Part shown: piece by piece, positions 1 to 64,000 of the stretch
Position numbering within the stretch: the stretch's first letter is position 1
Layout: each line of letters begins with the position of its first letter
Source of the DNA: Rhodovulum bhavnagarense
Lineage (GTDB): Bacteria; Pseudomonadota; Alphaproteobacteria; Rhodobacterales; Rhodobacteraceae
Length of the DNA stretch: 64,000 nt
NCBI RefSeq assembly: GCF_004343505.1
Contig: NZ_SLXU01000007.1
Location: 62,001 to 126,000, forward strand
Direction: 5' to 3'
The notes under the pieces: model-generated
Seen by the model: the letters and a program-made list of their open reading frames with translations, nothing else
Told to the model about the DNA's origin: nothing
Database searches by the model: none
Made by a program: the position numbers and the translations under genes

Positions 1-530
1 GGCACACGCCCCGATCCGGCCGTGTCGGTACCCAGCGCAAAGGCGCACAGCCCCGACGCCACCGCCACCGCCGAGCCAGATGACGATCCACCTGAGATAT
101 CGGCGGGATCGAAAACCGAACGTGGTGCGCCGTGCGGCGAGCGGGTGCCGTTCAGCCCGGTGGCGAACTGGTCGAGATTGGTCTTGCCGATCACCAGCGC
201 CCCGGCCGCACGCAGCCGCGCCACCACTGCGGCATCGGCGGCGGGCAGGTAGGCATAGGCCGGACAAGCGGCGGTGGTAGGCAGGCCGGCCACGTCGATA
301 TTGTCCTTCACGGCAAAGGGTATACCGAAAAGCGGCCGGTTCGCGGGCCCGTCCTGCATCAACCTGCGCGCCTCGGCGCGCAACGCGTCATCGGGGGTGG
401 GGGTGATGAACACTGCCGGATCGGCCAGCGCGGCGCGGCGCGCGATGACCTCTTCGACAACGTCCATCGGGGTGGCACCCGCGCCATAGGCCGCCCGCAG
501 CGCGGCAAGCGTCAGCATCCTGGGCAGCAT
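1..530 (-). CDS. atzF: Allophanate hydrolase, amidase domain (partial, 3' end outside window)
   Basis: Reading the minus strand from an ATG at 530 gives an amidase-signature protein that is still open at base 1. The triad region is visible: a lysine in PFAVKDN, then the serine-rich GGSSSGSA motif, followed by GTDTAGSGR. Amidases of this type next to a urea/guanidine-type carboxylase are allophanate hydrolases, splitting allophanate into 2 NH3 and 2 CO2. The start overlaps the carboxylase stop by one base (TGATG), so the two are translationally coupled. It is the last enzyme of the riboswitch-controlled operon. Only about 176 residues are visible, so the C-terminal domain cannot be judged. Confidence 0.9.
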   Translation of the reverse strand, partial: MLPRMLTLAALRAAYGAGATPMDVVEEVIARRAALADPAVFITPTPDDALRAEARRLMQDGPANRPLFGIPFAVKDNIDVAGLPTTAACPAYAYLPAADAAVVARLRAAGALVIGKTNLDQFATGLNGTRSPHGAPRSVFDPADISGGSSSGSAVAVASGLCAFALGTDTAGSGRV

Positions 531-3500
531 CAGTCTACCTCCATCACGGCAAGAATGTCGCCGGCGCACACCGTGCGCCCCGGCGCGGTATGAAAGCCTT
601 GCACCCGTCCGGCCACGGGGCTTTGCACGGCGATTTCCATCTTCATAGACTCGACGATGGCCACGGGTTGACCCGCCGCGACCCTTGCGCCGGGTTCGAC
701 AAGGAATTTCCAGATATTGCCCGGCACCGGGCTTTCGATCCCGATCGCGCCCTCGGGCAACGCGCCCGTGGATGCGGGGGGGGCGTCCGCGGCGGTAAAG
801 CTGTCCAGTCCCTCGGCCTTCCAGCGGTCGCGTTCCGCGTCGAAGGCGGCGCGCTGATGGGCACGAAAGGCGGCGATATCACCCGCCTGAGCCGCGAGAC
901 GTTGTTTCTCGGCGGCCCAATCGAACCGGCCCTCATCAATGCGCACCGGATAGCCACCGTGGGGAAAAGCTTCGCGGGCCTCGGCGAGTTCCGCAGGGCT
1001 GACCGGGAAAAACCGGATCACATCGAAGAAATCCAGAAGCCACGGTTTGTCACGGAACGCACCCGTGCGCCGCCAGGTGTTCCACACCTGGATCGTGCGC
1101 CCGAAAAGCTGGTAGCCGCCCGGCCCCTCCATCCCGTAGATGCACATATAGGCCCCGCCAATGCCCACCGCGTTTTCCGGGGTCCAGGTACGGGCGGGGT
1201 TGTATTTGGTCGTGACCAGCCTGTGACGCGGGTCGACCGGCGTGGCAACCGGCGCCCCCAGATAGACATCGCCCAACCCCATCACCAGGTAGCGCGCATC
1301 GAAGATCGTGCGCTGCACCGCCGCCTCGTCCTCAAGACCGTTGATGCGCCGGATGAACTCGATATTGCAGGGACACCAGGGCGCGTCGGGACGCACGAGT
1401 TCCTGGTATTTCTGCATCGCGCGTGCCGCCTCCGGGTCGTTCCAAGACAGCGGCAGATACAGGGTGCGGCTGGGCACGCTGACCGTTTCGGCAGGGGCAA
1501 GGCCCGCCTCGATCACGCGCAACTCGGCCAGCAGATCGGCCCGCGCGATGCGCGCCGGGTCGTAATGCAGTTGCAACGAGCGGATGCCGGGGGTCAGGTC
1601 GATCACCGGCAGGCCCGCCTCGGCCACCGCCCGTTGCAGCAGATGCACCCTGAGCCGGGTTTCGATATCCAGAACCATGGGCCCGTATTCCACCAACAGG
1701 TTCTCGTCGCCCTGCCGACGATAGGTCACGTTCACCCCACCCGCGCTGTGCTCGTCCAGGACCGCCGCGCCGGCGCGCGCATAGGCAGGCCCGGCCACCG
1801 GGTCGGCCGGACGCGGCGCCGGGGTAAACCGCACCCTGTCGCCGGGACGCAATTGACCGATCTTCCACATGTGCTCGGCGGCGACCACTGCGGGGCAGAC
1901 GAACCCGCCGAGGCTTGGCCCGTCGGGCCCCAGGATGATCGGCATGTCCCCGGTAAAGTCGATCGCGCCGACGGCATAGGCGTTGTCATGCAGGTTCGAG
2001 GGGTGCAACCCCGCCTCGCCGCCATCCGGGCGGGCCCATTTCGGCGCGGGGCCGATCAGGCGCACGCCGGTCCGGGCAGAGTTGAAATGCACCTCGTAGA
2101 GGGCTGAAAACAGCGTCTCGATATCCTCGGGCAAAAAGAAATCGGGTGCGCCATGGGGGCCGTAGACCACCGCGATGTCCCAGTCATGGGTCAGCACCGC
2201 CTCTTCGGGCGGTGTCGGGGCGCCGGTTGCCGCGCGGGCGAAATGAAGGACATCGCCAGTTTTCAACACGCCCGTTGCATGGCCGCCGAACTGGCCCAGC
2301 GCGAAGGTCGCGCGTGAGCCCAAAATCATCGGCGCATCGAACCCGCCCGCCACCGCCAGATAGGCCCTCTGCCCCGGCCCGGTTATCGTGCCCAGCGCCA
2401 GCACGCCCCCCGCAGGCACGTCGATCACCGGCCCGGCCACCGCCGCGCCATCCAGCGTAACCGGCAGGGCGGCCCCCGCCAGCGCGACACGCGCAGGCCC
2501 AAGAAAGCGCAAGGTGGGGCCGGTCGCCGTGATCTCGATCGCCGCGGTGTCTGGGGGGTTGCCCAGCAGACGGTTGGCATTGCGGTGGCTTTTCGAATCC
2601 ATCGGCCCCGAGGGGGGCACCCCCACATGCCACAGCCCCAGCCGTCCCGGCAGTTCCTGAAGGCTGGATTGTGCGCCGGGCGCCAGAACCTCGACCCCGT
2701 CAGGGGCATGGGAAAAATCGTTCAGCGCGGCGGTCGAAACCCGCCCCGAGGCCAGAAAGTCGGACCCCGCGATCGCACGAAGATAGCCAAGGTTGGTTTC
2801 CACCCCGGCCACGCGCGTTTCGGCCAGTGCCGCGCGCAGCGCCGCGATGGCAGAAGGGCGGTCACGGCCCGAAACGATGATCTTGGCCAGCATCGGGTCA
2901 TAATGGGGGGTGATCTCGGTCCCGGTCTCGACCCAGCCGTCGACACGGGCAGTTGCGGGGAAATGCACCTCGGTCAACCGCCCCGCCGCCGGGCGGAACT
3001 CTGCATGAGGCATCTCGGCATAAAGCCGCGCCTCGATCGCGGCGTCCCGCTGTTCGGGCAGGGGGACCTGGGTCGGGTCTTCGCCGGCGGCCTGGCGGAT
3101 CATCCATTCGACAAGGTCAATGCCAAGAACCGCCTCGGTCACCGGGTGTTCGACCTGAAGCCGCGTGTTGACCTCAAGGAAATAGAAGGCCCCGCGCGCC
3201 GGATCATAGATGAATTCCACCGTGCCCGCAGAGGCATAGCGAACCGAGGCACAAAGATCGGCCGCGGCGCGGTGCAACGCCGCGCGCACCCCCTCGGGCA
3301 GGTCAGGGGCGGGGGTTTCCTCGATCACCTTTTGATTGCGTCGTTGCAGCGAACAATCCCGTTCGCCCAGTGCCACGACACGGCCCCGACCATTGCCGAA
3401 AACCTGCACCTCGACATGACGCGCGGGCGAAACGAAGCGTTCCAGGTAGACGCGCGCATCGCCGAAACTGGCCGCCGCCATGCGCGCGACCGAGGCAAAG

Positions 3501-4036
3501 GCCGCGCGCAGCGCCGCCTCGTCGGGGCAAAGCCGCATCCCTATGCCGCCTCCGCCCGCGGTACTTTTCAACATCACCGGGTAACCGATGCGCGCAGCCT
3601 CGGCAGCGGCGATGCCGGCATCGTCCAGCAACCCCGAGCCCGGCAATAGCGGCACACCCGCGGCCTTTGCCAGGTCGCGCGCGACGTGTTTCAATCCGAA
3701 GGCGCGGATATGGTCCGGCCGGGGGCCGATAAAGGCAATCCCGGCCTCGGCCAGGCGGTCGGCAAAGACGATGCTTTCGGACAGGAATCCATAACCCGGA
3801 TGCACCGCCTCGGCGCCGGTGGCACGGCAGGCGGCAATCACCGCGTCGATATCCAGATAACTTTGCGCCGCGGGCGCGGGGCCCAGCCGCACCGCCTGAT
3901 CGGCATCGCGCACATGGGGGGCAAATCGGTCGGCATCTGAATAAACGGCGACCGAGGCAATCCCCATCTTGCGCAGCGTCGCGATGATCCGCACCGCGAT
4001 CTCGCCGCGGTTGGCCACGAGAACCTTGCTGAACAT
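530..4036 (-). CDS. Biotin-dependent urea/guanidine carboxylase
   Basis: An 1168-residue multidomain carboxylase. The biotin carboxylase (ATP-grasp) domain occupies roughly residues 1-450, beginning MFSKVLVANRGEIAVRI and carrying the glycine loop AGGGGIGMRL. A KipA/AHS2-like part (about 480-790) and a KipI/AHS1-like part (about 800-1010) form the carboxyltransferase. The C-terminal biotinyl domain has VESMKMEIAV, with the biotinylated Lys near residue 1132. Databases usually call such proteins urea carboxylase. Here a guanidine-I riboswitch and the DUF1989 pair lie upstream, so guanidine is the likelier substrate, giving carboxyguanidine. It begins 4 bases after the preceding DUF1989 gene. 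Substrate choice is inferred from context; the enzyme class is certain. Confidence 0.95.
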   Translation of the reverse strand: MFSKVLVANRGEIAVRIIATLRKMGIASVAVYSDADRFAPHVRDADQAVRLGPAPAAQSYLDIDAVIAACRATGAEAVHPGYGFLSESIVFADRLAEAGIAFIGPRPDHIRAFGLKHVARDLAKAAGVPLLPGSGLLDDAGIAAAEAARIGYPVMLKSTAGGGGIGMRLCPDEAALRAAFASVARMAAASFGDARVYLERFVSPARHVEVQVFGNGRGRVVALGERDCSLQRRNQKVIEETPAPDLPEGVRAALHRAAADLCASVRYASAGTVEFIYDPARGAFYFLEVNTRLQVEHPVTEAVLGIDLVEWMIRQAAGEDPTQVPLPEQRDAAIEARLYAEMPHAEFRPAAGRLTEVHFPATARVDGWVETGTEITPHYDPMLAKIIVSGRDRPSAIAALRAALAETRVAGVETNLGYLRAIAGSDFLASGRVSTAALNDFSHAPDGVEVLAPGAQSSLQELPGRLGLWHVGVPPSGPMDSKSHRNANRLLGNPPDTAAIEITATGPTLRFLGPARVALAGAALPVTLDGAAVAGPVIDVPAGGVLALGTITGPGQRAYLAVAGGFDAPMILGSRATFALGQFGGHATGVLKTGDVLHFARAATGAPTPPEEAVLTHDWDIAVVYGPHGAPDFFLPEDIETLFSALYEVHFNSARTGVRLIGPAPKWARPDGGEAGLHPSNLHDNAYAVGAIDFTGDMPIILGPDGPSLGGFVCPAVVAAEHMWKIGQLRPGDRVRFTPAPRPADPVAGPAYARAGAAVLDEHSAGGVNVTYRRQGDENLLVEYGPMVLDIETRLRVHLLQRAVAEAGLPVIDLTPGIRSLQLHYDPARIARADLLAELRVIEAGLAPAETVSVPSRTLYLPLSWNDPEAARAMQKYQELVRPDAPWCPCNIEFIRRINGLEDEAAVQRTIFDARYLVMGLGDVYLGAPVATPVDPRHRLVTTKYNPARTWTPENAVGIGGAYMCIYGMEGPGGYQLFGRTIQVWNTWRRTGAFRDKPWLLDFFDVIRFFPVSPAELAEAREAFPHGGYPVRIDEGRFDWAAEKQRLAAQAGDIAAFRAHQRAAFDAERDRWKAEGLDSFTAADAPPASTGALPEGAIGIESPVPGNIWKFLVEPGARVAAGQPVAIVESMKMEIAVQSPVAGRVQGFHTAPGRTVCAGDILAVMEVD

Positions 4037-4040
4037 GCGC

Positions 4041-4637
4041 CTACCCCCGGATGATGACGCGGACAGGCGACGGGTCGAACCCGTTGCAGGGGTTGTTGAC
4101 CTGCGGGCAGTTCGAGATCACGCACAGCACATCCATCTCGGCCAGCAGATCGACGTGATCGCCGGGGCTGGATATGCCGTCATCGATCGTCATGGCACCA
4201 TCGGGGCTGATCGGCACGTTCATGAAGAAATTGATATTGGGAACGATATCGCGCTTGCTCATGCCGTGGCGCGCCAGTTCGAGGATGAAATTCTCGCGGC
4301 AGGCATGCAGATAGCGGGTGTCATGACCGAAACGGACCGTGTTCGATTCACATGAACAACACCCCGCAGAGGTATCGTGCCGCCCCGCGCTATCGGCGGT
4401 TAAGATCAGCATCACCCGTCCCTCGGACGACATCAGCCGCGTTCCCGTGGTGATGTAGGCCGCGCCCTGCGCGCGCATCGTGTCCTGGGCCGAATAGCGT
4501 TCGGAAAAATCATGCGCGTTGTAGAACAGCGTATCGACGGCCTGCTGGCCATGGCTGTCGATGATGCGAATGGTCTGTCCTGCCCGAACAATGCCGGACC
4601 AGGGCTTTTCGGCGGGGATATCAAAAACGTGTTCCAT
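4041..4637 (-). CDS. DUF1989 protein, urea carboxylase-associated protein 2 (likely carboxyguanidine deiminase subunit)
   Basis: A 198-residue protein of the DUF1989/UAAP2 family, starting MEHVFDIPAEKPWSG after a strong AGGAGGG ribosome site. It carries a Cys-rich stretch (GCCSCESNTVRFG, about residues 91-104) and NCPQVNNPCNG near the C-terminus, both typical of the family. In characterised guanidine pathways a heterodimer of two DUF1989 proteins (CgdAB) deiminates carboxyguanidine to allophanate. This gene and its neighbour at 4650-5450 match that pair. It lies 12 bases downstream of its partner and 4 bases upstream of the carboxylase. I cannot assign it to CgdA or CgdB from sequence alone. 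Confidence 0.9.
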   Translation of the reverse strand: MEHVFDIPAEKPWSGIVRAGQTIRIIDSHGQQAVDTLFYNAHDFSERYSAQDTMRAQGAAYITTGTRLMSSEGRVMLILTADSAGRHDTSAGCCSCESNTVRFGHDTRYLHACRENFILELARHGMSKRDIVPNINFFMNVPISPDGAMTIDDGISSPGDHVDLLAEMDVLCVISNCPQVNNPCNGFDPSPVRVIIRG

Positions 4638-4649
4638 GAAATTCCCTCC

Positions 4650-5450
4650 TCAGGCGCGGGCGGTGTTCTGAAAGGCGCGGATCGCCTCGGCGGTGGCGGT
4701 GCGGCACAGATCGTCCGCGGCCACCGGCACCGCGGCGAGGTGCAGCACGCGAACGGCGGGCACAATCCCCTGGTCGGGGTCGAGCGGGTGGCGGTTGTTC
4801 GACAGCGCCAGCATCACGTCCTGCTCGGCGCGCAACTCCACCCAGTCATCCCCCGACAGAAGCGCGCCGTTCCAGAAGAACCGCCCCGCGGCATCGACCC
4901 GCACCGGCGCGAAGAAGGTCAAGAGCGCGTGCAGGTCGCGCTTGTCGAGACCCAGCTTGGCTGCGGCCAGCACCATGTTGTCGCGCGTGTTGCGCGCGTG
5001 CGGCGTGCCCGGTTCACTGGCGGGCGCGCCGCCAGTCAACGCGTCATGGGCACCCGAACTGTCCTCGGCGATCGAGAAAAGAACCCGCCCCATATCCGAC
5101 AGGATCACCCGGCCCTTGCGCAGGTCGGTCGTCCACTGGACCTTGACCGTGTCGGGCAGGTTCATCCGCTCGGCCGTGTCGGCGGCGGACCAGGCCGCCA
5201 GCGAAACGCTGCCGCCCAGCCCCCCGGCCAGGATGCGCAGCCCCTCGCCCGCCGCCAACCGCGTGGTCCAGTACCAGCCGCCAGGAACCGTTTCGTTCAC
5301 CAACACCCGGCCGGGTTCAGGCGGGGGCGCCGGACGCGGGCTGGACCCCGGCAGCGCCCTTGGGGCGAATTCCAGTCCCTTCCTCTGGTGTTCCTCATAG
5401 CGGGCGCGATCGGCGGCGATGGCCTCAGGGGTGCGGGAAACGTGTTGCAT
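4650..5450 (-). CDS. DUF1989 protein, urea carboxylase-associated protein 1 (likely carboxyguanidine deiminase subunit)
   Basis: A 266-residue protein of the longer DUF1989/UAAP1 type, beginning MQHVSRTPEAIAADRARYEEHQ. An N-terminal extension of roughly 80 residues precedes a domain homologous to the 198-residue neighbour; the segments LRAEQDVMLALSNNRHPLDP here and LLAEMDVLCVISNCPQVNNP there correspond. The start lies 25 bases inside the end of the ABC ATPase gene, indicating coupling. Together the pair should convert carboxyguanidine to allophanate. The family is recognised with confidence; the reaction is taken from characterised guanidine operons of the same layout. Confidence 0.9.
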   Translation of the reverse strand: MQHVSRTPEAIAADRARYEEHQRKGLEFAPRALPGSSPRPAPPPEPGRVLVNETVPGGWYWTTRLAAGEGLRILAGGLGGSVSLAAWSAADTAERMNLPDTVKVQWTTDLRKGRVILSDMGRVLFSIAEDSSGAHDALTGGAPASEPGTPHARNTRDNMVLAAAKLGLDKRDLHALLTFFAPVRVDAAGRFFWNGALLSGDDWVELRAEQDVMLALSNNRHPLDPDQGIVPAVRVLHLAAVPVAADDLCRTATAEAIRAFQNTARA

Positions 5451-6282
5451 GCTCTGATGCTCCGGTCTGCCGGGTCGTCCCGAAAGAGTGCCCCAAAGAG
5501 GTCAGGTCGTCCTGACCGGGCAGGATATCGGCATCGTAGATCGTGGTGCGCCCCGCGATCCGCGGCGGCCAGACGTCGATGTCGCGGCTCAGCGTCGCGC
5601 CATAGCGAAGGCGTTCCTCGGGCCGGTCGCGCAGGCGTTCAAAGGCGACGATGCGGGTGGCCAGCGTGAAGGCCTCGCGCAGGTCGTGTGTGACCATGAC
5701 AACCGTCATCGGCACCTCGTTCCAGAGCCGCTTCATCAGCTTGTGGATATCGGCGCGGATGCCGGGATCCAGCGCGCCGAAAGGTTCATCCAGCAACAGC
5801 ACGCGGGGTTTCATCATCAGCGCCTGCGCCAGCGCCAGCCGCTGCTGCATCCCGCCCGACAACTGGGCGGGATACTTGTTTTCGTTACCTGCAAGCCCGA
5901 CCTCGGCCAGCATCGACCGGGCCTCCTCGGCCAGCGCCCGCCGGGCGGCACCAAAACGACGGCCCAGCAAGCGCGCGCCGCGCAATTCGGGGCCTATCAT
6001 CACGTTTCCGAGCACCGTCAGGTGCGGAAAGACCGAATACCGCTGATAGACCACGCCGCGATCGGGGCCCGGCTCGGGCGGCAGGGCCGCGCCATCCAGC
6101 AAGATGCGCCCGCGCGTGGGCTTTTCCTGCCCCAGCAGCATCCGCAGGAAGGTCGTCTTGCCACAGCCCGATGGCCCGACCAAGGCAACAAAGGCGCGGG
6201 TCTCAACCGACAGGTTGACGCTTTCCAGAACGACCTGGTCGCCGTATTCCTTCCAGACATTCTCGATGACGATCGCGGTCAT
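5425..6282 (-). CDS. ABC transporter ATP-binding protein (guanidine-type importer)
   Basis: A 285-residue ATPase of the nitrate/sulfonate/taurine (NitT/TauT) importer class. It has Walker A GPSGCGKTT, the signature LSGGMQQRLALAQAL and Walker B VLLLDEPFGALDP, followed by a family-typical C-terminal extension of about 70 residues. I chose the ATG at 6282 rather than the longer frame because it overlaps the permease stop as ATGA and is followed directly by TAIVIENVWKEYG. It energises uptake of the operon's substrate at the inner membrane. Confidence 0.93.
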   Translation of the reverse strand: MTAIVIENVWKEYGDQVVLESVNLSVETRAFVALVGPSGCGKTTFLRMLLGQEKPTRGRILLDGAALPPEPGPDRGVVYQRYSVFPHLTVLGNVMIGPELRGARLLGRRFGAARRALAEEARSMLAEVGLAGNENKYPAQLSGGMQQRLALAQALMMKPRVLLLDEPFGALDPGIRADIHKLMKRLWNEVPMTVVMVTHDLREAFTLATRIVAFERLRDRPEERLRYGATLSRDIDVWPPRIAGRTTIYDADILPGQDDLTSLGHSFGTTRQTGASEHATRFPHP

Positions 6283-7097
6283 CTGCGGCCCTCCATCCCC
6301 CACCAGGGGAAGATCAGCCGCCGCAAACCGCCCAGGCCCAGATCCATCGCCACGGCCAGCAGGGTAATCCAGGCGACATAGGGAAAGATGATATCCATCG
6401 ACAGATAGCGGCGTACCAGGAAGATCCGATAGCCCAGCCCCGCATCGGCCGAGATCGCCTCGGCCGCGATCAGGAACAGGAAAGCCGGACCCAGTTGCAG
6501 CCGCAGGCCATCGATCAACCGTGGCATTGCCTGCGGCAGAACCACACGGAGCGCGATCAGCCAGGTCGAGGCTGACAGGGTTTCGGCCTTGATGATCATC
6601 TCGCGCGGCAGGGATGCGACGGTCAGCGACAGATCGCGGATCAGGAACGGCGTCACCCCGATCACGATCAGCACGATCTTGGAGGTCTCACCAAGCCCCA
6701 GCGCGATGAACAGGATCGGCAACAGGGCCAGCGGCGGCACCATCGAGACAAAGGCGATAACCGGCGCCAGCAGCGCGCGCACCATCGGCAGAACCCCGAT
6801 GGCAAGCCCCGCGATCAGCGTCAGCACCGCCGAAATGCCAAGCCCCGCCCACAGACGCCCCAGGCTTGCCCATGTATCGGACCACAGCAGATACGCGCCG
6901 GTACGCCGGTCGGGGGTAAAGGCCATCGTCTCGATCGCCCGCGCAAACGAGGATAGCGCCGGCAGCAGCTTGTCGCCGGGGTTGTCGGCCAGCCGGGTTG
7001 CCGAGGCGGCAAGATAGACCAGCACGATCGCCAGGAACGGCAGGCTGCCCAGCACCAGCCGCGCCGCACGCCCCGGATGGCGGTTGATAAGCCGCAT
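6279..7097 (-). CDS. ABC transporter permease (guanidine-type importer)
   Basis: A 272-residue inner-membrane permease with about six hydrophobic segments and a BPD_transp_1-type EAA loop near AETLSASTWLIALRVVLPQA. It belongs to the TauC/SsuC class, which matches the neighbouring ATPase and binding protein. The ATG at 7097 has a GGGACGG sequence about seven bases upstream; a GTG two codons earlier (7103) is possible. It lies 15 bases after the binding-protein stop and overlaps the ATPase start by four bases. Confidence 0.92.
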   Translation of the reverse strand: MRLINRHPGRAARLVLGSLPFLAIVLVYLAASATRLADNPGDKLLPALSSFARAIETMAFTPDRRTGAYLLWSDTWASLGRLWAGLGISAVLTLIAGLAIGVLPMVRALLAPVIAFVSMVPPLALLPILFIALGLGETSKIVLIVIGVTPFLIRDLSLTVASLPREMIIKAETLSASTWLIALRVVLPQAMPRLIDGLRLQLGPAFLFLIAAEAISADAGLGYRIFLVRRYLSMDIIFPYVAWITLLAVAMDLGLGGLRRLIFPWWGMEGRR

Positions 7098-7112
7098 CGG
7101 CACCGTCCCGGA

Positions 7113-8180
7113 TCAGAGCGCGCCGTCGGCGGCAAGCTGCATGTAGGTTGCGCTAAAGCGGAACTTCACGTTGTTCGCATCGCCCATCACCGTCGCATCG
7201 GGCAGTTCGATGCCGATGACATCCGCCGACGGCGCACCCGCCCCCAGCAAACCCTTGTCGAACAGGAAAGTCCGGATATGGTCCATCGTCGTGCCGAGAT
7301 CGGGCGATAGCGTAAAGGCCACCGCCTCGGCCGGGTCGGCGAACAGGCGGGTCGCGGCAAGCTGCGCCTCGTAACCGGCCTGGTCGGTACCCGAGGCCGC
7401 GCCCATCGCCGCGCGTGCCGCCGCCCCTTCGGGCGTATCGGCAACCATCAACGCGGCGGTTTCGTACCAGATCCCCGCCAGCGCCTTGCCGAAATCGGGA
7501 TTGTCGGTCAGCACCTCGGTATTGGCCACCATCAGGTCAATGATTTCACCGGGAATGTCGCTGCTATCGAAGACAAGGTTCGCCCCCGGCAGCGCCGCGA
7601 TTTCCGAAACGATCGGGTTCCACGTCACCATCGCGGTCACATCACGGGTCTGGAAGGCGGCCACCATGTCGGGATCGGCGGTATTGATCACCTTGACGTC
7701 GCGCTCGCTCAGCCCGACGCTGTCAAGCGCGCGGGCCAGCAGGTAATGCGACACCGAGAATTCGACGAGGTTGACGTCGCGCCCTGCAATATCGCCCAGG
7801 TTGGCACTGTCTTTCAGGATCACCGCGTCGTTGCCCGCCGAAAAATCACCCACGATCACCGCGGTGGTGTCCACGCCCCCCGCCGCCGGGATCGAAAGCC
7901 CGTCCATGTTGGTCAGCGTCACCGCGTCATAGGCACCGGCGGTATACTGGTTGATGGACTCGATATAGTCGTTGAACTGGGTCACCTCGATCTCGATGCC
8001 ATACTTGTCGGCCCATTTGTCCACGATGCCGGCCTCGGCGGCATAGCCCCAGGGCATCCAACCCACGTAGATCGACCAACCGACCTTGAACTCGGATTTC
8101 GGTTCGGCGGAGACGGGCATTGCCGACAGCGCACCAAGTGCGACGAGTGATCCCACAACCGAAGAGAGGCGCAACGACAT
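7113..8180 (-). CDS. ABC transporter substrate-binding protein, riboswitch-controlled
   Basis: A 355-residue periplasmic binding protein of the NitT/TauT (COG0715-like) class. It begins MSLRLSSVVGSLVALGAL and has a signal peptide ending near MPVSAEP. An open frame extends 21 codons upstream, but the ATG at 8180 follows an AGGA ribosome site and a typical leader peptide, and the longer frame would run into the riboswitch. It is the first gene of the operon and directly downstream of the guanidine-I riboswitch, so guanidine or guanidinium is the expected ligand. Homologues are often labelled urea carboxylase-related ABC transporter. Confidence 0.93.
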   Translation of the reverse strand: MSLRLSSVVGSLVALGALSAMPVSAEPKSEFKVGWSIYVGWMPWGYAAEAGIVDKWADKYGIEIEVTQFNDYIESINQYTAGAYDAVTLTNMDGLSIPAAGGVDTTAVIVGDFSAGNDAVILKDSANLGDIAGRDVNLVEFSVSHYLLARALDSVGLSERDVKVINTADPDMVAAFQTRDVTAMVTWNPIVSEIAALPGANLVFDSSDIPGEIIDLMVANTEVLTDNPDFGKALAGIWYETAALMVADTPEGAAARAAMGAASGTDQAGYEAQLAATRLFADPAEAVAFTLSPDLGTTMDHIRTFLFDKGLLGAGAPSADVIGIELPDATVMGDANNVKFRFSATYMQLAADGAL

Positions 8181-8504
8181 GATGGTTCCTTTCCTTACAA
8201 TCTGGGGAAAGACGACCACCGTGCCGCCAATCCCTTGGCTCAACGAGGTCTCCCGGGTTTTTGTCCCGCCGTGCTCCGGCGGGGATGTCTCTCCCGCCGG
8301 CGGCAGCTCTCGGACCAGACACCCCCGAAAAGGCCGGAACCCTAGCCGCCATACTCATATGCGACATCTACGGGGCGCGTGCCGTTGCGCAAACCCTTGC
8401 ACATGGGGGTGCGAGGGGACCGCCTTTGAACGCATATAATTTGGGCAGTACGCTGGACGAATGACCTCATCGAGGGCGGTTTGCATCGCTGGCAACGGGT
8501 CGGG
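8181..8504. other. Gene-free leader region of the guanidine operon
   Basis: This 324-base stretch between the regulator at 8505 and the binding-protein gene holds the guanidine-I riboswitch (8248-8350), about 70 bases of expression platform, and about 150 bases upstream that must carry the promoter. A TTGCGC on the minus strand (8392-8387) is a weak -35 candidate; I see no convincing -10. A plus-strand TATAAT at 8435-8440 has no matching -35. Confidence 0.7.
8248..8350 (-). promoter_or_regulatory. Guanidine-I riboswitch (ykkC RNA)
   Basis: Read on the minus strand, this leader contains the conserved blocks of the ykkC/guanidine-I aptamer in order: GCTAGGGTTCCGG, then GTCTGGTCCGAGAGCT, then a GC-rich hairpin, then CACGGCGGGACAAAAAC and CCCGGGAGA. 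These are the hallmark P1a/P1b and ligand-pocket segments. It ends about 70 bases before the binding-protein ATG. Guanidine binding should turn the operon on. Edges are approximate (a few bases). Confidence 0.93.
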
Positions 8505-8960
8505 TCACGCGGCGCGTTCGTCCTTGGACGAACCCATCACGATATAGGACGTGATCGCGTTCACGTGGGATTGCGTGCCCAGAACCTCGGTGTGAAAGCG
8601 CTTGTACCCGGCCAGATCGGCGCTTTCGACGCGCAGCAGGTATTCGAAGGCCCCGGCGATGTTGTGGCATTCGACGACTTCGGGCGCGACCGCCATGGCG
8701 CGCTCGAACCCCTCCTGCGTGGCCTTGGTGTGCGACGACAGGCCGACCATGACATAGACCGCAAAGCCGCGGCCCATGCGCTCGGGGTCGGTGACGACCC
8801 GGTAGCCGCGGATCACGCCGGTCCGTTCCAGGTCCTGCACGCGCCTGAGGCAGGCGGAGGGCGACAGGCCGATCCGCTCGGCCAGCGCCACGTTGCTAAT
8901 CCGGCCGTCGCGCCAAAGCTCGCGCAATATTTTCAGGTCTGTGGCATCCATGGCGATCAT
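8505..8960 (-). CDS. Lrp/AsnC family transcriptional regulator
   Basis: A 151-residue regulator. An N-terminal winged helix (ATDLKILRELWRDGRISN, then AERIGLSPSACLRRVQDLE) is followed by an AsnC ligand-binding (RAM) domain with GAFEYLLRVESADLAGY. The frame extends further upstream, but the family begins just before this point; ATGs at 8960 and 8951 are both possible. It is divergent from the LysE exporter with about 96 bases between starts, the usual arrangement for a regulator that controls an amino-acid exporter. The ligand is unknown. Confidence 0.92.
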   Translation of the reverse strand: MIAMDATDLKILRELWRDGRISNVALAERIGLSPSACLRRVQDLERTGVIRGYRVVTDPERMGRGFAVYVMVGLSSHTKATQEGFERAMAVAPEVVECHNIAGAFEYLLRVESADLAGYKRFHTEVLGTQSHVNAITSYIVMGSSKDERAA

Positions 8961-9056
8961 TCGTTGTGCAATTGAGCCGCGCGGCGGCATCTTGGGCGAA
9001 ACATTGCGGCGATCACGGTCTAATGTTGCAGGGTTCCGATCAAGGAGGCAAGTCCC

Positions 9057-9656
9057 GTGAGTTTCGCTGTGCTGACCGCCCTTCTGGGCTTTGCCTTCGT
9101 GTCGACCGTCACGCCGGGGCCCAACAACCTGATGCTCATGGCCTCGGGCGCGAATTTCGGCTTTCGCCGGACGCTGCCGCACATGCTGGGCATCCTCGGG
9201 GGCGTGACGGTGATGGCGCTGCTGGTGGGGGCGGGGCTGATGGCGGTGTTCGACGCCGTGCCTGCGCTGACCGTCATGCTGAAGGTCCTATGCGTCGGCT
9301 ACCTGCTGTGGCTGGCGGCCCGGATCGCCATGGCGGCGCCGCCGGAGGACCGGGCGGCGGACAGCCGGCCGATGACCTTTCGTCAGGCCGCGCTGTTCCA
9401 GTGGGTGAACCCCAAGGCCTGGGCCATGTGCCTGTCCGCGGTCACGCTCTATGCCCCCGACCGGTCGCTTCTGTCGGTCGCCATCGTGGCCGGCGCCTTC
9501 GCCCTGGTCTGCTTGCCGGCGATCTCGGTCTGGACCTGGCTCGGGACGGCGGTCCGCCAGTGGCTGTCGAACGCCGCGCGGCTTCGGGCGTTCAACGTGA
9601 CCATGGCGATCCTGCTGGTGGCCTCGCTCTATCCCGTTCTCGGTCTCGGCGCATGA
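9057..9656 (+). CDS. LysE family amino-acid exporter
   Basis: A 199-residue inner-membrane protein with about six hydrophobic segments and the LysE/RhtB signature TVTPGPNNLMLMASG near residues 17-31. It starts with GTG after a near-perfect AAGGAGG ribosome site at the expected spacing. It probably exports an amino acid or related metabolite under the divergent Lrp-type regulator. It converges with the RND operon, the stops being about 31 bases apart. Confidence 0.92.
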   Translation: MSFAVLTALLGFAFVSTVTPGPNNLMLMASGANFGFRRTLPHMLGILGGVTVMALLVGAGLMAVFDAVPALTVMLKVLCVGYLLWLAARIAMAAPPEDRAADSRPMTFRQAALFQWVNPKAWAMCLSAVTLYAPDRSLLSVAIVAGAFALVCLPAISVWTWLGTAVRQWLSNAARLRAFNVTMAILLVASLYPVLGLGA

Positions 9657-9687
9657 GTGCGTGACGACCTGCCTCCAAGACAGTTCT

Positions 9688-12600
9688 TCACGACGCATCA
9701 GGCATGGTCTGGCGGTCGTTATTTTTTTCCGAGCCGCTTAGATACCCTGTCATGGATCGCAAATCGCCAAGGATCGCGAAGAACGCAGGCAACACGATCA
9801 GAACAAGCAGGGTCGCCCCGAGCAGCCCGAAGACCACCGAGATCACCAGCGGTTTCAGCGTCTGGGCCTGCGTGCTGGTCTCGGCCAAAAGCGGCGCCAT
9901 CCCCATCACCGTGGTCGAGACCGAGATCAGGATCGGGCGCACGCGGTCGCGGCTGGCCTTTCCGGCGGCGCGCGCAAGGTCCATGCCCTCGGCCGCGCGG
10001 GCGTTGATCACCTGAAGCAGCAGGATCGCGTTGTTGACGACGATCCCCGCCAGCGAGGCCGCGCCCAGTATCGAGGGCATCGACAGGTTGTAGCCCATCG
10101 CGACATGGCCCCAGATCACCCCGATGAAGGCCAGCGGGATGGTCAACATCACGATGATCGGCTCGACATAGCTGCGGAATTGCAGCGACAGGATCAGGTA
10201 GACCCCCACCAGCCCGATGACGAAGCCGCGAATGATGGAACCGACCGTTTCGGCGGAATTGGCGCTTTGCCCGCCGATCTCGACGCCGAGGCCGGGGGTG
10301 TCCGCGACAAGGTCCGGCAGGACCCCCTCGCGCAGCGCCTTCACGATGGCGTCGGCATTGGCGATGCGGGTGTCGACATCGGCCTGAACGGTCAGCGTGC
10401 GCACCCCGTCCACATGGGTGATGCGGGCCCAGCCGCGGGCCTCGGTGAGATCGGCGGCCATGGTCAGCGGCACGGCCGAGCCATCGGGCAGCGTCACGGT
10501 GAAGTCGGTCAGGTCGTCCCGGCCGTTGCGGTCCGCGAGGGCCTGTTCCAGTTCGATCTCGTGGGCGATATCGCCCTGCTGCACGTCGGCGATGATCGTG
10601 CCGAGGAAGGCCGCGCGCACCTGCCCCGCGACATCGGCCGCGGTCAGTCCCAGCGCCGCCGCCCCCTCCTTGAACCGCAGGCGCAGTTCGGGCGGGCCGG
10701 GGCGCAGGTCGTGGGTGGCGTTGTAGACGCCGCGATAGGCCGCCACCTCGGCCAGCAGCCTGTCGCCAGCCACACGCAGGCGGTCGAGGTCGTCATGGAA
10801 CAGGCGGATCTCGATGGCGATGCCCTGCGGCCCGATCCCGGGCTCGGTCAGGACGATCTCGGTCACACCGGGCACGGCGCCGATCTCGGCCTGCCAGCGG
10901 GCGGTGATCTCGTCCAGCGTCGTCGCCCGGATCTCGGCGCCCAGCAGGTCGGCGCTGACGGTCGCCACATGGGGCCCGCCCTCGCCCGCCGTGGCGTTGA
11001 GGTTGAACCGCGTCTGGACCGAACGAACCAGCGCCGCGTCGCCCGGCTGGTCGGGCGCAAGCGCCGCATCGGTGCGCATCAGCGCCGCGATGACGTGATC
11101 GGCGACCGCCTCGGTGCGCATGAGCGGCGTGCCCTGCGGCATCAGGATACGCGCCTGCAACACGTCGCCGTCGATGGCCGGTATCGCCTCGCGCGGCAAG
11201 AGCCCCCCGCGCACGGCCCCCACGCTGACGATCATCAGCGCCAGAACGAGCCCCGCCACAGGATAGCGCCACCTGATCGCCAGATCGGCGGCCCGGCCCA
11301 CACCCTTTTCCCGCAGCGCCTCGAACCCCCGGTCAAAGCCGCGGCGCAGGCGCGAGGGCGGGCATTCGGCCGCCTTCAGCCCGTGGCTTAGGTGGTGGGG
11401 AAGCACCCAGAACGCCTCGATCAGGCTGGCGGCAAGGGCGGCGATCAGCACCAGCGGCAGGACTTCGAGCACGGCACCCAGTTCCCCCGCGAGGAACGAC
11501 AGCGGTCCGAACACCGCGACCGTCGTGGCAAATGACGACAGCACGCCCGGCAGAACCGCAAGGGTGCCCGCGACCGCGGCCTCCAGCCGCGACCGGCCGT
11601 CGGTGGCATGGCTAACGATGCTGTCCACGATCACGATGGAATCGTCCATCACGATCCCGATGGCCATCAACAGCGCGACCAGCGTGATCATGTTCAGCGA
11701 CAGCCCCAGCAGTGCCATCGCCACGAAGGCCCCGAGGAAGGCCACCGGAAGCCCGAACGCCGCCCAGATCGCGAACCGGGGGCGGAAGAACAGGCTCATC
11801 ACCGCCAGCACGAGGACAAGACCCACCGCGCCGTTCCTGACCAGCATCTGCAACCGGTCGCGCACGATCGAGGTCACGTCCTGCACGATCTCAAGGCGCA
11901 GGCTGTCCGGCAGGGCGGCACTCTCGGCCTCGACCACGGCGGCGACGGCGTCGAGTACGCGCAGCGCATCGGCCTCAAGCGCCTTGTGCACCTCGAGGAA
12001 CGCGGCGCGCTGCCTGTCGAGGCGGGCGCGTTCCTCTTCGGGGGTGTAGGTCTCGACGATCTCGGCGATGTCGCCGAGGCGCAGCGTTCCGCCCTCGGGC
12101 GTGGCCAGCACGGTCAACTCGGCCAGATCGGCGATGGAGCGGCGTTCGTCGGCAAAGCGCAGGCGCAGATCGCGGCCGGGGGTTTCGAGGCTGCCAAGCG
12201 GCAGATCGACGCTTTGCGCCCCCAAGATGCCGGCCAGCCCGGCGGCGGTCAGCCCGTGCCGGGCAAGGACCGCGCGCGGTACCGTGATGCGGAATTGCCG
12301 CTCGCCAAAACCCGACAGGGCCACCCGCGCCACGCCCGGCAGCGCGGATAACCGGCTGCGCAACTCCTCGGCATAGCGGTCCAGCGCCACGGGCGGCAGA
12401 TCGCCCGCCACGGCGACCGAGGTCACGGCATCGGTCCGGTGCAATTCACGCACGATGGGCGGATCGGCGCGGGCGGGCAGGTCGTCGATGGCCGCCACCT
12501 CGGTGCGGATGTCGTTGACGAAACGCAGGGTGTCCCCCCCCGGCGCCATCGTCGCCACCGCCCGGGCGCGGTTCTCGGCGGCGGTGCAGGTCAGCTCCTC

Positions 12601-12825
12601 CAGCCCCTCGACGGGGTCGAGCGCGTCCCACAGGCGGCGGCAGATCGCATCCTCGACCTCTTCGGCCGAGGCGCCGCGATAGACGACCGAGATCTCGGAT
12701 TCGACGGGCCGGAAATCGGGAAAGGTCTCGCGCTTGAGCGTCGGCGCCGCGAATGCACCTGCCGCCAGCAGCAGGATCAAAAACAGGTTGCCTGCGGTCG
12801 GATGCGCGGCGAACCAGCGGATCAT
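9688..12825 (-). CDS. RND efflux transporter permease (AcrB/MdtB-like)
   Basis: A 1045-residue inner-membrane RND pump, close to the usual ~1030-1050 length. The N-terminal helix (MIRWFAAHPTAGNLFLILLL), two large periplasmic loops and two sets of membrane segments are present. The proton-relay aspartates sit in MAIGIVMDDSIVIVDSI (around residue 400). It overlaps the adaptor gene by ATGA (12822-12825). No outer-membrane channel gene is adjacent, so a TolC supplied elsewhere is expected. Substrate specificity cannot be read from the sequence. Confidence 0.95.
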   Translation of the reverse strand: MIRWFAAHPTAGNLFLILLLAAGAFAAPTLKRETFPDFRPVESEISVVYRGASAEEVEDAICRRLWDALDPVEGLEELTCTAAENRARAVATMAPGGDTLRFVNDIRTEVAAIDDLPARADPPIVRELHRTDAVTSVAVAGDLPPVALDRYAEELRSRLSALPGVARVALSGFGERQFRITVPRAVLARHGLTAAGLAGILGAQSVDLPLGSLETPGRDLRLRFADERRSIADLAELTVLATPEGGTLRLGDIAEIVETYTPEEERARLDRQRAAFLEVHKALEADALRVLDAVAAVVEAESAALPDSLRLEIVQDVTSIVRDRLQMLVRNGAVGLVLVLAVMSLFFRPRFAIWAAFGLPVAFLGAFVAMALLGLSLNMITLVALLMAIGIVMDDSIVIVDSIVSHATDGRSRLEAAVAGTLAVLPGVLSSFATTVAVFGPLSFLAGELGAVLEVLPLVLIAALAASLIEAFWVLPHHLSHGLKAAECPPSRLRRGFDRGFEALREKGVGRAADLAIRWRYPVAGLVLALMIVSVGAVRGGLLPREAIPAIDGDVLQARILMPQGTPLMRTEAVADHVIAALMRTDAALAPDQPGDAALVRSVQTRFNLNATAGEGGPHVATVSADLLGAEIRATTLDEITARWQAEIGAVPGVTEIVLTEPGIGPQGIAIEIRLFHDDLDRLRVAGDRLLAEVAAYRGVYNATHDLRPGPPELRLRFKEGAAALGLTAADVAGQVRAAFLGTIIADVQQGDIAHEIELEQALADRNGRDDLTDFTVTLPDGSAVPLTMAADLTEARGWARITHVDGVRTLTVQADVDTRIANADAIVKALREGVLPDLVADTPGLGVEIGGQSANSAETVGSIIRGFVIGLVGVYLILSLQFRSYVEPIIVMLTIPLAFIGVIWGHVAMGYNLSMPSILGAASLAGIVVNNAILLLQVINARAAEGMDLARAAGKASRDRVRPILISVSTTVMGMAPLLAETSTQAQTLKPLVISVVFGLLGATLLVLIVLPAFFAILGDLRSMTGYLSGSEKNNDRQTMPDAS

Positions 12826-14132
12826 TGCCCGGCCTCCACCGGGATCAGCCGCATGCCCGGTATCGCGGGAACAAGATCATCCAGAACCACCTCGTCACCG
12901 GGCGCAAGCCCGTCCGCGATGATCGCCTGCCCGTCCTGGCGGAAGGCGACCGTCACCTCGCGCAGCGCCAGCCGGCCCTCGGCGTCGCGCAGATAAACGA
13001 CGCCCCCGGCCTGCACCGCGGGGTCGGGAATGGCGATCTGCGCCGCGCCCGACGCGCCGGTCAGCACGACCTCGACATACATGTTGGGAACCAGCGCCAG
13101 CCGGTCCGGGGGATTGGCCCCGGCATAGGGATCGGCGACCTCGATCGTGACCGGAACCGTCCGGGTCCGCGGGTCGAGCGCGTTGCCCACCCGTGTCACC
13201 TGTCCTGACCAGACCTGCCCCGGCGCGCCCACCAGCCGGACCTCGGCGGCGATGGCGGCCCGAAAGTCGGCGCGTTCCAGCAGCGCCAGCCCCCCGGTCC
13301 CATCCGCCCGCGCGCCGCCCAGCAGCCGCGGAAAGCTGTCCAGCGGAATCCGCGCCGTCACCTCGGCCGCGGCGACCCCGTCGCCCTGCAACAGCGGCTG
13401 GCCCATGGCGGCGAACTGGTCCTGCTCGACCGCGACCTCGGCAACCCGCAGATCGAAAGGCGCGGTGATCTCGGTCTTTTCCAGGTCGCGCCGGGCGCGC
13501 GCCAGCACCGCATCGGCACGAGCCATTTGCGCGCTGAGCCGGGCCCGGCGGGCGGGGATCAACTCTAGCGCATTCGACAATTCCTGCACACCGCGCTCGA
13601 TCTGGAGCAGGGTGCGTTCCTGCGCGTCCGCCTGCGCATCGGGCGCATTGCCCTGATCGACCAGCGCGCGCACGCGCCGGAACTCCGCCTCGGCCAGGCG
13701 CAGGCGGCGGCGCTCGATATCGAGCAACCGGCCCGTGTTCGTCGCCTCGGCCTCGAGCTGCGCCAGATCGGCCCGCAGCACCGCGCCGTCGGCCTCGGCC
13801 TGGGCAAGCGCCAGCTCGTAGGCCGTCGGGTCGAGGCGCAGCACGACCTGCCCGGCGCGGATCAGGGTGCCGGTCTCAAGCTCGGGACTGCGCCAGACGA
13901 CGCTGCCGGCCACCTCGGCGACCGCGGCCCATGTGCGGGACGGGGTGACGGTGCCATAGCCGCGCGCGACTGGCCGGATGGGTCGTTCGGCCACGATCAA
14001 CGTGCGCACCGCCGCGCTGCGTTCCGCCATGGCGCTGCGCGCGGGCGGTTCGGCACGCGAGAGCAGACCCGCCGCAAGGACCACACCCAAGGCGACGGGA
14101 ACGAGAAAGCCGATAAAGGGTTTCAGTCGCAT
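12822..14132 (-). CDS. RND efflux periplasmic adaptor (HlyD/MFP family)
   Basis: A 436-residue membrane-fusion protein: one N-terminal membrane anchor (FIGFLVPVALGVVLAAGLLS), a barrel-sandwich lipoyl-like half (GTLIRAGQVVLRLDPTAYE), a long coiled-coil hairpin about residues 115-215 rich in Ala, Glu and Arg, then beta-barrel and membrane-proximal domains. It links the RND pump to an outer-membrane channel. It overlaps tetR by 10 bases and the pump by 4, forming a tetR-adaptor-pump operon. Confidence 0.94.
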   Translation of the reverse strand: MRLKPFIGFLVPVALGVVLAAGLLSRAEPPARSAMAERSAAVRTLIVAERPIRPVARGYGTVTPSRTWAAVAEVAGSVVWRSPELETGTLIRAGQVVLRLDPTAYELALAQAEADGAVLRADLAQLEAEATNTGRLLDIERRRLRLAEAEFRRVRALVDQGNAPDAQADAQERTLLQIERGVQELSNALELIPARRARLSAQMARADAVLARARRDLEKTEITAPFDLRVAEVAVEQDQFAAMGQPLLQGDGVAAAEVTARIPLDSFPRLLGGARADGTGGLALLERADFRAAIAAEVRLVGAPGQVWSGQVTRVGNALDPRTRTVPVTIEVADPYAGANPPDRLALVPNMYVEVVLTGASGAAQIAIPDPAVQAGGVVYLRDAEGRLALREVTVAFRQDGQAIIADGLAPGDEVVLDDLVPAIPGMRLIPVEAGQ

Positions 14133-14743
14133 GAGACCTCTTGGGGTCGACTGGGCGCCATCAGGCGCAGTTGAAGGCTCACCATGCGATCGCCTTCGGT
14201 CACCAGATCAAAGCCCCGGCCTGACAGCGACCAGCGGAGCACGAGACCCTGCAAGATCCCTAGCAACAGGGCCGCGATGTCATCCGGTTGCAGGTCGTCC
14301 CGCAGGTTCCCGGCGGCCCTGGACTGGCGCGCGAGGGCGACCATCCGATCCATCAAGCCAGCCATGAGACGCAGAACGATCGGCCTGACCGAATTCTCTG
14401 CGACGTGGCGACCAGGCGCCATGACCAACGCTGGAACGGCTGGCGTCTGTTCGATCAGCCTCAGTTGGGCAAGGCACAACATGCGCAGCCTGTCACAAGG
14501 CCCGCCGCCGATCTCGGCGGCTTTCGCCCAGGCCCGCTGCGCGCGGTGCTCGACCTCCTCCATCACGCTGCGCCAGATGTCATCCTTGGTCGGGTAATGG
14601 CGAAACAGAGCGCCCTGGCTGACGCCGACCTTGGCCGCGATGCGCAAGGTCGACAGATGTTCGGGCGCTGTCGAGGCAAGCAGGTCAAGCACCGCCTCGA
14701 CGATGTCGGCCCGACGCAGATCGGCGCTTTTTCGGGCTGTCAC
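14123..14743 (-). CDS. TetR/AcrR family repressor of the RND operon
   Basis: A 206-residue regulator with an N-terminal TetR helix-turn-helix (LRIAAKVGVSQGALFRHYPTKDDIW, about residues 33-58, quoted here in part) and a ligand-binding C-terminal region. It is the first gene of the operon with the adaptor and pump. A 20-base inverted repeat lies 13 bases upstream of its ATG, fitting autorepression. The inducing drug or metabolite is unknown. Confidence 0.93.
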   Translation of the reverse strand: MTARKSADLRRADIVEAVLDLLASTAPEHLSTLRIAAKVGVSQGALFRHYPTKDDIWRSVMEEVEHRAQRAWAKAAEIGGGPCDRLRMLCLAQLRLIEQTPAVPALVMAPGRHVAENSVRPIVLRLMAGLMDRMVALARQSRAAGNLRDDLQPDDIAALLLGILQGLVLRWSLSGRGFDLVTEGDRMVSLQLRLMAPSRPQEVSCD

Positions 14744-14755
14744 GAAAGGCCTCCA

Positions 14756-14775
14756 AAGTAAGTTATCACTTACTT
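14756..14775. promoter_or_regulatory. TetR-type operator palindrome
   Basis: A perfect inverted repeat with arms AAGTAAGT and ACTTACTT around a TATC centre. It sits just upstream of the tetR-adaptor-pump operon at the edge of an AT-rich patch, as expected for the binding site of the TetR repressor encoded next to it. Confidence 0.8.
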
Positions 14776-14879
14776 ACATGAACACGGGGCACTCAGCAAA
14801 GATCAAAATATGATCAGGAAACAGTATTTTTGATATATTATATCGATTTTATAGATATCTGCCTTGATCAGTCATCCAC

Positions 14880-14913
14880 CATCCTGACGGCACGCATGCG
14901 TCCCGTCAGGATG
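14880..14913. terminator. Hairpin, possible terminator after nnrU
   Basis: Perfect inverted repeat CATCCTGACGG / CCGTCAGGATG with a 12-base loop, downstream of nnrU (minus strand). No T-tract follows on either strand, so intrinsic termination is uncertain. Confidence 0.45.
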
Positions 14914-15096
14914 CATAGTCGCGCCCAGTCTGGGGATGGCACCTGAAAATATCGCGCACAACCAGGACAGTTGGGAAGCGTGGGATCAAGGGCGACGGGC
15001 TAACGGTCATGATCGGGGGCCATAAAGACCTGTTTCGTTTCGCCCTGCCGGCACCGTTGGTTGACGATCCCTTGACCTGACCGGAAAGCTGCCTGT

Positions 15097-15792
15097 TCAA
15101 GCTGGCACGGGTGAGACACCGATCACCGGGGCATGCCCCCAGAGCAGGGCGGCCCAGAGTGCAAGGGCAATCAGGACGCGGGCGGGGTCGGGTCCGCGGC
15201 GGGGCCGCCAGCGGCCCGCGGCCAGCGCGGCAAAGGGCAGGTTCGAGGTATGCGCAACCAGACGCTGCCATTCTGCCCTCCCCATCTGCCTTTGGTTGCG
15301 AAGGTCGATGACGCGCGTGCCCAGCACCGCAAAGCCCGCGAACCCGCCGAAAAGCAGCAGATGGGCAAGATCCGGGTTGGCCAGCGCATGCGCCGCCGAC
15401 CACAATGCCAGCGCCCAGAGCAGCGGGTGGCGCGTCATCCCGGCAATTCCCGGCCGGTCCGGGTCGAACCGTTCGTTCCGCGCGCCGCCAAAGCTGAGCG
15501 GGTTCGGCACCGCCACCCCGAACACGATCAGCAGACAGACCACCGGCATGGCAAGGTTCGGCACCCAGGCCTGCCACGCCGCCCAGGGCAGCAACGGCAC
15601 GAAAGGTGCGCGACTGGCCGCCACGATCATCCAGGTCAGCATCGCAACCGACAGCGCGATATAGCCGGCCAGATAGCCGCGCCACCCCAGCGCCGCCTTC
15701 AGCCGACGCTTGACCGGGGGCTGCACGGGCACCGCGTGCGAGGCCAGGAAGGCGGCAAAGGCCAGTATCAATTCCCCCCATCCGCCCATCAT
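15097..15792 (-). CDS. nnrU: NnrU family membrane protein
   Basis: A 231-residue inner-membrane protein of the NnrU family, starting MMGGWGELILAFAAFLASH with about six hydrophobic segments and the conserved MTRHPLLWALALWS stretch. NnrU proteins accompany nitric-oxide and denitrification genes; they resemble isoprenylcysteine-methyltransferase-like membrane enzymes, but the exact reaction is unproven. A longer open frame exists upstream, but the ATG at 15792 overlaps the nsrR stop as ATGATG, so the true start lies here. Confidence 0.9.
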   Translation of the reverse strand: MMGGWGELILAFAAFLASHAVPVQPPVKRRLKAALGWRGYLAGYIALSVAMLTWMIVAASRAPFVPLLPWAAWQAWVPNLAMPVVCLLIVFGVAVPNPLSFGGARNERFDPDRPGIAGMTRHPLLWALALWSAAHALANPDLAHLLLFGGFAGFAVLGTRVIDLRNQRQMGRAEWQRLVAHTSNLPFAALAAGRWRPRRGPDPARVLIALALWAALLWGHAPVIGVSPVPA

Positions 15793-16202
15793 GCCGCCCT
15801 CGGTTTCCAGGCGCAGTCCGCCAGCGTGGATCGGTCGAGTTCGGCCAGGAATGCGATTTCCGCCCGCGCCAGGCGGCCTTTCAGACGGCAGTCGGGCAAC
15901 AGGGTGCAGCCCCCGCCGGTCGTGGCGAAACATTCCACCAACGCCTGATCGGCCTCCAGCAGGCGCACGACCTCGCCCAGGGTGATCGTTTCCGCTGGCC
16001 GGGCCAGGCTCAGCCCACCGCCGCCGCCGCGGCGCGTGCGCACCAACCCCGCCGAGGCAAGCCGCGCAACGACCTTGGCCAGGTGATGACGCGAGATACC
16101 GAATTCCCGCGCCAGTTCGGCGGTGGCAAAGGCCCGGTCGGGGGCGCCTGCCAGCCGCATCAGCGCGCGCAGGCCGAAATCGGTGAACTGGGTCAGTCGC
16201 AT
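15789..16202 (-). CDS. nsrR: Rrf2 family nitric-oxide sensor/repressor, NsrR type
   Basis: A 137-residue Rrf2 winged-helix regulator beginning MRLTQFTDFGLRALMRLAG, with three cysteines (91, 99, 105) in ECFATTGGGC and LLPDC, the Fe-S ligand pattern of NsrR. Nitric oxide destroys the cluster and lifts repression. It is divergent from nnrS across 78 bases holding a GTATTT-N-AAATAC palindrome, and coupled to nnrU. IscR is the main alternative, but the neighbours favour NsrR. Confidence 0.9.
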   Translation of the reverse strand: MRLTQFTDFGLRALMRLAGAPDRAFATAELAREFGISRHHLAKVVARLASAGLVRTRRGGGGGLSLARPAETITLGEVVRLLEADQALVECFATTGGGCTLLPDCRLKGRLARAEIAFLAELDRSTLADCAWKPRAA

Positions 16203-16250
16203 GGCGCCTCACGAATTGGAGTTTTCAATGCGTATTACATCGGCTAATCG

Positions 16251-16263
16251 GTATTTGAAATAC
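16251..16263. promoter_or_regulatory. Probable NsrR operator
   Basis: GTATTT-G-AAATAC is a perfect palindrome with a one-base centre, matching the core (ATTT-N-AAAT) of the NsrR 11-1-11 consensus. It lies 18 bases before the nnrS ATG and in the nsrR/nnrS divergent region, so binding would block nnrS and could affect nsrR. Confidence 0.65.
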
Positions 16264-16280
16264 TAAAAGAGAGTCCCCTC

Positions 16281-17471
16281 ATGGCCACAAGTTCCGATCT
16301 TCGTCGCACCTGGACCGGGCCCGCATTCCTCAGCCGGGGCTTCCGGCCATTCTTCCTGCTGGGCAGCCTCTGGGCGGCGGGCGCCATGGCCGCATGGATC
16401 GCGATGCTGGCCGGCGGGCTTGCCTTGCCCACGACACTGGACCCGGTCAGTTGGCATGCGCATGCCTTCCTTTTCGGTTATCTCGGCGCCGTAACCGCGG
16501 GGTTCCTGCTGACGGCCGTACCGAACTGGACTGGCCGGCTACCGTTGCGGGGCTGGCCGCTTTTGGGGCTGGTCCTGCTGTGGGGCACGGGGCGGCTGGC
16601 GGTTTCCACCTCGGCACTCTGGCCTGCCGGAATCGCGGCGCTGGTCGATCTTGCCTTTCCGGTCGCGCTGGCGGCCGTCACCCTGCGCGAGATCGTTTCA
16701 GGCCGCAACTGGCGCAACCTTCCGGTCTGGGGGCTGTTGGTTCTGATGACACTGGGCCAGGCGCTGTTCCACCTGGAGACCGCGCGCGGCGGCTATGCTG
16801 CGGGCGGGACGGGGCTAAGGGTGGCGCTGGCGGCGGCGATCATGATGATCGCGCTGATCGGCGGCCGCGTGGTGCCCGGCTTTACCCGCAACTGGCTGGC
16901 AAAACGGGACAGCATACAGTTACCGAGGCCATTCGGCATCCTTGACCGGGCGGCGCTGGCGGTTACGGGCATCGCCCTTATGGCCTGGACCGCAGCGCCC
17001 GACCACGCCCTTTCGGCGATCCTGTGTCTTGCGGCAGGCGTGGCGAACCTGATCCGCCAGGGCCGCTGGGCCGGGCACCGGACCCTGGCCGAGCCGTTGG
17101 TCTGGGTGCTGCACCTTTCGTATCTGTTCATCCCCGCCGGGTTCCTGGCGGTGGCGCTGGCGTCATTGATCCCCGGTCTGACCGGGGCGACCGCCGCACA
17201 GCATGTCTGGATGGCGGGTGCCGTGGGCATGATGACGCTGGCGATCATGACCCGCGCCAGCCTGGGCCATTCCGGCCGCCCGTTGTCCGCGGGCCCCAAG
17301 GTTGCCTTGCTTTACCTCGCGCTTCTTGTCGCCATTATCGCCCGGTTTGCCGAGGGCATGGTTTTCGCAGGCTGGCTCCTTGACCTTGCCGGCGCCGCAT
17401 GGATCGCGGCCTTCCTCGGCTTCGCGATGGTCTACTGGCCGGTTCTCGCGCGGCCCAAAGGGGCGGGGTGA
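16281..17471 (+). CDS. nnrS: NnrS family heme-copper membrane protein
   Basis: A 396-residue protein with about twelve hydrophobic segments and the NnrS hallmarks: FLSRGFRPFFLLGSLWA at the N-terminus, WHAHAFLFGYLGAVTAGFLL with two His (around residue 60), and RVVPGFTRNWL. NnrS contains heme and copper and relieves nitric-oxide stress in denitrifiers and pathogens. It is divergent from nsrR and preceded by an NsrR-like box. It converges with the diheme cytochrome gene, stops being 12 bases apart. Confidence 0.93.
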   Translation: MATSSDLRRTWTGPAFLSRGFRPFFLLGSLWAAGAMAAWIAMLAGGLALPTTLDPVSWHAHAFLFGYLGAVTAGFLLTAVPNWTGRLPLRGWPLLGLVLLWGTGRLAVSTSALWPAGIAALVDLAFPVALAAVTLREIVSGRNWRNLPVWGLLVLMTLGQALFHLETARGGYAAGGTGLRVALAAAIMMIALIGGRVVPGFTRNWLAKRDSIQLPRPFGILDRAALAVTGIALMAWTAAPDHALSAILCLAAGVANLIRQGRWAGHRTLAEPLVWVLHLSYLFIPAGFLAVALASLIPGLTGATAAQHVWMAGAVGMMTLAIMTRASLGHSGRPLSAGPKVALLYLALLVAIIARFAEGMVFAGWLLDLAGAAWIAAFLGFAMVYWPVLARPKGAG

Positions 17472-17483
17472 TACCCTGGCCTG

Positions 17484-19445
17484 CTACTCGGCGCCGGAAA
17501 GGTAATCGAGGATGGGCTGGTAATCGGGCGATTCCGTGATCTCGGTCGCGGCGATGCCGACGCCCCAGGTCAGGCTGGCGCGGTTCTCGTCGATGGGGCG
17601 GTCGGTGACGATTTCCCCTACACGATAGGGCGTGCCGTCCTGATGGGTGAACGCGGTCGCATCCTCGCGGAAATAGCGAAAGGTCACGGGGGTTTCGCCG
17701 AACACGTCCTTGCCGAAATCGTAACGCTGTGTGGTCACGACCATCCGATAGCCCCGCGCCGCCGCCAGCGCGGCGGAATGCGTCGGGTAGAGCAGCGCAC
17801 CGGCCAGATTGCCGTCCGCGTCCAGGTGATCGCCCCTCGCGGTCACCTCTTTCAGCAGCGCGGCGCGTTGTTCCTGCGCGCCGACATAGCCCTGTGCCGT
17901 GTCCGTCACCAAGGCCGGCCAGTCCGCGGAATAACCGTTCTCGGTGCGGATCGTCTGCGCCAGGAATTCCTCGACGCTGGCGGGCATGTCACCATAAAGG
18001 CTTACGCCCACGACATGTTCCAGGAAATGCGCGAATTCACCGTTTTCCATCGCGCGGTTGATCGGATCGGGCCAGGAACTGCGCCCGATCTCGCCCTCGG
18101 CCTCGGGCGCGCGATAGCCCATCGCGGTGTTCTCGCCCCAGCCCTTGTCACCGGGCAGGCGGCGGGGCAGCGCCCAGGTGCTGTCGATGGTCACGCCCAC
18201 GCCGGATTGAAAGGTCGCATGGCCCCCGGTCTCGCGCTGCGGTTCATGCCCGGAATGACAGCCCACGCATTGCACCAGCTCCGAGGGCGTCTGGGCGCGC
18301 AGCGCCCCGTCGGCATCCTCGATCCAGCCGGCGAGAATCCAGCCCGCGCCATTGTCGATCCAGCCCTCGGTGCGGCTGGCATAGGCGGGGGCGCTTTCCT
18401 CCTTGATCTCGGGACCGGCATATTCGGGGTCGAACGCCTTGATCTTGTACATGTAGCGGATTTCCTTGACCCGGTCGGCGCGCGCCCCTGGGAAGCGGCC
18501 GGGGGCGCCTTCGGTTCCGTCGGCCTCGGTATCCACGTAGTGCAGGGGATGGGCGAACTCGGTGCCGATGGGATAAAGGCCGGGCTGGACCGGATCGCCG
18601 CCGGCCGCCCCCAGGTAGGTGGCCGGTGCATCCTCGGGCAGGTGGTCGGACACGGCAGCGGCCACGAGGTCGAGATTGGCGGCATAGGTGGGCAGGTCGA
18701 ACCGCCCCTTGGCATCCTGCATGAAGCGTTCGGGCAGGCGGACATAGATCCCCGAAACCGACCCGGTCAGCGGCGTAAAGATGCCGTGAGGCACGAAATT
18801 GACCGACCGCCAGCCGGTGATCCAGCCGCGCCCGTCGTTGAAGAACGCGCCCTCTTCGCGGTCGCTGCGCACGAAGCCGTCCTCGTCGGCGGGCAGATCG
18901 ACCGGTGAAAGCGCCGGGAACAGCCGGAACGGGTCGTCGCGAACGCCGCTGTCCCAGGCGCGCGCATCGCCGGGGCGGCGCGCGGCAGCCACCGACCAGT
19001 TGTCATGGCGGATCCAGGTTTCCATGTCCCAGGCGGCGGGATCATGCCCCGCCTCGGCCACGGCGGCGCGCAGCTTCTCGGGGAAAAGCGTGTTTTCCCA
19101 CGGGTTGATCGAACCGTTGGGCTGAAACGGATGGTTCAGCGCGGCAAACGCGTATTCCGCCGTCAGGTCGCCGATGAAGGGCGAGGCCCCGCCCTGCGGC
19201 GCGTTATTGCCGAAACGGCGATTGGCAAGCCCGTCTGTATGGCAGACCTGACAGGGGTTCTGGGTGCCGCCCGCGGTCTCGATATAGCATTGGGCGGGAA
19301 TATGGGCATAGGGGTTGGGCATCACCTCGCGCCCGATGTAGCTGCCGATCAGTGGCGCGGCATAATCCCCGGCCGGCGCGGTGCCGGTCAGCGCGATGAG
19401 ACTGGCCACCGCCAGAAAAACCGGACGAAAAGAAATGCGGTTCAT
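17484..19445 (-). CDS. Secreted diheme c-type cytochrome of unknown function
   Basis: A 653-residue exported protein, start chosen at MNRISFRPVFLAVASLIAL (19445) after a GGGGGGA ribosome site; the signal peptide ends near TAPAGDY. It has two heme-attachment motifs, CQVCH at residues 65-69 and CVGCH at about 393-397, in a body without other family signatures I recognise. It lies downstream of the phoX-type gene on the same strand, separated by 93 bases with a strong hairpin. A role as an electron-transfer or redox enzyme in the periplasm follows from the hemes; its substrate is unknown. The link to phosphate metabolism is inference from position. Confidence 0.85.
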   Translation of the reverse strand: MNRISFRPVFLAVASLIALTGTAPAGDYAAPLIGSYIGREVMPNPYAHIPAQCYIETAGGTQNPCQVCHTDGLANRRFGNNAPQGGASPFIGDLTAEYAFAALNHPFQPNGSINPWENTLFPEKLRAAVAEAGHDPAAWDMETWIRHDNWSVAAARRPGDARAWDSGVRDDPFRLFPALSPVDLPADEDGFVRSDREEGAFFNDGRGWITGWRSVNFVPHGIFTPLTGSVSGIYVRLPERFMQDAKGRFDLPTYAANLDLVAAAVSDHLPEDAPATYLGAAGGDPVQPGLYPIGTEFAHPLHYVDTEADGTEGAPGRFPGARADRVKEIRYMYKIKAFDPEYAGPEIKEESAPAYASRTEGWIDNGAGWILAGWIEDADGALRAQTPSELVQCVGCHSGHEPQRETGGHATFQSGVGVTIDSTWALPRRLPGDKGWGENTAMGYRAPEAEGEIGRSSWPDPINRAMENGEFAHFLEHVVGVSLYGDMPASVEEFLAQTIRTENGYSADWPALVTDTAQGYVGAQEQRAALLKEVTARGDHLDADGNLAGALLYPTHSAALAAARGYRMVVTTQRYDFGKDVFGETPVTFRYFREDATAFTHQDGTPYRVGEIVTDRPIDENRASLTWGVGIAATEITESPDYQPILDYLSGAE

Positions 19446-19490
19446 GGGTCGATCCCCCCTGTGCCAATCTGGAATGGTCATGGAAAAGCA

Positions 19491-19521
19491 GGGGGCCGGG
19501 CCCTGTGACAGGCCTGGCCCC
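19491..19521 (-). terminator. GC-rich hairpin between phoX and the diheme cytochrome gene
   Basis: On the minus strand, GGGGCCaGGCC pairs with GGgCCcGGCCCC around a TGTCACA loop and is followed by TGCTTTTCC. It is positioned as an intrinsic terminator or attenuator after phoX, so the cytochrome may be expressed at a lower level. Confidence 0.6.
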
Positions 19522-19538
19522 GGTCTCATCGGGCCGGT

Positions 19539-21416
19539 TCACAGGCCAGGCAGACCACCCAGATAGCCGACATGGGCCTCAAGCTTGTAGTTCGGCGTGC
19601 CGTGGGCGTTGGTGCCGTACATCTCGATCGCCTTGGCCTCCAGACGGGCTACGACATCCTCGGGCATCGACTTGATCCACTCGCCCTGGTGCTGGTTGTT
19701 GGCCATCACGTAGGCATGGCCCCCGATGTTGTCGACGACCTGGAGGCCGGTGGCCTCGGCACCCGAAGCCTGCGAAAGGATGCGGCTCAGCTTGCCGGTA
19801 TCCACATTGTAGGCCCAGACGAAGTTGTTGACATGCGTCCCCGAGTCTTCGCCGACGAAAAGCGTGCGCATCGCGGGCGAGAAGTGCAGGTTATCGGGGT
19901 TGGCGATCTTGTCGGGATGGGCGATGTTGCCCAGCGCGTCGACCGGGATATCCTCGCCCAGCAGAGCGGCAGGCACCCGCATCGCGGTGCCGACCCAGTC
20001 CGAGTTGATCGGTTCGCCATCGGTGTCGACGCGGCCGCCATCCATGGCAACCTCGTAGGTGGCGCCGGCCTTGATCTTTTCGACCCGGATATGGTCCTGC
20101 GTGGCGCCCTCTTCGGTCTGCATGCCCTTTTCGTTGTAGGACATCGCAACGTAGAGGTTCTTTTTCTTCGGGTCGGCGGCGACGCCTTCCATCTTGTTGA
20201 ACTCGGTGGTGGCACCCAGCCAACCCGCGTAGCGGCGCGATTCCAAGAAGGCCGCGGCCTTTTCCATGCCCTCCTTCAGGCGCAGGATCTCGTCGCCGGA
20301 ATGACCGGCGCGGATCATCCGATAGCCCTGCTCGGCCCAGTCCGGGGTCGCCTCGGCGGTGGTCGCCTCGAAGATGTCGTCGAAGGTCACACCGCTGTCA
20401 ATGATCGCCTTGACCTCGGCATCGGTCGCATGGCCCAGCTTGACCCAGTCCAGCGTGGCAGACCCGCCGCCCTGCCCAGAGACCTGGTTCCAGCGCGCGG
20501 CATAGAGCGTGCCGGCCGACAGATCCTCGGCCGCGTCGGCGACATACATGAACAGCGCGACATGATCGCCGTCATCGCCGAAATAGGCGGTACGGCTGTC
20601 GGGCATCACGCGGGCGAGTTCCCAGGTGGCACGGCCCATCGAGTAGTGCTTGACCACCTCGGTCGAGCCGTCGGCCTTGACCGTCACCTCGGGGATATAG
20701 CCGTAATCATAGGGGTTGGCCTCGGCACCGCCCAGGTACATTTCGCTCAGCGCGCGCAGGCCCTCGGTGGTTTTCTTGCGGTTCTTATCGCCCGAGACGG
20801 CCTGGAAGTAGAGATCGTAATCCTCTTCGGACCCGAGATGGGTATTCCACGGCGTCGGGCCACCGGCGCAGGGAATCCACAGGCCATCGACACCCGAAAA
20901 GTCGATCGGCTTGACCGACTTGGCCACCAGCGCGCCATCGGCGCCCTGGTCCAGCGTAGCGACGCTCATCGACATGGGCATCCGCGAATACCAGCCTTCG
21001 GCGCGACGCGCCTCGCCGCCATTGGCGAGAATCCAGTCATATTCGTAATGCGTCACGAGGAACGGCTTGCCGTCGATTTCCAGCAGGCTGTTGGCATCGG
21101 GCGTCTCGGCGATAATCGGATCGCCGTTCATGTCCTTGAGCGGTTCACCCTTGGCGTTGAACAATTGCGCGGCGGCATGTTCGCCCAGCTTGTCGGTGGT
21201 CTTGAACATGGACACGTAGGACAGCGGAAATTCCTTCGTCGTACCATCGCTGTAGCGCACGATCGCAGAGGATTTCGAATGGGTCGTCACCATTTCGGCT
21301 GTATCGATGGGCGCGGGCGTATCGGTGAACTCGACGGCGACGACTTCGGCGGCCATCACGGCGCCGGTGCTCAGCGCGAGGGCGGCCGAACTGCAAAGAA
21401 GAGAAAATCGGGTCAT
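19539..21416 (-). CDS. phoX: PhoX-type alkaline phosphatase (DUF839 family)
   Basis: A 625-residue exported protein of the PhoX/DUF839 family, with conserved blocks such as LWIPCAGGPTPWNTHLGSEE (about residues 186-205) and NLHFSPAMRTLFVGED. Well-studied PhoX enzymes are calcium/iron-dependent phosphomonoesterases exported by Tat; this one has a plain Sec-type leader (MTRFSLLCSSAALALSTGAV) and no twin arginine. A Pho box about 75 bases upstream supports phosphate-starvation control. Activity is inferred from family membership; some DUF839 proteins have unknown roles. Confidence 0.85.
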   Translation of the reverse strand: MTRFSLLCSSAALALSTGAVMAAEVVAVEFTDTPAPIDTAEMVTTHSKSSAIVRYSDGTTKEFPLSYVSMFKTTDKLGEHAAAQLFNAKGEPLKDMNGDPIIAETPDANSLLEIDGKPFLVTHYEYDWILANGGEARRAEGWYSRMPMSMSVATLDQGADGALVAKSVKPIDFSGVDGLWIPCAGGPTPWNTHLGSEEDYDLYFQAVSGDKNRKKTTEGLRALSEMYLGGAEANPYDYGYIPEVTVKADGSTEVVKHYSMGRATWELARVMPDSRTAYFGDDGDHVALFMYVADAAEDLSAGTLYAARWNQVSGQGGGSATLDWVKLGHATDAEVKAIIDSGVTFDDIFEATTAEATPDWAEQGYRMIRAGHSGDEILRLKEGMEKAAAFLESRRYAGWLGATTEFNKMEGVAADPKKKNLYVAMSYNEKGMQTEEGATQDHIRVEKIKAGATYEVAMDGGRVDTDGEPINSDWVGTAMRVPAALLGEDIPVDALGNIAHPDKIANPDNLHFSPAMRTLFVGEDSGTHVNNFVWAYNVDTGKLSRILSQASGAEATGLQVVDNIGGHAYVMANNQHQGEWIKSMPEDVVARLEAKAIEMYGTNAHGTPNYKLEAHVGYLGGLPGL

Positions 21417-21489
21417 GTCAGGGGTCCTGTTTCGCTGGGGCTTGTTCCAAGAACTTTTCCAGTTCCAGCACGGCTGGTATCGGACCTAT

Positions 21490-21507
21490 CTGACAGGCTT
21501 GTGACAA
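21490..21507 (-). promoter_or_regulatory. Pho box (PhoB site) upstream of phoX
   Basis: On the minus strand: TTGTCAC-AAGC-CTGTCAG, two seven-base units repeated every 11 bases, as in the PhoB consensus (CTGTCAT-N4-CTGTCAT). A further GTCAC unit lies just upstream (21511-21515). It is placed about 75 bases before the phoX ATG. Confidence 0.75.
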
Positions 21508-21683
21508 TACGTGACTCGTCGACAGAGGGTTCGCCACGATTTGCATATCCGCCCGCGTGAACGGCAGGACCAACAGCGCGTTCGGTCTGTTATCGCTGAC
21601 TGGCCCTTGCCGATCCCGATAACCGCCCTGTCAATAGGATGAAGAAACGACTACATTCGCTTGGACAACAAAAGGTAAGCGGG

Positions 21684-22556
21684 ATGGTGCGCGCACTTCT
21701 ATTCGTCTCGGCACTCTTGTCCGCGGGGACCGCACTATGGATCTACCTCGACCGGCTGGACCGGCAATCCGCGCCCGTCCCCCAGACAGAGGCAGGCGAT
21801 TTTTCGGGGCCTTCGCCGGCGCCCGTAGACCAGCCTGGCACAACGCCGGATGCGCCCCCTTCCCAGGCGAACACGGCCCAGGCGTCCGCCACGGTTCTGG
21901 TTTTGCGCCGCCCGCTCGGACAGGGCAGCGTGCTGAGCGCCGATGACCTCACCTGGGCAGAGCTGACAAGCGACACCCTTGCCGAGACCTTTTTCGAGCA
22001 GGGCAACGCACCATCCGCTCCGTCCGACATCGTCGGGATGCGGACAACACTTGACCTCGCAGCCGGGGCGCCTTTGCCTAGGGCGGCCCTGCGGATGTTG
22101 CCCGAAGACCGGCTGTCGACGCGGCTTTCGCCGGGAATGCGCGCGCTGTCCGTGCCGGTGTCGTCCGAAAGCGGGGTTGCCGGTTTCATTCTGCCGGGCG
22201 ACCGGGTGGATGTTCTCGTCGCGCAGACCGATGCACCAAAAGCAGTGATTGCGCGAGACGTCCGGGTCCTGGCCATCGATCAGACGCTTGAGGTCACGGA
22301 TGACGAGAACGCACTGGTCGGCACGACCCTGACACTTGAGGTTTCCACGGTACAGGTGCCCGACATCCTTGCCGCGATTTCAGGGGGTAACCTCTGGCTC
22401 GCGCTGCGTTCGCCGTCAGAGACGACGCCGCCGCCGATCACGGTAACGCCGGGCGCTCGGCCCGCCCCGCCGGTCGCGACAGCGCGCGCGCGCCCCTCTG
22501 TAACGATCCGCGTCATCCAGGGCGCACAGGTCGAAAGTTATGAGGTCGGGCAATGA
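21684..22556 (+). CDS. cpaB: Flp pilus assembly protein CpaB/RcpC
   Basis: A 290-residue protein with one N-terminal membrane segment (MVRALLFVSALLSAGTALWI), a Pro/Ala-rich spacer, an SAF domain (LRRPLGQGSVLSADDLTW) and the RcpC C-terminal region with GDRVDVLVAQ. CpaB works with the secretin CpaC in the periplasm. ATG 21684 is preferred over 21639 because it has the expected membrane anchor directly after the start and an AAGG ribosome site. It overlaps tadE by ATGA. Confidence 0.92.
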   Translation: MVRALLFVSALLSAGTALWIYLDRLDRQSAPVPQTEAGDFSGPSPAPVDQPGTTPDAPPSQANTAQASATVLVLRRPLGQGSVLSADDLTWAELTSDTLAETFFEQGNAPSAPSDIVGMRTTLDLAAGAPLPRAALRMLPEDRLSTRLSPGMRALSVPVSSESGVAGFILPGDRVDVLVAQTDAPKAVIARDVRVLAIDQTLEVTDDENALVGTTLTLEVSTVQVPDILAAISGGNLWLALRSPSETTPPPITVTPGARPAPPVATARARPSVTIRVIQGAQVESYEVGQ

Positions 22557-23059
22557 GACAGGGGCACGCGCGCGGTTCCCCGGCATTAGCGCCCGAACGG
22601 TTCAAAAGCGAAAGCCACGCATCCGTGACGGTGGAATTCGCGTTGATCGCTCCCTTGCTGGTTATCATGGTCCTGGGGACGGCGGAAATCGGTGTTGCGG
22701 TTCAGCAAAGGCTTGCGCTGGATCATATCCTGCGCGCAGGCGCATTCGCGGCACAGACCGATCCCGGCGAAAAGGCCGTCGAGGATGCGATGCAGGCCGT
22801 GCGCGCCGACCTGACCGATCCGGCCTTCGGCAAGCCGGCCTTTCGCAATCACGGCCTGGATGTCACCCGGTTCTGTGTCTGCCCCGAGAATCCCGACGTG
22901 GCACCCGGCGTGGCCCCGCCCTGCGGGACGGTCTGTTCGGGGGGACGGGCGCCCCATGCGGTCTATCTTTTGCAAGGGACACTCACCTATGAGACCCGTC
23001 TCCTTGGCAACGCCTATTCGACGCCTTTGACCTCGACGCTTTGGGTGGGGTTGCCGTGA
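22553..23059 (+). CDS. tadE: TadE family pseudopilin-like protein
   Basis: A 168-residue protein whose N-terminal hydrophobic segment follows the TadE motif (ASVTVEFALIAPLLVIMVLG, residues about 23-42). The remaining 120 residues are periplasmic and contain four cysteines (CVC and C..C around residues 107-128), unusual enough to suggest disulfides. TadE-like proteins are minor pseudopilins processed by a prepilin peptidase. It overlaps cpaB (ATGA) and the next gene (GTGA). Confidence 0.9.
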   Translation: MRQGHARGSPALAPERFKSESHASVTVEFALIAPLLVIMVLGTAEIGVAVQQRLALDHILRAGAFAAQTDPGEKAVEDAMQAVRADLTDPAFGKPAFRNHGLDVTRFCVCPENPDVAPGVAPPCGTVCSGGRAPHAVYLLQGTLTYETRLLGNAYSTPLTSTLWVGLP

Positions 23060-23463
23060 ACGAAGGCCCCCCAAGATTGCTGCAAGGACAGGCGGGGACG
23101 GCAGCGGTCGAGTTCGCCCTCGTGCTGGCGCCGTTCCTGATTCTGTGCTTCGGTGTGTTCGAGGTCGGCCGCGCTGTATCGATTTCCAGCGATCTCGGAC
23201 GCCTTTCGGATATCGCGATGCGCGAGTTCTATCTGGGCAATCTCGGGGCTGCGGATGACGACGCGACGGTCGAGGCGGCCCTGACCCCGTTGTTGCAGGC
23301 GGCATTCACCGGACCCGGCCCCGACGGGCTGACGGTGAACTGCACCACCGGCTCGGATACCCGGGTGCTGGAACTGTCCTATAGCTTTGGCTTCATTTCC
23401 CGGCTGTTCGATGGAGCGCCGGGTATCCCGCTAAGCGCGGTGCGCTCTTTGCCCCTTCCCTGA
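23056..23463 (+). CDS. TadE/TadF family pseudopilin-like protein
   Basis: A 135-residue protein starting with GTG (overlapping the tadE stop as GTGA), with the TadE-type segment TAAVEFALVLAPFLILCFGV near residues 15-34 and a short periplasmic part. It is a second minor pseudopilin of the Tad machine. Whether it corresponds to TadF cannot be told. It converges with tadC with an 8-base gap. Confidence 0.88.
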   Translation: MNEGPPRLLQGQAGTAAVEFALVLAPFLILCFGVFEVGRAVSISSDLGRLSDIAMREFYLGNLGAADDDATVEAALTPLLQAAFTGPGPDGLTVNCTTGSDTRVLELSYSFGFISRLFDGAPGIPLSAVRSLPLP

Positions 23464-23471
23464 GGCAGCCC

Positions 23472-24308
23472 TCACTTGGGCGTCAGAAATTCCGAGATCG
23501 CTGGAAACATCAGGATCAGGAAGAGTTGCGGCAAGAAGAAGACGATCATCGGCAAGGTCAGCCGTGGCGCAAGACCGGCGGCCTTTTTCTCGGCGCGGGC
23601 AAGCCGGTTATCCCGACCCTCGGCCGCGAGCGACACGAGTGTCTCGGTCAACGGGGTGCCGTGGCGTTCCGCGTAGTTCAGCGCCTGGACGAAATACCGG
23701 ATGCTGTCCAGCGGCAGGCGACTTGCAAGGCCGTCCAATACGCTGCTGCGCTGGTAGGTATGGGACAGTTCTGCCGCGGTCAGTCGCAAGTGATAGGCCA
23801 GCGCGGGCGACATCGCGTCGACCTCGCGTGCGACCTTTGACAGGGCGGCGTCTATGCCCATCCCGGCCCTGACCGACAACAACATCAGGTCAAGCGCATC
23901 GGACCAAACCCGCTCGACCTCTCGCAAGTGGCGCCCCCGAGCCCAGCTTATCCCCCGATTTGCAACCAGAGCGCTTGCACTCCCAGCCGCCAGCGTCATG
24001 GCCAGCGCCGCCCCCGTGGACATTCCTTCGCCGGAGGGCAAGCGCGTGACAAGCCAGACTAGCCCCATCAGGATCGGCGGCAAAGATATCCAAGGCAAAA
24101 CATGTATCCAATGGTTCCCGCGCCCCGGCTCCCCGCGAGGGGGAGACACCGCAAGGGTCTCATCGGTCGCCGCGCCCCGGCCCCTCGCCCGCAGGGCCGG
24201 CCACGTCAAGGCCAGCACGCCGTTCACCAGACAAAGGACCGTCAAAACGGCAAGCAAGACTGGTTCCATGAACCGGCCAGTCGGCAGAAGGGGCGCAAGA
24301 TCAACCAT
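23472..24308 (-). CDS. tadC: Tad inner-membrane platform protein TadC
   Basis: A 278-residue type II secretion F-domain protein with an N-terminal membrane segment, a cytoplasmic F domain (DLMLLSVRAGMGIDAALSKV) and C-terminal membrane segments (LTLPMIVFFLPQLFLILMFP). With TadB it forms the inner-membrane platform on which the CpaF ATPase acts. It overlaps tadB by eight bases. Confidence 0.93.
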   Translation of the reverse strand: MVDLAPLLPTGRFMEPVLLAVLTVLCLVNGVLALTWPALRARGRGAATDETLAVSPPRGEPGRGNHWIHVLPWISLPPILMGLVWLVTRLPSGEGMSTGAALAMTLAAGSASALVANRGISWARGRHLREVERVWSDALDLMLLSVRAGMGIDAALSKVAREVDAMSPALAYHLRLTAAELSHTYQRSSVLDGLASRLPLDSIRYFVQALNYAERHGTPLTETLVSLAAEGRDNRLARAEKKAAGLAPRLTLPMIVFFLPQLFLILMFPAISEFLTPK

Positions 24309-25107
24309 CGAACCGGATCATCCGCCGCATCACCATCACCCCGATCCCGATCCAGGCCAATGCGCCGGCCGCCAAGGCCATCCCAAGCCCGGTTTCGAGA
24401 AAAACGCCGATATAGCCCGGGTTCAACAAGATGATCGCCACCGTCAGCAGAAAGGGCAAAACCCCGATGATCGTGGCAGAGACCCGAGCCTCCTGGCTGA
24501 AGGCGTCGATCTTCTGGCGCAAGCGTTTGAAGGAATAAAGCGTTTCTGACAAGTTTTCGAGCGTTTCGGTCAGGCTGCCCCCGGTCCGGCTTTGGACGGC
24601 CATGGCAACCGCAAAGAACCGAACCTCGCGCAGCGGCACCCGGTCGGCCATCCGTTCCAGCGCATCGGCCAGCGGCATACCGAGACCGACATCGTTCAGC
24701 ACCTTTGCGAATTCCGTTCGTATCGGGCCGTCGAACTCGGACACGACGATCTCGATACACCGGTTCAGCGGCAGCCCGCTGCGCAATCCGCGCTTGAGAA
24801 CGCCAAGCACCCGCATGAACTGTTCGGAAAAGATCGCAAGCCGACGTTTGCGGCGCAACCGGGCAAGCAGGATGCCGCCCGCGGCCGTACCACCCAGACC
24901 CGCGACCCAGATCCCGGTCACCAAGGGGTATCGCCACAGCATGACCCCCCCCACCCCCGCCATGGCCCCCGCGAGCATCCACAGCAATGGCGCCTGTGCC
25001 CGCAAATCGCGGAACGCCTCGGCAAACCGGCCCGGTCGAAAAAACACCAGCGCCAGCAGGCAGCCGATGGCGATCATCGCGGGAATGAAAACCGCCAGCC
25101 GATCCAT
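24301..25107 (-). CDS. tadB: Tad inner-membrane platform protein TadB
   Basis: A 268-residue type II secretion F-domain protein: N-terminal membrane segments (MDRLAVFIPAMIAIGCLLAL), a central domain with LKRGLRSGLPLNRCIEIV and TGGSLTETLENLSETL, and two C-terminal membrane segments. It pairs with TadC as the platform of the Flp pilus machine. Its ATG follows directly on the cpaF stop (TGAATG). Confidence 0.93.
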   Translation of the reverse strand: MDRLAVFIPAMIAIGCLLALVFFRPGRFAEAFRDLRAQAPLLWMLAGAMAGVGGVMLWRYPLVTGIWVAGLGGTAAGGILLARLRRKRRLAIFSEQFMRVLGVLKRGLRSGLPLNRCIEIVVSEFDGPIRTEFAKVLNDVGLGMPLADALERMADRVPLREVRFFAVAMAVQSRTGGSLTETLENLSETLYSFKRLRQKIDAFSQEARVSATIIGVLPFLLTVAIILLNPGYIGVFLETGLGMALAAGALAWIGIGVMVMRRMIRFDG

Positions 25108-26493
25108 TCAGGTCGGTCCCTTGCCGACCGCGGCCCCGATTGCACGCATCAGCCGCTCGTCCTCGCCGAAATAGGCCGCCTTTCGGTAAAACGAGGGGCG
25201 CAAGGCGGCGCGCGCCCGGTGGTAGCCACGGATTTCCCCGGTCGCGGGGTCCTCGTCGAAATCGAAAACCAGGACATCCTGCAACACGAGGCTTCCCTCG
25301 GATATGCCCAGCACATCCGTTATATGCGTGATCCGCCGCACCCCGTCGCGGAAACGGGCAATATGGATGATGACATCGACCGAGGCGCCGAACATCTGTT
25401 CGATGGTCTCGCTGTCCAGCCCGGAAAAACCCATCTTGACCATGCTCGACAGACGCGACACCGCCTCGATCGGAGAGTTGGCGTGCAGCGTCCCCATCGA
25501 CCCGTCATGCCCGGTATTCATCGCTTGCAACAAATCGAACGCCTCGGGGCCCCGCACCTCGCCCAGGATGATGCGGTCGGGGCGCATCCTCAGGCAGTTG
25601 CGCACAAGCTGGCGCATCGTGACCTCGCCCTGCCCCTCGATATTGGGCACGCGGGTTTCCAGCCGGACAACATGATCCTGCTGCAACTGCAACTCTGCCG
25701 TATCCTCGCAAGTGACGATCCGCTCTGTCGGTTCGATACATCCGGTCAACGCGTTCAAAAGCGTGGTCTTGCCCGACCCTGTTCCGCCGCTGACCAGGAT
25801 GTTGCAGCGGCTTCGGCCGATCACGCTCAGTATTTCCGCCCCCTCGGCGGAAATCGTTCCAAGATCGACCATTTGCGGAATGGTGAACCGGTCGCGGGCA
25901 AAACGGCGGATCGTCAGGGACGGGCCATCCATGCTGAGCGGCGGCAGGATGATGTTGACGCGCGAACCGTCCTTCAATCGGGCATCGCAGATCGGGCTGG
26001 CCTCGTCGACATGGCGCCCGACAAGGCTGACGATCTTTTGGCAGACATTCAAAAGCTGCTCGTCGTCGCGAAAGCGCACATCGGTCTGTTCCAGCTTGCC
26101 ATGCCGCTCGACATAGATCGGGTTGGTGCCATTGACCATTATGTCGGAAATATCGTCGCTGGACAGGAAGGGCTCGATCGGGCCAAAGCCCAGCATGTCG
26201 GCGCAAAGCTCGTCTTTCAGCTCCGCCAACTCTTGCGGGCCGATACGCGGGGCGACATGCCGTGCAATCAAGGCGATCTCATCCGACAGCCTCGCACGGG
26301 CCTGTTCGCGGTTCATCACGATCAGGTCGGTGGCGTCCATCCGTTCCAACAGCGCGACATGCACCTTGAGCCGGAGCGCCTCAAGCGCCCTGTCCTCCCG
26401 CCCCGAGGCAGGATCGTCGCGTTCCGTGTTGTTTCCGGATGACGAGACGCGGCCATTGCGGTCGCGCGTGCGCCGGTCCTTTCCAAGCCGCAT
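25108..26493 (-). CDS. cpaF: Tad secretion ATPase CpaF/TadA
   Basis: A 461-residue hexameric type II/IV secretion ATPase. It has Walker A SGGTGSGKTTLLNAL (around residue 235), the Walker B region RIILGEVRGPEAFDLLQAM, and the His box TGHDGSMGTLHANSP. The disordered N-terminus (about 55 charged residues) is usual for CpaF. It powers Flp pilus assembly and heads the cpaF-tadB-tadC operon, probably with flp upstream. Confidence 0.95.
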   Translation of the reverse strand: MRLGKDRRTRDRNGRVSSSGNNTERDDPASGREDRALEALRLKVHVALLERMDATDLIVMNREQARARLSDEIALIARHVAPRIGPQELAELKDELCADMLGFGPIEPFLSSDDISDIMVNGTNPIYVERHGKLEQTDVRFRDDEQLLNVCQKIVSLVGRHVDEASPICDARLKDGSRVNIILPPLSMDGPSLTIRRFARDRFTIPQMVDLGTISAEGAEILSVIGRSRCNILVSGGTGSGKTTLLNALTGCIEPTERIVTCEDTAELQLQQDHVVRLETRVPNIEGQGEVTMRQLVRNCLRMRPDRIILGEVRGPEAFDLLQAMNTGHDGSMGTLHANSPIEAVSRLSSMVKMGFSGLDSETIEQMFGASVDVIIHIARFRDGVRRITHITDVLGISEGSLVLQDVLVFDFDEDPATGEIRGYHRARAALRPSFYRKAAYFGEDERLMRAIGAAVGKGPT

Positions 26494-26530
26494 GAGACAC
26501 CTACGCGCCGTTCAGGCGGGCCAACCCCGG

Positions 26531-26547
26531 CCCCCGCGACGCGGGGG
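26531..26547 (-). terminator. Hairpin between flp and cpaF
   Basis: CCCCCGC / GCGGGGG with a three-base loop, 11 bases after the flp stop on the minus strand. No T-tract follows. It could be a partial terminator or an RNA-stabilising hairpin that leaves far more pilin than ATPase mRNA. Confidence 0.5.
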
Positions 26548-26557
26548 TCGAGAGAGA

Positions 26558-26746
26558 TCAGAGTTCGTCGATGATAGCGTCGATCGCGGCAATGATATCA
26601 TCGCCCCAAGTCACACCAGCCGCGATGATGGCCCCCGCCACGGCGGCAAGGATCACCGCGTATTCAACGGCGGTCGCGCCGCTCTCGTCGCGCATCTTTT
26701 CACGCAGATAGCCGCGCAGGCGGCCAATGATGGTCATGATTCCCAT
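26558..26746 (-). CDS. flp: Flp family type IVb pilin
   Basis: A 62-residue major pilin: a short basic leader (about 18 residues after MGIMTII), the processing site before ATAVEY with the conserved Glu, then a hydrophobic helix (AVILAAVAGAIIAAGV) and a short acidic tail. The ATG at 26746 has an AGGGGA ribosome site six bases upstream; a longer frame reaching 26785 lacks one. It encodes the fibre subunit of the Tad locus around it. Confidence 0.93.
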   Translation of the reverse strand: MGIMTIIGRLRGYLREKMRDESGATAVEYAVILAAVAGAIIAAGVTWGDDIIAAIDAIIDEL

Positions 26747-26875
26747 TTTTCGTCCCCTATTTATCAAGCGCCCAACCCGCGCCATGTTAACTTATTGTGA
26801 AAATATTGCCTTGATTCCGGTCAATACAAGGGTGGCACATTGTGTTTCCCGACCAGCAACAGAAAGGGTGGCGTC

Positions 26876-28174
26876 ATGGCTGACCGTCCAGATCCCCCGT
26901 TCCCGATCGGGAAAAGGGCGCCGCACGCGGTGGCGTTCAGCTTTGCGCGCGATGAAGGTGGGGTCATCGCGATCCTGTTCGCGCTGTTGCTGCCGTTTCT
27001 CGTCGGGGGCATGGCAATCGGGGTCGATACCGGGTTCGTCATGGTCAAGCAGCGCAAGCTGCAACATGCGGCCGACATGGCCGCACTGGCCGGGGCGGCG
27101 TGGCAGGCGAGCGGGGCCAGCACCGCCGAGATTGCCGCTGTCGTCGATGTCGCCGCCGACAATAGCGGCTTTGACCCGGCGCTGGGGGATATCGTGCTGG
27201 GCTATCCTTCGGCAACCGAGCTGTCCGTCACCCTGACACAGGCCCATCCCCGCCCGCTGACCAGCCTTTTCTCGGACAGTCCTTTCGTGATTTCGGCCTC
27301 GGCCACCGGCCGGACACAAGGTCTGGAGGCAACGCTTTGCCTGCACAGCCTGTCCAGCAACGCAACGGGCGCGGTCACCGTGGAGGCGCAATCCGTCGTC
27401 AGCCTTCCGGCCTGCACCGTCGCCGTGAATTCGGCAAACCCGGCCGCCTTTGTCAGTGCCAGCAAATCGCAAACAAGTTCTGGCTGTATCGGGATTACCG
27501 GCGGGGCAAGCATTGCCGGCGCGATCACGCTGGATCGATGCGCCGCCGTGAACGCCAACAAGGGCAGCGGCCCGCCCGACCCCTGGGCCGGCCTTGCAGA
27601 ACCGGCGCTGAACGGTTCGTGCGATTACGCAACAGGGTTGGAAATCAAGAAAGACACCACCCTGACCCCGACCCAGCCCCATCCGGGCGGTTTACCGATG
27701 ATGCGGCTTTGCGGCGGGGTGACGGTCTGGCCGAACCGGACACTGACACTCGATCCGGGTCTCTACATCATCTCGGGCGGCGAGCTACGTATCCGTAACA
27801 ACGCCGAACTGGAATCAAGCGCCGGCGCCTTGATCTATCTTGCGGATTCAGACGCCGGTCTGAGCATGGAAAACCGGGCCAAGATTGCCCTCGCCCCACC
27901 ATCCTCGGGCCCTTGGGGCGTGGTAAGCCTGTTTGCCAGCCGCGCAGGCGGCCCCGATATCACGTTCGAAGAGGCCGCGATTGACGGCGCCATCTACGGG
28001 GCGGGATCGGCGATTTCGGTTGCAAGCAATGGCGCGGTCACCGGCTGTTTCCAACTGGTCGGGGATACGGTCACTCTTGGGGGGCGGGCAACCCTGACAC
28101 GCGACTGCACCGGCTCTGCGCTGGTGTTCCCCGGTTTCGAACCCGGGGGCGGGGCCGTGTCGCTAGTCGAATGA
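26876..28174 (+). CDS. tadG: TadG-like pilus assembly protein
   Basis: A 432-residue protein with an N-terminal Tad-type membrane segment (GVIAILFALLLPFLVGGMAI) followed by VDTGFVMVKQRKLQHAADMA, the signature of TadG/TadE-like proteins. The rest is a secreted region rich in Gly, Ser, Thr and Ala with repeated beta-strand-like stretches near the C-terminus. No von Willebrand A domain is apparent, unlike many longer TadG proteins. ATG 26876 has an AAAGGGTGG ribosome site. It is divergent from flp across 129 bases. Confidence 0.88.
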   Translation: MADRPDPPFPIGKRAPHAVAFSFARDEGGVIAILFALLLPFLVGGMAIGVDTGFVMVKQRKLQHAADMAALAGAAWQASGASTAEIAAVVDVAADNSGFDPALGDIVLGYPSATELSVTLTQAHPRPLTSLFSDSPFVISASATGRTQGLEATLCLHSLSSNATGAVTVEAQSVVSLPACTVAVNSANPAAFVSASKSQTSSGCIGITGGASIAGAITLDRCAAVNANKGSGPPDPWAGLAEPALNGSCDYATGLEIKKDTTLTPTQPHPGGLPMMRLCGGVTVWPNRTLTLDPGLYIISGGELRIRNNAELESSAGALIYLADSDAGLSMENRAKIALAPPSSGPWGVVSLFASRAGGPDITFEEAAIDGAIYGAGSAISVASNGAVTGCFQLVGDTVTLGGRATLTRDCTGSALVFPGFEPGGGAVSLVE

Positions 28175-28181
28175 ACCAGGT

Positions 28182-28466
28182 CTAGAACCGGTTGTTTTCC
28201 ATGTAATCGATATCGACGTCGGGAAAGGGCGAGGGATCGGCGCGCAACTCGTCAAGAGACACGATATCGATCCGCGACATCGAAGACTTGTTGAGGATCG
28301 ACATCCCCTCGGTGGTGTTGAACGGGATAAAGGGGCGCCCATCGCAAAGCAGATCGAGGATACGTTCGCCAACAGATATGTAGAACACCCCGTTGAGGAT
28401 CTGGCCATCGGCGAGGGTCAGACGCACGGGAATGGCAAATTTTGTGCGGACGACATCCTTGTACAT
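28182..28466 (-). CDS. Small conserved-looking protein of unknown function in the Tad locus
   Basis: A 94-residue soluble protein (MYKDVVRTKFAIPVRLTLAD...), predicted beta-rich, with a pattern reminiscent of the DUF6812-type small proteins (GQILNGVFYISVGERILDLL, then RPFIPF). No signal peptide, membrane segment or catalytic motif is visible. It lies directly downstream of the secretin gene on the same strand (21 bases) and converges with tadG (7 bases). Location suggests a role in pilus assembly or its control. Function not known. Confidence 0.75.
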   Translation of the reverse strand: MYKDVVRTKFAIPVRLTLADGQILNGVFYISVGERILDLLCDGRPFIPFNTTEGMSILNKSSMSRIDIVSLDELRADPSPFPDVDIDYMENNRF

Positions 28467-28487
28467 CTTGGCTATCCCATCGAGTGC

Positions 28488-29828
28488 TCAGTAGTCGGGC
28501 AGGATGTGGCCATAAGGCCCGTCGACCCCGAAACCCGTCCTGAACCTTTCCTTCATGGCGTCATCCACCTTTACGCTGCCCAGGATGAACAGGTTCACGT
28601 CATCGACCGGATCAGCCTGCAAACGCGGATCGCCCTGCATCGCCTGGGGGGAGTCCGAATTCACAAGGTACGGTGTGACGACCACCACCAGTTCGGTTTC
28701 ATTATTCTGATAGGCCGCCGACCGGAACAGCGCGCCAAGGATCGGCACATTGCCCAGCCAGGGAAACTGGCGCACCGAGCGGATGCTGTCGGATTGCAAC
28801 AACCCCGCGATCGCAAAGGATTCGCCGCTGGCCAATTCAACCGTGGTATCGACCTTGCGCGAAATGAAGGCAGGATTGTCGTTTACGCGCCGGTTCCAAT
28901 CCACCTCGCTGACCTCGGGGGTGACCTTGATGCGCACGCGCCTGTCATCCAGAACCTCGGGGGTAAAGGCAAGCCGCACGCCATATTCGCGGTAATCGGT
29001 GCTGACGGTGTTGTCCGTGTCGTCACGCGTCACCACCGGGATCTCTCCGCCGACGACAAAGCTGGCAGTGGCCCCGTTCACCGTGACCAGGGTCGGGTTG
29101 GCCAGCCGGCGCCCAAGACCTTTGACCTCCAGCGCCTGGATCAAATAGTCGATCCTACCCTCGCCCAGCCCCCCGGTGCCCTGGACGACACCAAACGGAT
29201 CGCCGTTCAGCCCGTCCATCGGCGCGGGATTGCGAAAGAGGTTGATACCCAGTTCCTTGCCGCCACTTCGGGTCAGTTCAAGGATATTGACCTTCATCAT
29301 CACCTGGCGGGGATCGGCGACCTTGAGACCGTCGACGACCTCACCGGCGCTATAGGCCTGCGCGATCTCGACCATCCGCGCCCGCTGTGCCGCGTCCGCC
29401 GCGCGTCCGGTCAAGAGAACCCTGCCGTTCACGTTGCGCACCGTAACACCGGAGCCGGGATAAAGGTCTTCGATAACCGCCTTGAGCTGGGTGAAATCCT
29501 CGGCCACCAAAACCGCGAGACTGCGGCTGGGCGCGCCCCCCATCCCGCGAATGATGACACGGGTCGCGCCTGGCCCCACCGTCTGAAGCGACACGCTGCG
29601 CGACGAAAGCGGAATGGCCTTGGCCACATCCTCGGAGCCGACGATGATATCGGCGACGTCGAAATCCAGTTCGATCACCCGGGTATCACCCAGCGACAGC
29701 CGAAGCGAGGTAGGGGCCTCGGCCCTGGCCGGCATGGCTGCAAAGCTGAGCCATGCCAGTGACAGCACGGCCAGCAAGGCCACGCACAGCCGGCCCGCAA
29801 CAGGGCCCGATATCGGCGTGGCCGTCAT
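28488..29828 (-). CDS. cpaC: Tad outer-membrane secretin CpaC/RcpA
   Basis: A 446-residue secretin with a signal peptide (ALLAVLSLAWLSFAAMPARA), an N-terminal pilus-secretin domain (LRLSLGDTRVIELDFDVADI), a BON-like segment (GVTVRNVNGRVLLTGRA) and the secretin core containing VPILGALFRS and EVLDDRRVRIKVTPEVSE. It forms the outer-membrane pore for the Flp pilus. It overlaps tadD by ATGA. Confidence 0.94.
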   Translation of the reverse strand: MTATPISGPVAGRLCVALLAVLSLAWLSFAAMPARAEAPTSLRLSLGDTRVIELDFDVADIIVGSEDVAKAIPLSSRSVSLQTVGPGATRVIIRGMGGAPSRSLAVLVAEDFTQLKAVIEDLYPGSGVTVRNVNGRVLLTGRAADAAQRARMVEIAQAYSAGEVVDGLKVADPRQVMMKVNILELTRSGGKELGINLFRNPAPMDGLNGDPFGVVQGTGGLGEGRIDYLIQALEVKGLGRRLANPTLVTVNGATASFVVGGEIPVVTRDDTDNTVSTDYREYGVRLAFTPEVLDDRRVRIKVTPEVSEVDWNRRVNDNPAFISRKVDTTVELASGESFAIAGLLQSDSIRSVRQFPWLGNVPILGALFRSAAYQNNETELVVVVTPYLVNSDSPQAMQGDPRLQADPVDDVNLFILGSVKVDDAMKERFRTGFGVDGPYGHILPDY

Positions 29829-30310
29829 CTTGTCGGCCCGACGCTGCGCAGCATGTCCAGGTTGTTGCGAATGACCGCGTTGCCAGGGTCAAGCCGCTCT
29901 GCCTCTCGCAGGTAGACCAGCGCCTTGTCCAGTTCACCGCGCAACATGTGGGAATAACCGCGATTGTTCAACACGACGGCCCGTTCGGGATAGGTTTCGC
30001 CCAGCTCTGCATAAATCCTATCGGATGTCCTGAAATTGCCCGTCATGTCTGCCGCGACGGCATAGGCCATGTGCGCCGTGTGGTCGCCCGTCGACATCGG
30101 GTCGATCCCACGCAGATGCCGATAGGCCTCTTCATAGCGGCGCTGCTGCAACAGCTCGATCCCCTGCCCTACGACCCCGCGCTGCATCTCGGGCGACATG
30201 GCTTGGCGGGAGGATGGCATACATGCCACGAGCGTCAGAAAAGCGGCCGGGAAAAGGATGGTCCGCGACAACCTGTTGGGCGTCGATCGACGCTGCATGT
30301 CATTGTTCAT
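29825..30310 (-). CDS. tadD: TadD-like TPR lipoprotein
   Basis: A 161-residue protein with a lipoprotein signal peptide (lipobox LVAC near residue 30) and about three tetratricopeptide repeats (GIELLQQRRYEEAYRHL, then NRGYSHMLRGELDKALVYL). TadD proteins are pilotin-like lipoproteins needed for secretin assembly. ATG 30310 has GAGG upstream; the longer frame would displace the signal peptide. First gene of a tadD-cpaC-unknown operon. Confidence 0.88.
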   Translation of the reverse strand: MNNDMQRRSTPNRLSRTILFPAAFLTLVACMPSSRQAMSPEMQRGVVGQGIELLQQRRYEEAYRHLRGIDPMSTGDHTAHMAYAVAADMTGNFRTSDRIYAELGETYPERAVVLNNRGYSHMLRGELDKALVYLREAERLDPGNAVIRNNLDMLRSVGPTR

Positions 30311-30734
30311 TTTTACTGCCCTCGATTGACGGTAATACAATCGCTCGCTCCGCTCAACTATCGATATTTCCATCCGCACAAGTTCAGACCCGTCTGGGCA
30401 ATACCGCGCATTGGACCTTTATCGGCCTCGTCACCGGCATCCGGCAGCGTTTCCTAACAAGCAAGATCGCTTGGCCCGCCTGGTCGAGGGGGCCAGCCCC
30501 GCCAGCGTGGCCGGAGCAGTGCCAGGGGGAATAGCGTCGGCCGCCGGCCCGCCAGTTGCCGCGTAAGGCCCCGGCGCGAAAATTCAGGCGACATGCCGAA
30601 GGGGCTTTTCAGGTCAAAAATAGTCTGATAAAAATTGTCGGGAATAGGTCGGCCCGTCTTTCCAGCCGGCCCCACGTCTGCCAGGCCCCAGCTCTCCGCC
30701 CGGTCCCCTGTGCCACAAGCCCAGAGTGCCGCGC
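30311..30734. other. Gene-free divergent region between tadD and hutW
   Basis: This 424-base stretch separates the leftward pilus genes from the rightward heme operon. The first 60 bases are AT-richer and probably hold the tadD promoter. An iron box lies at 30626-30640 inside an AT-rich patch, with a possible hutW promoter (TTTTCA, 17 bases, TAAAAA). The remainder is GC-rich with no coding pattern I trust. Confidence 0.6.
30626..30640. promoter_or_regulatory. Iron-responsive box upstream of hutW (RirA / iron-rhodo-box type)
   Basis: TGA-TAAAAATTG-TCG, one mismatch from the TGA-N9-TCA pattern bound by Rrf2-type iron regulators in alphaproteobacteria. It closely matches the two other boxes of this heme region (35100-35114, 37430-37444), sharing the A-rich core. 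Confidence 0.6.
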
Positions 30735-32129
30735 ATGACCCCACGAAGAGCTGACAGTCCCTCTATGCCCGTTTCCCCCGAACCGCATTTTGCCCGGCTG
30801 TCGGACGACCCGCTGGCCGATGCCTTTTCGGGGCGGATGGGGGCGCACGCGCGCGGCGGTGCGCTGCCGGTCGCGGGCGAGGACGTAGCCGGTCTTTGGG
30901 CGCGCCTGACGGCGATGCCCCGGCATGGCCCCTCGGTCGCCTATGTCCACATTCCGTTCTGCGAAAACCACTGCCTGTTCTGCGGTTTCTACCAGAACCC
31001 CTGGCGGCGCGATCAGGGTGCGCCCTATGTCGATGCGATCCTTGCGCAACTGGTCGCCGGGGCAGAAACGGCGGTGCAGCAGGGCCACCCGCTGCGCGCG
31101 GTCTATCTGGGCGGCGGCACCCCCACTGCGCTGGCCGCGCCCGACATCGCGCGGCTGGTCGAGGGGCTTCGCCGGTATCTGCCGCTGGCCCCGGATTGCG
31201 AGATCACGCTGGAAGGGCGCATCGTCAGCTTTGGCCTGGAAAAGGCGCGCGCGGCCTTTGACGCCGGGGTGAACCGTATCTCGCTGGGGGTGCAGACCTT
31301 TGACGAGGGCGTGCGCCGCCGGATGGGGCGCAAGTCGACGCGGGCCGAAACCATCCGGTTTCTGGACAGGCTGGTCGCGCTGGACCGGGGCGCGGTGGTG
31401 ATCGACCTGATCTACGGCCTGCCCGGGCAGGACCGCGCCACATTCCGCGCGGATGTGCGGCAGGCGGCAGAGCTGGGGCTGGACGGGCTGGACCTGTATT
31501 CGCTGAAACCGATCCCCGGCACGCCGCTGCTGATCGCGCAGGACAAGGGCAAGCTGACCCCCGCCGGGCAGCGCGACCTGGGTCATTTCTACGCCGACGG
31601 GGCCCAGGAAATGGACCGCGCCGGGTGGGAGGCGATTTCCACCACCCATTGGCGCCGCGGCACGCGCGAGCGCAGCATCTACAATTTCGAGGTCAAGGCC
31701 GGGGCGCAGTGCCTGGCCTTTGGCGCCGGGGCGGGCGGCAATCTGCACGGGCACGGCTTTCGACTGACGCCCGATCTGGCGGCCTATCGAGCAGAGGCCG
31801 GACAGGGCGGCGCGGGGCTGATCGCAGGAATGATGCGCCCCGCGCCGCTGGCCGCCGTGCATAACGCGATCAAGGCAGGGATGGAACGCGGCCGGTTGGA
31901 TGCCGCGCCCGTGGATGCCGCGCTTGCGGCCTGCGGTATGGGCGAGGGTTTTTCCGATCTCGCGGCGCCCCTGACCGCACAATGGACCGAGGCCGGGCTG
32001 ATGCGGCCCGCAGCACAGGGCCACACGCTGACCTTGGCCGGACGGTTCTGGCAGGTGGCCATGACCGCACGCCTGATCGCCTGGGTCGAGGCACGGACCA
32101 CGCAAAACAGCAAGGAGATGACAGCATGA
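30735..32129 (+). CDS. hutW: Heme-utilisation radical SAM protein HutW (HemN-like)
   Basis: A 464-residue radical SAM protein of the HemN/HutW/ChuW group. Cysteines 76, 80 and 83 in CENHCLFCGF bind the [4Fe-4S] cluster, followed by GGGTPTAL, a HemN-type core with IDLIYGLPGQ, and the C-terminal HutW region. ChuW/HutW opens heme without oxygen by radical methyl transfer, releasing iron; the adjacent hutX and hemP favour this over coproporphyrinogen oxidase. A GTG at 30726 and an ATG at 30765 are alternative starts. It overlaps hutX by ATGA. Confidence 0.9.
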   Translation: MTPRRADSPSMPVSPEPHFARLSDDPLADAFSGRMGAHARGGALPVAGEDVAGLWARLTAMPRHGPSVAYVHIPFCENHCLFCGFYQNPWRRDQGAPYVDAILAQLVAGAETAVQQGHPLRAVYLGGGTPTALAAPDIARLVEGLRRYLPLAPDCEITLEGRIVSFGLEKARAAFDAGVNRISLGVQTFDEGVRRRMGRKSTRAETIRFLDRLVALDRGAVVIDLIYGLPGQDRATFRADVRQAAELGLDGLDLYSLKPIPGTPLLIAQDKGKLTPAGQRDLGHFYADGAQEMDRAGWEAISTTHWRRGTRERSIYNFEVKAGAQCLAFGAGAGGNLHGHGFRLTPDLAAYRAEAGQGGAGLIAGMMRPAPLAAVHNAIKAGMERGRLDAAPVDAALAACGMGEGFSDLAAPLTAQWTEAGLMRPAAQGHTLTLAGRFWQVAMTARLIAWVEARTTQNSKEMTA

Positions 32130-32644
32130 CGATTTCCGCCGACCTGTGCGCGGCCATCCGCGCCGCGTTGACCGACACGCCCCAGGCCGCGCTTGAGGAT
32201 ATCGCGCGCGCCGCCGGGGCCAGCGTGGCCCAGGTGCTGGCCTGCCTGCCCGAGGGCGAGGCCGCGCTGGTGCCCGACGCGTGTTTCCAACAGGCCATGG
32301 CCGATATCGCGGGTTGGGGCGAAATCACATTGGTCGTCAATACCGGCGACGTCATCCTGGAGGCCAAGGGCGAACTGCCCCCGGGCAAGGTGGCCCAGGG
32401 CTATTTCAACCTGCATGGCAAACCCATCGGTGGCCATATCCGCGCCGGGGCCTGCACGCAGGTGGCCTTTGTCGCGCGGTCGCTGTTCGGGATGGAAACC
32501 CGGTCGGTGCAATTCCTCGACGCGCAGGGCTCTTGCATGTTCAAGATTTATCTCGGCCGTGACGCGGATCGCGCGCTGATCCCGGCGCAGGTCGCGGCCT
32601 TTGACGCGTTGCGCGACCGTCTGACCCAACAGGTGCCGGCATGA
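32126..32644 (+). CDS. hutX: Cytosolic heme carrier HutX/ChuX
   Basis: A 172-residue protein of the HutX/HuvX/ChuX family, with conserved segments PDACFQQAMADIAGWGEITL and GYFNLHGKPIGGHIRAGACT and the heme-family end SVQFLDAQGSCMFKIYLGRD. It carries heme in the cytosol, probably to HutW. It has a good AAGGAG ribosome site, overlaps hutW by four bases, and its stop overlaps the next gene. Confidence 0.93.
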   Translation: MTISADLCAAIRAALTDTPQAALEDIARAAGASVAQVLACLPEGEAALVPDACFQQAMADIAGWGEITLVVNTGDVILEAKGELPPGKVAQGYFNLHGKPIGGHIRAGACTQVAFVARSLFGMETRSVQFLDAQGSCMFKIYLGRDADRALIPAQVAAFDALRDRLTQQVPA

Positions 32645-33564
32645 GCGCGCCGCTGGCAGGCCGCCACCTGTTCGTCTTTGGCGCTGGCTATGCCGCGGGA
32701 CGCGCGATCGCTTTGGCGCAGGCGGCGGGCGCGCAGGTCTCGGCCACCACGCGCGACCCGGTGCGGGCCGCCGACCTGGCCGAAAACGGGGTGCGGGCGC
32801 ATCTGTTCGAGGCGGGAACCTCTCCGTTGAATGCCGAATGGCTGGAGGGTGTCACCGACCTGCTTATCTCGGTCCCGCCCGACACCAACGCCCCACCCGA
32901 GGATGCCTGCCCGGTATTGGCCGCGCTGCTGGCCAGCGGGGCGGACCTGCCCGATCTGCGCTGGCTGTGCTACCTGTCCTCGACCGGGGTTTATGGCGAT
33001 TGCGCCGGTGTTTGGGTGGATGAAACCCGCTTTCCCGCCCCGGCCACACCGGATGCGCGCGGCCGGATCGGTGCAGAACTGGGATGGCGTGCGCTGGCCG
33101 AACGGCGGGGCATCCCGCTGGACATCCTGCGGATTGCCGGGATCTACGGCCCTGGGACGCGAAACGCGCTGATGCAGCTCCGCTCGGGCAATGCGCGGGC
33201 GGTGGTCAAGCCCGGCCATGTCTTCAACCGGATTCATGTCGACGACATCGCGGGTGCGATCCGGGCGGCAATGGCCCATCCGGACGGTATGCGGGTGTTG
33301 AATCTTGCGGACGATCTGCCCGCCGCGCCGTCCGATCTGCTGGACCATGCCGCGCGCCTGCTGGGCCTGCCGCCGCCGCCGCGCGTTCCCTTTGCCGAGG
33401 CGGAGTTGCCGCCGATGGCCGCCGCCTTCTGGGCCGAAAACCGGCGCATCCGCAATGACAGGCTAAAGGCCCTGCCGGGGTTTGCCTTGCGCCACCCCAC
33501 CTATCGCGAGGGGCTGGCCGCGATCATCGCAGAGGAAATCGGGGAGATGGCCGATGTCGTGTGA
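32641..33564 (+). CDS. NAD(P)-dependent epimerase/SDR-family protein in the heme operon
   Basis: A 307-residue extended short-chain dehydrogenase: Rossmann motif FVFGAGYAAGRAIALA at the N-terminus, the YLSSTGVYGD segment, and FNRIHVDDIAGAIRAAM. The usual YxxxK pair is not evident, and the protein resembles the atypical YeeZ-like sugar-epimerase homologues. It is locked into the hutW-hutX operon by four-base overlap, suggesting a part in heme breakdown or a reductive step, but there is no direct evidence of substrate. Confidence 0.85.
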   Translation: MSAPLAGRHLFVFGAGYAAGRAIALAQAAGAQVSATTRDPVRAADLAENGVRAHLFEAGTSPLNAEWLEGVTDLLISVPPDTNAPPEDACPVLAALLASGADLPDLRWLCYLSSTGVYGDCAGVWVDETRFPAPATPDARGRIGAELGWRALAERRGIPLDILRIAGIYGPGTRNALMQLRSGNARAVVKPGHVFNRIHVDDIAGAIRAAMAHPDGMRVLNLADDLPAAPSDLLDHAARLLGLPPPPRVPFAEAELPPMAAAFWAENRRIRNDRLKALPGFALRHPTYREGLAAIIAEEIGEMADVV

Positions 33565-33638
33565 GCACGGGCACCGCCGCCGTTTCGGACCGGGCAACGG
33601 GCACGGGCACCGCAGCCGGACAGGCGACTTTGGAGGGG

Positions 33639-33815
33639 ATGAGCATGAGGCCGAAACCGCACCCACAAGGTCCGGGGGCACCGACCGGCCAAACCGCACC
33701 GTGCCGCCGGGAGGTCTGGGCAGAGGCCATGGCCGCCGACATGCCGGGGGATGCGGGCATGATGGCACTGGAACACCTGCTGGACCGGGCCGAGGCCAGG
33801 GAGACCGAAACATGA
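33639..33815 (+). CDS. Small protein of unknown function between the SDR gene and hemP
   Basis: A 58-residue frame (MSMRPKPHPQGPGAPTGQ...) with TGGAGGGG just upstream; the second ATG (33645) has even better spacing. It ends in a helix-like acidic stretch (AGMMALEHLLDRAEARETET). A longer GTG-started version from 33561 (84 residues) would overlap the SDR stop as GTGA. The stop overlaps the hemP ATG, so coupling supports it being real. No family recognised. Confidence 0.6.
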   Translation: MSMRPKPHPQGPGAPTGQTAPCRREVWAEAMAADMPGDAGMMALEHLLDRAEARETET

Positions 33816-33967
33816 GCCTGATACACGACATTCGCACGAATACCGCGACGCCGGTTCACGATGCCCGCATCCTGACCGAAGGCGGGTCGACGGCGATCAT
33901 CGTACTGGACGGCACGCTTTACACCCTGCGCATCACCCGCGCGGGCAAGTTGATCCTGACGAAATGA
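33812..33967 (+). CDS. hemP: Hemin uptake protein HemP
   Basis: A 51-residue HemP-family protein with the typical end STAIIVLDGTLYTLRITRAG followed by KLILTK. HemP genes accompany heme receptor and transport genes in proteobacteria and are needed for heme use in some species, though the mechanism is unsettled. It starts within the stop of the preceding small gene (ATGA), making it the last gene of the hutW operon. Confidence 0.9.
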   Translation: MSLIHDIRTNTATPVHDARILTEGGSTAIIVLDGTLYTLRITRAGKLILTK

Positions 33968-34154
33968 GCGCGCCGCCTCGCGGGTGCGCATACAGCACAG
34001 CGTTGCCAGCGGCGTCGGGGCCGCTGGCGACCTGTTGCGCGGTCGGCCGGGCCGCGCGCCAAAGCGGGGCGGCACTCGCGACAACAGCCTCAACGCCCGG
34101 TGATGTTGGCCGGGTGTGCAATGTGCTGGTTGCGTGGGCTCTTCAATAACCTGC

Positions 34155-34220
34155 CCCCTGCCGGCCCCCCGGTGCCCGGACGGGCGATGGCATTCCCGTC
34201 CGGGTCTGCGCCGGCAGGGG
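34155..34220. terminator. Nested double hairpin between convergent hemP and 34228-34755
   Basis: Two perfect inverted repeats, one inside the other: outer CCCCTGCCGG (34155-34164) with CCGGCAGGGG (34211-34220), inner CCCGGACGGG (34175-34184) with CCCGTCCGGG (34195-34204). It sits between two converging operons, as expected of a bidirectional terminator, although no T-tract is evident. Confidence 0.6.
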
Positions 34221-34227
34221 AAGGGGA

Positions 34228-34755
34228 TCAGGTGGCCGAAAGCCCCCGATCCGCTTGCATCCCCGATCCGCGCATTGTTGAGGGAGGACGCGCGCGCGTC
34301 AGGGTCGCAAGATCCGACATGGCAGGCAGCAAACCGTCCGCCGGGTTGCCCTCGCAGACCAGCATCGCCGCGCAATGGGCCTGGCTGCGGGTGCCGCGGC
34401 GCAGGGCGCGCAGCACCTCCAGGAAATGGCGTTCATGGTCGCTGAGGAGGCTTGCGCAGCACCGGCAGTCGGGGTTGGAAAACCGAAATCCCGATTTGCG
34501 GGCCTTGCGCATTTCCTGAACCGCGCCCAGCACTGCGAAGGCCACATCGCGGCTGCGCGCATTGACAAGTCCGTGCGAAAGAAACTGCCCGGCCCGTCCA
34601 AAGGCCGACATCCATGCCTGGCTCTTTGGAAAGGCGAAGCTTTGGAAGAACAGGCGCGCGATGGTCAGAACGCCGTGTTCGATGGGGTCGAAACCAGCCT
34701 GGGCCAGCGGAGTGTCGCCGGGCAGCGGGGTGCGGTTGCAGCGCCCGGCGCTCAT
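34228..34755 (-). CDS. Unknown Cys/His-rich protein, second gene of an iron-boxed operon
   Basis: A 175-residue soluble protein I do not recognise. A helical N-terminal half is followed by a cluster of possible metal ligands: Cys97, Cys99 and Cys100 (PDCRCCASLL), His107, His110, then His127, Cys128 and Cys134. This could hold iron, zinc or an Fe-S cluster. It overlaps the 71-residue gene upstream by ATGA, and the pair sits behind a TGA-N9-TCA iron box inside the heme region. A function in iron or heme handling is inference. Confidence 0.75.
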   Translation of the reverse strand: MSAGRCNRTPLPGDTPLAQAGFDPIEHGVLTIARLFFQSFAFPKSQAWMSAFGRAGQFLSHGLVNARSRDVAFAVLGAVQEMRKARKSGFRFSNPDCRCCASLLSDHERHFLEVLRALRRGTRSQAHCAAMLVCEGNPADGLLPAMSDLATLTRARPPSTMRGSGMQADRGLSAT

Positions 34756-34967
34756 GCGCTGCGCTCATGGGCAAGCGGCGCGGGCGGACCCGGAAAGGCG
34801 ACGATCCTGGGGTCTGCGGCGAACGGTTCTGGGGCGGCGGGGGTCGTTTCGGGCCTGTCCCGGCCCGCTGACCGGGCCAGGGCGGCGCGCAGCCCCGGAT
34901 GCATTTTGCCGCCAGCACTTCGGGCGACGGCGTCGGCTGCGGCAAGGTTTGTGAACCAGAAAAACAT
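34752..34967 (-). CDS. Unknown 71-residue protein, first gene of an iron-boxed operon
   Basis: A small protein beginning MFFWFTNLAAADAVARSAGG after a strong AGGAGAGG ribosome site; the longer frame to 35105 crosses the promoter and is rejected. Aromatic N-terminus, basic middle, Pro/Ala-rich C-terminus; no signal peptide or motif. Coupled by ATGA to the Cys/His-rich gene. About 140 bases upstream is an iron box placed between a possible -35 (TTGCCT) and -10 (TTAATC). Confidence 0.7.
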   Translation of the reverse strand: MFFWFTNLAAADAVARSAGGKMHPGLRAALARSAGRDRPETTPAAPEPFAADPRIVAFPGPPAPLAHERSA

Positions 34968-35098
34968 CGTCCTCTCCTCTTTCGTTTCCGGAGAGGCGGC
35001 AGGTGCGTGGCATCGCGCCCCGACCCGCAGGCCCCCCCGAAAGTCCGGTGTTCGATTCTCGGCTGGCCGCGGGGGCATCTGGCGTGAGTTGATTAAAT

Positions 35099-35115
35099 CT
35101 GACAAAAATAATCAG
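35099..35115. promoter_or_regulatory. Iron-responsive box (perfect TGA-N9-TCA) before the two unknown genes
   Basis: CTGA-CAAAAATAA-TCAG, a perfect match to the TGA-N9-TCA pattern of RirA/IscR-like iron regulators. On the minus strand it lies between TTGCCT (35119-35114) and TTAATC (35096-35091), 17 bases apart, so binding would block transcription of 34967-34228. Confidence 0.65.
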
Positions 35116-35215
35116 GCAATGCAAGCCCCAGAAACCCGTGCGCCTCTCTTTTGGATCTGTTCGCCTGTGGTTGACGGGAATCCCGCTGAGCCAGGACTGT
35201 TGTGCGCCGGTCTGT

Positions 35216-35238
35216 GGCCCGGGCTGGACGCCCGGGCC
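35216..35238 (-). terminator. Hairpin downstream of the TonB-dependent receptor
   Basis: GGCCCGGGC / GCCCGGGCC with a five-base loop, about 85 bases after the receptor stop on the minus strand. No T-tract follows, so intrinsic termination is only probable. Confidence 0.5.
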
Positions 35239-35323
35239 GAGGTAGAGAGGTGTTCCCTTCAACCGTAGCATGGCACGGGGCCCTGCTATGCGCCGGCGCT
35301 TTCGACGCGGTCGCAAGGCAAGG

Positions 35324-37315
35324 TCAGAACGTCCGCGCCAGTGTCAGCTTGAGGTTGCGCCCCGCCGCCGGGCGTGTGGCCAGGTGCGGCGTGTAGTCGA
35401 GGTCAAACGCGTTCTCCAACCCGACGCGGATTTCGGTCCCGTCAAAGACGCCCCTATCGGGCCGCCATGTGGCGCGCAGGTTGTGCACGGTGCTGGACGG
35501 TGTCGGCGTCGCCGCCCGCGTCATCCTGGCGTCGTGAACAACCTCCCAGCTCAGGTCCAGCCGCTCGCCCCATTTCCGGCCCAGGGTCACGCGCAACTGG
35601 TCGGCGGGCGTGCCTACCCAGTCGCCGGAAAGGCCGGGCGTCGTGTTCTTGCCCCGCGCGATGTTGCCGTTCACATCGACGTAATACCCGCTGGCCAGGC
35701 TATAGGCGGCCTCCAGTTCCAAGCCTTCTACCTCTGCCTCGGTGATCGGCGTCATCGTCGATGTCGTGTAGGAGGTGATGTCCCAGATATCGGTGTGATA
35801 GACGGTGGCCTTGACGGCGAAATCGTCGCCAGCCGTAAACACCCCGGTCCGGTCGTAGGACAGGCCCAGTTCGTAGCTGCGGGCCTTTTCGCTTTGCGTC
35901 ATGTAAAGCGGCGTGCCCAGGTCGTCGATGATCGGCAGGTTCTCGGTATAGCCCAGGCTGCCGAACACCGCCCAGCCGTTGCCGAAGGCATAGCGCGCCG
36001 ACAGCCCGCCCATCAGCGCGTCGTTGTCGTAATCGGCATAGGCCGGCCCGCCGATCTCCTGCGTCTCGTAACGCAGGGCGGGGCTGAGCGTCAGTCCGCC
36101 CCGGGTCAGGTCGTCGACCACGAACAGCGCCATCCGATCGTCGGTGCCGCCGGGGGCCGAGGCGGCGTCAAGCCGTTCCTTGCGGGTGAACTCCACGCCG
36201 GTGCGCAGGTCATGGCCCCAGGCGCCGGTGTCGAAGAACGCCTGGTTCTTCACCGTCAGCTTGGTCGTTTCATAGCGATGGTCGGCATCGACCAGCGGTT
36301 GCAGCATCGGAAAGCTCGGTGTCCCTTCCAGAGGCGAGGAGCCGGGCACATAGGCGCTGTCAATCTGCTGGTCGGCATAGGACAGCGTGGCCGTCAGGTT
36401 GATCAGGTCCGTCGTGGGCGAATCGTAGCTGTATTCCAGCACCGCCGTGCGCGATCGCGTTTCGCGGTCGACATTCCCGAACGAACCCGAGGTGGTGCCG
36501 AACGTGTCGTAGGGCACATCCTTCTCGTCCGATGTCGTGTCGGAAAAGCTGAGGCTGAGCGCGTGTTCGCGGCTTTCGCCGAAGGTGTACTTGCCCTTGG
36601 CCAGCCAGGACGGCAATTCCGCGGGGTCCTGCCCGATCGGGTTGCCGGCGCCATCCTCTTGCAGCCCCTCGTCCCGGTAGGTGTAATTTCCAAGGAACTC
36701 CAGGTTGTCGGTCGGCTGCCAGGCGAGGATGCTGGAACTGGTCCAGCCATCGCCATTCGTGCCGTATTGCAGGGTCTGGCGCAGATTGAAGCCGGGCACG
36801 CCACCGGTGATGTCCGACGCGTCCTTGGTATCCAGCCGCACCAGACCGCCGACGATGCCCGAGCCGTATTCGAACGTGCCCGCCATGCCGCGGATCACCG
36901 TCACCTCTTTGTAAAGCTCGGGATCGGTGAACAGTTGGGTGCCGATACGGTAAAGTTCTTCCGCACCGACCGAGGCGCCATCGACCTGGATCGCGACCTT
37001 CTGGTCTGCCCCGTAGGTGCCGTTGGCACCAAATCCACGAATGTTGATCCCCGACCCTTGCGGGGTCGAGCCGTTGATCAGCGTCACGCCGGGCACCGAA
37101 TCGACCAGTTCGGCGATGGTGCTGGCCTGGCGGTCCTCGATCTCTTCTTCATCGACCACCGTTTCGGCGATGGCGGTGTCGGTCTGAACCTCGCGCTTGC
37201 TTTCGCCAAGCGTGACCGGGTCGAGGGCGAAACTCTCTTGCGCCTGCGCAGGCAGGGCGAGCGTGATGGCGGTGCTGCATAGCAACGCGGTCGGTGTCGG
37301 AATCTGTCGGAACAT
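35324..37315 (-). CDS. TonB-dependent heme/hemoglobin receptor
   Basis: A 663-residue outer-membrane receptor, start at MFRQIPTPTALLCSTAI with a leader ending near ALPAQAQ. It has a plug domain (IAELVDSVPGVTLINGS, then GINIRGFG) and a beta-barrel ending in LKLTLARTF with a terminal Phe. It resembles the HmuR/HemR/HutA heme receptors and is divergent from hmuSTUV, with an iron box between them. The length fits a heme receptor. The exact ligand (free heme or hemoprotein) cannot be told. Confidence 0.92.
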   Translation of the reverse strand: MFRQIPTPTALLCSTAITLALPAQAQESFALDPVTLGESKREVQTDTAIAETVVDEEEIEDRQASTIAELVDSVPGVTLINGSTPQGSGINIRGFGANGTYGADQKVAIQVDGASVGAEELYRIGTQLFTDPELYKEVTVIRGMAGTFEYGSGIVGGLVRLDTKDASDITGGVPGFNLRQTLQYGTNGDGWTSSSILAWQPTDNLEFLGNYTYRDEGLQEDGAGNPIGQDPAELPSWLAKGKYTFGESREHALSLSFSDTTSDEKDVPYDTFGTTSGSFGNVDRETRSRTAVLEYSYDSPTTDLINLTATLSYADQQIDSAYVPGSSPLEGTPSFPMLQPLVDADHRYETTKLTVKNQAFFDTGAWGHDLRTGVEFTRKERLDAASAPGGTDDRMALFVVDDLTRGGLTLSPALRYETQEIGGPAYADYDNDALMGGLSARYAFGNGWAVFGSLGYTENLPIIDDLGTPLYMTQSEKARSYELGLSYDRTGVFTAGDDFAVKATVYHTDIWDITSYTTSTMTPITEAEVEGLELEAAYSLASGYYVDVNGNIARGKNTTPGLSGDWVGTPADQLRVTLGRKWGERLDLSWEVVHDARMTRAATPTPSSTVHNLRATWRPDRGVFDGTEIRVGLENAFDLDYTPHLATRPAAGRNLKLTLARTF

Positions 37316-37428
37316 GGTCAATCCCTTTTCCAGTCGTGTTGTTTCCACGTGGCTGGCGAGGGGCTGGCGCGTGTTTCCGGGCGCTGCACGTATGCTGGCA
37401 CAGACCGGTATTGCGTTCGCTACAAAGG

Positions 37429-37445
37429 TCGACTAAAACTGTCAA
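37429..37445. promoter_or_regulatory. Iron-responsive box in the receptor/hmuS divergent promoter
   Basis: TCGA-CTAAAACTG-TCAA, one mismatch from TGA-N9-TCA. On the minus strand it overlaps a consensus -35 TTGACA (37445-37440) of the receptor gene; on the plus strand it overlaps a possible -10 TAAAAC (37434-37439) with TTGCGT 17 bases upstream. One bound regulator could block both directions. Confidence 0.65.
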
Positions 37446-37554
37446 CATAGGGCGAGTAATTTCGTCCTAGCGGCGATCCAGCGGTGTCGGGGACGCGACA
37501 CGACCGACCAGCCAGACCGCTCCTCAATCGACATGATGGAAAAGGGAGCCTCAG

Positions 37555-38607
37555 ATGGCTGATGGCAGCGCGATTGCGCCGGACGAGATCCGTGTGCTTC
37601 GGCAAGAGAAATCCACGATGCGCACGCGCGATCTGGCCGGTTCTCTGGGCGTGGCAGAGGCCGAGGTTCTGGCCGCCGAAACCGGCCATGGGGTGACGCG
37701 CATTTCCGCAGACCCCGACGCGCTGATGCCGCTGATGCCCGGCTTTGGCGAGGTCATGGCGCTGACCCGGAACGAAAGCGCGGTGATCGAAAAGACCGGC
37801 ACCTTTGGCGACTACACCCCCGGCCAGCATGCCGCGATGGTGCTGAGCCCGGCGATCGACCTGCGCATCTTTCCCAAACACTGGGTGCATGGCTTTGCCG
37901 TCGAAGAGAAACGGGGCGGCACGCTGCGCCGGTCGATCCAGGTCTTCGACGCGGCGGGCGACGCGGTGCACAAGATCTACATCGGGGCGGATGCGCCCGA
38001 GGCGGCCTGGCCCGCGCTGGTGGACCGGCTGCGGATCGAGGATCAGGCGCAGACGCTTGAGCTTGCCCCGCGCGCGCCCACGGAACCGGCCAAGGCCAAC
38101 CCCGCCAAGCTGGACGCCCTGCGCGCCGAATGGGACCGGCTGACCGACACCCACCAGTTCCTGCAGATGGTGCGCAAGCTCAAGATGAACCGGCTGGGCG
38201 CCTATCGCATCGCCGGGGCGCCCTATGTTCGGCCGCTCGCCCCCGATTGCCTCGGCGCGCTGCTGGACGGGCTGGGCGAACAGGGCTTTCCCTTCATGCT
38301 GTTCGTCGGCAATCGCGGCTGTATCGAGATCCATGGCGGCCCGGCGCAGACGATCAAGCCCACCGGACCCTGGCTGAACATCCTCGATCCCGATTTCAAC
38401 CTGCATCTGCGTGGCGATCACGTGGCCGAGGTCTGGGCCGTGACCAAGCCCACAAAACGCGGCCCCGCCCTGTCGGTGGAGGCGTTCGATGCAGAGGGCG
38501 GGCTGATCCTGCAGGCCTTCGGCATGCGCGTGGGCGATGTCGATCACACCGCGGACTGGGACGCGCTGGTCGCCACCCTGCCCGAGGTCGGGGAGGTGCC
38601 GGCATGA
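37555..38607 (+). CDS. hmuS: Hemin-degrading/transport factor HmuS
   Basis: A 350-residue cytosolic protein of the HmuS/HemS/ChuS family, with the duplicated fold visible as two related halves (GTLRRSIQVFDAAGDAVHKI and ALSVEAFDAEGGLILQAFGM) and NRGCIEIHGGPAQTIKPTG. It receives imported heme and either degrades it or hands it on. It overlaps hmuT by ATGA and heads the hmuSTUV-exbBDD-tonB operon. Confidence 0.94.
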   Translation: MADGSAIAPDEIRVLRQEKSTMRTRDLAGSLGVAEAEVLAAETGHGVTRISADPDALMPLMPGFGEVMALTRNESAVIEKTGTFGDYTPGQHAAMVLSPAIDLRIFPKHWVHGFAVEEKRGGTLRRSIQVFDAAGDAVHKIYIGADAPEAAWPALVDRLRIEDQAQTLELAPRAPTEPAKANPAKLDALRAEWDRLTDTHQFLQMVRKLKMNRLGAYRIAGAPYVRPLAPDCLGALLDGLGEQGFPFMLFVGNRGCIEIHGGPAQTIKPTGPWLNILDPDFNLHLRGDHVAEVWAVTKPTKRGPALSVEAFDAEGGLILQAFGMRVGDVDHTADWDALVATLPEVGEVPA

Positions 38608-39431
38608 TCCGCATCCTCACCCTTGCACTGCTGATACTTGCCGCGCTGCCCGCCCAGGCCGACCGGGTGCTGTCCGTCGGCGGCGCGGTGACCGAGATCG
38701 TCTATGCGCTGGGCGCGGGCGACCGGCTGGTCGCGCGCGACACCACCTCGACCTTCCCCGAGGCCGCGCGCGATCTGCCCGATGTGGGCTATATGCGGCG
38801 GCTCTCGCCCGAGGGGGTGCTGTCGGTGCGGCCCGACCTGATCATCGCCGAAGAGGGCGCCGGCCCGCCCGAGACGATCGAATTGCTGGAGGCGGCCGCG
38901 ATCCCGTTCGTCGAGATCCCCGATGGCCATGACGGTGCGGCGGTGCTGGCCAAGATCGCCGCCGTGGCAAGCGCGCTGGACCTGCCCGAACAGGGCGCCG
39001 TGCTGGCGGACGAGGTGCAGGCCGCGCTGGGGGCCACGGCAGCGGCGACCGCCGATGTCGTGCCCCGCCGTGTGCTGTTCGTGATGTCGGTGCAGGGCGG
39101 GCGCATTCTGGCCGCCGGGCGCGACACCGCCGCTGACGGGATCATCGCGATGGCGGGCGCGCAGAACGCGGTGACGGAATTCGAGGGCTACAAGCCCCTG
39201 ACCGACGAGGCCGTGACCCGCGCCGCCCCCGAGGTGATCCTGATGATGGCCCGCGACGGGGCCGAGGACCTGTCGGCCGAGGTCCTGGCGCATCCCGCAA
39301 TCCGCACCACGCCGGCCGGCCGGAACGGCGCGCTGGTGCAGATGGACGGGCTTTACCTGCTGGGCTTCGGGCCGCGCACGGCCCAGGCCGCGCAGGACCT
39401 GTCCCGCGCGCTGGCCGATCTGGGGAGCTGA
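38604..39431 (+). CDS. hmuT: Heme ABC transporter substrate-binding protein HmuT
   Basis: A 275-residue periplasmic binding protein (TroA/BtuF-like, class III) with leader ALLILAALPAQA and the conserved start DRVLSVGGAVTEIVYALGAG. The two-lobed fold is linked by a long helix as in heme-binding proteins. It takes heme from the outer-membrane receptor to HmuUV. It overlaps hmuS by four bases. Confidence 0.94.
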   Translation: MIRILTLALLILAALPAQADRVLSVGGAVTEIVYALGAGDRLVARDTTSTFPEAARDLPDVGYMRRLSPEGVLSVRPDLIIAEEGAGPPETIELLEAAAIPFVEIPDGHDGAAVLAKIAAVASALDLPEQGAVLADEVQAALGATAAATADVVPRRVLFVMSVQGGRILAAGRDTAADGIIAMAGAQNAVTEFEGYKPLTDEAVTRAAPEVILMMARDGAEDLSAEVLAHPAIRTTPAGRNGALVQMDGLYLLGFGPRTAQAAQDLSRALADLGS

Positions 39432-39435
39432 CCCC

Positions 39436-40503
39436 ATGGTCGCGATCAGCCCCGACGTGACCGCCGATTGGGACCGCGCGCCCCGCGCGCGGCGCACCAC
39501 GCTGGCTCTGGCCATTGCGCTGGCGGTCGTCTCGATCTTCAGCCTGACCGTGGGGGCGTCCGGCGTGTCGCTCTGGGCGGTTCTGGGCGATCTTGCCGCG
39601 GGGCGCGAGATCGCCCTGGCCGACCGGGTCGTTCTGTTCGAGATACGCCTGCCCCGGCTGGCGATGGGCGCGCTGGTGGGGGCCTCGCTGGCGGTGTCGG
39701 GTGCGGTGATGCAGGGGCTGTTCCGCAACCCGCTGGCCGATCCGGGCCTGGTGGGGGTCAGCGCGGGCGCGGGGCTGGGTGCGATCACCGCTATCGTTCT
39801 GGGCGGGTTGCTGCCCGCCGGGCTGGCTGCGGCGCTGGGCTATTACGCGGTGCCGGTTGCGGCCTTTGCGGGCGGCTGGGCCTCGACCCTGGTGCTTTAT
39901 GCGATTTCCACCCGGCGCGGGCGGACCTCGGTCGCCACGATGCTGCTGGCGGGCATCGCGCTGGGCGCGTTGGCCGGGGCGCTGTCGGGCGTGCTGGTCT
40001 ACATGGCCGACGATGCGCAGTTGCGCGACCTGACCTTCTGGGGGCTGGGTTCGCTGGCCGGGGCGACCTGGGCGAAACTGGCCGCCGCCGCGCCGCTGAT
40101 GATCCTGGCGCTGGCCTGTGCGCCGATGCTGGCGCGCGGGCTGAACGGCCTGGCATTGGGTGAGGCCGCCGCCAACCATATCGGCATCCCCGTGCAGCGG
40201 TTGAAGGCCGTTGCGATCCTGACCGTGGCGGGTGCCACCGGCGCGGCGGTGGCGGTGTCGGGCGGGATCGGATTCGTGGGTATCGTGGTGCCGCACCTGC
40301 TGCGGCTGGCCACCGGGCCGGATCACCGGTTCCTGCTGGTGAACGCGGCGCTGCTGGGCGCGGCACTGCTGATCCTGGCGGATGTGATCGCGCGGGTCGT
40401 CATCGCGCCGGCCGAACTGCCCATCGGCATCGTGACGGCGACGCTGGGCGGGCCGTTCTTCCTGTGGATCCTGCTGCGCAAGCGCGGCGTTCTGGACCTG
40501 TAA
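39436..40503 (+). CDS. hmuU: Heme ABC transporter permease HmuU
   Basis: A 355-residue FecCD-family permease with about ten membrane segments and the family motifs RLPRLAMGALVGASLAVSGA, FRNPLADPGLVGVSAGAGLG and the C-terminal LPIGIVTATLGGPFFLWILL. Length and motifs match heme/vitamin B12/siderophore permeases. It follows hmuT after four bases and precedes hmuV. Confidence 0.95.
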   Translation: MVAISPDVTADWDRAPRARRTTLALAIALAVVSIFSLTVGASGVSLWAVLGDLAAGREIALADRVVLFEIRLPRLAMGALVGASLAVSGAVMQGLFRNPLADPGLVGVSAGAGLGAITAIVLGGLLPAGLAAALGYYAVPVAAFAGGWASTLVLYAISTRRGRTSVATMLLAGIALGALAGALSGVLVYMADDAQLRDLTFWGLGSLAGATWAKLAAAAPLMILALACAPMLARGLNGLALGEAAANHIGIPVQRLKAVAILTVAGATGAAVAVSGGIGFVGIVVPHLLRLATGPDHRFLLVNAALLGAALLILADVIARVVIAPAELPIGIVTATLGGPFFLWILLRKRGVLDL

Positions 40504-40507
40504 CGCG

Positions 40508-41296
40508 ATGCTGGACGCGCAAGATATCACCGTTCGCCTGGGCCGGCGCGAGATCCTGAAAGGGATCGACTTTCGCGCGCGGCCCGGCGCGGTCACCGCC
40601 ATCGTCGGCCCGAACGGGTCGGGCAAGACGACGCTGTTGCGGGCGCTCACGGGCGATCTCTCACCTGATGGGCGGGTCTGGCTGAACGGCCATGACATCG
40701 CCACCACCCGCCCGTGGGTGCTCGCAAGCGTGCGGGGGGTGCTGCCGCAGGCCACGCCGCTGGCCTTCCCCTTCACCGCGGCCGAGGTGGTGCGCCTGGG
40801 CCTGATGGGCGGGGTAGAGGCCGCCGAGGACGCGATGGTGCCCAAGGCGCTGGCGCGTGTCGGGCTGGCGGGGTTCGAGGGGCGCTATTACCAAGAGCTT
40901 TCGGGCGGCGAGCAGCAGCGTGTGCAACTGGCCCGCGTGCTGGCGCAGGTCTGGCATCCGACGGCCCACGGTCAGCCACGCTGGCTGTTCCTGGACGAAC
41001 CGGTGTCCAGCCTGGATATCGGCCACCAGTTGCAGGTGATGCAGATCGCCCGCGATTTCGCCGATGCGGGCGGCGGTGTGGTCGCGGTGATGCACGACCT
41101 GAACCTGACCGCGATGTTCGCCGATGCCGTCACCCTGTTGGCCGAGGGCCGGGTGCTGGGCCATGGCGCCCCCGCCGACGTGCTGCGCGACGACCTGCTC
41201 AGCCGGGCCTATCGCTGCCCGATCCGGGTGAACACGGCGCCGGCCCGTGGCCCGTACCTGTTGCCCCATGCCGCCGGGCGGATTGCAGCCGAATAA
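40508..41296 (+). CDS. hmuV: Heme ABC transporter ATP-binding protein HmuV
   Basis: A 262-residue ATPase with Walker A VGPNGSGKTTLLRAL, signature LSGGEQQRVQLARVL and Walker B RWLFLDEPVSSLDIG. The insertion before Walker B (QVWHPTAHGQPRWLF) is typical of heme-importer ATPases. It powers HmuU. The gene begins after four bases of spacing. Confidence 0.94.
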   Translation: MLDAQDITVRLGRREILKGIDFRARPGAVTAIVGPNGSGKTTLLRALTGDLSPDGRVWLNGHDIATTRPWVLASVRGVLPQATPLAFPFTAAEVVRLGLMGGVEAAEDAMVPKALARVGLAGFEGRYYQELSGGEQQRVQLARVLAQVWHPTAHGQPRWLFLDEPVSSLDIGHQLQVMQIARDFADAGGGVVAVMHDLNLTAMFADAVTLLAEGRVLGHGAPADVLRDDLLSRAYRCPIRVNTAPARGPYLLPHAAGRIAAE

Positions 41297-41308
41297 CGGA
41301 GATTGCCC

Positions 41309-41977
41309 ATGAACCTGGAACTGAAAGCCGATGAAATTGCCGCCTTTCTGGACAAGGGCGGGCCCGCGATCTGGGCGATTGCCGCGCTGTCGGTTCTGAC
41401 CGCCGCACTGATCCTGTGGAAGCTGTGGCGCCTGGCGCTGGCCGGGGCCTGGTCGCGCGGCGCGGCGCGTCGGGCGGTGGACCATTGGCTGGCGGGCGAT
41501 GTCGCGCGGGCCCGCGCGACGCTGGATGGCCGCCGCGGCCTGCGCAGCATCGCCACCCGCGCCGCGATAGAGGCCCGGCTGGACCCGGACCTGAACGCCG
41601 ACACCGCGCGTGAAGAGGTGGCGCGCGTGGCCACCGGCGAACTGGTGCGGGCGCGAACCGGCCTGCGCGCGCTGGAACTGATTGCGACCATCGCGCCGCT
41701 GTTGGGGCTGTTGGGCACGGTGCTGGGCATGATCGCGGCCTTTCAAACGTTGCATGCCAGCGGGTCGCGGGCCGATCCGTCCCTGCTGGCCGGCGGAATA
41801 TGGGAGGCGCTGTTGACCACCGCTGCCGGCATGGCGGTCGCGATCCCGGCCTCGGTCGCACTCAGCTGGTTCGAAAGCGTCACCGAAACCGTCCGCACCG
41901 ATATCGAGGACGCCGCGACCCGCATCCTGACCCGCGGCGGCCCTGAACGGGCGCCCTACCGCGCCGCCGCGGAATGA
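41309..41977 (+). CDS. exbB: ExbB-like proton channel of the TonB complex
   Basis: A 222-residue MotA/TolQ/ExbB-family protein with three membrane segments; the C-terminal pair contains [20 protein letters not shown] and [20 protein letters not shown], the conserved channel motifs. It couples the proton gradient to TonB. ATG 41309 has GGAGAT upstream; a TTG two codons earlier is the alternative. It overlaps exbD by four bases. Confidence 0.93.
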
Positions 41978-42357
41978 GCCTGAACCTGAGCCCCCCCGCG
42001 CCCCGGCGCAAACCCAGCCTGACCCCGATGATCGACGTGGTGTTCCTGCTGCTGGTGTTCTTCATGCTGGCCTCGCGCTTCGGGCAGGATGTGACCTTGC
42101 CGGTCGCGGGCGGCGGCGGGGCGGGCGCGGACTGGTCCGGCCCGCCCCGGCTGGTCGATATCCGCCCCGGCGCGGTGGCGCTGAACGGGGTGGAGGTGGC
42201 GCTGTCCGATCTGCCCGCCGCGCTGGCCCCGCTGACCGACAGCCCCGCCGATCCGGTCGTCCTGCGCCCCAGCGAGGGCGCCGATCTGCAACGGGTCATT
42301 GCGGTCATGGAGGCGCTGGCAGGTGCGGGCCTCGATCAACTCATCCTTGTGGAGTGA
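41974..42357 (+). CDS. exbD: ExbD-like protein, first copy
   Basis: A 127-residue ExbD/TolR protein with one N-terminal membrane segment bearing the proton-path Asp ([20 protein letters not shown]) and a periplasmic domain ([20 protein letters not shown]). It joins ExbB and TonB in energising the receptor. It is coupled to exbB by ATGA and followed by a second exbD. Confidence 0.93.
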
Positions 42358-42361
42358 TCCC

Positions 42362-42742
42362 ATGCGTCTGCCCCAACCCGCCCGCCGCCCGGCGCGCGAA
42401 AGCGTGGTGCCGATGATCAACGTGGTCTTCCTGCTGCTGGTCTTCTTCATGATCAGCGCGCAACTGGCCCCGCCCGACCCGTTCGAGGTAACCCCGCCTG
42501 CCGCCACCTCTGACGACCCCGCCCAGGGCGCCGCCGTGCTGCATGTCGCGCAGGACGGTGCGCTGGCCTATGGCGCGGTGCGGGGGGAGGCCGCCCTTGC
42601 CGCGCTGGCCGAGGCCGAGATCGACGGGCCGCTGATGATCCGCGCCGACAAGGCCGCGCCGGGGCAGGTGATCGCGGCGCTGATCGCGCGGCTGTCGGCG
42701 GCCGGGATCGGCCCCTTGGAACTGATCGCCGAGGGGGGGTGA
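42362..42742 (+). CDS. exbD: ExbD-like protein, second copy
   Basis: A 126-residue ExbD/TolR homologue. In the membrane segment ([20 protein letters not shown]) Asn replaces the Asp of the first copy, the residue normally used for proton transfer. Its periplasmic domain is divergent from the first copy. Two ExbD paralogues in one operon with one ExbB suggest a heteromeric arrangement. The stop overlaps tonB as GTGA. Confidence 0.9.
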   Translation: MRLPQPARRPARESVVPMINVVFLLLVFFMISAQLAPPDPFEVTPPAATSDDPAQGAAVLHVAQDGALAYGAVRGEAALAALAEAEIDGPLMIRADKAAPGQVIAALIARLSAAGIGPLELIAEGG

Positions 42743-43626
42743 ACAGGATGCGCGGCGTCGCCGAAAGCCTCGTCTTTGCCGGAGCGGCGATCGCGCTGCA
42801 CCTGGCCTTGTGGCCTGCGGACCCCGATAGCGGTGTCGAAGCGGCGGGCGGCGGCGGCGAGGCGTTGCTGACGATGCGGGCCTCGAGCGCGGCGCTCGCC
42901 GCGCAGGTGGCCGAGTGGGATCGCCCGCCGGAGCCGGTGACGGAGGCGCCCGCGGCACCGCAGATGCCCGACCTGGCCTCCCTGGCGCCGCCCCCGCCCA
43001 TCGCAGAGCCCGCACCGCCCCCCGAAACGCCGCGCCCGCCCGCTGCCATGCAAATGCAAACGTCGCCCTTGCCCATGACACCAGGCGTCGAACCGCCGCC
43101 GCCGCCGCCCTCACAACGGCCCCGGCCAGCGCCCCAGCCCGAGCTGCGGCCGGCCGAGGCGGCAGCGTCGCGCTCATCGCCCCGCCCGCCCGAGACGGAC
43201 AGCAAGCCGCCGGAGGTGCCGCAGAAAACGCTCAACCGCCCCGCGCCCTCAGCCCCGTCCGTCGCGCAGACCGCCCGGCGGGCCAAGGGGGCGGGCGGCG
43301 AGGCGCGGGGGCAGAGCGGACAGGCCAAGGCCGCGACCCTGTCGCCGGCACAATCCCGCGCGCTGATGGCCGAATGGGGCGCCCAGATCCGCGCCCGCAT
43401 CGCGCGCGGCGTGCCGCGTGGCGCGGGTCAGGGCACGGCAGTGATAAGCCTGACCGTAGCCGCCGACGGCAGCCTCCTGACGGTGCGGCTGGCAAAGTCG
43501 TCTGGCAACGCCCGGATCGACCAGCTTGCCCTGGCGGCCGTGCGCCAGGCAGGCCGGCTGCCGGCCGCACCGGCGGCATTGGGCCTTAGACAGCAAAGCT
43601 TTACCCTGCCGGTGCAGTCCCGCTGA
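42739..43626 (+). CDS. tonB: Energy transducer TonB
   Basis: A 295-residue TonB: a short N-terminal membrane anchor (ESLVFAGAAIALHLALWP), a Pro-rich periplasmic spacer (about residues 60-190) and a C-terminal TonB domain (AQIRARIARGVPRGAGQG, then GTAVISLTVAADGSLLTVRL). It carries energy from ExbB/ExbD to the heme receptor. The GTG start overlaps exbD; an ATG three codons later (42748) is possible. Confidence 0.92.
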   Translation: MNRMRGVAESLVFAGAAIALHLALWPADPDSGVEAAGGGGEALLTMRASSAALAAQVAEWDRPPEPVTEAPAAPQMPDLASLAPPPPIAEPAPPPETPRPPAAMQMQTSPLPMTPGVEPPPPPPSQRPRPAPQPELRPAEAAASRSSPRPPETDSKPPEVPQKTLNRPAPSAPSVAQTARRAKGAGGEARGQSGQAKAATLSPAQSRALMAEWGAQIRARIARGVPRGAGQGTAVISLTVAADGSLLTVRLAKSSGNARIDQLALAAVRQAGRLPAAPAALGLRQQSFTLPVQSR

Positions 43627-43808
43627 CGGGCCTCGGGGGCGTCTCCCTGCCGCGAGAGCGATCTGTTGGTGAATCGCGCCAAGGTCGGCCGACGCGGCGT
43701 GAACCTAGTCGCCACTGTCGAAGATATCGCATCGTTCGGGGCCGCCCATGCAGCAGACAGAGCGCCGAGGCCCGCCCACGATCAGGGCCATCTGGTAATA
43801 ATTCCGGC

Positions 43809-43827
43809 CATGTCACGAAATTCTTAC
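43809..43827 (+). promoter_or_regulatory. Possible weak Pho box upstream of phnD
   Basis: CATGTCACGAAATTCTTAC has one good Pho-box half (TGTCAC) and a poor second half (TTCTTAC) at the 11-base spacing, 50 bases before the phnD ATG. It is plausible for a phosphorus transporter but weak. Confidence 0.3.
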
Positions 43828-43877
43828 AAAAAGCATCGAGACCAACTCGGCCGACCTCAACCATGGGAGAAACGAGA

Positions 43878-44858
43878 ATGACGAAACTGACCCGACTGCT
43901 GACCACGGTCGCCACCGCGGCGGCGCTGGGTGCCTTCGGCATGGCCGCACAGGCGCAAGAGGATTGCCCCCGCGGCGATTTGGACGAACGCTTCTGCGAC
44001 CGTGACGGCGACCTGATCGCGGACATTCCGACCGATCCGGCGCAGTGGGTGGACCCCGATACGCTGATCTTTGCCTATACCCCGGTCGAGGATCCGGCGG
44101 TCTACAAGGAGGCCTGGGCCGACTTCCTGACCCACCTGGAGGCAGAGACGGGCAAGGATGTCGTGTTCTTCCCGGTCCAGTCCAACGCCGCCCAGATCGA
44201 GGCGATGCGTTCGGGCCGGCTGCATATCTCGGGCTTCAACACCGGCTCCAACCCGCTGGCGGTGAACTGCGCGGGCTTCCGCCCCTTCACGATGATGGCC
44301 GCCCCCGACGGCAGCTTCGGCTATGAAATGGAGCTGATCACCTATCCCGGTTCGGGCATCGAAGCGGTCGAGGATATCAAGGGCGGTCAGCTGGCCTTTA
44401 CCTCGCCGACCTCGAACTCGGGCTTCAAGGCGCCCTCGGCGATCCTGAAGGCCGATTACGACATGCTGCCCGAACGTGACTTCGAGCCGGTCTTCTCGGG
44501 CAAGCACGACAACTCGATCCTCGGTGTGGCCAACAAGGACTACCCGGCGGCCGCCGTCGCGAACTCGGTCATGGGCCGGATGATGGAACGCGGCGTGGTG
44601 TCCGGGGACCAGGTCGTGTCACTCTACAAGTCGCAGACCTTCCCGACGACCGGCTATGGCCTGGTGTATAATCTCGCGCCCGAACTTCAGGAAAAGATCC
44701 AGAACGCGTTCTTCAGCTTCGACTGGGAAGGCACCAGCCTTGAGGAAGAATTCGGCAAGAACGGCGAGGGCCAGTTCCTGCCGATCACCTATCAGGAATA
44801 CTGGGACGTGATCCGCAAGATCGACGCGGCCAACGACGTCAGCTACGCCTGCGAATAA
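43878..44858 (+). CDS. phnD: Phosphonate/phosphite-type ABC transporter binding protein PhnD
   Basis: A 326-residue periplasmic binding protein with a signal peptide ending near MAAQAQE and the PhnD-family segments DTLIFAYTPVEDPAVYKEAW, FTSPTSNSGFKAPSAIL and the N-terminal Cys pair in DCPRGDLDERFCD. It binds phosphonates, phosphite or a related phosphorus compound. ATG 43878 follows GGGAGAAACGAGA; a longer frame to 43863 is less likely. It heads phnDCEE. Confidence 0.92.
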   Translation: MTKLTRLLTTVATAAALGAFGMAAQAQEDCPRGDLDERFCDRDGDLIADIPTDPAQWVDPDTLIFAYTPVEDPAVYKEAWADFLTHLEAETGKDVVFFPVQSNAAQIEAMRSGRLHISGFNTGSNPLAVNCAGFRPFTMMAAPDGSFGYEMELITYPGSGIEAVEDIKGGQLAFTSPTSNSGFKAPSAILKADYDMLPERDFEPVFSGKHDNSILGVANKDYPAAAVANSVMGRMMERGVVSGDQVVSLYKSQTFPTTGYGLVYNLAPELQEKIQNAFFSFDWEGTSLEEEFGKNGEGQFLPITYQEYWDVIRKIDAANDVSYACE

Positions 44859-44912
44859 GACCGGCGGGGGCGGTGACCACGCCGCCCCCAACCAAAAAAA
44901 AGGGGAACGGGA

Positions 44913-45707
44913 ATGCTGAGGCTGGAGGGTCTGACAAAGACCTACAAGACGGGTGACCAGGCGCTGACGGATATCGACCTTGAGGTGCCCAAGGGCCAGG
45001 TTCTGGCGCTGATCGGGCCGTCGGGGGCGGGCAAGTCGACGATGATCCGCTGCATCAACCGGCTGGTGGAACCGACCGCCGGCAAGGTGCTGCTGGACGG
45101 GGTGGACATCGCGCATCTCTCGGCCGGGGCGCTGCGCCGGGCGCGGCGCGAGATGGGCATGATCTTTCAGGAATACGCCCTGGTCGAGCGCCTGACAGTG
45201 ATGGAAAACGTGCTGTCGGGCCGGCTGGGCTATGTCGGGTTCTGGCGCAGTTTCACCCGCCGTTATCCCCAGGCCGACGTGGACGAGGCGTTCCGCCTGC
45301 TGGACCGGGTGGGCCTGCTGCACATGGCCGACAAGCGCGCGGACGAGCTGTCCGGCGGGCAGCGCCAGCGGGTCGGCATCTGCCGCGCGCTGATCCAGAA
45401 CCCCAAGCTGCTTCTGGTCGACGAACCGACCGCCAGTCTCGACCCCAAGACCAGTCGCCAGATCATGCGGCTGATCTGCGAGCTGTGCGCCGAACGCGGG
45501 CTGGCCGCGATCATCAACATTCATGACGTGGCGCTGGCGCAGATGTTCGTGGCGCGTGTCGTGGGCCTGCGGTTTGGCGAGATTGCCTTTGACGGCGCGC
45601 CCGATGGGCTGACGCCGGATGTGCTGACCCAGATCTACGGCGAAGAAGACTGGGAAGCCACGATCGAAAAGGTCGAGGACGAGGACGATATCGAGGCCGC
45701 CGAATGA
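44913..45707 (+). CDS. phnC: Phosphonate-type ABC transporter ATPase PhnC
   Basis: A 264-residue ATPase with Walker [21 protein letters not shown], signature [15 protein letters not shown] and Walker [15 protein letters not shown]. It matches PhnC in length and motifs. The gene follows phnD after a 54-base gap containing an A-rich stretch and GGGGAACGGG, and overlaps phnE by ATGA. Confidence 0.94.
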
Positions 45708-46516
45708 GCAACGAGTTGCACGACCTGCTTGGCAAGGGGTGGAAGAAGCAGCCCTTCATCAAGCGCACATGGCTGCGCTGGACGATCTATGCGGGCTTTG
45801 TCGCCTACCTGATCGCGGCCTTTTCCACGATCGAGGTGAACTGGTCCCGCGTCTACGAGGGGCTGGACCGCGGCGCGGCCTTCGTCATGGCGTTCACCCG
45901 GCCCGATTTCGTCAGCCGCGCGGGTGACATCTGGACCGGCATGGCCGAAAGCATCGTGATGACGGTGGCCGCCTCGGTGGTGGGCATCGCGATTTCCATT
46001 CCCATAGGCTTGGGGGCTGCGCGCAACATCGCGCCCCTGCCGGTCTACCTGATCTGCCGGGGCATCGTGGCGATCAGCCGGGCGCTGCAGGAAATCATCG
46101 TGGCGATCCTGCTGGTGGCGATCTTCGGCTTCGGGCCGCTGGCCGGGTTCCTGACGCTCAGCTTCGCGACCATCGGCTTCCTGTCGAAACTGCTGGCCGA
46201 GGATATCGAGAGCATGGACCGCGTGCAGGCCGAAGCGATCCGCGCCTCGGGCGCGCGCTGGATGCAGTGGATCAATTACGGGGTCCAGCCGCAGGTAATG
46301 CCGCGGCTGATCGGGCTGTCGATGTACCGGCTCGACATCAATTTCCGCGAAAGCGCGATCCTGGGGCTGGTGGGCGCGGGCGGCATCGGTGCCACGCTGA
46401 ACACCGCCTTCGACCGCTACGAGTATGACACTGCTGCCGCGATCCTGATCCTGATCATCGTGATCGTGATGGCGCTGGAATACCTGTCTGGGATCATCCG
46501 GGCGAGGGTTCAGTAA
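45704..46516 (+). CDS. phnE: Phosphonate-type ABC transporter permease PhnE (first)
   Basis: A 270-residue permease with about six membrane segments and the PhnE-type coupling loop around [20 protein letters not shown]. It ends with [10 protein letters not shown] and overlaps the next permease by one base (TAATG). Two permease genes form the transmembrane heterodimer of many PhnDCEE importers. Confidence 0.92.
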
Positions 46517-47331
46517 TGCCGGTTCTCGAAAAGGACGACACACAGATCTGGCGCCGCCGCACCCGCGGCCAGGCGCTGACCCACTGGGCCGGCTGGCTGA
46601 TCGGCACTGCCATCTTCGTCTATTGCTGGCAACAGATTTCCGGCGCGACGACCTGGTTCTTCGTCTGGGACGCGCCGCGCATCGCCGGCGATATCTGGAC
46701 ACGCGCCACCCCGCCGCGCTGGGAATACATCGCGCAACTGGGCCGGCCGATCTGGGACACGCTGAACATCGCTACCTTGGGCACGCTGATGGCGCTGGTC
46801 ATGGCGGTGCCCGTGGCCTTCCTCGCGGCGCGCAACACCACGCCGTCGCGCCTGTTCATCCGGCCCATCGCGCTGCTGATCATCGTCTCCACCCGCTCCA
46901 TCAACTCGCTGATCTGGGCGCTGCTCTTGATCGCGATCATCGGGCCGGGGGTGTTTGCCGGGGTCATCGCCATCGCGATCCGCTCCATCGGGTTCTGCGC
47001 CAAGCTGCTCTATGAGGCGATCGAGGAAATCGACCACACCCAGGTCGAGGCGATCACCGCGACGGGGGCCAGCCGCTGGCAGGTCATGGCCTACGGGATC
47101 GTACCGCAGATCCTGCCCGCCTTTGCGGGGATCTCGGTGTTCCGCTGGGACATCAACATCCGCGAATCCACCGTGCTGGGCCTGGTCGGCGCCGGCGGCA
47201 TCGGGTTGCAGCTGCAATCCTCGCTGAACGTGCTGGCCTGGCCACAGGTCAGCCTGATCCTGCTGGTGATCCTCGCCTTCGTGGTGGTCAGCGAATGGGT
47301 CTCGGCCAAGGTACGCGGGGCGATCATCTGA
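46516..47331 (+). CDS. phnE: Phosphonate-type ABC transporter permease PhnE (second)
   Basis: A 271-residue permease related to the upstream phnE, with six membrane segments and the coupling loop HTQVEAITATGASRWQVMAY. It pairs with the first permease. No C-P lyase or phosphonate hydrolase genes follow, so the imported substrate is processed by enzymes encoded elsewhere. The next gene on the other strand converges about 104 bases downstream. Confidence 0.92.
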   Translation: MPVLEKDDTQIWRRRTRGQALTHWAGWLIGTAIFVYCWQQISGATTWFFVWDAPRIAGDIWTRATPPRWEYIAQLGRPIWDTLNIATLGTLMALVMAVPVAFLAARNTTPSRLFIRPIALLIIVSTRSINSLIWALLLIAIIGPGVFAGVIAIAIRSIGFCAKLLYEAIEEIDHTQVEAITATGASRWQVMAYGIVPQILPAFAGISVFRWDINIRESTVLGLVGAGGIGLQLQSSLNVLAWPQVSLILLVILAFVVVSEWVSAKVRGAII

Positions 47332-47435
47332 TGATGCTGACATCCCAGCTGGCGTTCGATGCCTACAAGGTCGCGCGTGATGGTGGTGGCGAACGCGGCG
47401 GACCAAAGGAAGGAACATTCCCGTCCGGCACCACC

Positions 47436-48689
47436 CTAGCGTGACCAAAACAAGGGAATGTAGGCGATCGCAACAAGCACGCTCAGCAAGACCAGGAGAT
47501 AGGGCAGGACCGCGCGCGAGATACGTTCCAGGCCCAGCCCGGTCACCGAGGACGCGACATAGAGGTTGATCGCGACGGGCGGCGTGATCATCCCGATGGC
47601 CAGCCCCACCACCATGATGATGCCGAAATGCACCGGGTCGATCCCGAGTTGCAGCGCCAGCGGCAACAGGATGGGCGTCAGGATGATCAGCGCCGAGGCG
47701 GTTTCGATGAAGACGCCAGTCAACAGGATCAGCACCAGTATCAGCGCGATCACCACCAGCCCGTTCGAGGACACCCCGAGCACGACATCGGCGACCTGCG
47801 CCGGAACCTGCCAGTTCGACAGGGCCCAACTCAGCGCCGCCGAGGCCGAGATCACGAACATGATGACCGCCGTGGTCACCGCGGCGCGCACGAACAGCCG
47901 ATAGATATCGGCAACCCGCAGATCGCGGTAAATGAACAAAGACACGATGATCGCGTAGTTCACGGCGATCACTGCGGACTCGCTGGGGGTGAAGATGCCG
48001 GAAAAGATGCCACCCAGGATGATGACCGGCGTCAGCAATCCCCAGAACGCCGAGCGAAATGTCCGCCAGATGGTGCGGGGCGAAAACGCGCTGCCGCGCG
48101 GATAGGCGCGCCGGTGCCCCTGCACCAGCGCCAGCGCGATCAGGCCCAGGCCCATCGCGAGGCCGGGCAGGAACCCGCTGAGAAACAGTTTCGACACCGA
48201 CTCCTGCGCGATGACGGCGTAAATGATCATCGGCACCGAGGGCGGGATCACCACGCCGATGGTGCCCCCCGCCGCGATCAGCGCCGCCGCCGAGGCCGGG
48301 TCGTACCCCTTGCGCGTCAGTTCCGGCACCAGCGTCGAGCCGACGGCGGCCGTGGTCGCCGCGCCCGACCCGGAAATCGCGGCGAAAAACATCGAGGCCA
48401 GCACCGAGACGATCGACAGCCCGCCCTTGAGAAACCCGATCAGCGCATCAGCCAGCGCGACCAGGCGCGCGCTGACCTGCCCCTGGGCCATGATGTCGCC
48501 CGCCAGGATGAACATCGGCACCGCCACCAGCGCAAAGGAATCGATGCCCGAGAACATCTGCTGCGGCAGCACCAACAGCGGTACGCCATCGGCCCGCAGC
48601 GCCACCATCGTCGCCGCCCCGATGGCCAGCGCGACCGGCAGGCCCATCAACAGCAGAAGGAAGAACAGGCCGAAGAGCAGCAGGCTCAT
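47436..48689 (-). CDS. dctM: TRAP transporter large permease DctM
   Basis: A 417-residue membrane protein with about twelve segments and DctM motifs: SLLLFGLFFLLLLMGLPVAL at the start, FFAAISGSGAATTAAVGS, and GTIGVVIPPSVPMIIYAVIA. It is the ion-coupled subunit of a TRAP importer. The longer frame upstream is rejected because the ATG at 48689 overlaps the dctQ stop (ATGA). Confidence 0.93.
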   Translation of the reverse strand: MSLLLFGLFFLLLLMGLPVALAIGAATMVALRADGVPLLVLPQQMFSGIDSFALVAVPMFILAGDIMAQGQVSARLVALADALIGFLKGGLSIVSVLASMFFAAISGSGAATTAAVGSTLVPELTRKGYDPASAAALIAAGGTIGVVIPPSVPMIIYAVIAQESVSKLFLSGFLPGLAMGLGLIALALVQGHRRAYPRGSAFSPRTIWRTFRSAFWGLLTPVIILGGIFSGIFTPSESAVIAVNYAIIVSLFIYRDLRVADIYRLFVRAAVTTAVIMFVISASAALSWALSNWQVPAQVADVVLGVSSNGLVVIALILVLILLTGVFIETASALIILTPILLPLALQLGIDPVHFGIIMVVGLAIGMITPPVAINLYVASSVTGLGLERISRAVLPYLLVLLSVLVAIAYIPLFWSR

Positions 48690-49189
48690 TCCACGGGCTC
48701 CGAGGGTTGTGGCCGTTTCCCGGTGACCGCCAGATGCACCAGGTCCGACAACGCGAGCAGCGCCATCAGAAGGGCGCTGATCGGGATCACCGCGTAGACA
48801 TACGACATCGGAATGCGCAGCGATGCCGATTTCTGAAAGCTTTGCAAAGCCCTGTAGTCCTGTGCGATCCACGCAAGCGCCAGAAGAAAGACAAGTCCCG
48901 CCACCAGCGCCACGCCCGACACAACGCGCCCGGCGCGCTCGGGCAGGGCGTCGACCAGCACGCCGACCGCGATATGGCGGTGCTGCTGCCAGGCCAGCAC
49001 CGCGCCCAGGAAGGTCAGCCAGACCAGCAGGAACCGTGCCACCTCTTCGGTCCAGCCGACCGCGGTGAAGGCCACGCGCGAGACGATCTGCAACGTGATC
49101 ACCGCGATAAGCGCCGCCATCCCCGCCGCAAGGACGGGGCGCAGGACCGCGCCGATGGCGCGGTCCACCAGGCCGAAGAGGCGCAGCAC
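48686..49189 (-). CDS. dctQ: TRAP transporter small permease DctQ
   Basis: A 167-residue four-helix membrane protein of the DctQ family (ALIAVITLQIVSRVAFTAVG, then WTEEVARFLLVWLTFLGAVL with the conserved WTEE). It is the small TRAP subunit, one base after dctP and overlapping dctM. Confidence 0.92.
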   Translation of the reverse strand: MLRLFGLVDRAIGAVLRPVLAAGMAALIAVITLQIVSRVAFTAVGWTEEVARFLLVWLTFLGAVLAWQQHRHIAVGVLVDALPERAGRVVSGVALVAGLVFLLALAWIAQDYRALQSFQKSASLRIPMSYVYAVIPISALLMALLALSDLVHLAVTGKRPQPSEPVE

Positions 49190-49190
49190 G

Positions 49191-50192
49191 TCAGTTCAGC
49201 TCGGCGCGGATACGGTCGAGATAGTCGCCAAAGCGCGCGCCGTATTTCTCGTAGACCGGCGCCACCGCCGCCTGGAAGGCCGACAGGTCCGCATCCTCGA
49301 TCACCGCCATGCCGCTGGCCTTCAACTCTTCCAGCTGCTTGGCTTCCATCTCGGCATTGACCGCGCGTTCATGGGCGGCCGCCTCGCGCGCGGCCTGAGC
49401 GACCACCTCTTGCGCGGGTTCGGGCAGCTTGTTCCAGGCCGGCATCCCCATCACGAAGACCGCCGGCGCATAGGTGTGGCGCGTCATGGTCATGTGGGTC
49501 TGGGTTTCGTTCAGCTTGAAGGAATGGACCACGCCCACCGGGTTTTCCTGCCCGTCGATGGTGCCCTGCTGCATCGCGGTCAGCGCCTCGGTCCAGGCCA
49601 TCGGGATCGCGTTGGCGCCCAGTTCGCGGAAGGTGTCGGTATAGACCGGGTTCTCCATCACGCGGATGCGCAGCCCGTCCAGGTCGGCGGGGCTGGTCAC
49701 CGGGCGCTGGCTGTTGGTCAGGTTGCGGAATCCGCGTTCGGCATAGGCCAGGCCCTTGAGGTTCACGTCGGCCAGCCGGTCCAGCAATTCCTGCCCGATC
49801 TCGCCGTCCAGCACCTGATAGGCCGCCTCGCGCGAGGGGAACAGGAAGGGCAGTTCGAACACCGCCATTTCCTCGACGAAATTGGCAACCGGGCCGTTGG
49901 TGATGACACCCATGTCGACGCTGCCGATCTGCATGCCCTCCAGCAGGGTGCGTTCGTCGCCCAGGCTGGCATTGGGGAACAGTTCGACCGTGACCTTGCC
50001 CTCGGTGCGCTCGGCCACCAGGTCGCGGAACTTCATCGCGGCAACATGGAAGCCGTCCTGTTCGTTGACCACATGGGCCAGGCGCAGGGTGATGGGCTCC
50101 ATCGCGTCGAAATCCGACGCGGCGGCGGGCAGCGCGCCAAGGGCAACGGTCGCGCCCAGGGTGGCGGCAAGAAACTGTCTTCTGATCATCAT
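49191..50192 (-). CDS. dctP: TRAP transporter substrate-binding protein DctP
   Basis: A 333-residue periplasmic binding protein with the leader MMIRRQFLAATLGATVALGA ending near AAASDF. It has the DctP pattern: ITLRLAHVVNEQDGFHVAAM, and the conserved Arg in RNLTNSQRPVTSPADLDGLR and LRIRVMENPVY that clamps a carboxylate or sulfonate. ATG 50192 has AAAGGAG upstream. The ligand is unknown. Confidence 0.93.
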   Translation of the reverse strand: MMIRRQFLAATLGATVALGALPAAASDFDAMEPITLRLAHVVNEQDGFHVAAMKFRDLVAERTEGKVTVELFPNASLGDERTLLEGMQIGSVDMGVITNGPVANFVEEMAVFELPFLFPSREAAYQVLDGEIGQELLDRLADVNLKGLAYAERGFRNLTNSQRPVTSPADLDGLRIRVMENPVYTDTFRELGANAIPMAWTEALTAMQQGTIDGQENPVGVVHSFKLNETQTHMTMTRHTYAPAVFVMGMPAWNKLPEPAQEVVAQAAREAAAHERAVNAEMEAKQLEELKASGMAVIEDADLSAFQAAVAPVYEKYGARFGDYLDRIRAELN

Positions 50193-50354
50193 CGGTTCTC
50201 CTTTGCGGTCCCGTTGCTTCGGTGGAAATCTTTTGCGCGTCAACCACCCGCGGTCTGGCAACAGCGTAATGCCTATATTGGCAATCGCGGACGAGGCAAG
50301 GCTGATTGCCCTCTTCAATACGTCCAATGAACGCGCCGGTCTTTGCCCACGGTC

Positions 50355-51104
50355 TCACCTCAGGAAAAAGACAAGGGACATGGTCGCGCCGACCAGCACA
50401 ATGAAAGCCCGGAGCGCCCTCACATTGTGGATGCGCCGCGAGAGCGCCGCGCCGATATAGCCCCCGATGGCCGATGCTGTGCCAAGTACCAGAGCCTGTT
50501 TCCAAGCGATCAGGCCGGCCGCGATGTAAACCGTGACGGAAACCGCCGAGAGCATGCACGAAACAAGGTTTTTCAGCCCGTTCATCTCTCTCAGGTCGGT
50601 CAGGCCGATCAGACCAAAGGCCGCGAGCAGAAGAATCCCCACGCCGCCATTGAAATAGCCCCCATAGATCGTGACGGCCAGAAGCACGACAGCCGCCAGC
50701 GGCAGCCCGAACGCACCTCGTCCAGTTCTGGTGGTGCGCCGCGTGATCGAGGGGCCGAGGGCAAAGGCCGCCGTGGCGAAGGCCAACAGCCATGGAACCA
50801 CACCTGAAAAGACGGCGCTCGGCGTCACCAGCAGCAAAACCGCGCCCAGTACGCCGCCCAATGCGGATACCAGCAGAACCAGGCGCACCGGCAGGCTGCG
50901 CGCTCGACGGATGTCGGCCCGGAACGCCCAGGCGCTGCCGAGATAGCCCGGCAAGGCCGCAAGCGTGGCGGTTGCGTTGGCCATGATCGGCGGTACGCCG
51001 GTCCAGACCAAGGCCGGAAAGGACAAAAATGTTCCCCCCCCGGCCACGGCATTCAGTGCGCCCGCGGCAAGGCCCGCGAGGATCAAAACAAGATAGAAAG
51101 TCAT
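50355..51104 (-). CDS. TauE/SafE (TSUP) family sulfite/anion exporter
   Basis: A 249-residue membrane protein with about eight segments and the TSUP motif at the start (AGLAAGALNAVAGGGTFLSF). It contains GGYFNGGVGILLLAAFGLIG as the second family repeat. TSUP proteins export sulfite or move sulfur compounds and organic acids. ATG 51104 is preceded by GGAG. It may be co-transcribed with the TRAP genes and is divergent from the GntR regulator. Confidence 0.9.
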   Translation of the reverse strand: MTFYLVLILAGLAAGALNAVAGGGTFLSFPALVWTGVPPIMANATATLAALPGYLGSAWAFRADIRRARSLPVRLVLLVSALGGVLGAVLLLVTPSAVFSGVVPWLLAFATAAFALGPSITRRTTRTGRGAFGLPLAAVVLLAVTIYGGYFNGGVGILLLAAFGLIGLTDLREMNGLKNLVSCMLSAVSVTVYIAAGLIAWKQALVLGTASAIGGYIGAALSRRIHNVRALRAFIVLVGATMSLVFFLR

Positions 51105-51154
51105 GGCATGCTCCGGCCCGGGAATCATCGGACCGCTCTTGCCCGCGACAACAA

Positions 51155-51176
51155 TGGTCTGCAAATTGGTATGCAA
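51155..51176. promoter_or_regulatory. Direct repeat, candidate GntR operator
   Basis: TGGTCTGCAA (51155-51164) and TGGTATGCAA (51167-51176) differ at one position and start 12 bases apart, in the gap between the TauE/SafE exporter and the divergent GntR gene. TGGT half-sites are typical of FadR-subfamily operators. Confidence 0.5.
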
Positions 51177-51195
51177 GTTGTCGGATGGATGCCCC

Positions 51196-51891
51196 ATGCC
51201 AAGAACGAGTTCAGCCCTTGCATTGAAACGATTGCGCGCGTTGCTCGACGAAGAAGCAGCGCGCATCGGGGATCGCCTGCCCACAGAACGCGCGCTTGCG
51301 GGCCTCTTGAAGTGCAGCCGCCAGACCGTGCGCGCGGCGTTGCTTGAACTCGAACGGGAAGGTGAAATCTGGCGACAGGTCGGCAAGGGCACGTTTCGCG
51401 GACCCGCCCCGCCCGGGCACCCGGTCAAAGAAACGATCCTGCTGAGTGTAACCGCCCCGGCGCAGCTCATGCAGGCCCGGCTGATGATCGAACCCCCTAT
51501 CGCGGCAGAGGCCGCAAGACGCGCCTCGGCGCGCGACCTGGCCTATCTGTGGAGGCTCGTTGCACAAGGGCGTGGCGCCTGTGAACGCGTCGAGGCAGAG
51601 GCAGCGGATGCTGCATTCCATCACGGCGTGGCAGAGGCCGCGGGAAACCCCGTGCTCATCGGGTTTCTTGACTACCTTGCAAGCGCGCGACGTCGCGCCG
51701 CCTGGCAAAGGGAATGGGATCAAACCTACCGCCGTATCGGCGTAAGGGAGTTCGCCGGCCTGCACAGCGATCAGCATGCCGATGTCGTCACGGCGATTGC
51801 CCGGGGCGACCCACAGGCCGCCCAAGGCGCAATGCGGGTCCACCTGACAACGATCATGAACGCGATGCATCGGCCGGGCGGGAACGGATGA
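51196..51891 (+). CDS. GntR family regulator, FadR subfamily
   Basis: A 231-residue regulator: N-terminal winged helix (GDRLPTERALAGLLKCSRQT, then VRAALLELEREGEIWRQVGK) and a C-terminal all-helical FCD ligand domain with His residues that could bind a metal (HHGVAEAAGN, and HSDQHADVV). I chose MPRTSSALALKRL (51196) as start because it follows the operator-like repeats and matches family length. It probably controls the exporter and the TRAP transporter. Confidence 0.88.
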   Translation: MPRTSSALALKRLRALLDEEAARIGDRLPTERALAGLLKCSRQTVRAALLELEREGEIWRQVGKGTFRGPAPPGHPVKETILLSVTAPAQLMQARLMIEPPIAAEAARRASARDLAYLWRLVAQGRGACERVEAEAADAAFHHGVAEAAGNPVLIGFLDYLASARRRAAWQREWDQTYRRIGVREFAGLHSDQHADVVTAIARGDPQAAQGAMRVHLTTIMNAMHRPGGNG

Positions 51892-51931
51892 GGCCCCTAT
51901 CGTTCGATCGGCCACTTACAGCCCACCAAAA

Positions 51932-52008
51932 TGGCGACCCCGGCAGGACTCGAACCTGCAACCTATCCCTTAGGAGGGGATTGCTCTATCCTGTTGAGCC
52001 ACGGGGCC
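51932..52008 (-). tRNA. tRNA-Arg (anticodon CCT)
   Basis: On the minus strand the cloverleaf is complete: acceptor GGCCCCG with CGGGGTC (one G-U pair), D arm GCTC/GAGC, anticodon stem ATCCC/GGGAT with loop CTCCTAA (anticodon CCT), T arm GCAGG-TTCGAGT-CCTGC, discriminator G, and an encoded CCA. It reads AGG arginine codons. It ends close to the gntR stop and precedes the lacI-type gene on the other strand. Confidence 0.97.
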
Positions 52009-52117
52009 GCGTGGGGTCCTTTTCTCCGATGCGGCACGCACGCGCAAGTCCGATCGGCTTGGACTTTCGGCGCGCGGGCGGTTATCTGGTCCGATACTGT
52101 GACAGGACGCCAACGCC

Positions 52118-53161
52118 GTGACCCTTTCCGACCCACCCCCGCCGCGCCGTTCACTGACGCTGCGCGATGTGTCCGAGGCCTCAGGCGTATCGGAGATGAC
52201 GGTCAGCCGGGTCTTGCGCGGCAGCGCGGACGTGTCGGCCAAGACCCGCGCACGGGTGCTCGCGGCGGCCAAGCAGATGGGTTACGTGCCGAACAAGATC
52301 GCCGGCGGGCTGGCCAGCCAGCGGGTGAACCTCGTGGGCGTGATTATCCCCTCATTGTCCAACATGGTTTTCCCCGAGGTGCTGTCGGGGATCAACGAGG
52401 TGCTTGAGGCCACGCCGCTACAGGCGGTGGTGGGCCTGTCGCGCTATGATCCCCCGCACGAGGAACGGGTGCTTTACGAGATGCTGTCGTGGCGGCCATC
52501 GGGGTTGATCGTGGCCGGGCTGGAACATTCCGAGGCATCGCGCGCCATGCTGCGCGCCGCCGACATCCCGGTGGTCGAGATCATGGACCTGGATGGCGAA
52601 CCGGTGGATTCGGTCGTCGGCATCTCGCACCGGCGGGCTGGCGCGGACATGGCCCGCGCGATCGCCGCGGCGGGCTATCGGCGGATCGGATTCCTGGGCA
52701 CCAAGATGCCGATGGATCACCGGGCGCGCAAACGCTTCGAGGGGTTCACCGGGGCGCTGGCACGCGAGGGAATCGAGGTGACCGACCACGAGTTCTACTC
52801 GGGCGGATCAGGACTCGCCAAGGGGCGCGAAATGACCCGCGCCATCCTCGAACGCAACCCGGACCTGGATTTTCTTTATTATTCGAACGACATGATCGCG
52901 GCAGGCGGTCTGCTTTACTGCTTGGGGGAAGGGATCGACGTGCCTGGCCGGATGGGACTGGCCGGGTTCAACGGCATCGAGTTGCTGGACGGCCTGCCGC
53001 TGCGGCCAGCGACCATCGACATCCGCCGCCGTGAAATCGGCCGCAAGGCGGCGGAAATCATCGCCGATTGCGTGCAACGGGGCCTTGCAAGCGCTCACGC
53101 CCGCATCGCGCTGGACCCCGTCCTCGACCCCGGCGACACGCTGCGCAAGCCACCCGCCTAA
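52118..53161 (+). CDS. LacI family regulator (GntR/IdnR-like)
   Basis: A 347-residue LacI-family repressor: N-terminal helix-turn-helix and hinge (LRDVSEASGVSEMTVSRVL, then VPNKIAGGLASQR), and a periplasmic-binding-like effector domain (VGVIIPSLSNMVFPEVLSGI). It starts with GTG. No sugar-catabolic gene is adjacent, so its target is unclear. Its stop overlaps that of the convergent mbfA by four bases (TAA/TAG shared end). Confidence 0.9.
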   Translation: MTLSDPPPPRRSLTLRDVSEASGVSEMTVSRVLRGSADVSAKTRARVLAAAKQMGYVPNKIAGGLASQRVNLVGVIIPSLSNMVFPEVLSGINEVLEATPLQAVVGLSRYDPPHEERVLYEMLSWRPSGLIVAGLEHSEASRAMLRAADIPVVEIMDLDGEPVDSVVGISHRRAGADMARAIAAAGYRRIGFLGTKMPMDHRARKRFEGFTGALAREGIEVTDHEFYSGGSGLAKGREMTRAILERNPDLDFLYYSNDMIAAGGLLYCLGEGIDVPGRMGLAGFNGIELLDGLPLRPATIDIRRREIGRKAAEIIADCVQRGLASAHARIALDPVLDPGDTLRKPPA

Positions 53162-54135
53162 CTCGATCCGATCAGCACGCCCGCCGCCAGGACCAGCGCA
53201 CCGCCCAGCACCACCTGGAAGGCCGCGCGAAAGAACGGCGTTTCCATGTATTTCTTTTGTATCCAGGCGATTGCCCACAATTCCAGGAAGACCACGACCA
53301 GGGCAATGATCGTTGCCGTCCAGAAATGCGGAATCAGGTAGGGCAACGCATGGCCCAGCCCCCCAACCGCAGTCATCACGCCCGAGGCGATACCGCGCTT
53401 GACCGGGGAACCGCGCCCCGAGATCCGGCCGTCATCCGACGCCGCCTCGGTAAAGCCCATCGAAATCCCCGCCCCGACCGAGGCCGCCAACCCCACAAGG
53501 AACGTGGTCCAGGTGTCTTGCGTGGCAAAGGCGGTGGCAAATATCGGCGCCAGCGTGGATACCGACCCGTCCATCAACCCGGCCAGCCCCGGCTGTACCC
53601 AGGTCAGAACGAATTGCCGGTGCGCGGTGCGGGATTCGGCCTCTTTGGTTTCGTCGCCCAGGTGATCCCCGGTCAGTTTCTCGGCCGAAACCGTATGCCC
53701 GGCCTCGGCCGCTGCCAGGTCGCCCAGCAATTTGCGCGTGCCGGCATCGCGGGTGCGCTTTGCGGCCTCAAGATAAAAATTATGGGCGTCCCGCTCCATC
53801 ATCTCGGCTTCTTCGCGGATTCGTTCCAGCCCGAGATTCTGGACCAGCCAGACCGGGCGGCGGGCGTAATAGCCCGAAACATGTTCGCGCCGGACCAACG
53901 GGATGACCTCGCCGAACCGTTCGCGATGCTTGTCGATGAGGCGCTGACGGTGCAGATCCTCTTCGCGCGCCATGTCCTCGAAGATGCGTGCGCTGTCGGG
54001 GTAATCGGGGCGCAGACGTTCCGCATAGCTGCGATAGATACGGGCGTCATCCTCTTCGGACGAGATCGCGAGGGCCAGGATTTCCCTCTCGGACAGATCG
54101 GAAAAACGGCGGCGTTGGCTGACACCGGGAATCAT
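53158..54135 (-). CDS. mbfA: Membrane-bound ferritin/iron exporter MbfA
   Basis: A 325-residue fusion of an N-terminal ferritin-like diiron domain (SSEEDDARIYRSYAERL, then MAREEDLHRQRL and AAAEAGHTVSAEK; about residues 1-170) and a C-terminal CCC1/VIT1 membrane part with GLMDGSVSTLAPIFATAFAT. MbfA exports iron in rhizobia and relatives and is repressed by Irr. A perfect Irr box overlaps its promoter 14 bases upstream, so expression should rise when iron is sufficient. Its 3' end overlaps the convergent lacI-type gene. Confidence 0.93.
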   Translation of the reverse strand: MIPGVSQRRRFSDLSEREILALAISSEEDDARIYRSYAERLRPDYPDSARIFEDMAREEDLHRQRLIDKHRERFGEVIPLVRREHVSGYYARRPVWLVQNLGLERIREEAEMMERDAHNFYLEAAKRTRDAGTRKLLGDLAAAEAGHTVSAEKLTGDHLGDETKEAESRTAHRQFVLTWVQPGLAGLMDGSVSTLAPIFATAFATQDTWTTFLVGLAASVGAGISMGFTEAASDDGRISGRGSPVKRGIASGVMTAVGGLGHALPYLIPHFWTATIIALVVVFLELWAIAWIQKKYMETPFFRAAFQVVLGGALVLAAGVLIGSS

Positions 54136-54148
54136 GGGGGCCTCCCAT

Positions 54149-54167
54149 TTTTAGAATACTTCTAAAA
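54149..54167. promoter_or_regulatory. Irr box (iron control element, ICE) upstream of mbfA
   Basis: TTTTAGAA-TAC-TTCTAAAA, a perfect inverted repeat matching the ICE consensus TTTAGAA-N3-TTCTAAA recognised by the heme-sensing iron regulator Irr. It sits 14 bases before the mbfA ATG, in a repressing position. Confidence 0.9.
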
Positions 54168-54299
54168 TAGTCCGACCGGGTTCGGCGGCAAGTCATCCTA
54201 TGCAACCTTCGCAAGACGATGCCATGACGCGATTCGCCGCTCCCGCTTGCGGACGGTGAACTGCGCGGTCTAGACTGTTGCCCGGACAACGAGGCCGAG

Positions 54300-54917
54300 A
54301 TGAACGCACCGACCGACAAGATCAAAAGGGGCCGAAAGTTCGACCAGGTCCTGGATGGTGCGCGCGAGGTCTTTCTGCGCGACGGTTTCGAAGGCGCCAG
54401 CGTGGACGAGATCGCGCGCGCCGCAGGCGTGTCCAAGGCCACGCTTTACAGTTATTTTCCCGACAAGCGCCTGCTGTTCATGGAGGTGTTCCGCCTGGAA
54501 TGCGACCGCCAGACCGGCGCGGCGATGAACGAAATCGATTTCTGCGCGCCCATCGCCGAGGTTCTGCGCCAGGCCGCCCGACACATGGTCCTGTCGTTTC
54601 TCGCGCCCTTCAACCAGGCCGTATTCCGTATCTGCGTCGCAGAGGCCGACCGCTTTCCCGACCTTGGTGCGGCTTATTACGATTCCGGGCCGTTGCGCCT
54701 TCGCCACGAAATCGTGGCCCATCTCGACCAGGCCCGTGCCCGGCGCGAACTTGCAATCGACGACCTCGACCTCGCCGCCGACCAGTTCATAGAGTTGTGC
54801 AAAACCGATCTCTACACGCGCTGCGTCTTCGGGGTCGATCACAGGTTCGGCGAGGCCGAGATCGAGCGCGTGGTCGAGGGCGCGGTAACAATGTTCCTTG
54901 CACGCTATGGCGGCTGA
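54300..54917 (+). CDS. TetR/AcrR family regulator
   Basis: A 205-residue TetR-type regulator with the N-terminal DNA-binding region (DEIARAAGVSKATLYSYFPD) and a C-terminal AefR-like dimer/ligand domain (HMVLSFLAPFNQAVFRICVA). It has no operon partner; the next gene starts 170 bases downstream and the upstream gene is divergent, so its target is unknown. Confidence 0.9.
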   Translation: MNAPTDKIKRGRKFDQVLDGAREVFLRDGFEGASVDEIARAAGVSKATLYSYFPDKRLLFMEVFRLECDRQTGAAMNEIDFCAPIAEVLRQAARHMVLSFLAPFNQAVFRICVAEADRFPDLGAAYYDSGPLRLRHEIVAHLDQARARRELAIDDLDLAADQFIELCKTDLYTRCVFGVDHRFGEAEIERVVEGAVTMFLARYGG

Positions 54918-55088
54918 CGGAAATCACCCCGGATCGCCCGGCTGACGACAGGCACCTGCGGGCCAGTCGCAACCGATACGCGCAAAGCGACCCGGCCGGG
55001 CGCGGTGTGCCACGAGCCGGAGTTGCACCGGCCAGCACCGCGCGCTACCTCTCGGTCCTGACCCAACGCCGCCAAGGACGCCCGCCGC

Positions 55089-55964
55089 ATGCGCTCTGCC
55101 CTTTTCGAGGCCTATATCGAATCCGCCCGCCTGTATCCCGAGCTTTGGCGAACCTTTGCCGCGATCGCGGTCATGCTTCTCATTTATCTCGGCTTTTTTG
55201 CGCTGATGATCGTTGCGGCCTTTCCGGTTCTCGGGCCGCTGAACTATTTTGGCTGGTTGCGGGGGCTGACCGCGCCCGCCACGCCGGGCCATACATTATT
55301 CGTGCTGGGCAGTTTCGTCGGCATGGGGTTGGCCGTGCTGATTGCAACACCCGCATTGCATTACCGCGAACCAGGTAGCCTGTTTGGCCCGCTGCGCGAC
55401 ACGCTGCGCGGTTTCTTCAAGGCGCTGGCGGTTCTGACGCCGCTCTATGCGCTGTTATTCGCCGCGATCGCGCTTGGCACGCCGCTGGAGCCCAACCTGG
55501 ACCCCACCACCTGGCTGCGGCTATTGCCGCTGGCGCTGGTACTGATCGTGATCCAGACCGGGTCGGAAGAACTGATCTTTCGCGGCTACCTGCAACAGCA
55601 ACTGGCCGCGCGCTTCGCCGCGCGCGCCATCTGGATGGGCCTGCCCGCGCTGATCTTCGCGGCACTGCATTTCAACCCCGCGGCCGGGGCCAACGCCTGG
55701 TTCATCATGGCCACGGTGCTGGCCTTTGCGCTGGCCGCGGCCGACCTGACCGAACGCTCCGGCAGCCTCGGAATCGCGATGGGCTGGCATTTCGTCAACA
55801 ATGTCAGCGCGATCCTTATGTGCTCGGTCAAGGGCACGATCACCGGGCTTGCGCTCTACGTCACCCCGTTCGATCTGTCCGATACGACCTGGGCGCCGCT
55901 ATCCATGGGTCTCGACATCCTTGTGATCTACGTGATCTGGCGACTCTTGCGCGCGCGCATCTGA
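55089..55964 (+). CDS. CPBP family intramembrane glutamic protease
   Basis: A 291-residue membrane protein with about eight hydrophobic segments and the CPBP/Abi motifs: [12 protein letters not shown] (the EExxxR pair, about residues 159-170), FAALHFNP and the HFVNN motif near the end. It is probably a CAAX-type intramembrane protease; the substrate is unknown. No operon partner. Confidence 0.88.
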
Positions 55965-56040
55965 CCACCCGCGCCCGATTGCATTTCGGTCCCGCCGGGC
56001 TTATCTGGGCCAGCATACCGACGCGGAGGGCAGCCAGCCT

Positions 56041-57039
56041 ATGAACTGGATCAACAACTACGTCCGGCCCAAGATCAACTCGCTCTTCTCGCGCCGCGAG
56101 ATACCCGAGAACCTGTGGACCAAATGCGACAGCTGCGGCACGATGTTGTTCCACCGCGAACTGGCCGAAAACCTCAATGTCTGTCCCCATTGCGGCCATC
56201 ACATGGGCATCCGCCCCCGCGACCGTTTCCTGACCCTGTTCGACGGTGGAATCTTTACCGAGGTCGAGGTGCCCAGGCCTCTGGCCGATCCCTTGGGATT
56301 CCGCGACCAGAAAAAATACCCTGACCGGATGAAATCCGCCCAGAAAGCGACCGGCGAAAAAGAGGCGATGCTGGTCGCCGAGGGCGAGATGGGCCGCACT
56401 CCGATCGTCGCGGCGGCGCAGGATTTCAGCTTCATGGGCGGCTCGATGGGCATGTATGTCGGCAACGCCATCATCGCCGGCGCCGCCCGCGCGGTGGAAC
56501 TGAAACGCCCCTTCATCCTGTTTTCCGCCGCCGGCGGCGCCCGCATGCAGGAGGGCATCCTCAGCCTGATGCAGATGCCGCGCACCACCGTCGCGGTGCA
56601 GATGCTGAAAGAGGCCGGGCTGCCCTATATCGTGGTGCTGACCCATCCCACCACCGGCGGGGTGACAGCCTCCTACGCGATGCTGGGCGATATCCAGATC
56701 GCCGAACCGAACGCGCTGATCTGCTTCGCCGGGCCGCGGGTCATCGAACAGACCATCCGCGAAAAGCTGCCCGAGGGGTTCCAGCGTGCCGAATACCTGC
56801 TGGACCACGGGATGCTGGACCGGGTGACGCCGCGCACGAAGCTGCGCGAGGAACTGATCACCATCACCCGGATGCTGATGGGCCTGCCGCCCGCGGTCAT
56901 TGCCGATCTGCCGCCACCGGCCAGCTTTGCCCAGGGGCCACAGCAATCCGAACCGGCCGAGGCCGAGATCGAAACACCGACCACGACCGAAAAGCCCCTG
57001 CCGCGCCCCACTTATCCTGACCGGAAACCCCAGGAGTGA
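56041..57039 (+). CDS. accD: Acetyl-CoA carboxylase carboxyltransferase subunit beta
   Basis: A 332-residue AccD. The N-terminal four-cysteine zinc finger is visible as [10 protein letters not shown] with [10 protein letters not shown]. The core has [20 protein letters not shown] and the oxyanion region [17 protein letters not shown]-terminal Pro/Glu tail of about 45 residues is extra. It makes malonyl-CoA for fatty-acid synthesis together with AccA. It overlaps folC by GTGA; the accD-folC pairing is common in bacteria. Confidence 0.96.
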
Positions 57040-58310
57040 CCTGCGCCCCCAGCGACATCCTGCTGGAACGGATGATGGCGCTACACCCCAAGGTGATCGA
57101 CCTGACGCTGGATCGCGTCCAGCGCCTTCTATCCGCGCTCGACCATCCCGAACGCCGCCTGGCCCCGGTAGTCCATATCGCGGGCACCAATGGCAAGGGT
57201 TCGACGCTCGCGATGGTCCGCGCGGGCCTGCAGGGCGCGGGCCACCGGGTCCAGGCTTATACCTCGCCGCACCTGGCCCGGTTTCACGAACGCATCCGTC
57301 TTTCGGACGGGCTGATCTCCGAGCCTGCCCTTGCCGCGATCCTTGACGAGTGCGAACACGCCAATGGCGGCGCGCCCATCACCTATTTCGAGATCACCAC
57401 CTGCGCCGCCCTGCTGGCCTTCGCCCGCGACCCGGCCGACTGGTGCCTGCTGGAGGTGGGCCTCGGCGGACGGCTGGACGCCACCAATGTGGTGGACCGG
57501 CCCGCGCTGAGCGTGATCACGCCCGTCTCGATCGACCACCAGCAGTTCCTGGGCGACACCCTGGCGCAGATCGCCGCCGAAAAGGCCGGCATCCTGAAAC
57601 GCGGCGTGCCCTGCGTGGTCGGCCCGCAAGAGGACGCCGCGCTGGAGGTGATCGAGGACCGCGCCGCCCGCCTCGGCGCCCCGCTGATCGCCCATGGCCA
57701 GCACTGGCATGTCTGGGAAGAACGCGGCCGGCTGATCTTCCAGGACGAGCATGGCCTGATGGACCTGCCCCTGCCCCGCCTGACCGGCCCGCACCAGATC
57801 CAGAACGCCGGGACCGCGCTGGCCGCCCTGCGCGCCCTGGGCCAGGACGACACCGCCGCCGAGGCCGCGATGACCCGTGCCGACTGGCCCGCCCGGATGC
57901 AGCGCCTGCGCCGGGGCCCGCTGGTCACAGCCGCGGACCGGGCCGAGCTTTGGCTCGACGGCGGCCACAACCCCGCCGCCGGTACGGCGCTCGCCGCGGC
58001 CCTTGCCACCCTGCCCGCGCGCCCCGTGCACCTGGTCTGCGGCATGCTGAACACCAAGGACGTGGCGGGCTTCCTGCGCCCCCTGGCCGGCATCGCCGAA
58101 AGCCTCACCGCCGTCTCCATCCCGGGCGAGGCCAACACCCTGCCTGCCGATACCACCGCCCGGATCGCCCGTGACGCTGGCCTGCCCGCCACCACCGCCG
58201 ACAGCCCGGCCAAGGCCATCGCTCGCATTGCCGGGGCCGCCCCGAACGCCCGCATCGTGATCTGCGGCTCGCTCTACCTGGCCGGGCGGGTGCTGCGCGA
58301 CAACGCCTGA
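57036..58310 (+). CDS. folC: Bifunctional folylpolyglutamate/dihydrofolate synthase
   Basis: A 424-residue Mur-ligase-family protein with ATP loop [18 protein letters not shown], the catalytic region [15 protein letters not shown] and the C-terminal domain. It adds glutamate to (dihydro)folate. The GTG start overlaps the accD stop; the ATG at 57072 is an alternative. It ends in an intergenic region with a hairpin-rich repeat-like element. Confidence 0.95.
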
Positions 58311-58325
58311 CCGCACCCGACCCTT

Positions 58326-58392
58326 CTTCTTGGGCAAAATACCCCGGGGGAGTCGCCGGGGAACCCGGCGGCGGGGGCAGCGCCCCCTGACC
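58326..58392. repeat. Rhodobacterales-type extragenic element (single copy here)
   Basis: After folC the stretch TTCTTGGGCAAAATACCCC followed by GGGGGAGTCGCCGGGG and GGCGGCGGGGGCAGCGCCCC resembles the recurring palindromic intergenic element often found in Rhodobacteraceae (cttttTGGCAAAAATACTCC-type). Only one copy is in the window, so identity is by resemblance. It may also terminate folC. Confidence 0.5.
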
Positions 58393-58459
58393 CGGTCTCA
58401 ACTCTTGCCCGGCCTCCCGCGACGCGCTAGGCCGGGGACAGCGCCAATCGGAGGATCCC

Positions 58460-59290
58460 ATGCAAGCGGTTTCGGAAAACAAGTGTTTCGGCGGGGTACA
58501 GGGCGTCTATACCCATGCCTCGGATGTCTGCGGCTGCGACATGACCTTCGGCCTGTTCCTGCCGGCCGAGGCTGCGGACGGCCCGGTGCCGGTCCTGTGG
58601 TATCTCTCGGGCCTGACCTGCACCCATGAAAACGCCATGACCAAGGCCGGCGCGCAGCAATGGGCGGCCGAACAGGGCATCGCGCTGGTCTTCCCCGACA
58701 CCTCGCCCCGGGGCGAGGGCATCGCCGATGACGACAGCTACAACCTGGGCACCGGCGCGGGCTTCTACGTGAATGCCACGCAGGACCCCTGGGCTGCGAA
58801 CTACCGGATGTGGGACTACGTGGCCGAGGAACTGCCGCGCCTGCTGGTCAACAACGTCGCCATCGACGAGGACCGGCAAGCGATCTGCGGCCATTCCATG
58901 GGCGGGCACGGGGCGCTGACCATCGCCATGGCCTATCCCGGCCGCTTCGCCTCGGTCTCGGCGCTGGCGCCGATCACCCATCCCAGCACCTCGGACTGGG
59001 CGAAAAAGCCGATCCACGCCTATCTGGGCGAGGGCAACGTGGACTGGACGCGGCATGACGCCTGCCTGTCGCTGCGCGCAAACGGCTTCGCCGGGCCGAT
59101 GCTGATCGACCAGGGCACCAAGGACCCCTTCATCGACTCGCTGATGCCCGAGGCGCTGGCCGCCGCGATCACCGAAACCCGCCACCCCGGCACCCTGCGG
59201 ATGCAGGCGGGATACGATCACAGCTATTTCTTCGTCTCTAGCTTCATCGAGGATCACGTCGCCTTCCACGCCGAGGCGCTCTACGCGTGA
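58460..59290 (+). CDS. fghA: S-formylglutathione hydrolase
   Basis: A 276-residue esterase-D-family hydrolase. The nucleophile Ser is in CGHSMGGHGALTIA (about residue 146), with Asp and His downstream (DQGTKDPFID and GYDHSYFF). It hydrolyses S-formylglutathione in glutathione-dependent formaldehyde detoxification. The glutathione-dependent dehydrogenase is not adjacent. It overlaps the following gene by GTGA. Confidence 0.93.
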   Translation: MQAVSENKCFGGVQGVYTHASDVCGCDMTFGLFLPAEAADGPVPVLWYLSGLTCTHENAMTKAGAQQWAAEQGIALVFPDTSPRGEGIADDDSYNLGTGAGFYVNATQDPWAANYRMWDYVAEELPRLLVNNVAIDEDRQAICGHSMGGHGALTIAMAYPGRFASVSALAPITHPSTSDWAKKPIHAYLGEGNVDWTRHDACLSLRANGFAGPMLIDQGTKDPFIDSLMPEALAAAITETRHPGTLRMQAGYDHSYFFVSSFIEDHVAFHAEALYA

Positions 59291-59739
59291 GCCGGGTCTT
59301 CGTCGACGCCGACGCCTGCCCGGTCAAGGCCGAGGCGCTGCGCGTGGCCGAACGCCACGGGGCCGACGTCATCTATGTCGCCAATGGCGGGCTGCGCCCG
59401 GTCGACCACCCGCTGGTGCGCATGGTCTATGTGCCCGAGGGCCCCGACGAGGCCGACAAATGGATCGCCGATCAGGCCGGGCCGGGCGATGTGGTGGTCA
59501 CCGCCGATGTGCCGCTCGCCGCGAAATGCGTGGCCACCGGCGCGCGCGTGCTCAACCACAATGGCGAGGCGTTCACCAAGGCCAACATGGGTGAGAAACT
59601 GGCCACCCGCGATCTGATGGCCGATCTGCGCGCGGCCGATCCGTTCCGGCAGGGCGGGGGCAAGGGGTTTTCCAGGGCCGACCGCACCCGGTTCCTGGAC
59701 GCGCTGGAACGCGCGCTGCGGGCCATCGCGGCGCAGTGA
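59287..59739 (+). CDS. YaiI/YqxD family protein (DUF188)
   Basis: A 150-residue protein of the widespread YaiI/YqxD family, starting with GTG and SRVFVDADACPVKAEALRVA, containing the PIN-like acidic motif VDADACPVK. Function in the cell is undetermined, with nuclease activity suspected from the fold. Overlap with fghA suggests co-transcription. Confidence 0.9.
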   Translation: MSRVFVDADACPVKAEALRVAERHGADVIYVANGGLRPVDHPLVRMVYVPEGPDEADKWIADQAGPGDVVVTADVPLAAKCVATGARVLNHNGEAFTKANMGEKLATRDLMADLRAADPFRQGGGKGFSRADRTRFLDALERALRAIAAQ

Positions 59740-59782
59740 CATCCGCGGGCGTGCCCGCGACAGGCAAGTGGCAGGAGGCAAG

Positions 59783-60412
59783 ATGCCCATCGACGCCGTC
59801 GTCTTCGATATCGGGCGGGTCCTGATCGACTGGCAGCCCGAGAAATTCTATGACCGTGCCATCGGCCCGGACCGGCGGCGGGCGCTGTTCGACGCGGTCG
59901 ATCTTTACCGGATGAACGATGGCGTGGACCTGGGCGCCGATTTCGCAGAGTCGGTGGAGGCACTGGCCGCCGCCCATCCCGACTGGGCCGCCGAGATCCG
60001 GCTGTGGCGCAGCCACTGGATCGAGATGGCGCAACCAGAGATCCCCGGCTCTGTCCGGGTGCTGCGCGCGCTCAAGGCCCGGGGCGTGCCGGTCTATGCC
60101 CTGACCAATTTCGGCGCCGAGACGTTCCAGACCGCCTGCGCCGCCTATCCCTTCCTCGATCTCTTCGACCGCCGCTTCGTGTCGGCCCATCTGCGGGTGA
60201 TGAAGCCCGCGCCGGGCATCTACGAAATCCTGGAGGCCGAAACCGGCCATCCGCCGGAGCGGTTGATTTTCACCGACGACAAGGCCGAAAATGTCGATGC
60301 CGCCGCCGCGCGCGGCTGGCACACACATCTGTTCACGGGCCCCGAGGGCTGGGCCGCCCGGCTGCGCGAAGCAGGGCTTCTGACCGAAAAGGAGGGGGCG
60401 CCCCATGGTTGA
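59783..60412 (+). CDS. HAD family phosphatase
   Basis: A 209-residue HAD-superfamily hydrolase (YihX-like): nucleophile region AVVFDIGRVLIDWQPEKFYD, then YALTNFGAETF and IFTDDKAENVDAAAARGW with the Lys and acidic residues of the later motifs. The second Asp of the DxD motif is Gly, as in related members. ATG 59783 has AGGAGG upstream. Overlaps the next gene by eight bases. Substrate unknown. Confidence 0.9.
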   Translation: MPIDAVVFDIGRVLIDWQPEKFYDRAIGPDRRRALFDAVDLYRMNDGVDLGADFAESVEALAAAHPDWAAEIRLWRSHWIEMAQPEIPGSVRVLRALKARGVPVYALTNFGAETFQTACAAYPFLDLFDRRFVSAHLRVMKPAPGIYEILEAETGHPPERLIFTDDKAENVDAAAARGWHTHLFTGPEGWAARLREAGLLTEKEGAPHG

Positions 60413-61322
60413 GATCATCGGATTTGCCGAGGGCGAGGCGCGGATGAGCTGGCCGGGGCTGTGCGCCGCGCTGGAGGCCGGGCACAGCCTGCCACGGGCC
60501 GAGGTGGCCGACAGTTTCCTATACCGCGGCGACGATACGCTGCTGTCCCGCGCGGCCTGGATCGACGGGATGGGTCTGGCGGTGAAATCGGCGACGATCT
60601 TTCCCGGCAATGCGGGCCGCGACCTGCCTGCGGTCAATGGCGGCGTCAGCCTCTATTCCGACCGCGACGGCACGCTGGACGCGATCATCGACTTTCACCT
60701 CGTCACCAAGTGGAAGACCGCGGGCGACAGCCTGCTGGCGGCCACCAGGCTGGCCCGGCCCGACAGCCGCCGCATCCTGATCGTGGGCGCCGGCAACGTG
60801 GCGCAGTCCCTCCACGCGGCCTATTCCAGCGCCTTCCCCGAGGCCGAATTCACCGTCTGGAACCGCTCGCGCGCGGGGGCCGAGAGGCTGGCCGCCGCCT
60901 CCCCGGGCGTCACCATCGCAGAGGATCTGGAAACGGCGGTGCGCGCGGCCGATATCGTCACCTCGGCCACCATGGCGACAGAGCCGCTGATCCGGGGCGC
61001 GTGGCTGCAACCGGGCCAGCATGTCGACCTGATCGGCGCCTTCCGCCCCGACATGCGCGAGGCCGACGATGCCGCGCTGCAAAAGGCGCGGGTCTTCGTC
61101 GACAGCCGCGATACCACGCTCGACCATATCGGCGAGCTGAAAATCCCGCTGGCCGCCGGGGCGATCGGCCGGGACACCGTGCTGGCCGATTACTACGACC
61201 TGCCCTCGGGCGGCTTTGCCCGGCAATCGGACGACGAGATCACGCTATTCAAGAATGGCGGCGGCGCGCATCTGGACCTGATGACCAGCCGCTACATCCT
61301 CGATGCGTGGCGCACGGCATGA
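60405..61322 (+). CDS. Ornithine cyclodeaminase/mu-crystallin family protein
   Basis: A 305-residue NAD(P)-dependent protein with LAVKSATIFPGNAGRDLPAV (a conserved Lys region), the Rossmann motif ILIVGAGNVAQSLHAAYS and DIVTSATMATEPLIRGAWLQ. Family members are ornithine cyclodeaminases, alanine dehydrogenases or ketimine reductases; the substrate here is unresolved. It overlaps the HAD gene and the hydrolase downstream, so the three are probably one transcript. Confidence 0.88.
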   Translation: MVEIIGFAEGEARMSWPGLCAALEAGHSLPRAEVADSFLYRGDDTLLSRAAWIDGMGLAVKSATIFPGNAGRDLPAVNGGVSLYSDRDGTLDAIIDFHLVTKWKTAGDSLLAATRLARPDSRRILIVGAGNVAQSLHAAYSSAFPEAEFTVWNRSRAGAERLAAASPGVTIAEDLETAVRAADIVTSATMATEPLIRGAWLQPGQHVDLIGAFRPDMREADDAALQKARVFVDSRDTTLDHIGELKIPLAAGAIGRDTVLADYYDLPSGGFARQSDDEITLFKNGGGAHLDLMTSRYILDAWRTA

Positions 61323-62245
61323 TCTGGGGTCTTTTCGTGGCAATCGCGGGGCTGGTCATCCTGGCCTGGCCGCTATCGGAATGGCGGCGCAGGCCGATGG
61401 ACCGGGCGGCTCGCGACGATGCACCGGGGCAGATCGCCGATCTGCCCTCGGGAGCGACCCATTACCGCTGGAACGGACCGGTTCGCGGGCAGGTCGCAGT
61501 CTGCCTGCACGGGCTGACCACGGGCAATTACATCCTTGAGGACATCGCTGCGAACCTGGCCCGGATGGGGTTCAGGGTACTGCGCTATGACCTTTACGGG
61601 CGCGGCTATTCGGACCGGCCGCGGGGCGCGCAGGATCGCGCCTTTTTCCTGCGCCAACTCGAGGAAATGCTGGACCATGCCGGGATCGAGGCGCCTTTCA
61701 CGCTGGTGGGCTATTCCATGGGCGGCGCGCTGGCGACAGCCTTTGCCGCCGATCACCCCCACCGGGTCACGCGGCTGGTGCTGCTGGCCAGCGCAGGGCT
61801 GGGCCATACCGCGCCGCCGCTGCCGCGACTGACCCAGCGTTTGCCGGTGGTCGGGGACTGGCTGGCGCGGGTGACGGGCGGCTGGCAATTGCGGCACATG
61901 ACCCGGCAGGCCGCGCGCATAGCCCCCCTGCCGCCCGCGCTGGTCGAGGCACAGATCGCCGAGACCCGCTATCGCGGCTTTATTCCGGCGGTTCTGTCCA
62001 GCATGCGCCACATGCTGGCCGCCGATTTCGCCCCCGATCACGGGCGCATCGCCCGTGCGGGGGTGCCGGTTCTGGCGGTCTGGGCGGGCGAGGACGAATT
62101 GATCCTGCCCACCGCGCCTGGTCGGCTGGCCAAACTTAACCGCACGGCGCAACAACACGGCATCGCGGGGGCCAGCCATGCCCTGGTGGTCACCCATGCC
62201 CCAGAGATTCACCTCGCCATACAGGGGTTTGTCCGCGACACCTGA
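61319..62245 (+). CDS. Alpha/beta hydrolase
   Basis: A 308-residue protein with an N-terminal membrane segment (IWGLFVAIAGLVILAWPLS) and an alpha/beta hydrolase fold: VAVCLHGLTTGNYI (oxyanion HG), the nucleophile motif GYSMGGALATAFAA, Asp in WAGEDELILP, and a C-terminal His. ATG 61319 overlaps the cyclodeaminase stop. It is likely a membrane-tethered esterase or lipase; substrate unknown. Confidence 0.88.
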   Translation: MIWGLFVAIAGLVILAWPLSEWRRRPMDRAARDDAPGQIADLPSGATHYRWNGPVRGQVAVCLHGLTTGNYILEDIAANLARMGFRVLRYDLYGRGYSDRPRGAQDRAFFLRQLEEMLDHAGIEAPFTLVGYSMGGALATAFAADHPHRVTRLVLLASAGLGHTAPPLPRLTQRLPVVGDWLARVTGGWQLRHMTRQAARIAPLPPALVEAQIAETRYRGFIPAVLSSMRHMLAADFAPDHGRIARAGVPVLAVWAGEDELILPTAPGRLAKLNRTAQQHGIAGASHALVVTHAPEIHLAIQGFVRDT

Positions 62246-62295
62246 ACGTGCTGGTCACCCTTTCCTTCTGCGACGCAGCATCCTAGAACCCGGAC

Positions 62296-63378
62296 ATGGG
62301 CGAAACGCTTCGCAGCCTTTACGACGCGCGCGTGGCCGCGGGCGACCTGCGGCCCGATCCGGCGCAGATCGTCGCGATTGGCCCGCTGGAGCGTATCCGC
62401 GACGCATTGGAAAATGCCCCTCCCCCACCAAGAACGCGGTTTTTCCGCAAACCGCCGCCCCCCGAACCCGTGCGCGGGCTTTACCTTTGGGGCGGCGTAG
62501 GGCGAGGAAAATCCATGTTGATGGATTTCTTCTTTGAAAATGTAGGGATCGAGGGCAAGCGGCGCATCCATTTTCACGCCTTTATGCAAGAGGTGCAGTC
62601 CGGCCTGCACGCCGCCCGCGCCGAAGGGGCCGACGATGCGCTGCGCCCCGTGGCGACACGGATGGCCGAGGGGCTGCGCCTGCTCTGCCTCGACGAGATG
62701 CAGATCACCGACATCACCGACGCGATGATCGTGGGACGTCTGTTCGAACTGTTGTTCGCCGCCGGGGTTTGCGTGGTCACGACCTCGAACCGCGTGCCGG
62801 ACGATCTCTACAAGGACGGGCTTCAACGTGACCGGTTCCTGCCTTTCATCGTACAGATCAAGACACGGCTCGAGGTCATGCACCTCGCCTCGCCCACTGA
62901 TTACCGGCAGAACAGGCTGACCGGGGCGGATGTCTATTTCACCCCGGCCGACCGCCTGGCACACGAGGCCATGGCCGCGATCTGGGTCGACTTCACCGAC
63001 GGGGCGGGTTCCCCTCTGATCTTGCGCGTGCAGGGCCGCACGGTAGATATCCCGTTGTTTCACAACGGGGTAGGGCGCGCGACCTTCTGGGATCTCTGCG
63101 CCAAACCGCTGGGGCCGGCCGATTACCTGGCCATCGCCCAAGCGGTGCGGGTGCTGCTGTTGGAAGACATCCCCATGCTGTCGAGCGAGAACTACAACGA
63201 GGCGCGCCGCTTCGTCACGCTGATCGACGCGCTTTACGAGGCGCGCGTGCGCCTGATCGCCTCGGCCGCCGCCGCGCCCGAGATGCTGTATCTCGAAGGT
63301 GCGGGATCGTTCGAATTCGAACGCACTGCCAGCCGCCTGCGCGAGATGCAGGCCGCCAGTTGGGCGCCGCCGGGCTGA
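62296..63378 (+). CDS. zapE: AFG1-like ATPase / cell division protein ZapE
   Basis: A 360-residue AAA-like ATPase with Walker A LWGGVGRGKSMLMDFFFE (around residue 65), Walker B LLCLDEMQITDITDAM and the family segment TTSNRVPDDLYKDGLQRDRF. It matches the ZapE/AFG1 group in length and motifs; ZapE modulates FtsZ ring dynamics in enterobacteria, while its role in alphaproteobacteria is less clear. It ends nine bases before the convergent dehydrogenase stop. Confidence 0.92.
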   Translation: MGETLRSLYDARVAAGDLRPDPAQIVAIGPLERIRDALENAPPPPRTRFFRKPPPPEPVRGLYLWGGVGRGKSMLMDFFFENVGIEGKRRIHFHAFMQEVQSGLHAARAEGADDALRPVATRMAEGLRLLCLDEMQITDITDAMIVGRLFELLFAAGVCVVTTSNRVPDDLYKDGLQRDRFLPFIVQIKTRLEVMHLASPTDYRQNRLTGADVYFTPADRLAHEAMAAIWVDFTDGAGSPLILRVQGRTVDIPLFHNGVGRATFWDLCAKPLGPADYLAIAQAVRVLLLEDIPMLSSENYNEARRFVTLIDALYEARVRLIASAAAAPEMLYLEGAGSFEFERTASRLREMQAASWAPPG

Positions 63379-63387
63379 GAGGCGCGC

Positions 63388-64000
63388 TCAGGCGGATTCG
63401 GCCAGGACGCGTTCCAGAACCGCTTGCGACAGGGGCACCGGGTTGCCACGCATGGATGATGACCCAAGCGCGGCCGCCGCAAGCGCGGGGTAATCGGCCG
63501 GAGTGACACCCATCGCGGACAATCCAGGCAGGCCTGCGCGACGGCTCCAGTCGGCAAGCCCGGCCCAACCCTCGACGCAAAGGGCCTCAGAAACCATCCC
63601 CTCTGCCTCTTGCATGCGTGCGACGGCCGGGTGACCGGGGTAAAGAGCCGCCGCATTGGCCAGCATCACCGCGGGCAAAAGCGCGCCGCAAACCGCGCCA
63701 TGCGGCGCGGCCGGGGCCAGCCCGCCGATCGGCCCGGCCAGTCCATGCACCGCGCCCAGACCAGCATTTGCCAGCGCCAACCCGCCCGTCAACGCCACCA
63801 CCGCCATGTCATCGCGCGCATCCGCATCCTCGCCCTGCATCAGCCGCGCAAGCGCGGCAAGGCCACGCGGGATGGCTGCGCGGCATAGCGCATCGGTCAG
63901 CGGATTGGCGCGCGAGGACAGGAACGGTTCGATCACCTGCGTGATCGCGTCAAGTCCAGAGGCCAGGGTGACGGCCCGCGGCGTGCCATCGGCCAGCGCC
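63388..64000 (-). CDS. Iron-type alcohol dehydrogenase / maleylacetate reductase-like (partial)
   Basis: The C-terminal 203 residues or so of a protein that begins outside the window. GLDAITQVIEPFLSSRANPL is the conserved centre of iron-containing alcohol dehydrogenases, and AVHGLAGPIGGLAPAAPHGA carries the metal-binding His residues (the spaced H..G..H pattern). It likely oxidises an alcohol or reduces an aldehyde/maleylacetate. Substrate cannot be told from the visible part. Confidence 0.85.
   Translation of the reverse strand, partial: ALADGTPRAVTLASGLDAITQVIEPFLSSRANPLTDALCRAAIPRGLAALARLMQGEDADARDDMAVVALTGGLALANAGLGAVHGLAGPIGGLAPAAPHGAVCGALLPAVMLANAAALYPGHPAVARMQEAEGMVSEALCVEGWAGLADWSRRAGLPGLSAMGVTPADYPALAAAALGSSSMRGNPVPLSQAVLERVLAESA

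Follow-up and report, generated by a model that had tools for sequence, protein, structure and literature searches.

A guanidine-II aptamer within the importer ATPase gene of a predicted guanidine-utilisation operon in Rhodovulum bhavnagarense and other Alphaproteobacteria

The stretch of DNA analysed here (the window) comprises 64,000 nucleotides of the 3.15-Mb genome of Rhodovulum bhavnagarense (NZ_SLXU01000007.1, positions 62,001–126,000). Its minus strand carries an operon which opens with the genes of an ABC importer: a substrate-binding protein (SBP, 7113–8180) [TIGR03427, 538.7 bits, cut-off 333.9], a permease (6279–7103) [PF00528, 59.3 bits] and an ATPase (5425–6303) [PF00005, 113.1 bits], the frame and stop of the last being read directly. 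For the SBP, reading of the sequence favours the ATG at 8180 as the start, the in-frame TTG at 8243 being less likely. There follow genes for two adjacent DUF1989 proteins, UAAP1 (4650–5450) [TIGR03425, 216.3 bits, cut-off 205.95] and UAAP2 (4041–4637) [TIGR03424, 325 bits, cut-off 284.7]; both exceed their curated cut-offs and are the predicted subunits of a two-subunit carboxyguanidine deiminase. The next gene (530–4036) specifies a biotin-dependent carboxylase [TIGR02712, 1742.9 bits, cut-off 1303.85], the N-terminal part of which is a biotin carboxylase. Positions 1–569 hold the N-terminal part of an allophanate hydrolase gene which runs beyond the window edge and is complete in the neighbouring part of the contig (L306:5723–7570, minus strand; 615 amino acids) [TIGR02713, 780 bits]. 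The frames and family matches thus reproduce the gene order given by the initial annotation, that is, an ABC transporter, two DUF1989 proteins, a biotin carboxylase and allophanate hydrolase.

Directly upstream of the operon leader, and on the same strand, lies a gene for an Lrp/AsnC-type regulator (8505–9182). Farther out are genes for an RND efflux pump with a HlyD-type adaptor and a TetR-type regulator (9688–14743, minus strand) and for an NnrS protein (16281–17471, plus strand) [PF05940, 355.4 bits].

The leader contains a guanidine-I (ykkC) aptamer at 8248–8356 on the minus strand [RF00442, 87.2 bits, gathering score 63, E 3.2e-14]. Such an aptamer had been proposed here from four short sequence blocks, with a covariance-model search as the suggested check; cmscan against Rfam gave this match above the gathering score, and its full-length alignment (model 1–107) takes in all four blocks. 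Nowhere else in the genome is there a guanidine-I match at E≤1. An intrinsic terminator was considered as the output step and rejected, none being found between the aptamer and the first gene; the leader fold is unremarkable (z −1.24).

A second aptamer, absent from the initial annotation, is located at 5470–5518 on the minus strand, wholly within the coding sequence of the ATPase gene. It is a guanidine-II (mini-ykkC) aptamer [RF01068, 39.8 bits, gathering score 32, E 1.9e-4 in the window search]. The ATPase stop falls 26 nt past the UAAP1 start, so that the 3′ end of the ATPase gene both overlaps UAAP1 by 26 nt and encodes the aptamer, whose codons in the ATPase frame are PGQDDLTSLGHSFGTTR. 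In the predicted fold the first hairpin, P1, pairs 5517–5511 with 5506–5500 around the loop 5510–5507, and the second, P2, pairs 5483–5479 with 5474–5470 around the loop 5478–5475. Both loops are ACGA, in keeping with the two ACGR-loop hairpins of the class. According to the accessible text of the structural paper (PMC5486947), a guanidine-II aptamer should also lie near the ribosome-binding site of a guanidine gene; this one ends at 5470, 6 nt before the Shine-Dalgarno (SD) sequence GGAG (5463–5460) and 19 nt before the UAAP1 ATG (5450), the GGAG itself being 9 nt from the ATG. It is the sole RF01068 match above the cut-off in the genome. Weak matches elsewhere (≤19 bits) were treated as chance.

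The carboxylase itself indicates which substrate the operon serves. As set out in the accessible part of a report in Nature (2024, PMC11410670), Asp at both of the positions corresponding to 1330 and 1584 of the K. lactis enzyme is required to call a guanidine carboxylase. In the alignment with that enzyme (5i8i), Asp693 of the window protein stands opposite Asn1330, a position which is Asn in urea carboxylase, and Asp923 falls on Asp1584, as counted from the 3va7 alignment (offset 593). Among the 103 UAAP1 loci described below the first Asp is present in 101/101 and the second in 100/100 of the readable sequences. As a control we searched the phylum and obtained 39 carboxylase matches in 32 of 299 genomes, of which 35 loci were compared, the other four being three loci already collected and the window. 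Guanidine-I, guanidine-II or both accompany 25 of the 26 Asp-type carboxylases (the exception is L298); none of the nine Asn-type loci has a guanidine riboswitch, nor does any have UAAP or ABC neighbours.

One could take the operon as annotated, with a urea carboxylase and an allophanate hydrolase acting on urea. The curated family names say so, and the genome of the window yielded no match to the urease alpha-subunit, so that the cell might profit from a urea route; the guanidine carboxylase pathway, for its part, does not need urease. Against urea stand the Asp in place of Asn at the position of K. lactis 1330, the presence of two guanidine aptamers, two deiminase-family subunits which would be superfluous for urea, and the nine Asn-type loci, all without such neighbours. 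On the strength of the Asp signature and of both aptamers we set the urea reading aside as highly improbable. The guanidine carboxylase/carboxyguanidine deiminase pathway put forward in the initial annotation is supported by the same signature and by the 25/26 versus 0/9 split in riboswitches, and its warning that the ‘urea’ labels would mislead was sound: in NCBIfam the carboxylase goes under ‘urea carboxylase’ and the SBP under ‘putative urea ABC transporter’, yet the Asp signature is there. Judged from its sequence, the operon almost certainly serves the use of guanidine as a nitrogen source.

In a search of the family, guanidine-II was found in 65 of 295 genomes, in 41 of them above the cut-off. 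Only four of the 295 have a UAAP1 like that of the window, and three of these carry the aptamer at the same place; the fourth, L139, has guanidine-I, while guanidine-II was not found there at E≤1. Among named genomes we found 80 UAAP1 loci, of which that of Rhodovulum strictum is the nearest (87%). Guanidine-I is present in 78 of them, and the other two are contigs which begin just before UAAP1. A covariance model, R2, built from 25 unrelated efflux-gene sites only, scores the window aptamer at 47.3 bits and places guanidine-II immediately ahead of UAAP1 in 69 of the 80 named loci (E<0.01). Because a model from unrelated sites recovers the aptamer so regularly, we rejected a chance match. Of the remaining 11 loci, five show the two-hairpin pattern with a weak or shifted R2 match, four show neither and two are cut by contig ends. 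Second copies of guanidine-I were also encountered: the phylum loci L274, L287 and L300 have two such aptamers in or near the operon, each preceding a separate SBP-like gene in L274 and L287, and in Rhizobium sp. BK376 another lies about 9 kb downstream of UAAP1 (L210:13294–13418, plus strand; 76.1 bits).

Pooling the 80 named loci with 20 from a class search, L076, L079 and the window gave 103 UAAP1 loci, not all of them distinct (L076 and L168, at least, are the same contig); since the loci are related, the counts which follow are not independent. Two ACGR hairpins lie between the ATPase and UAAP1 in 88 of the 103. The other 15 comprise eight without the pattern (of which L223 nevertheless matches R2), three without an adjacent ATPase and four without an ATPase on the contig. 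The aptamer occurs at this junction in two orders, Rhodobacterales and Hyphomicrobiales. One record, L161, is titled as a metagenome-assembled genome of Exiguobacterium profundum; it carries a locus 74% identical to the UAAP1 of the window, so the title or the binning is probably wrong.

In 51 of the 88 loci the aptamer lies entirely in the ATPase frame, in 26 P1 is inside and the stop falls in the linker, and in 11 the aptamer follows the stop. P1 is therefore coding in 77 of 88, and in 74 of these 77 it is read in the same phase. The exceptions are L148, L151 and L152, three loci of one family; there the embedded aptamer is read in another phase, a hint of more than one origin for the overlap. 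Where coding loci have the WPP motif of the ATPase, as 73 do, it lies 48, 49, 55 or 61 nt from the P1 loop; in six non-coding loci the distance is 55–138 nt. The ATPase stops gather close to the start of UAAP1: among the 51 loci with the aptamer wholly inside, for example, 22 have the stop at +4 and nine at +26. Among many matching plasmid records we opened four which are annotated, and in all four the annotated ATPase gene covers the aptamer, overlapping UAAP1 by 20 nt in a Thioclava record and by 4 nt in three Rhizobium records. Embedding is nonetheless dispensable, since the aptamer lies beyond the ATPase stop in 11 loci and the pattern scan found none in eight.

Paired positions in the two hairpins covary. 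In 47 sequences (the window and 46 unique loci with the aptamer inside the ATPase frame) 97.3% of P1/P2 cells are paired, and 47 cells carry changes on both sides versus 14.0 in shuffled alignments, a value reached by none of 500 shuffles. Two of the five summary measures are weaker: 29 of 500 shuffles attained the number of pairs with double-sided changes, which is five, and 22 of 500 attained the count of pair types. Double-sided changes affect four of the seven P1 pairs and only one of the five P2 pairs.

The predicted minimum-energy fold of the window strand forms P1, P2 and, in addition, an accessory outer helix around P1, in which 5522–5518 (TGCCC) pairs with 5493–5489 (GGGCA) (span 5489–5522, minus strand). 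For 68 unique loci out of 86 we scored the best helix that the linker can form with the 11 nt preceding P1; the mean was 12.9, compared with 11.7 after the partners were swapped between loci (maximum 12.6; 0/500). The helix occurs as GCCC/GGGC, GACC/GGTC, GCGC/GCGC-type and GCCTC/GAGGC variants and is reduced to three base pairs or fewer in some loci, for example L164, L171, L172 and L177. No such helix was seen at 55 efflux-gene sites, those of the 65 non-UAAP1 sites which have two plain GGACGRCC cores, where the score was 9.87 versus 10.09 after swapping and was reached by 387 of 500 swaps.

How this RNA might control UAAP1 is suggested by the same structural paper (PMC5486947), in the accessible text of which P2 is proposed to preclude a hairpin that would mask the ribosome-binding site. 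Reading of the window strand and a comparison of pairings point to a possible anti-SD hairpin of this kind, CCGG-CAGA-CCGG, at 5460–5473 on the minus strand (5473–5470 with 5465–5462), which overlaps the GGAG at 5463–5460 and excludes P2; it is not the minimum-energy fold. Complementarity between P2 and the SD region is slightly better within loci than after swapping (8.65 versus 8.04; 0/500) in 57 unique loci, these remaining after duplicates were merged and L141, L144 and L157 left out of the 88. In many loci the two can form only 2–3 base pairs, and in the window the minimum-energy fold has P1 and P2 in place even without ligand, with no pairing of P2 to the SD. The guanidine-II element is likely an ON switch by analogy; because the P2/SD pairing is often so short and the free fold favours P2, that assignment draws mostly on the known behaviour of the class.

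Taken together, an operon with two guanidine sensors, the second of which gates UAAP1 from within the ATPase gene, is the explanation we consider probable. The ABC importer would bring in guanidine, which the carboxylase, the UAAP1–UAAP2 deiminase and allophanate hydrolase would convert to ammonia. The guanidine-I aptamer in the leader would switch expression of the operon on, and the guanidine-II aptamer, within the last codons of the ATPase, would gate translation of UAAP1 and hence access to the enzyme-coding half of the operon. In the ligand-free state the SD region of UAAP1 could be paired with the 3′ strand of P2; with guanidine bound, P1 and P2 would form and dock, and the UAAP1 site would be free. 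Since the ATPase frame runs through the aptamer, ribosomes elongating along this gene would have to unfold it and would finish at or near the UAAP1 start, so that sensing and translational coupling might act at one place. Any such effect of ribosome passage, and with it any regulatory importance of the embedding, is our inference.

It could also be that the overlap is incidental, a GC-rich and stop-poor aptamer simply being read through to the next stop, in which case the operon would have two riboswitches and the embedding no regulatory consequence; we give this an even chance. Among 41 unique loci with the aptamer inside, the two alternative frames likewise run through it without a stop in 30 and 38, which means that the open ATPase frame alone is no proof of selection. 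All three frames are used to read P2 (in 28, 17 and six of the 51 loci), as a result of which the peptide it encodes is not conserved. We accordingly dropped selection at the peptide level on the aptamer-encoded tail as unsupported. The position of the stop also varies, and in the 11 loci noted above the ATPase ends before the aptamer. An incidental overlap sits less well with the constant phase of P1 in 74 of 77 coding loci and its fixed spacings from the WPP motif, nor would it lead one to expect the stops to cluster near the UAAP1 start, as translational coupling would predict. A different possibility is that the embedded guanidine-II is a relic, kept unfolded by the ribosomes which cross it while translating the ATPase, and that regulation is left to guanidine-I alone. 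Guanidine-I does stand alone in four Asp-type loci of the phylum, as in L139; the persistence of guanidine-II at the same place in Rhodobacterales and Hyphomicrobiales and the compensatory changes in P1 and the accessory helix, however, make a relic unlikely.

In its enzymes, importer and guanidine-I aptamer, to which the comparison was confined, the operon resembles the pathway of Pseudomonas syringae DC3000, as far as the accessible text describes it (PMC11410670): an Asp-signature carboxylase, a heteromeric deiminase, allophanate hydrolase and an ABC importer, with no enzyme difference detected. The guanidine reading corrects the labels on many ‘urea’ operons, a correction already published, as is the occurrence of guanidine-I and guanidine-II in one locus (PMC12186494, in the part available). 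The latter source, a review, describes, for Raoultella terrigena, Klebsiella michiganensis and Erwinia rhapontici, guanidine-I before the importer and deiminase genes and guanidine-II before the carboxylase and hydrolase genes. The window shares with it a guanidine-I aptamer ahead of the importer and deiminase genes, a guanidine-II aptamer deeper in the operon, and carboxylase and allophanate hydrolase genes downstream. Unlike in that layout, as described there, guanidine-II precedes UAAP1 and lies inside the ATPase coding sequence, so that it would govern deiminase, carboxylase and hydrolase alike; no guanidine-II aptamer was found directly before the carboxylase in the window, nor any other match above the cut-off in the genome. 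Among the 35 phylum loci guanidine-II stands before the carboxylase in 18 and before UAAP1 in three. Because L288 is the only one of those 18 with an upstream frame open for at least 190 codons across the aptamer, embedding looks special to the alphaproteobacterial layout.

The window aptamer also resembles guanidine-II before SMR efflux genes in having two ACGR-loop hairpins near a ribosome-binding site, and one model finds both, but loci of the window type differ from the 55 efflux-gene sites in the accessory helix around P1. We know of no SMR efflux leader with guanidine-II that is coding. A full-text literature search, with most subscription papers, the original biochemical ones included, outside its reach and hence not proof of absence, returned no mention of a guanidine-II aptamer within coding sequence. 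We tentatively suggest, as an idea which may well prove wrong, that Alphaproteobacteria possess a translated riboswitch, an importer-ATPase-coding guanidine-II with an added outer helix around P1, in which ribosomes and guanidine compete for one RNA and enzyme synthesis is tied both to the ligand and to ongoing synthesis of the importer. If true, a natural riboswitch translated as part of the upstream gene and kept at one junction in two orders would be new, and it would offer a direct test system for the way in which a ligand and elongating ribosomes make use of a single small RNA, the ligand being cheap and well known. Riboswitches inside genes would escape scans limited to non-coding gaps.

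The family sample held 68 guanidine-II sites in all, 22 of which precede SMR genes. Another 33 lie just before a PACE-type efflux gene, for example L080:8001–8043 and L077:8001–8049 (minus strand), the one such gene tested matching PF05232 at 154.6 bits; PACE was not mentioned in the accessible text of the guanidine papers checked for it, nor apparent in the literature listing. In L059 and L067 sub-threshold guanidine-II-like matches (30.7 and 27.9 bits) stand before genes with an EF-Tu-like start and are probably chance hairpins.
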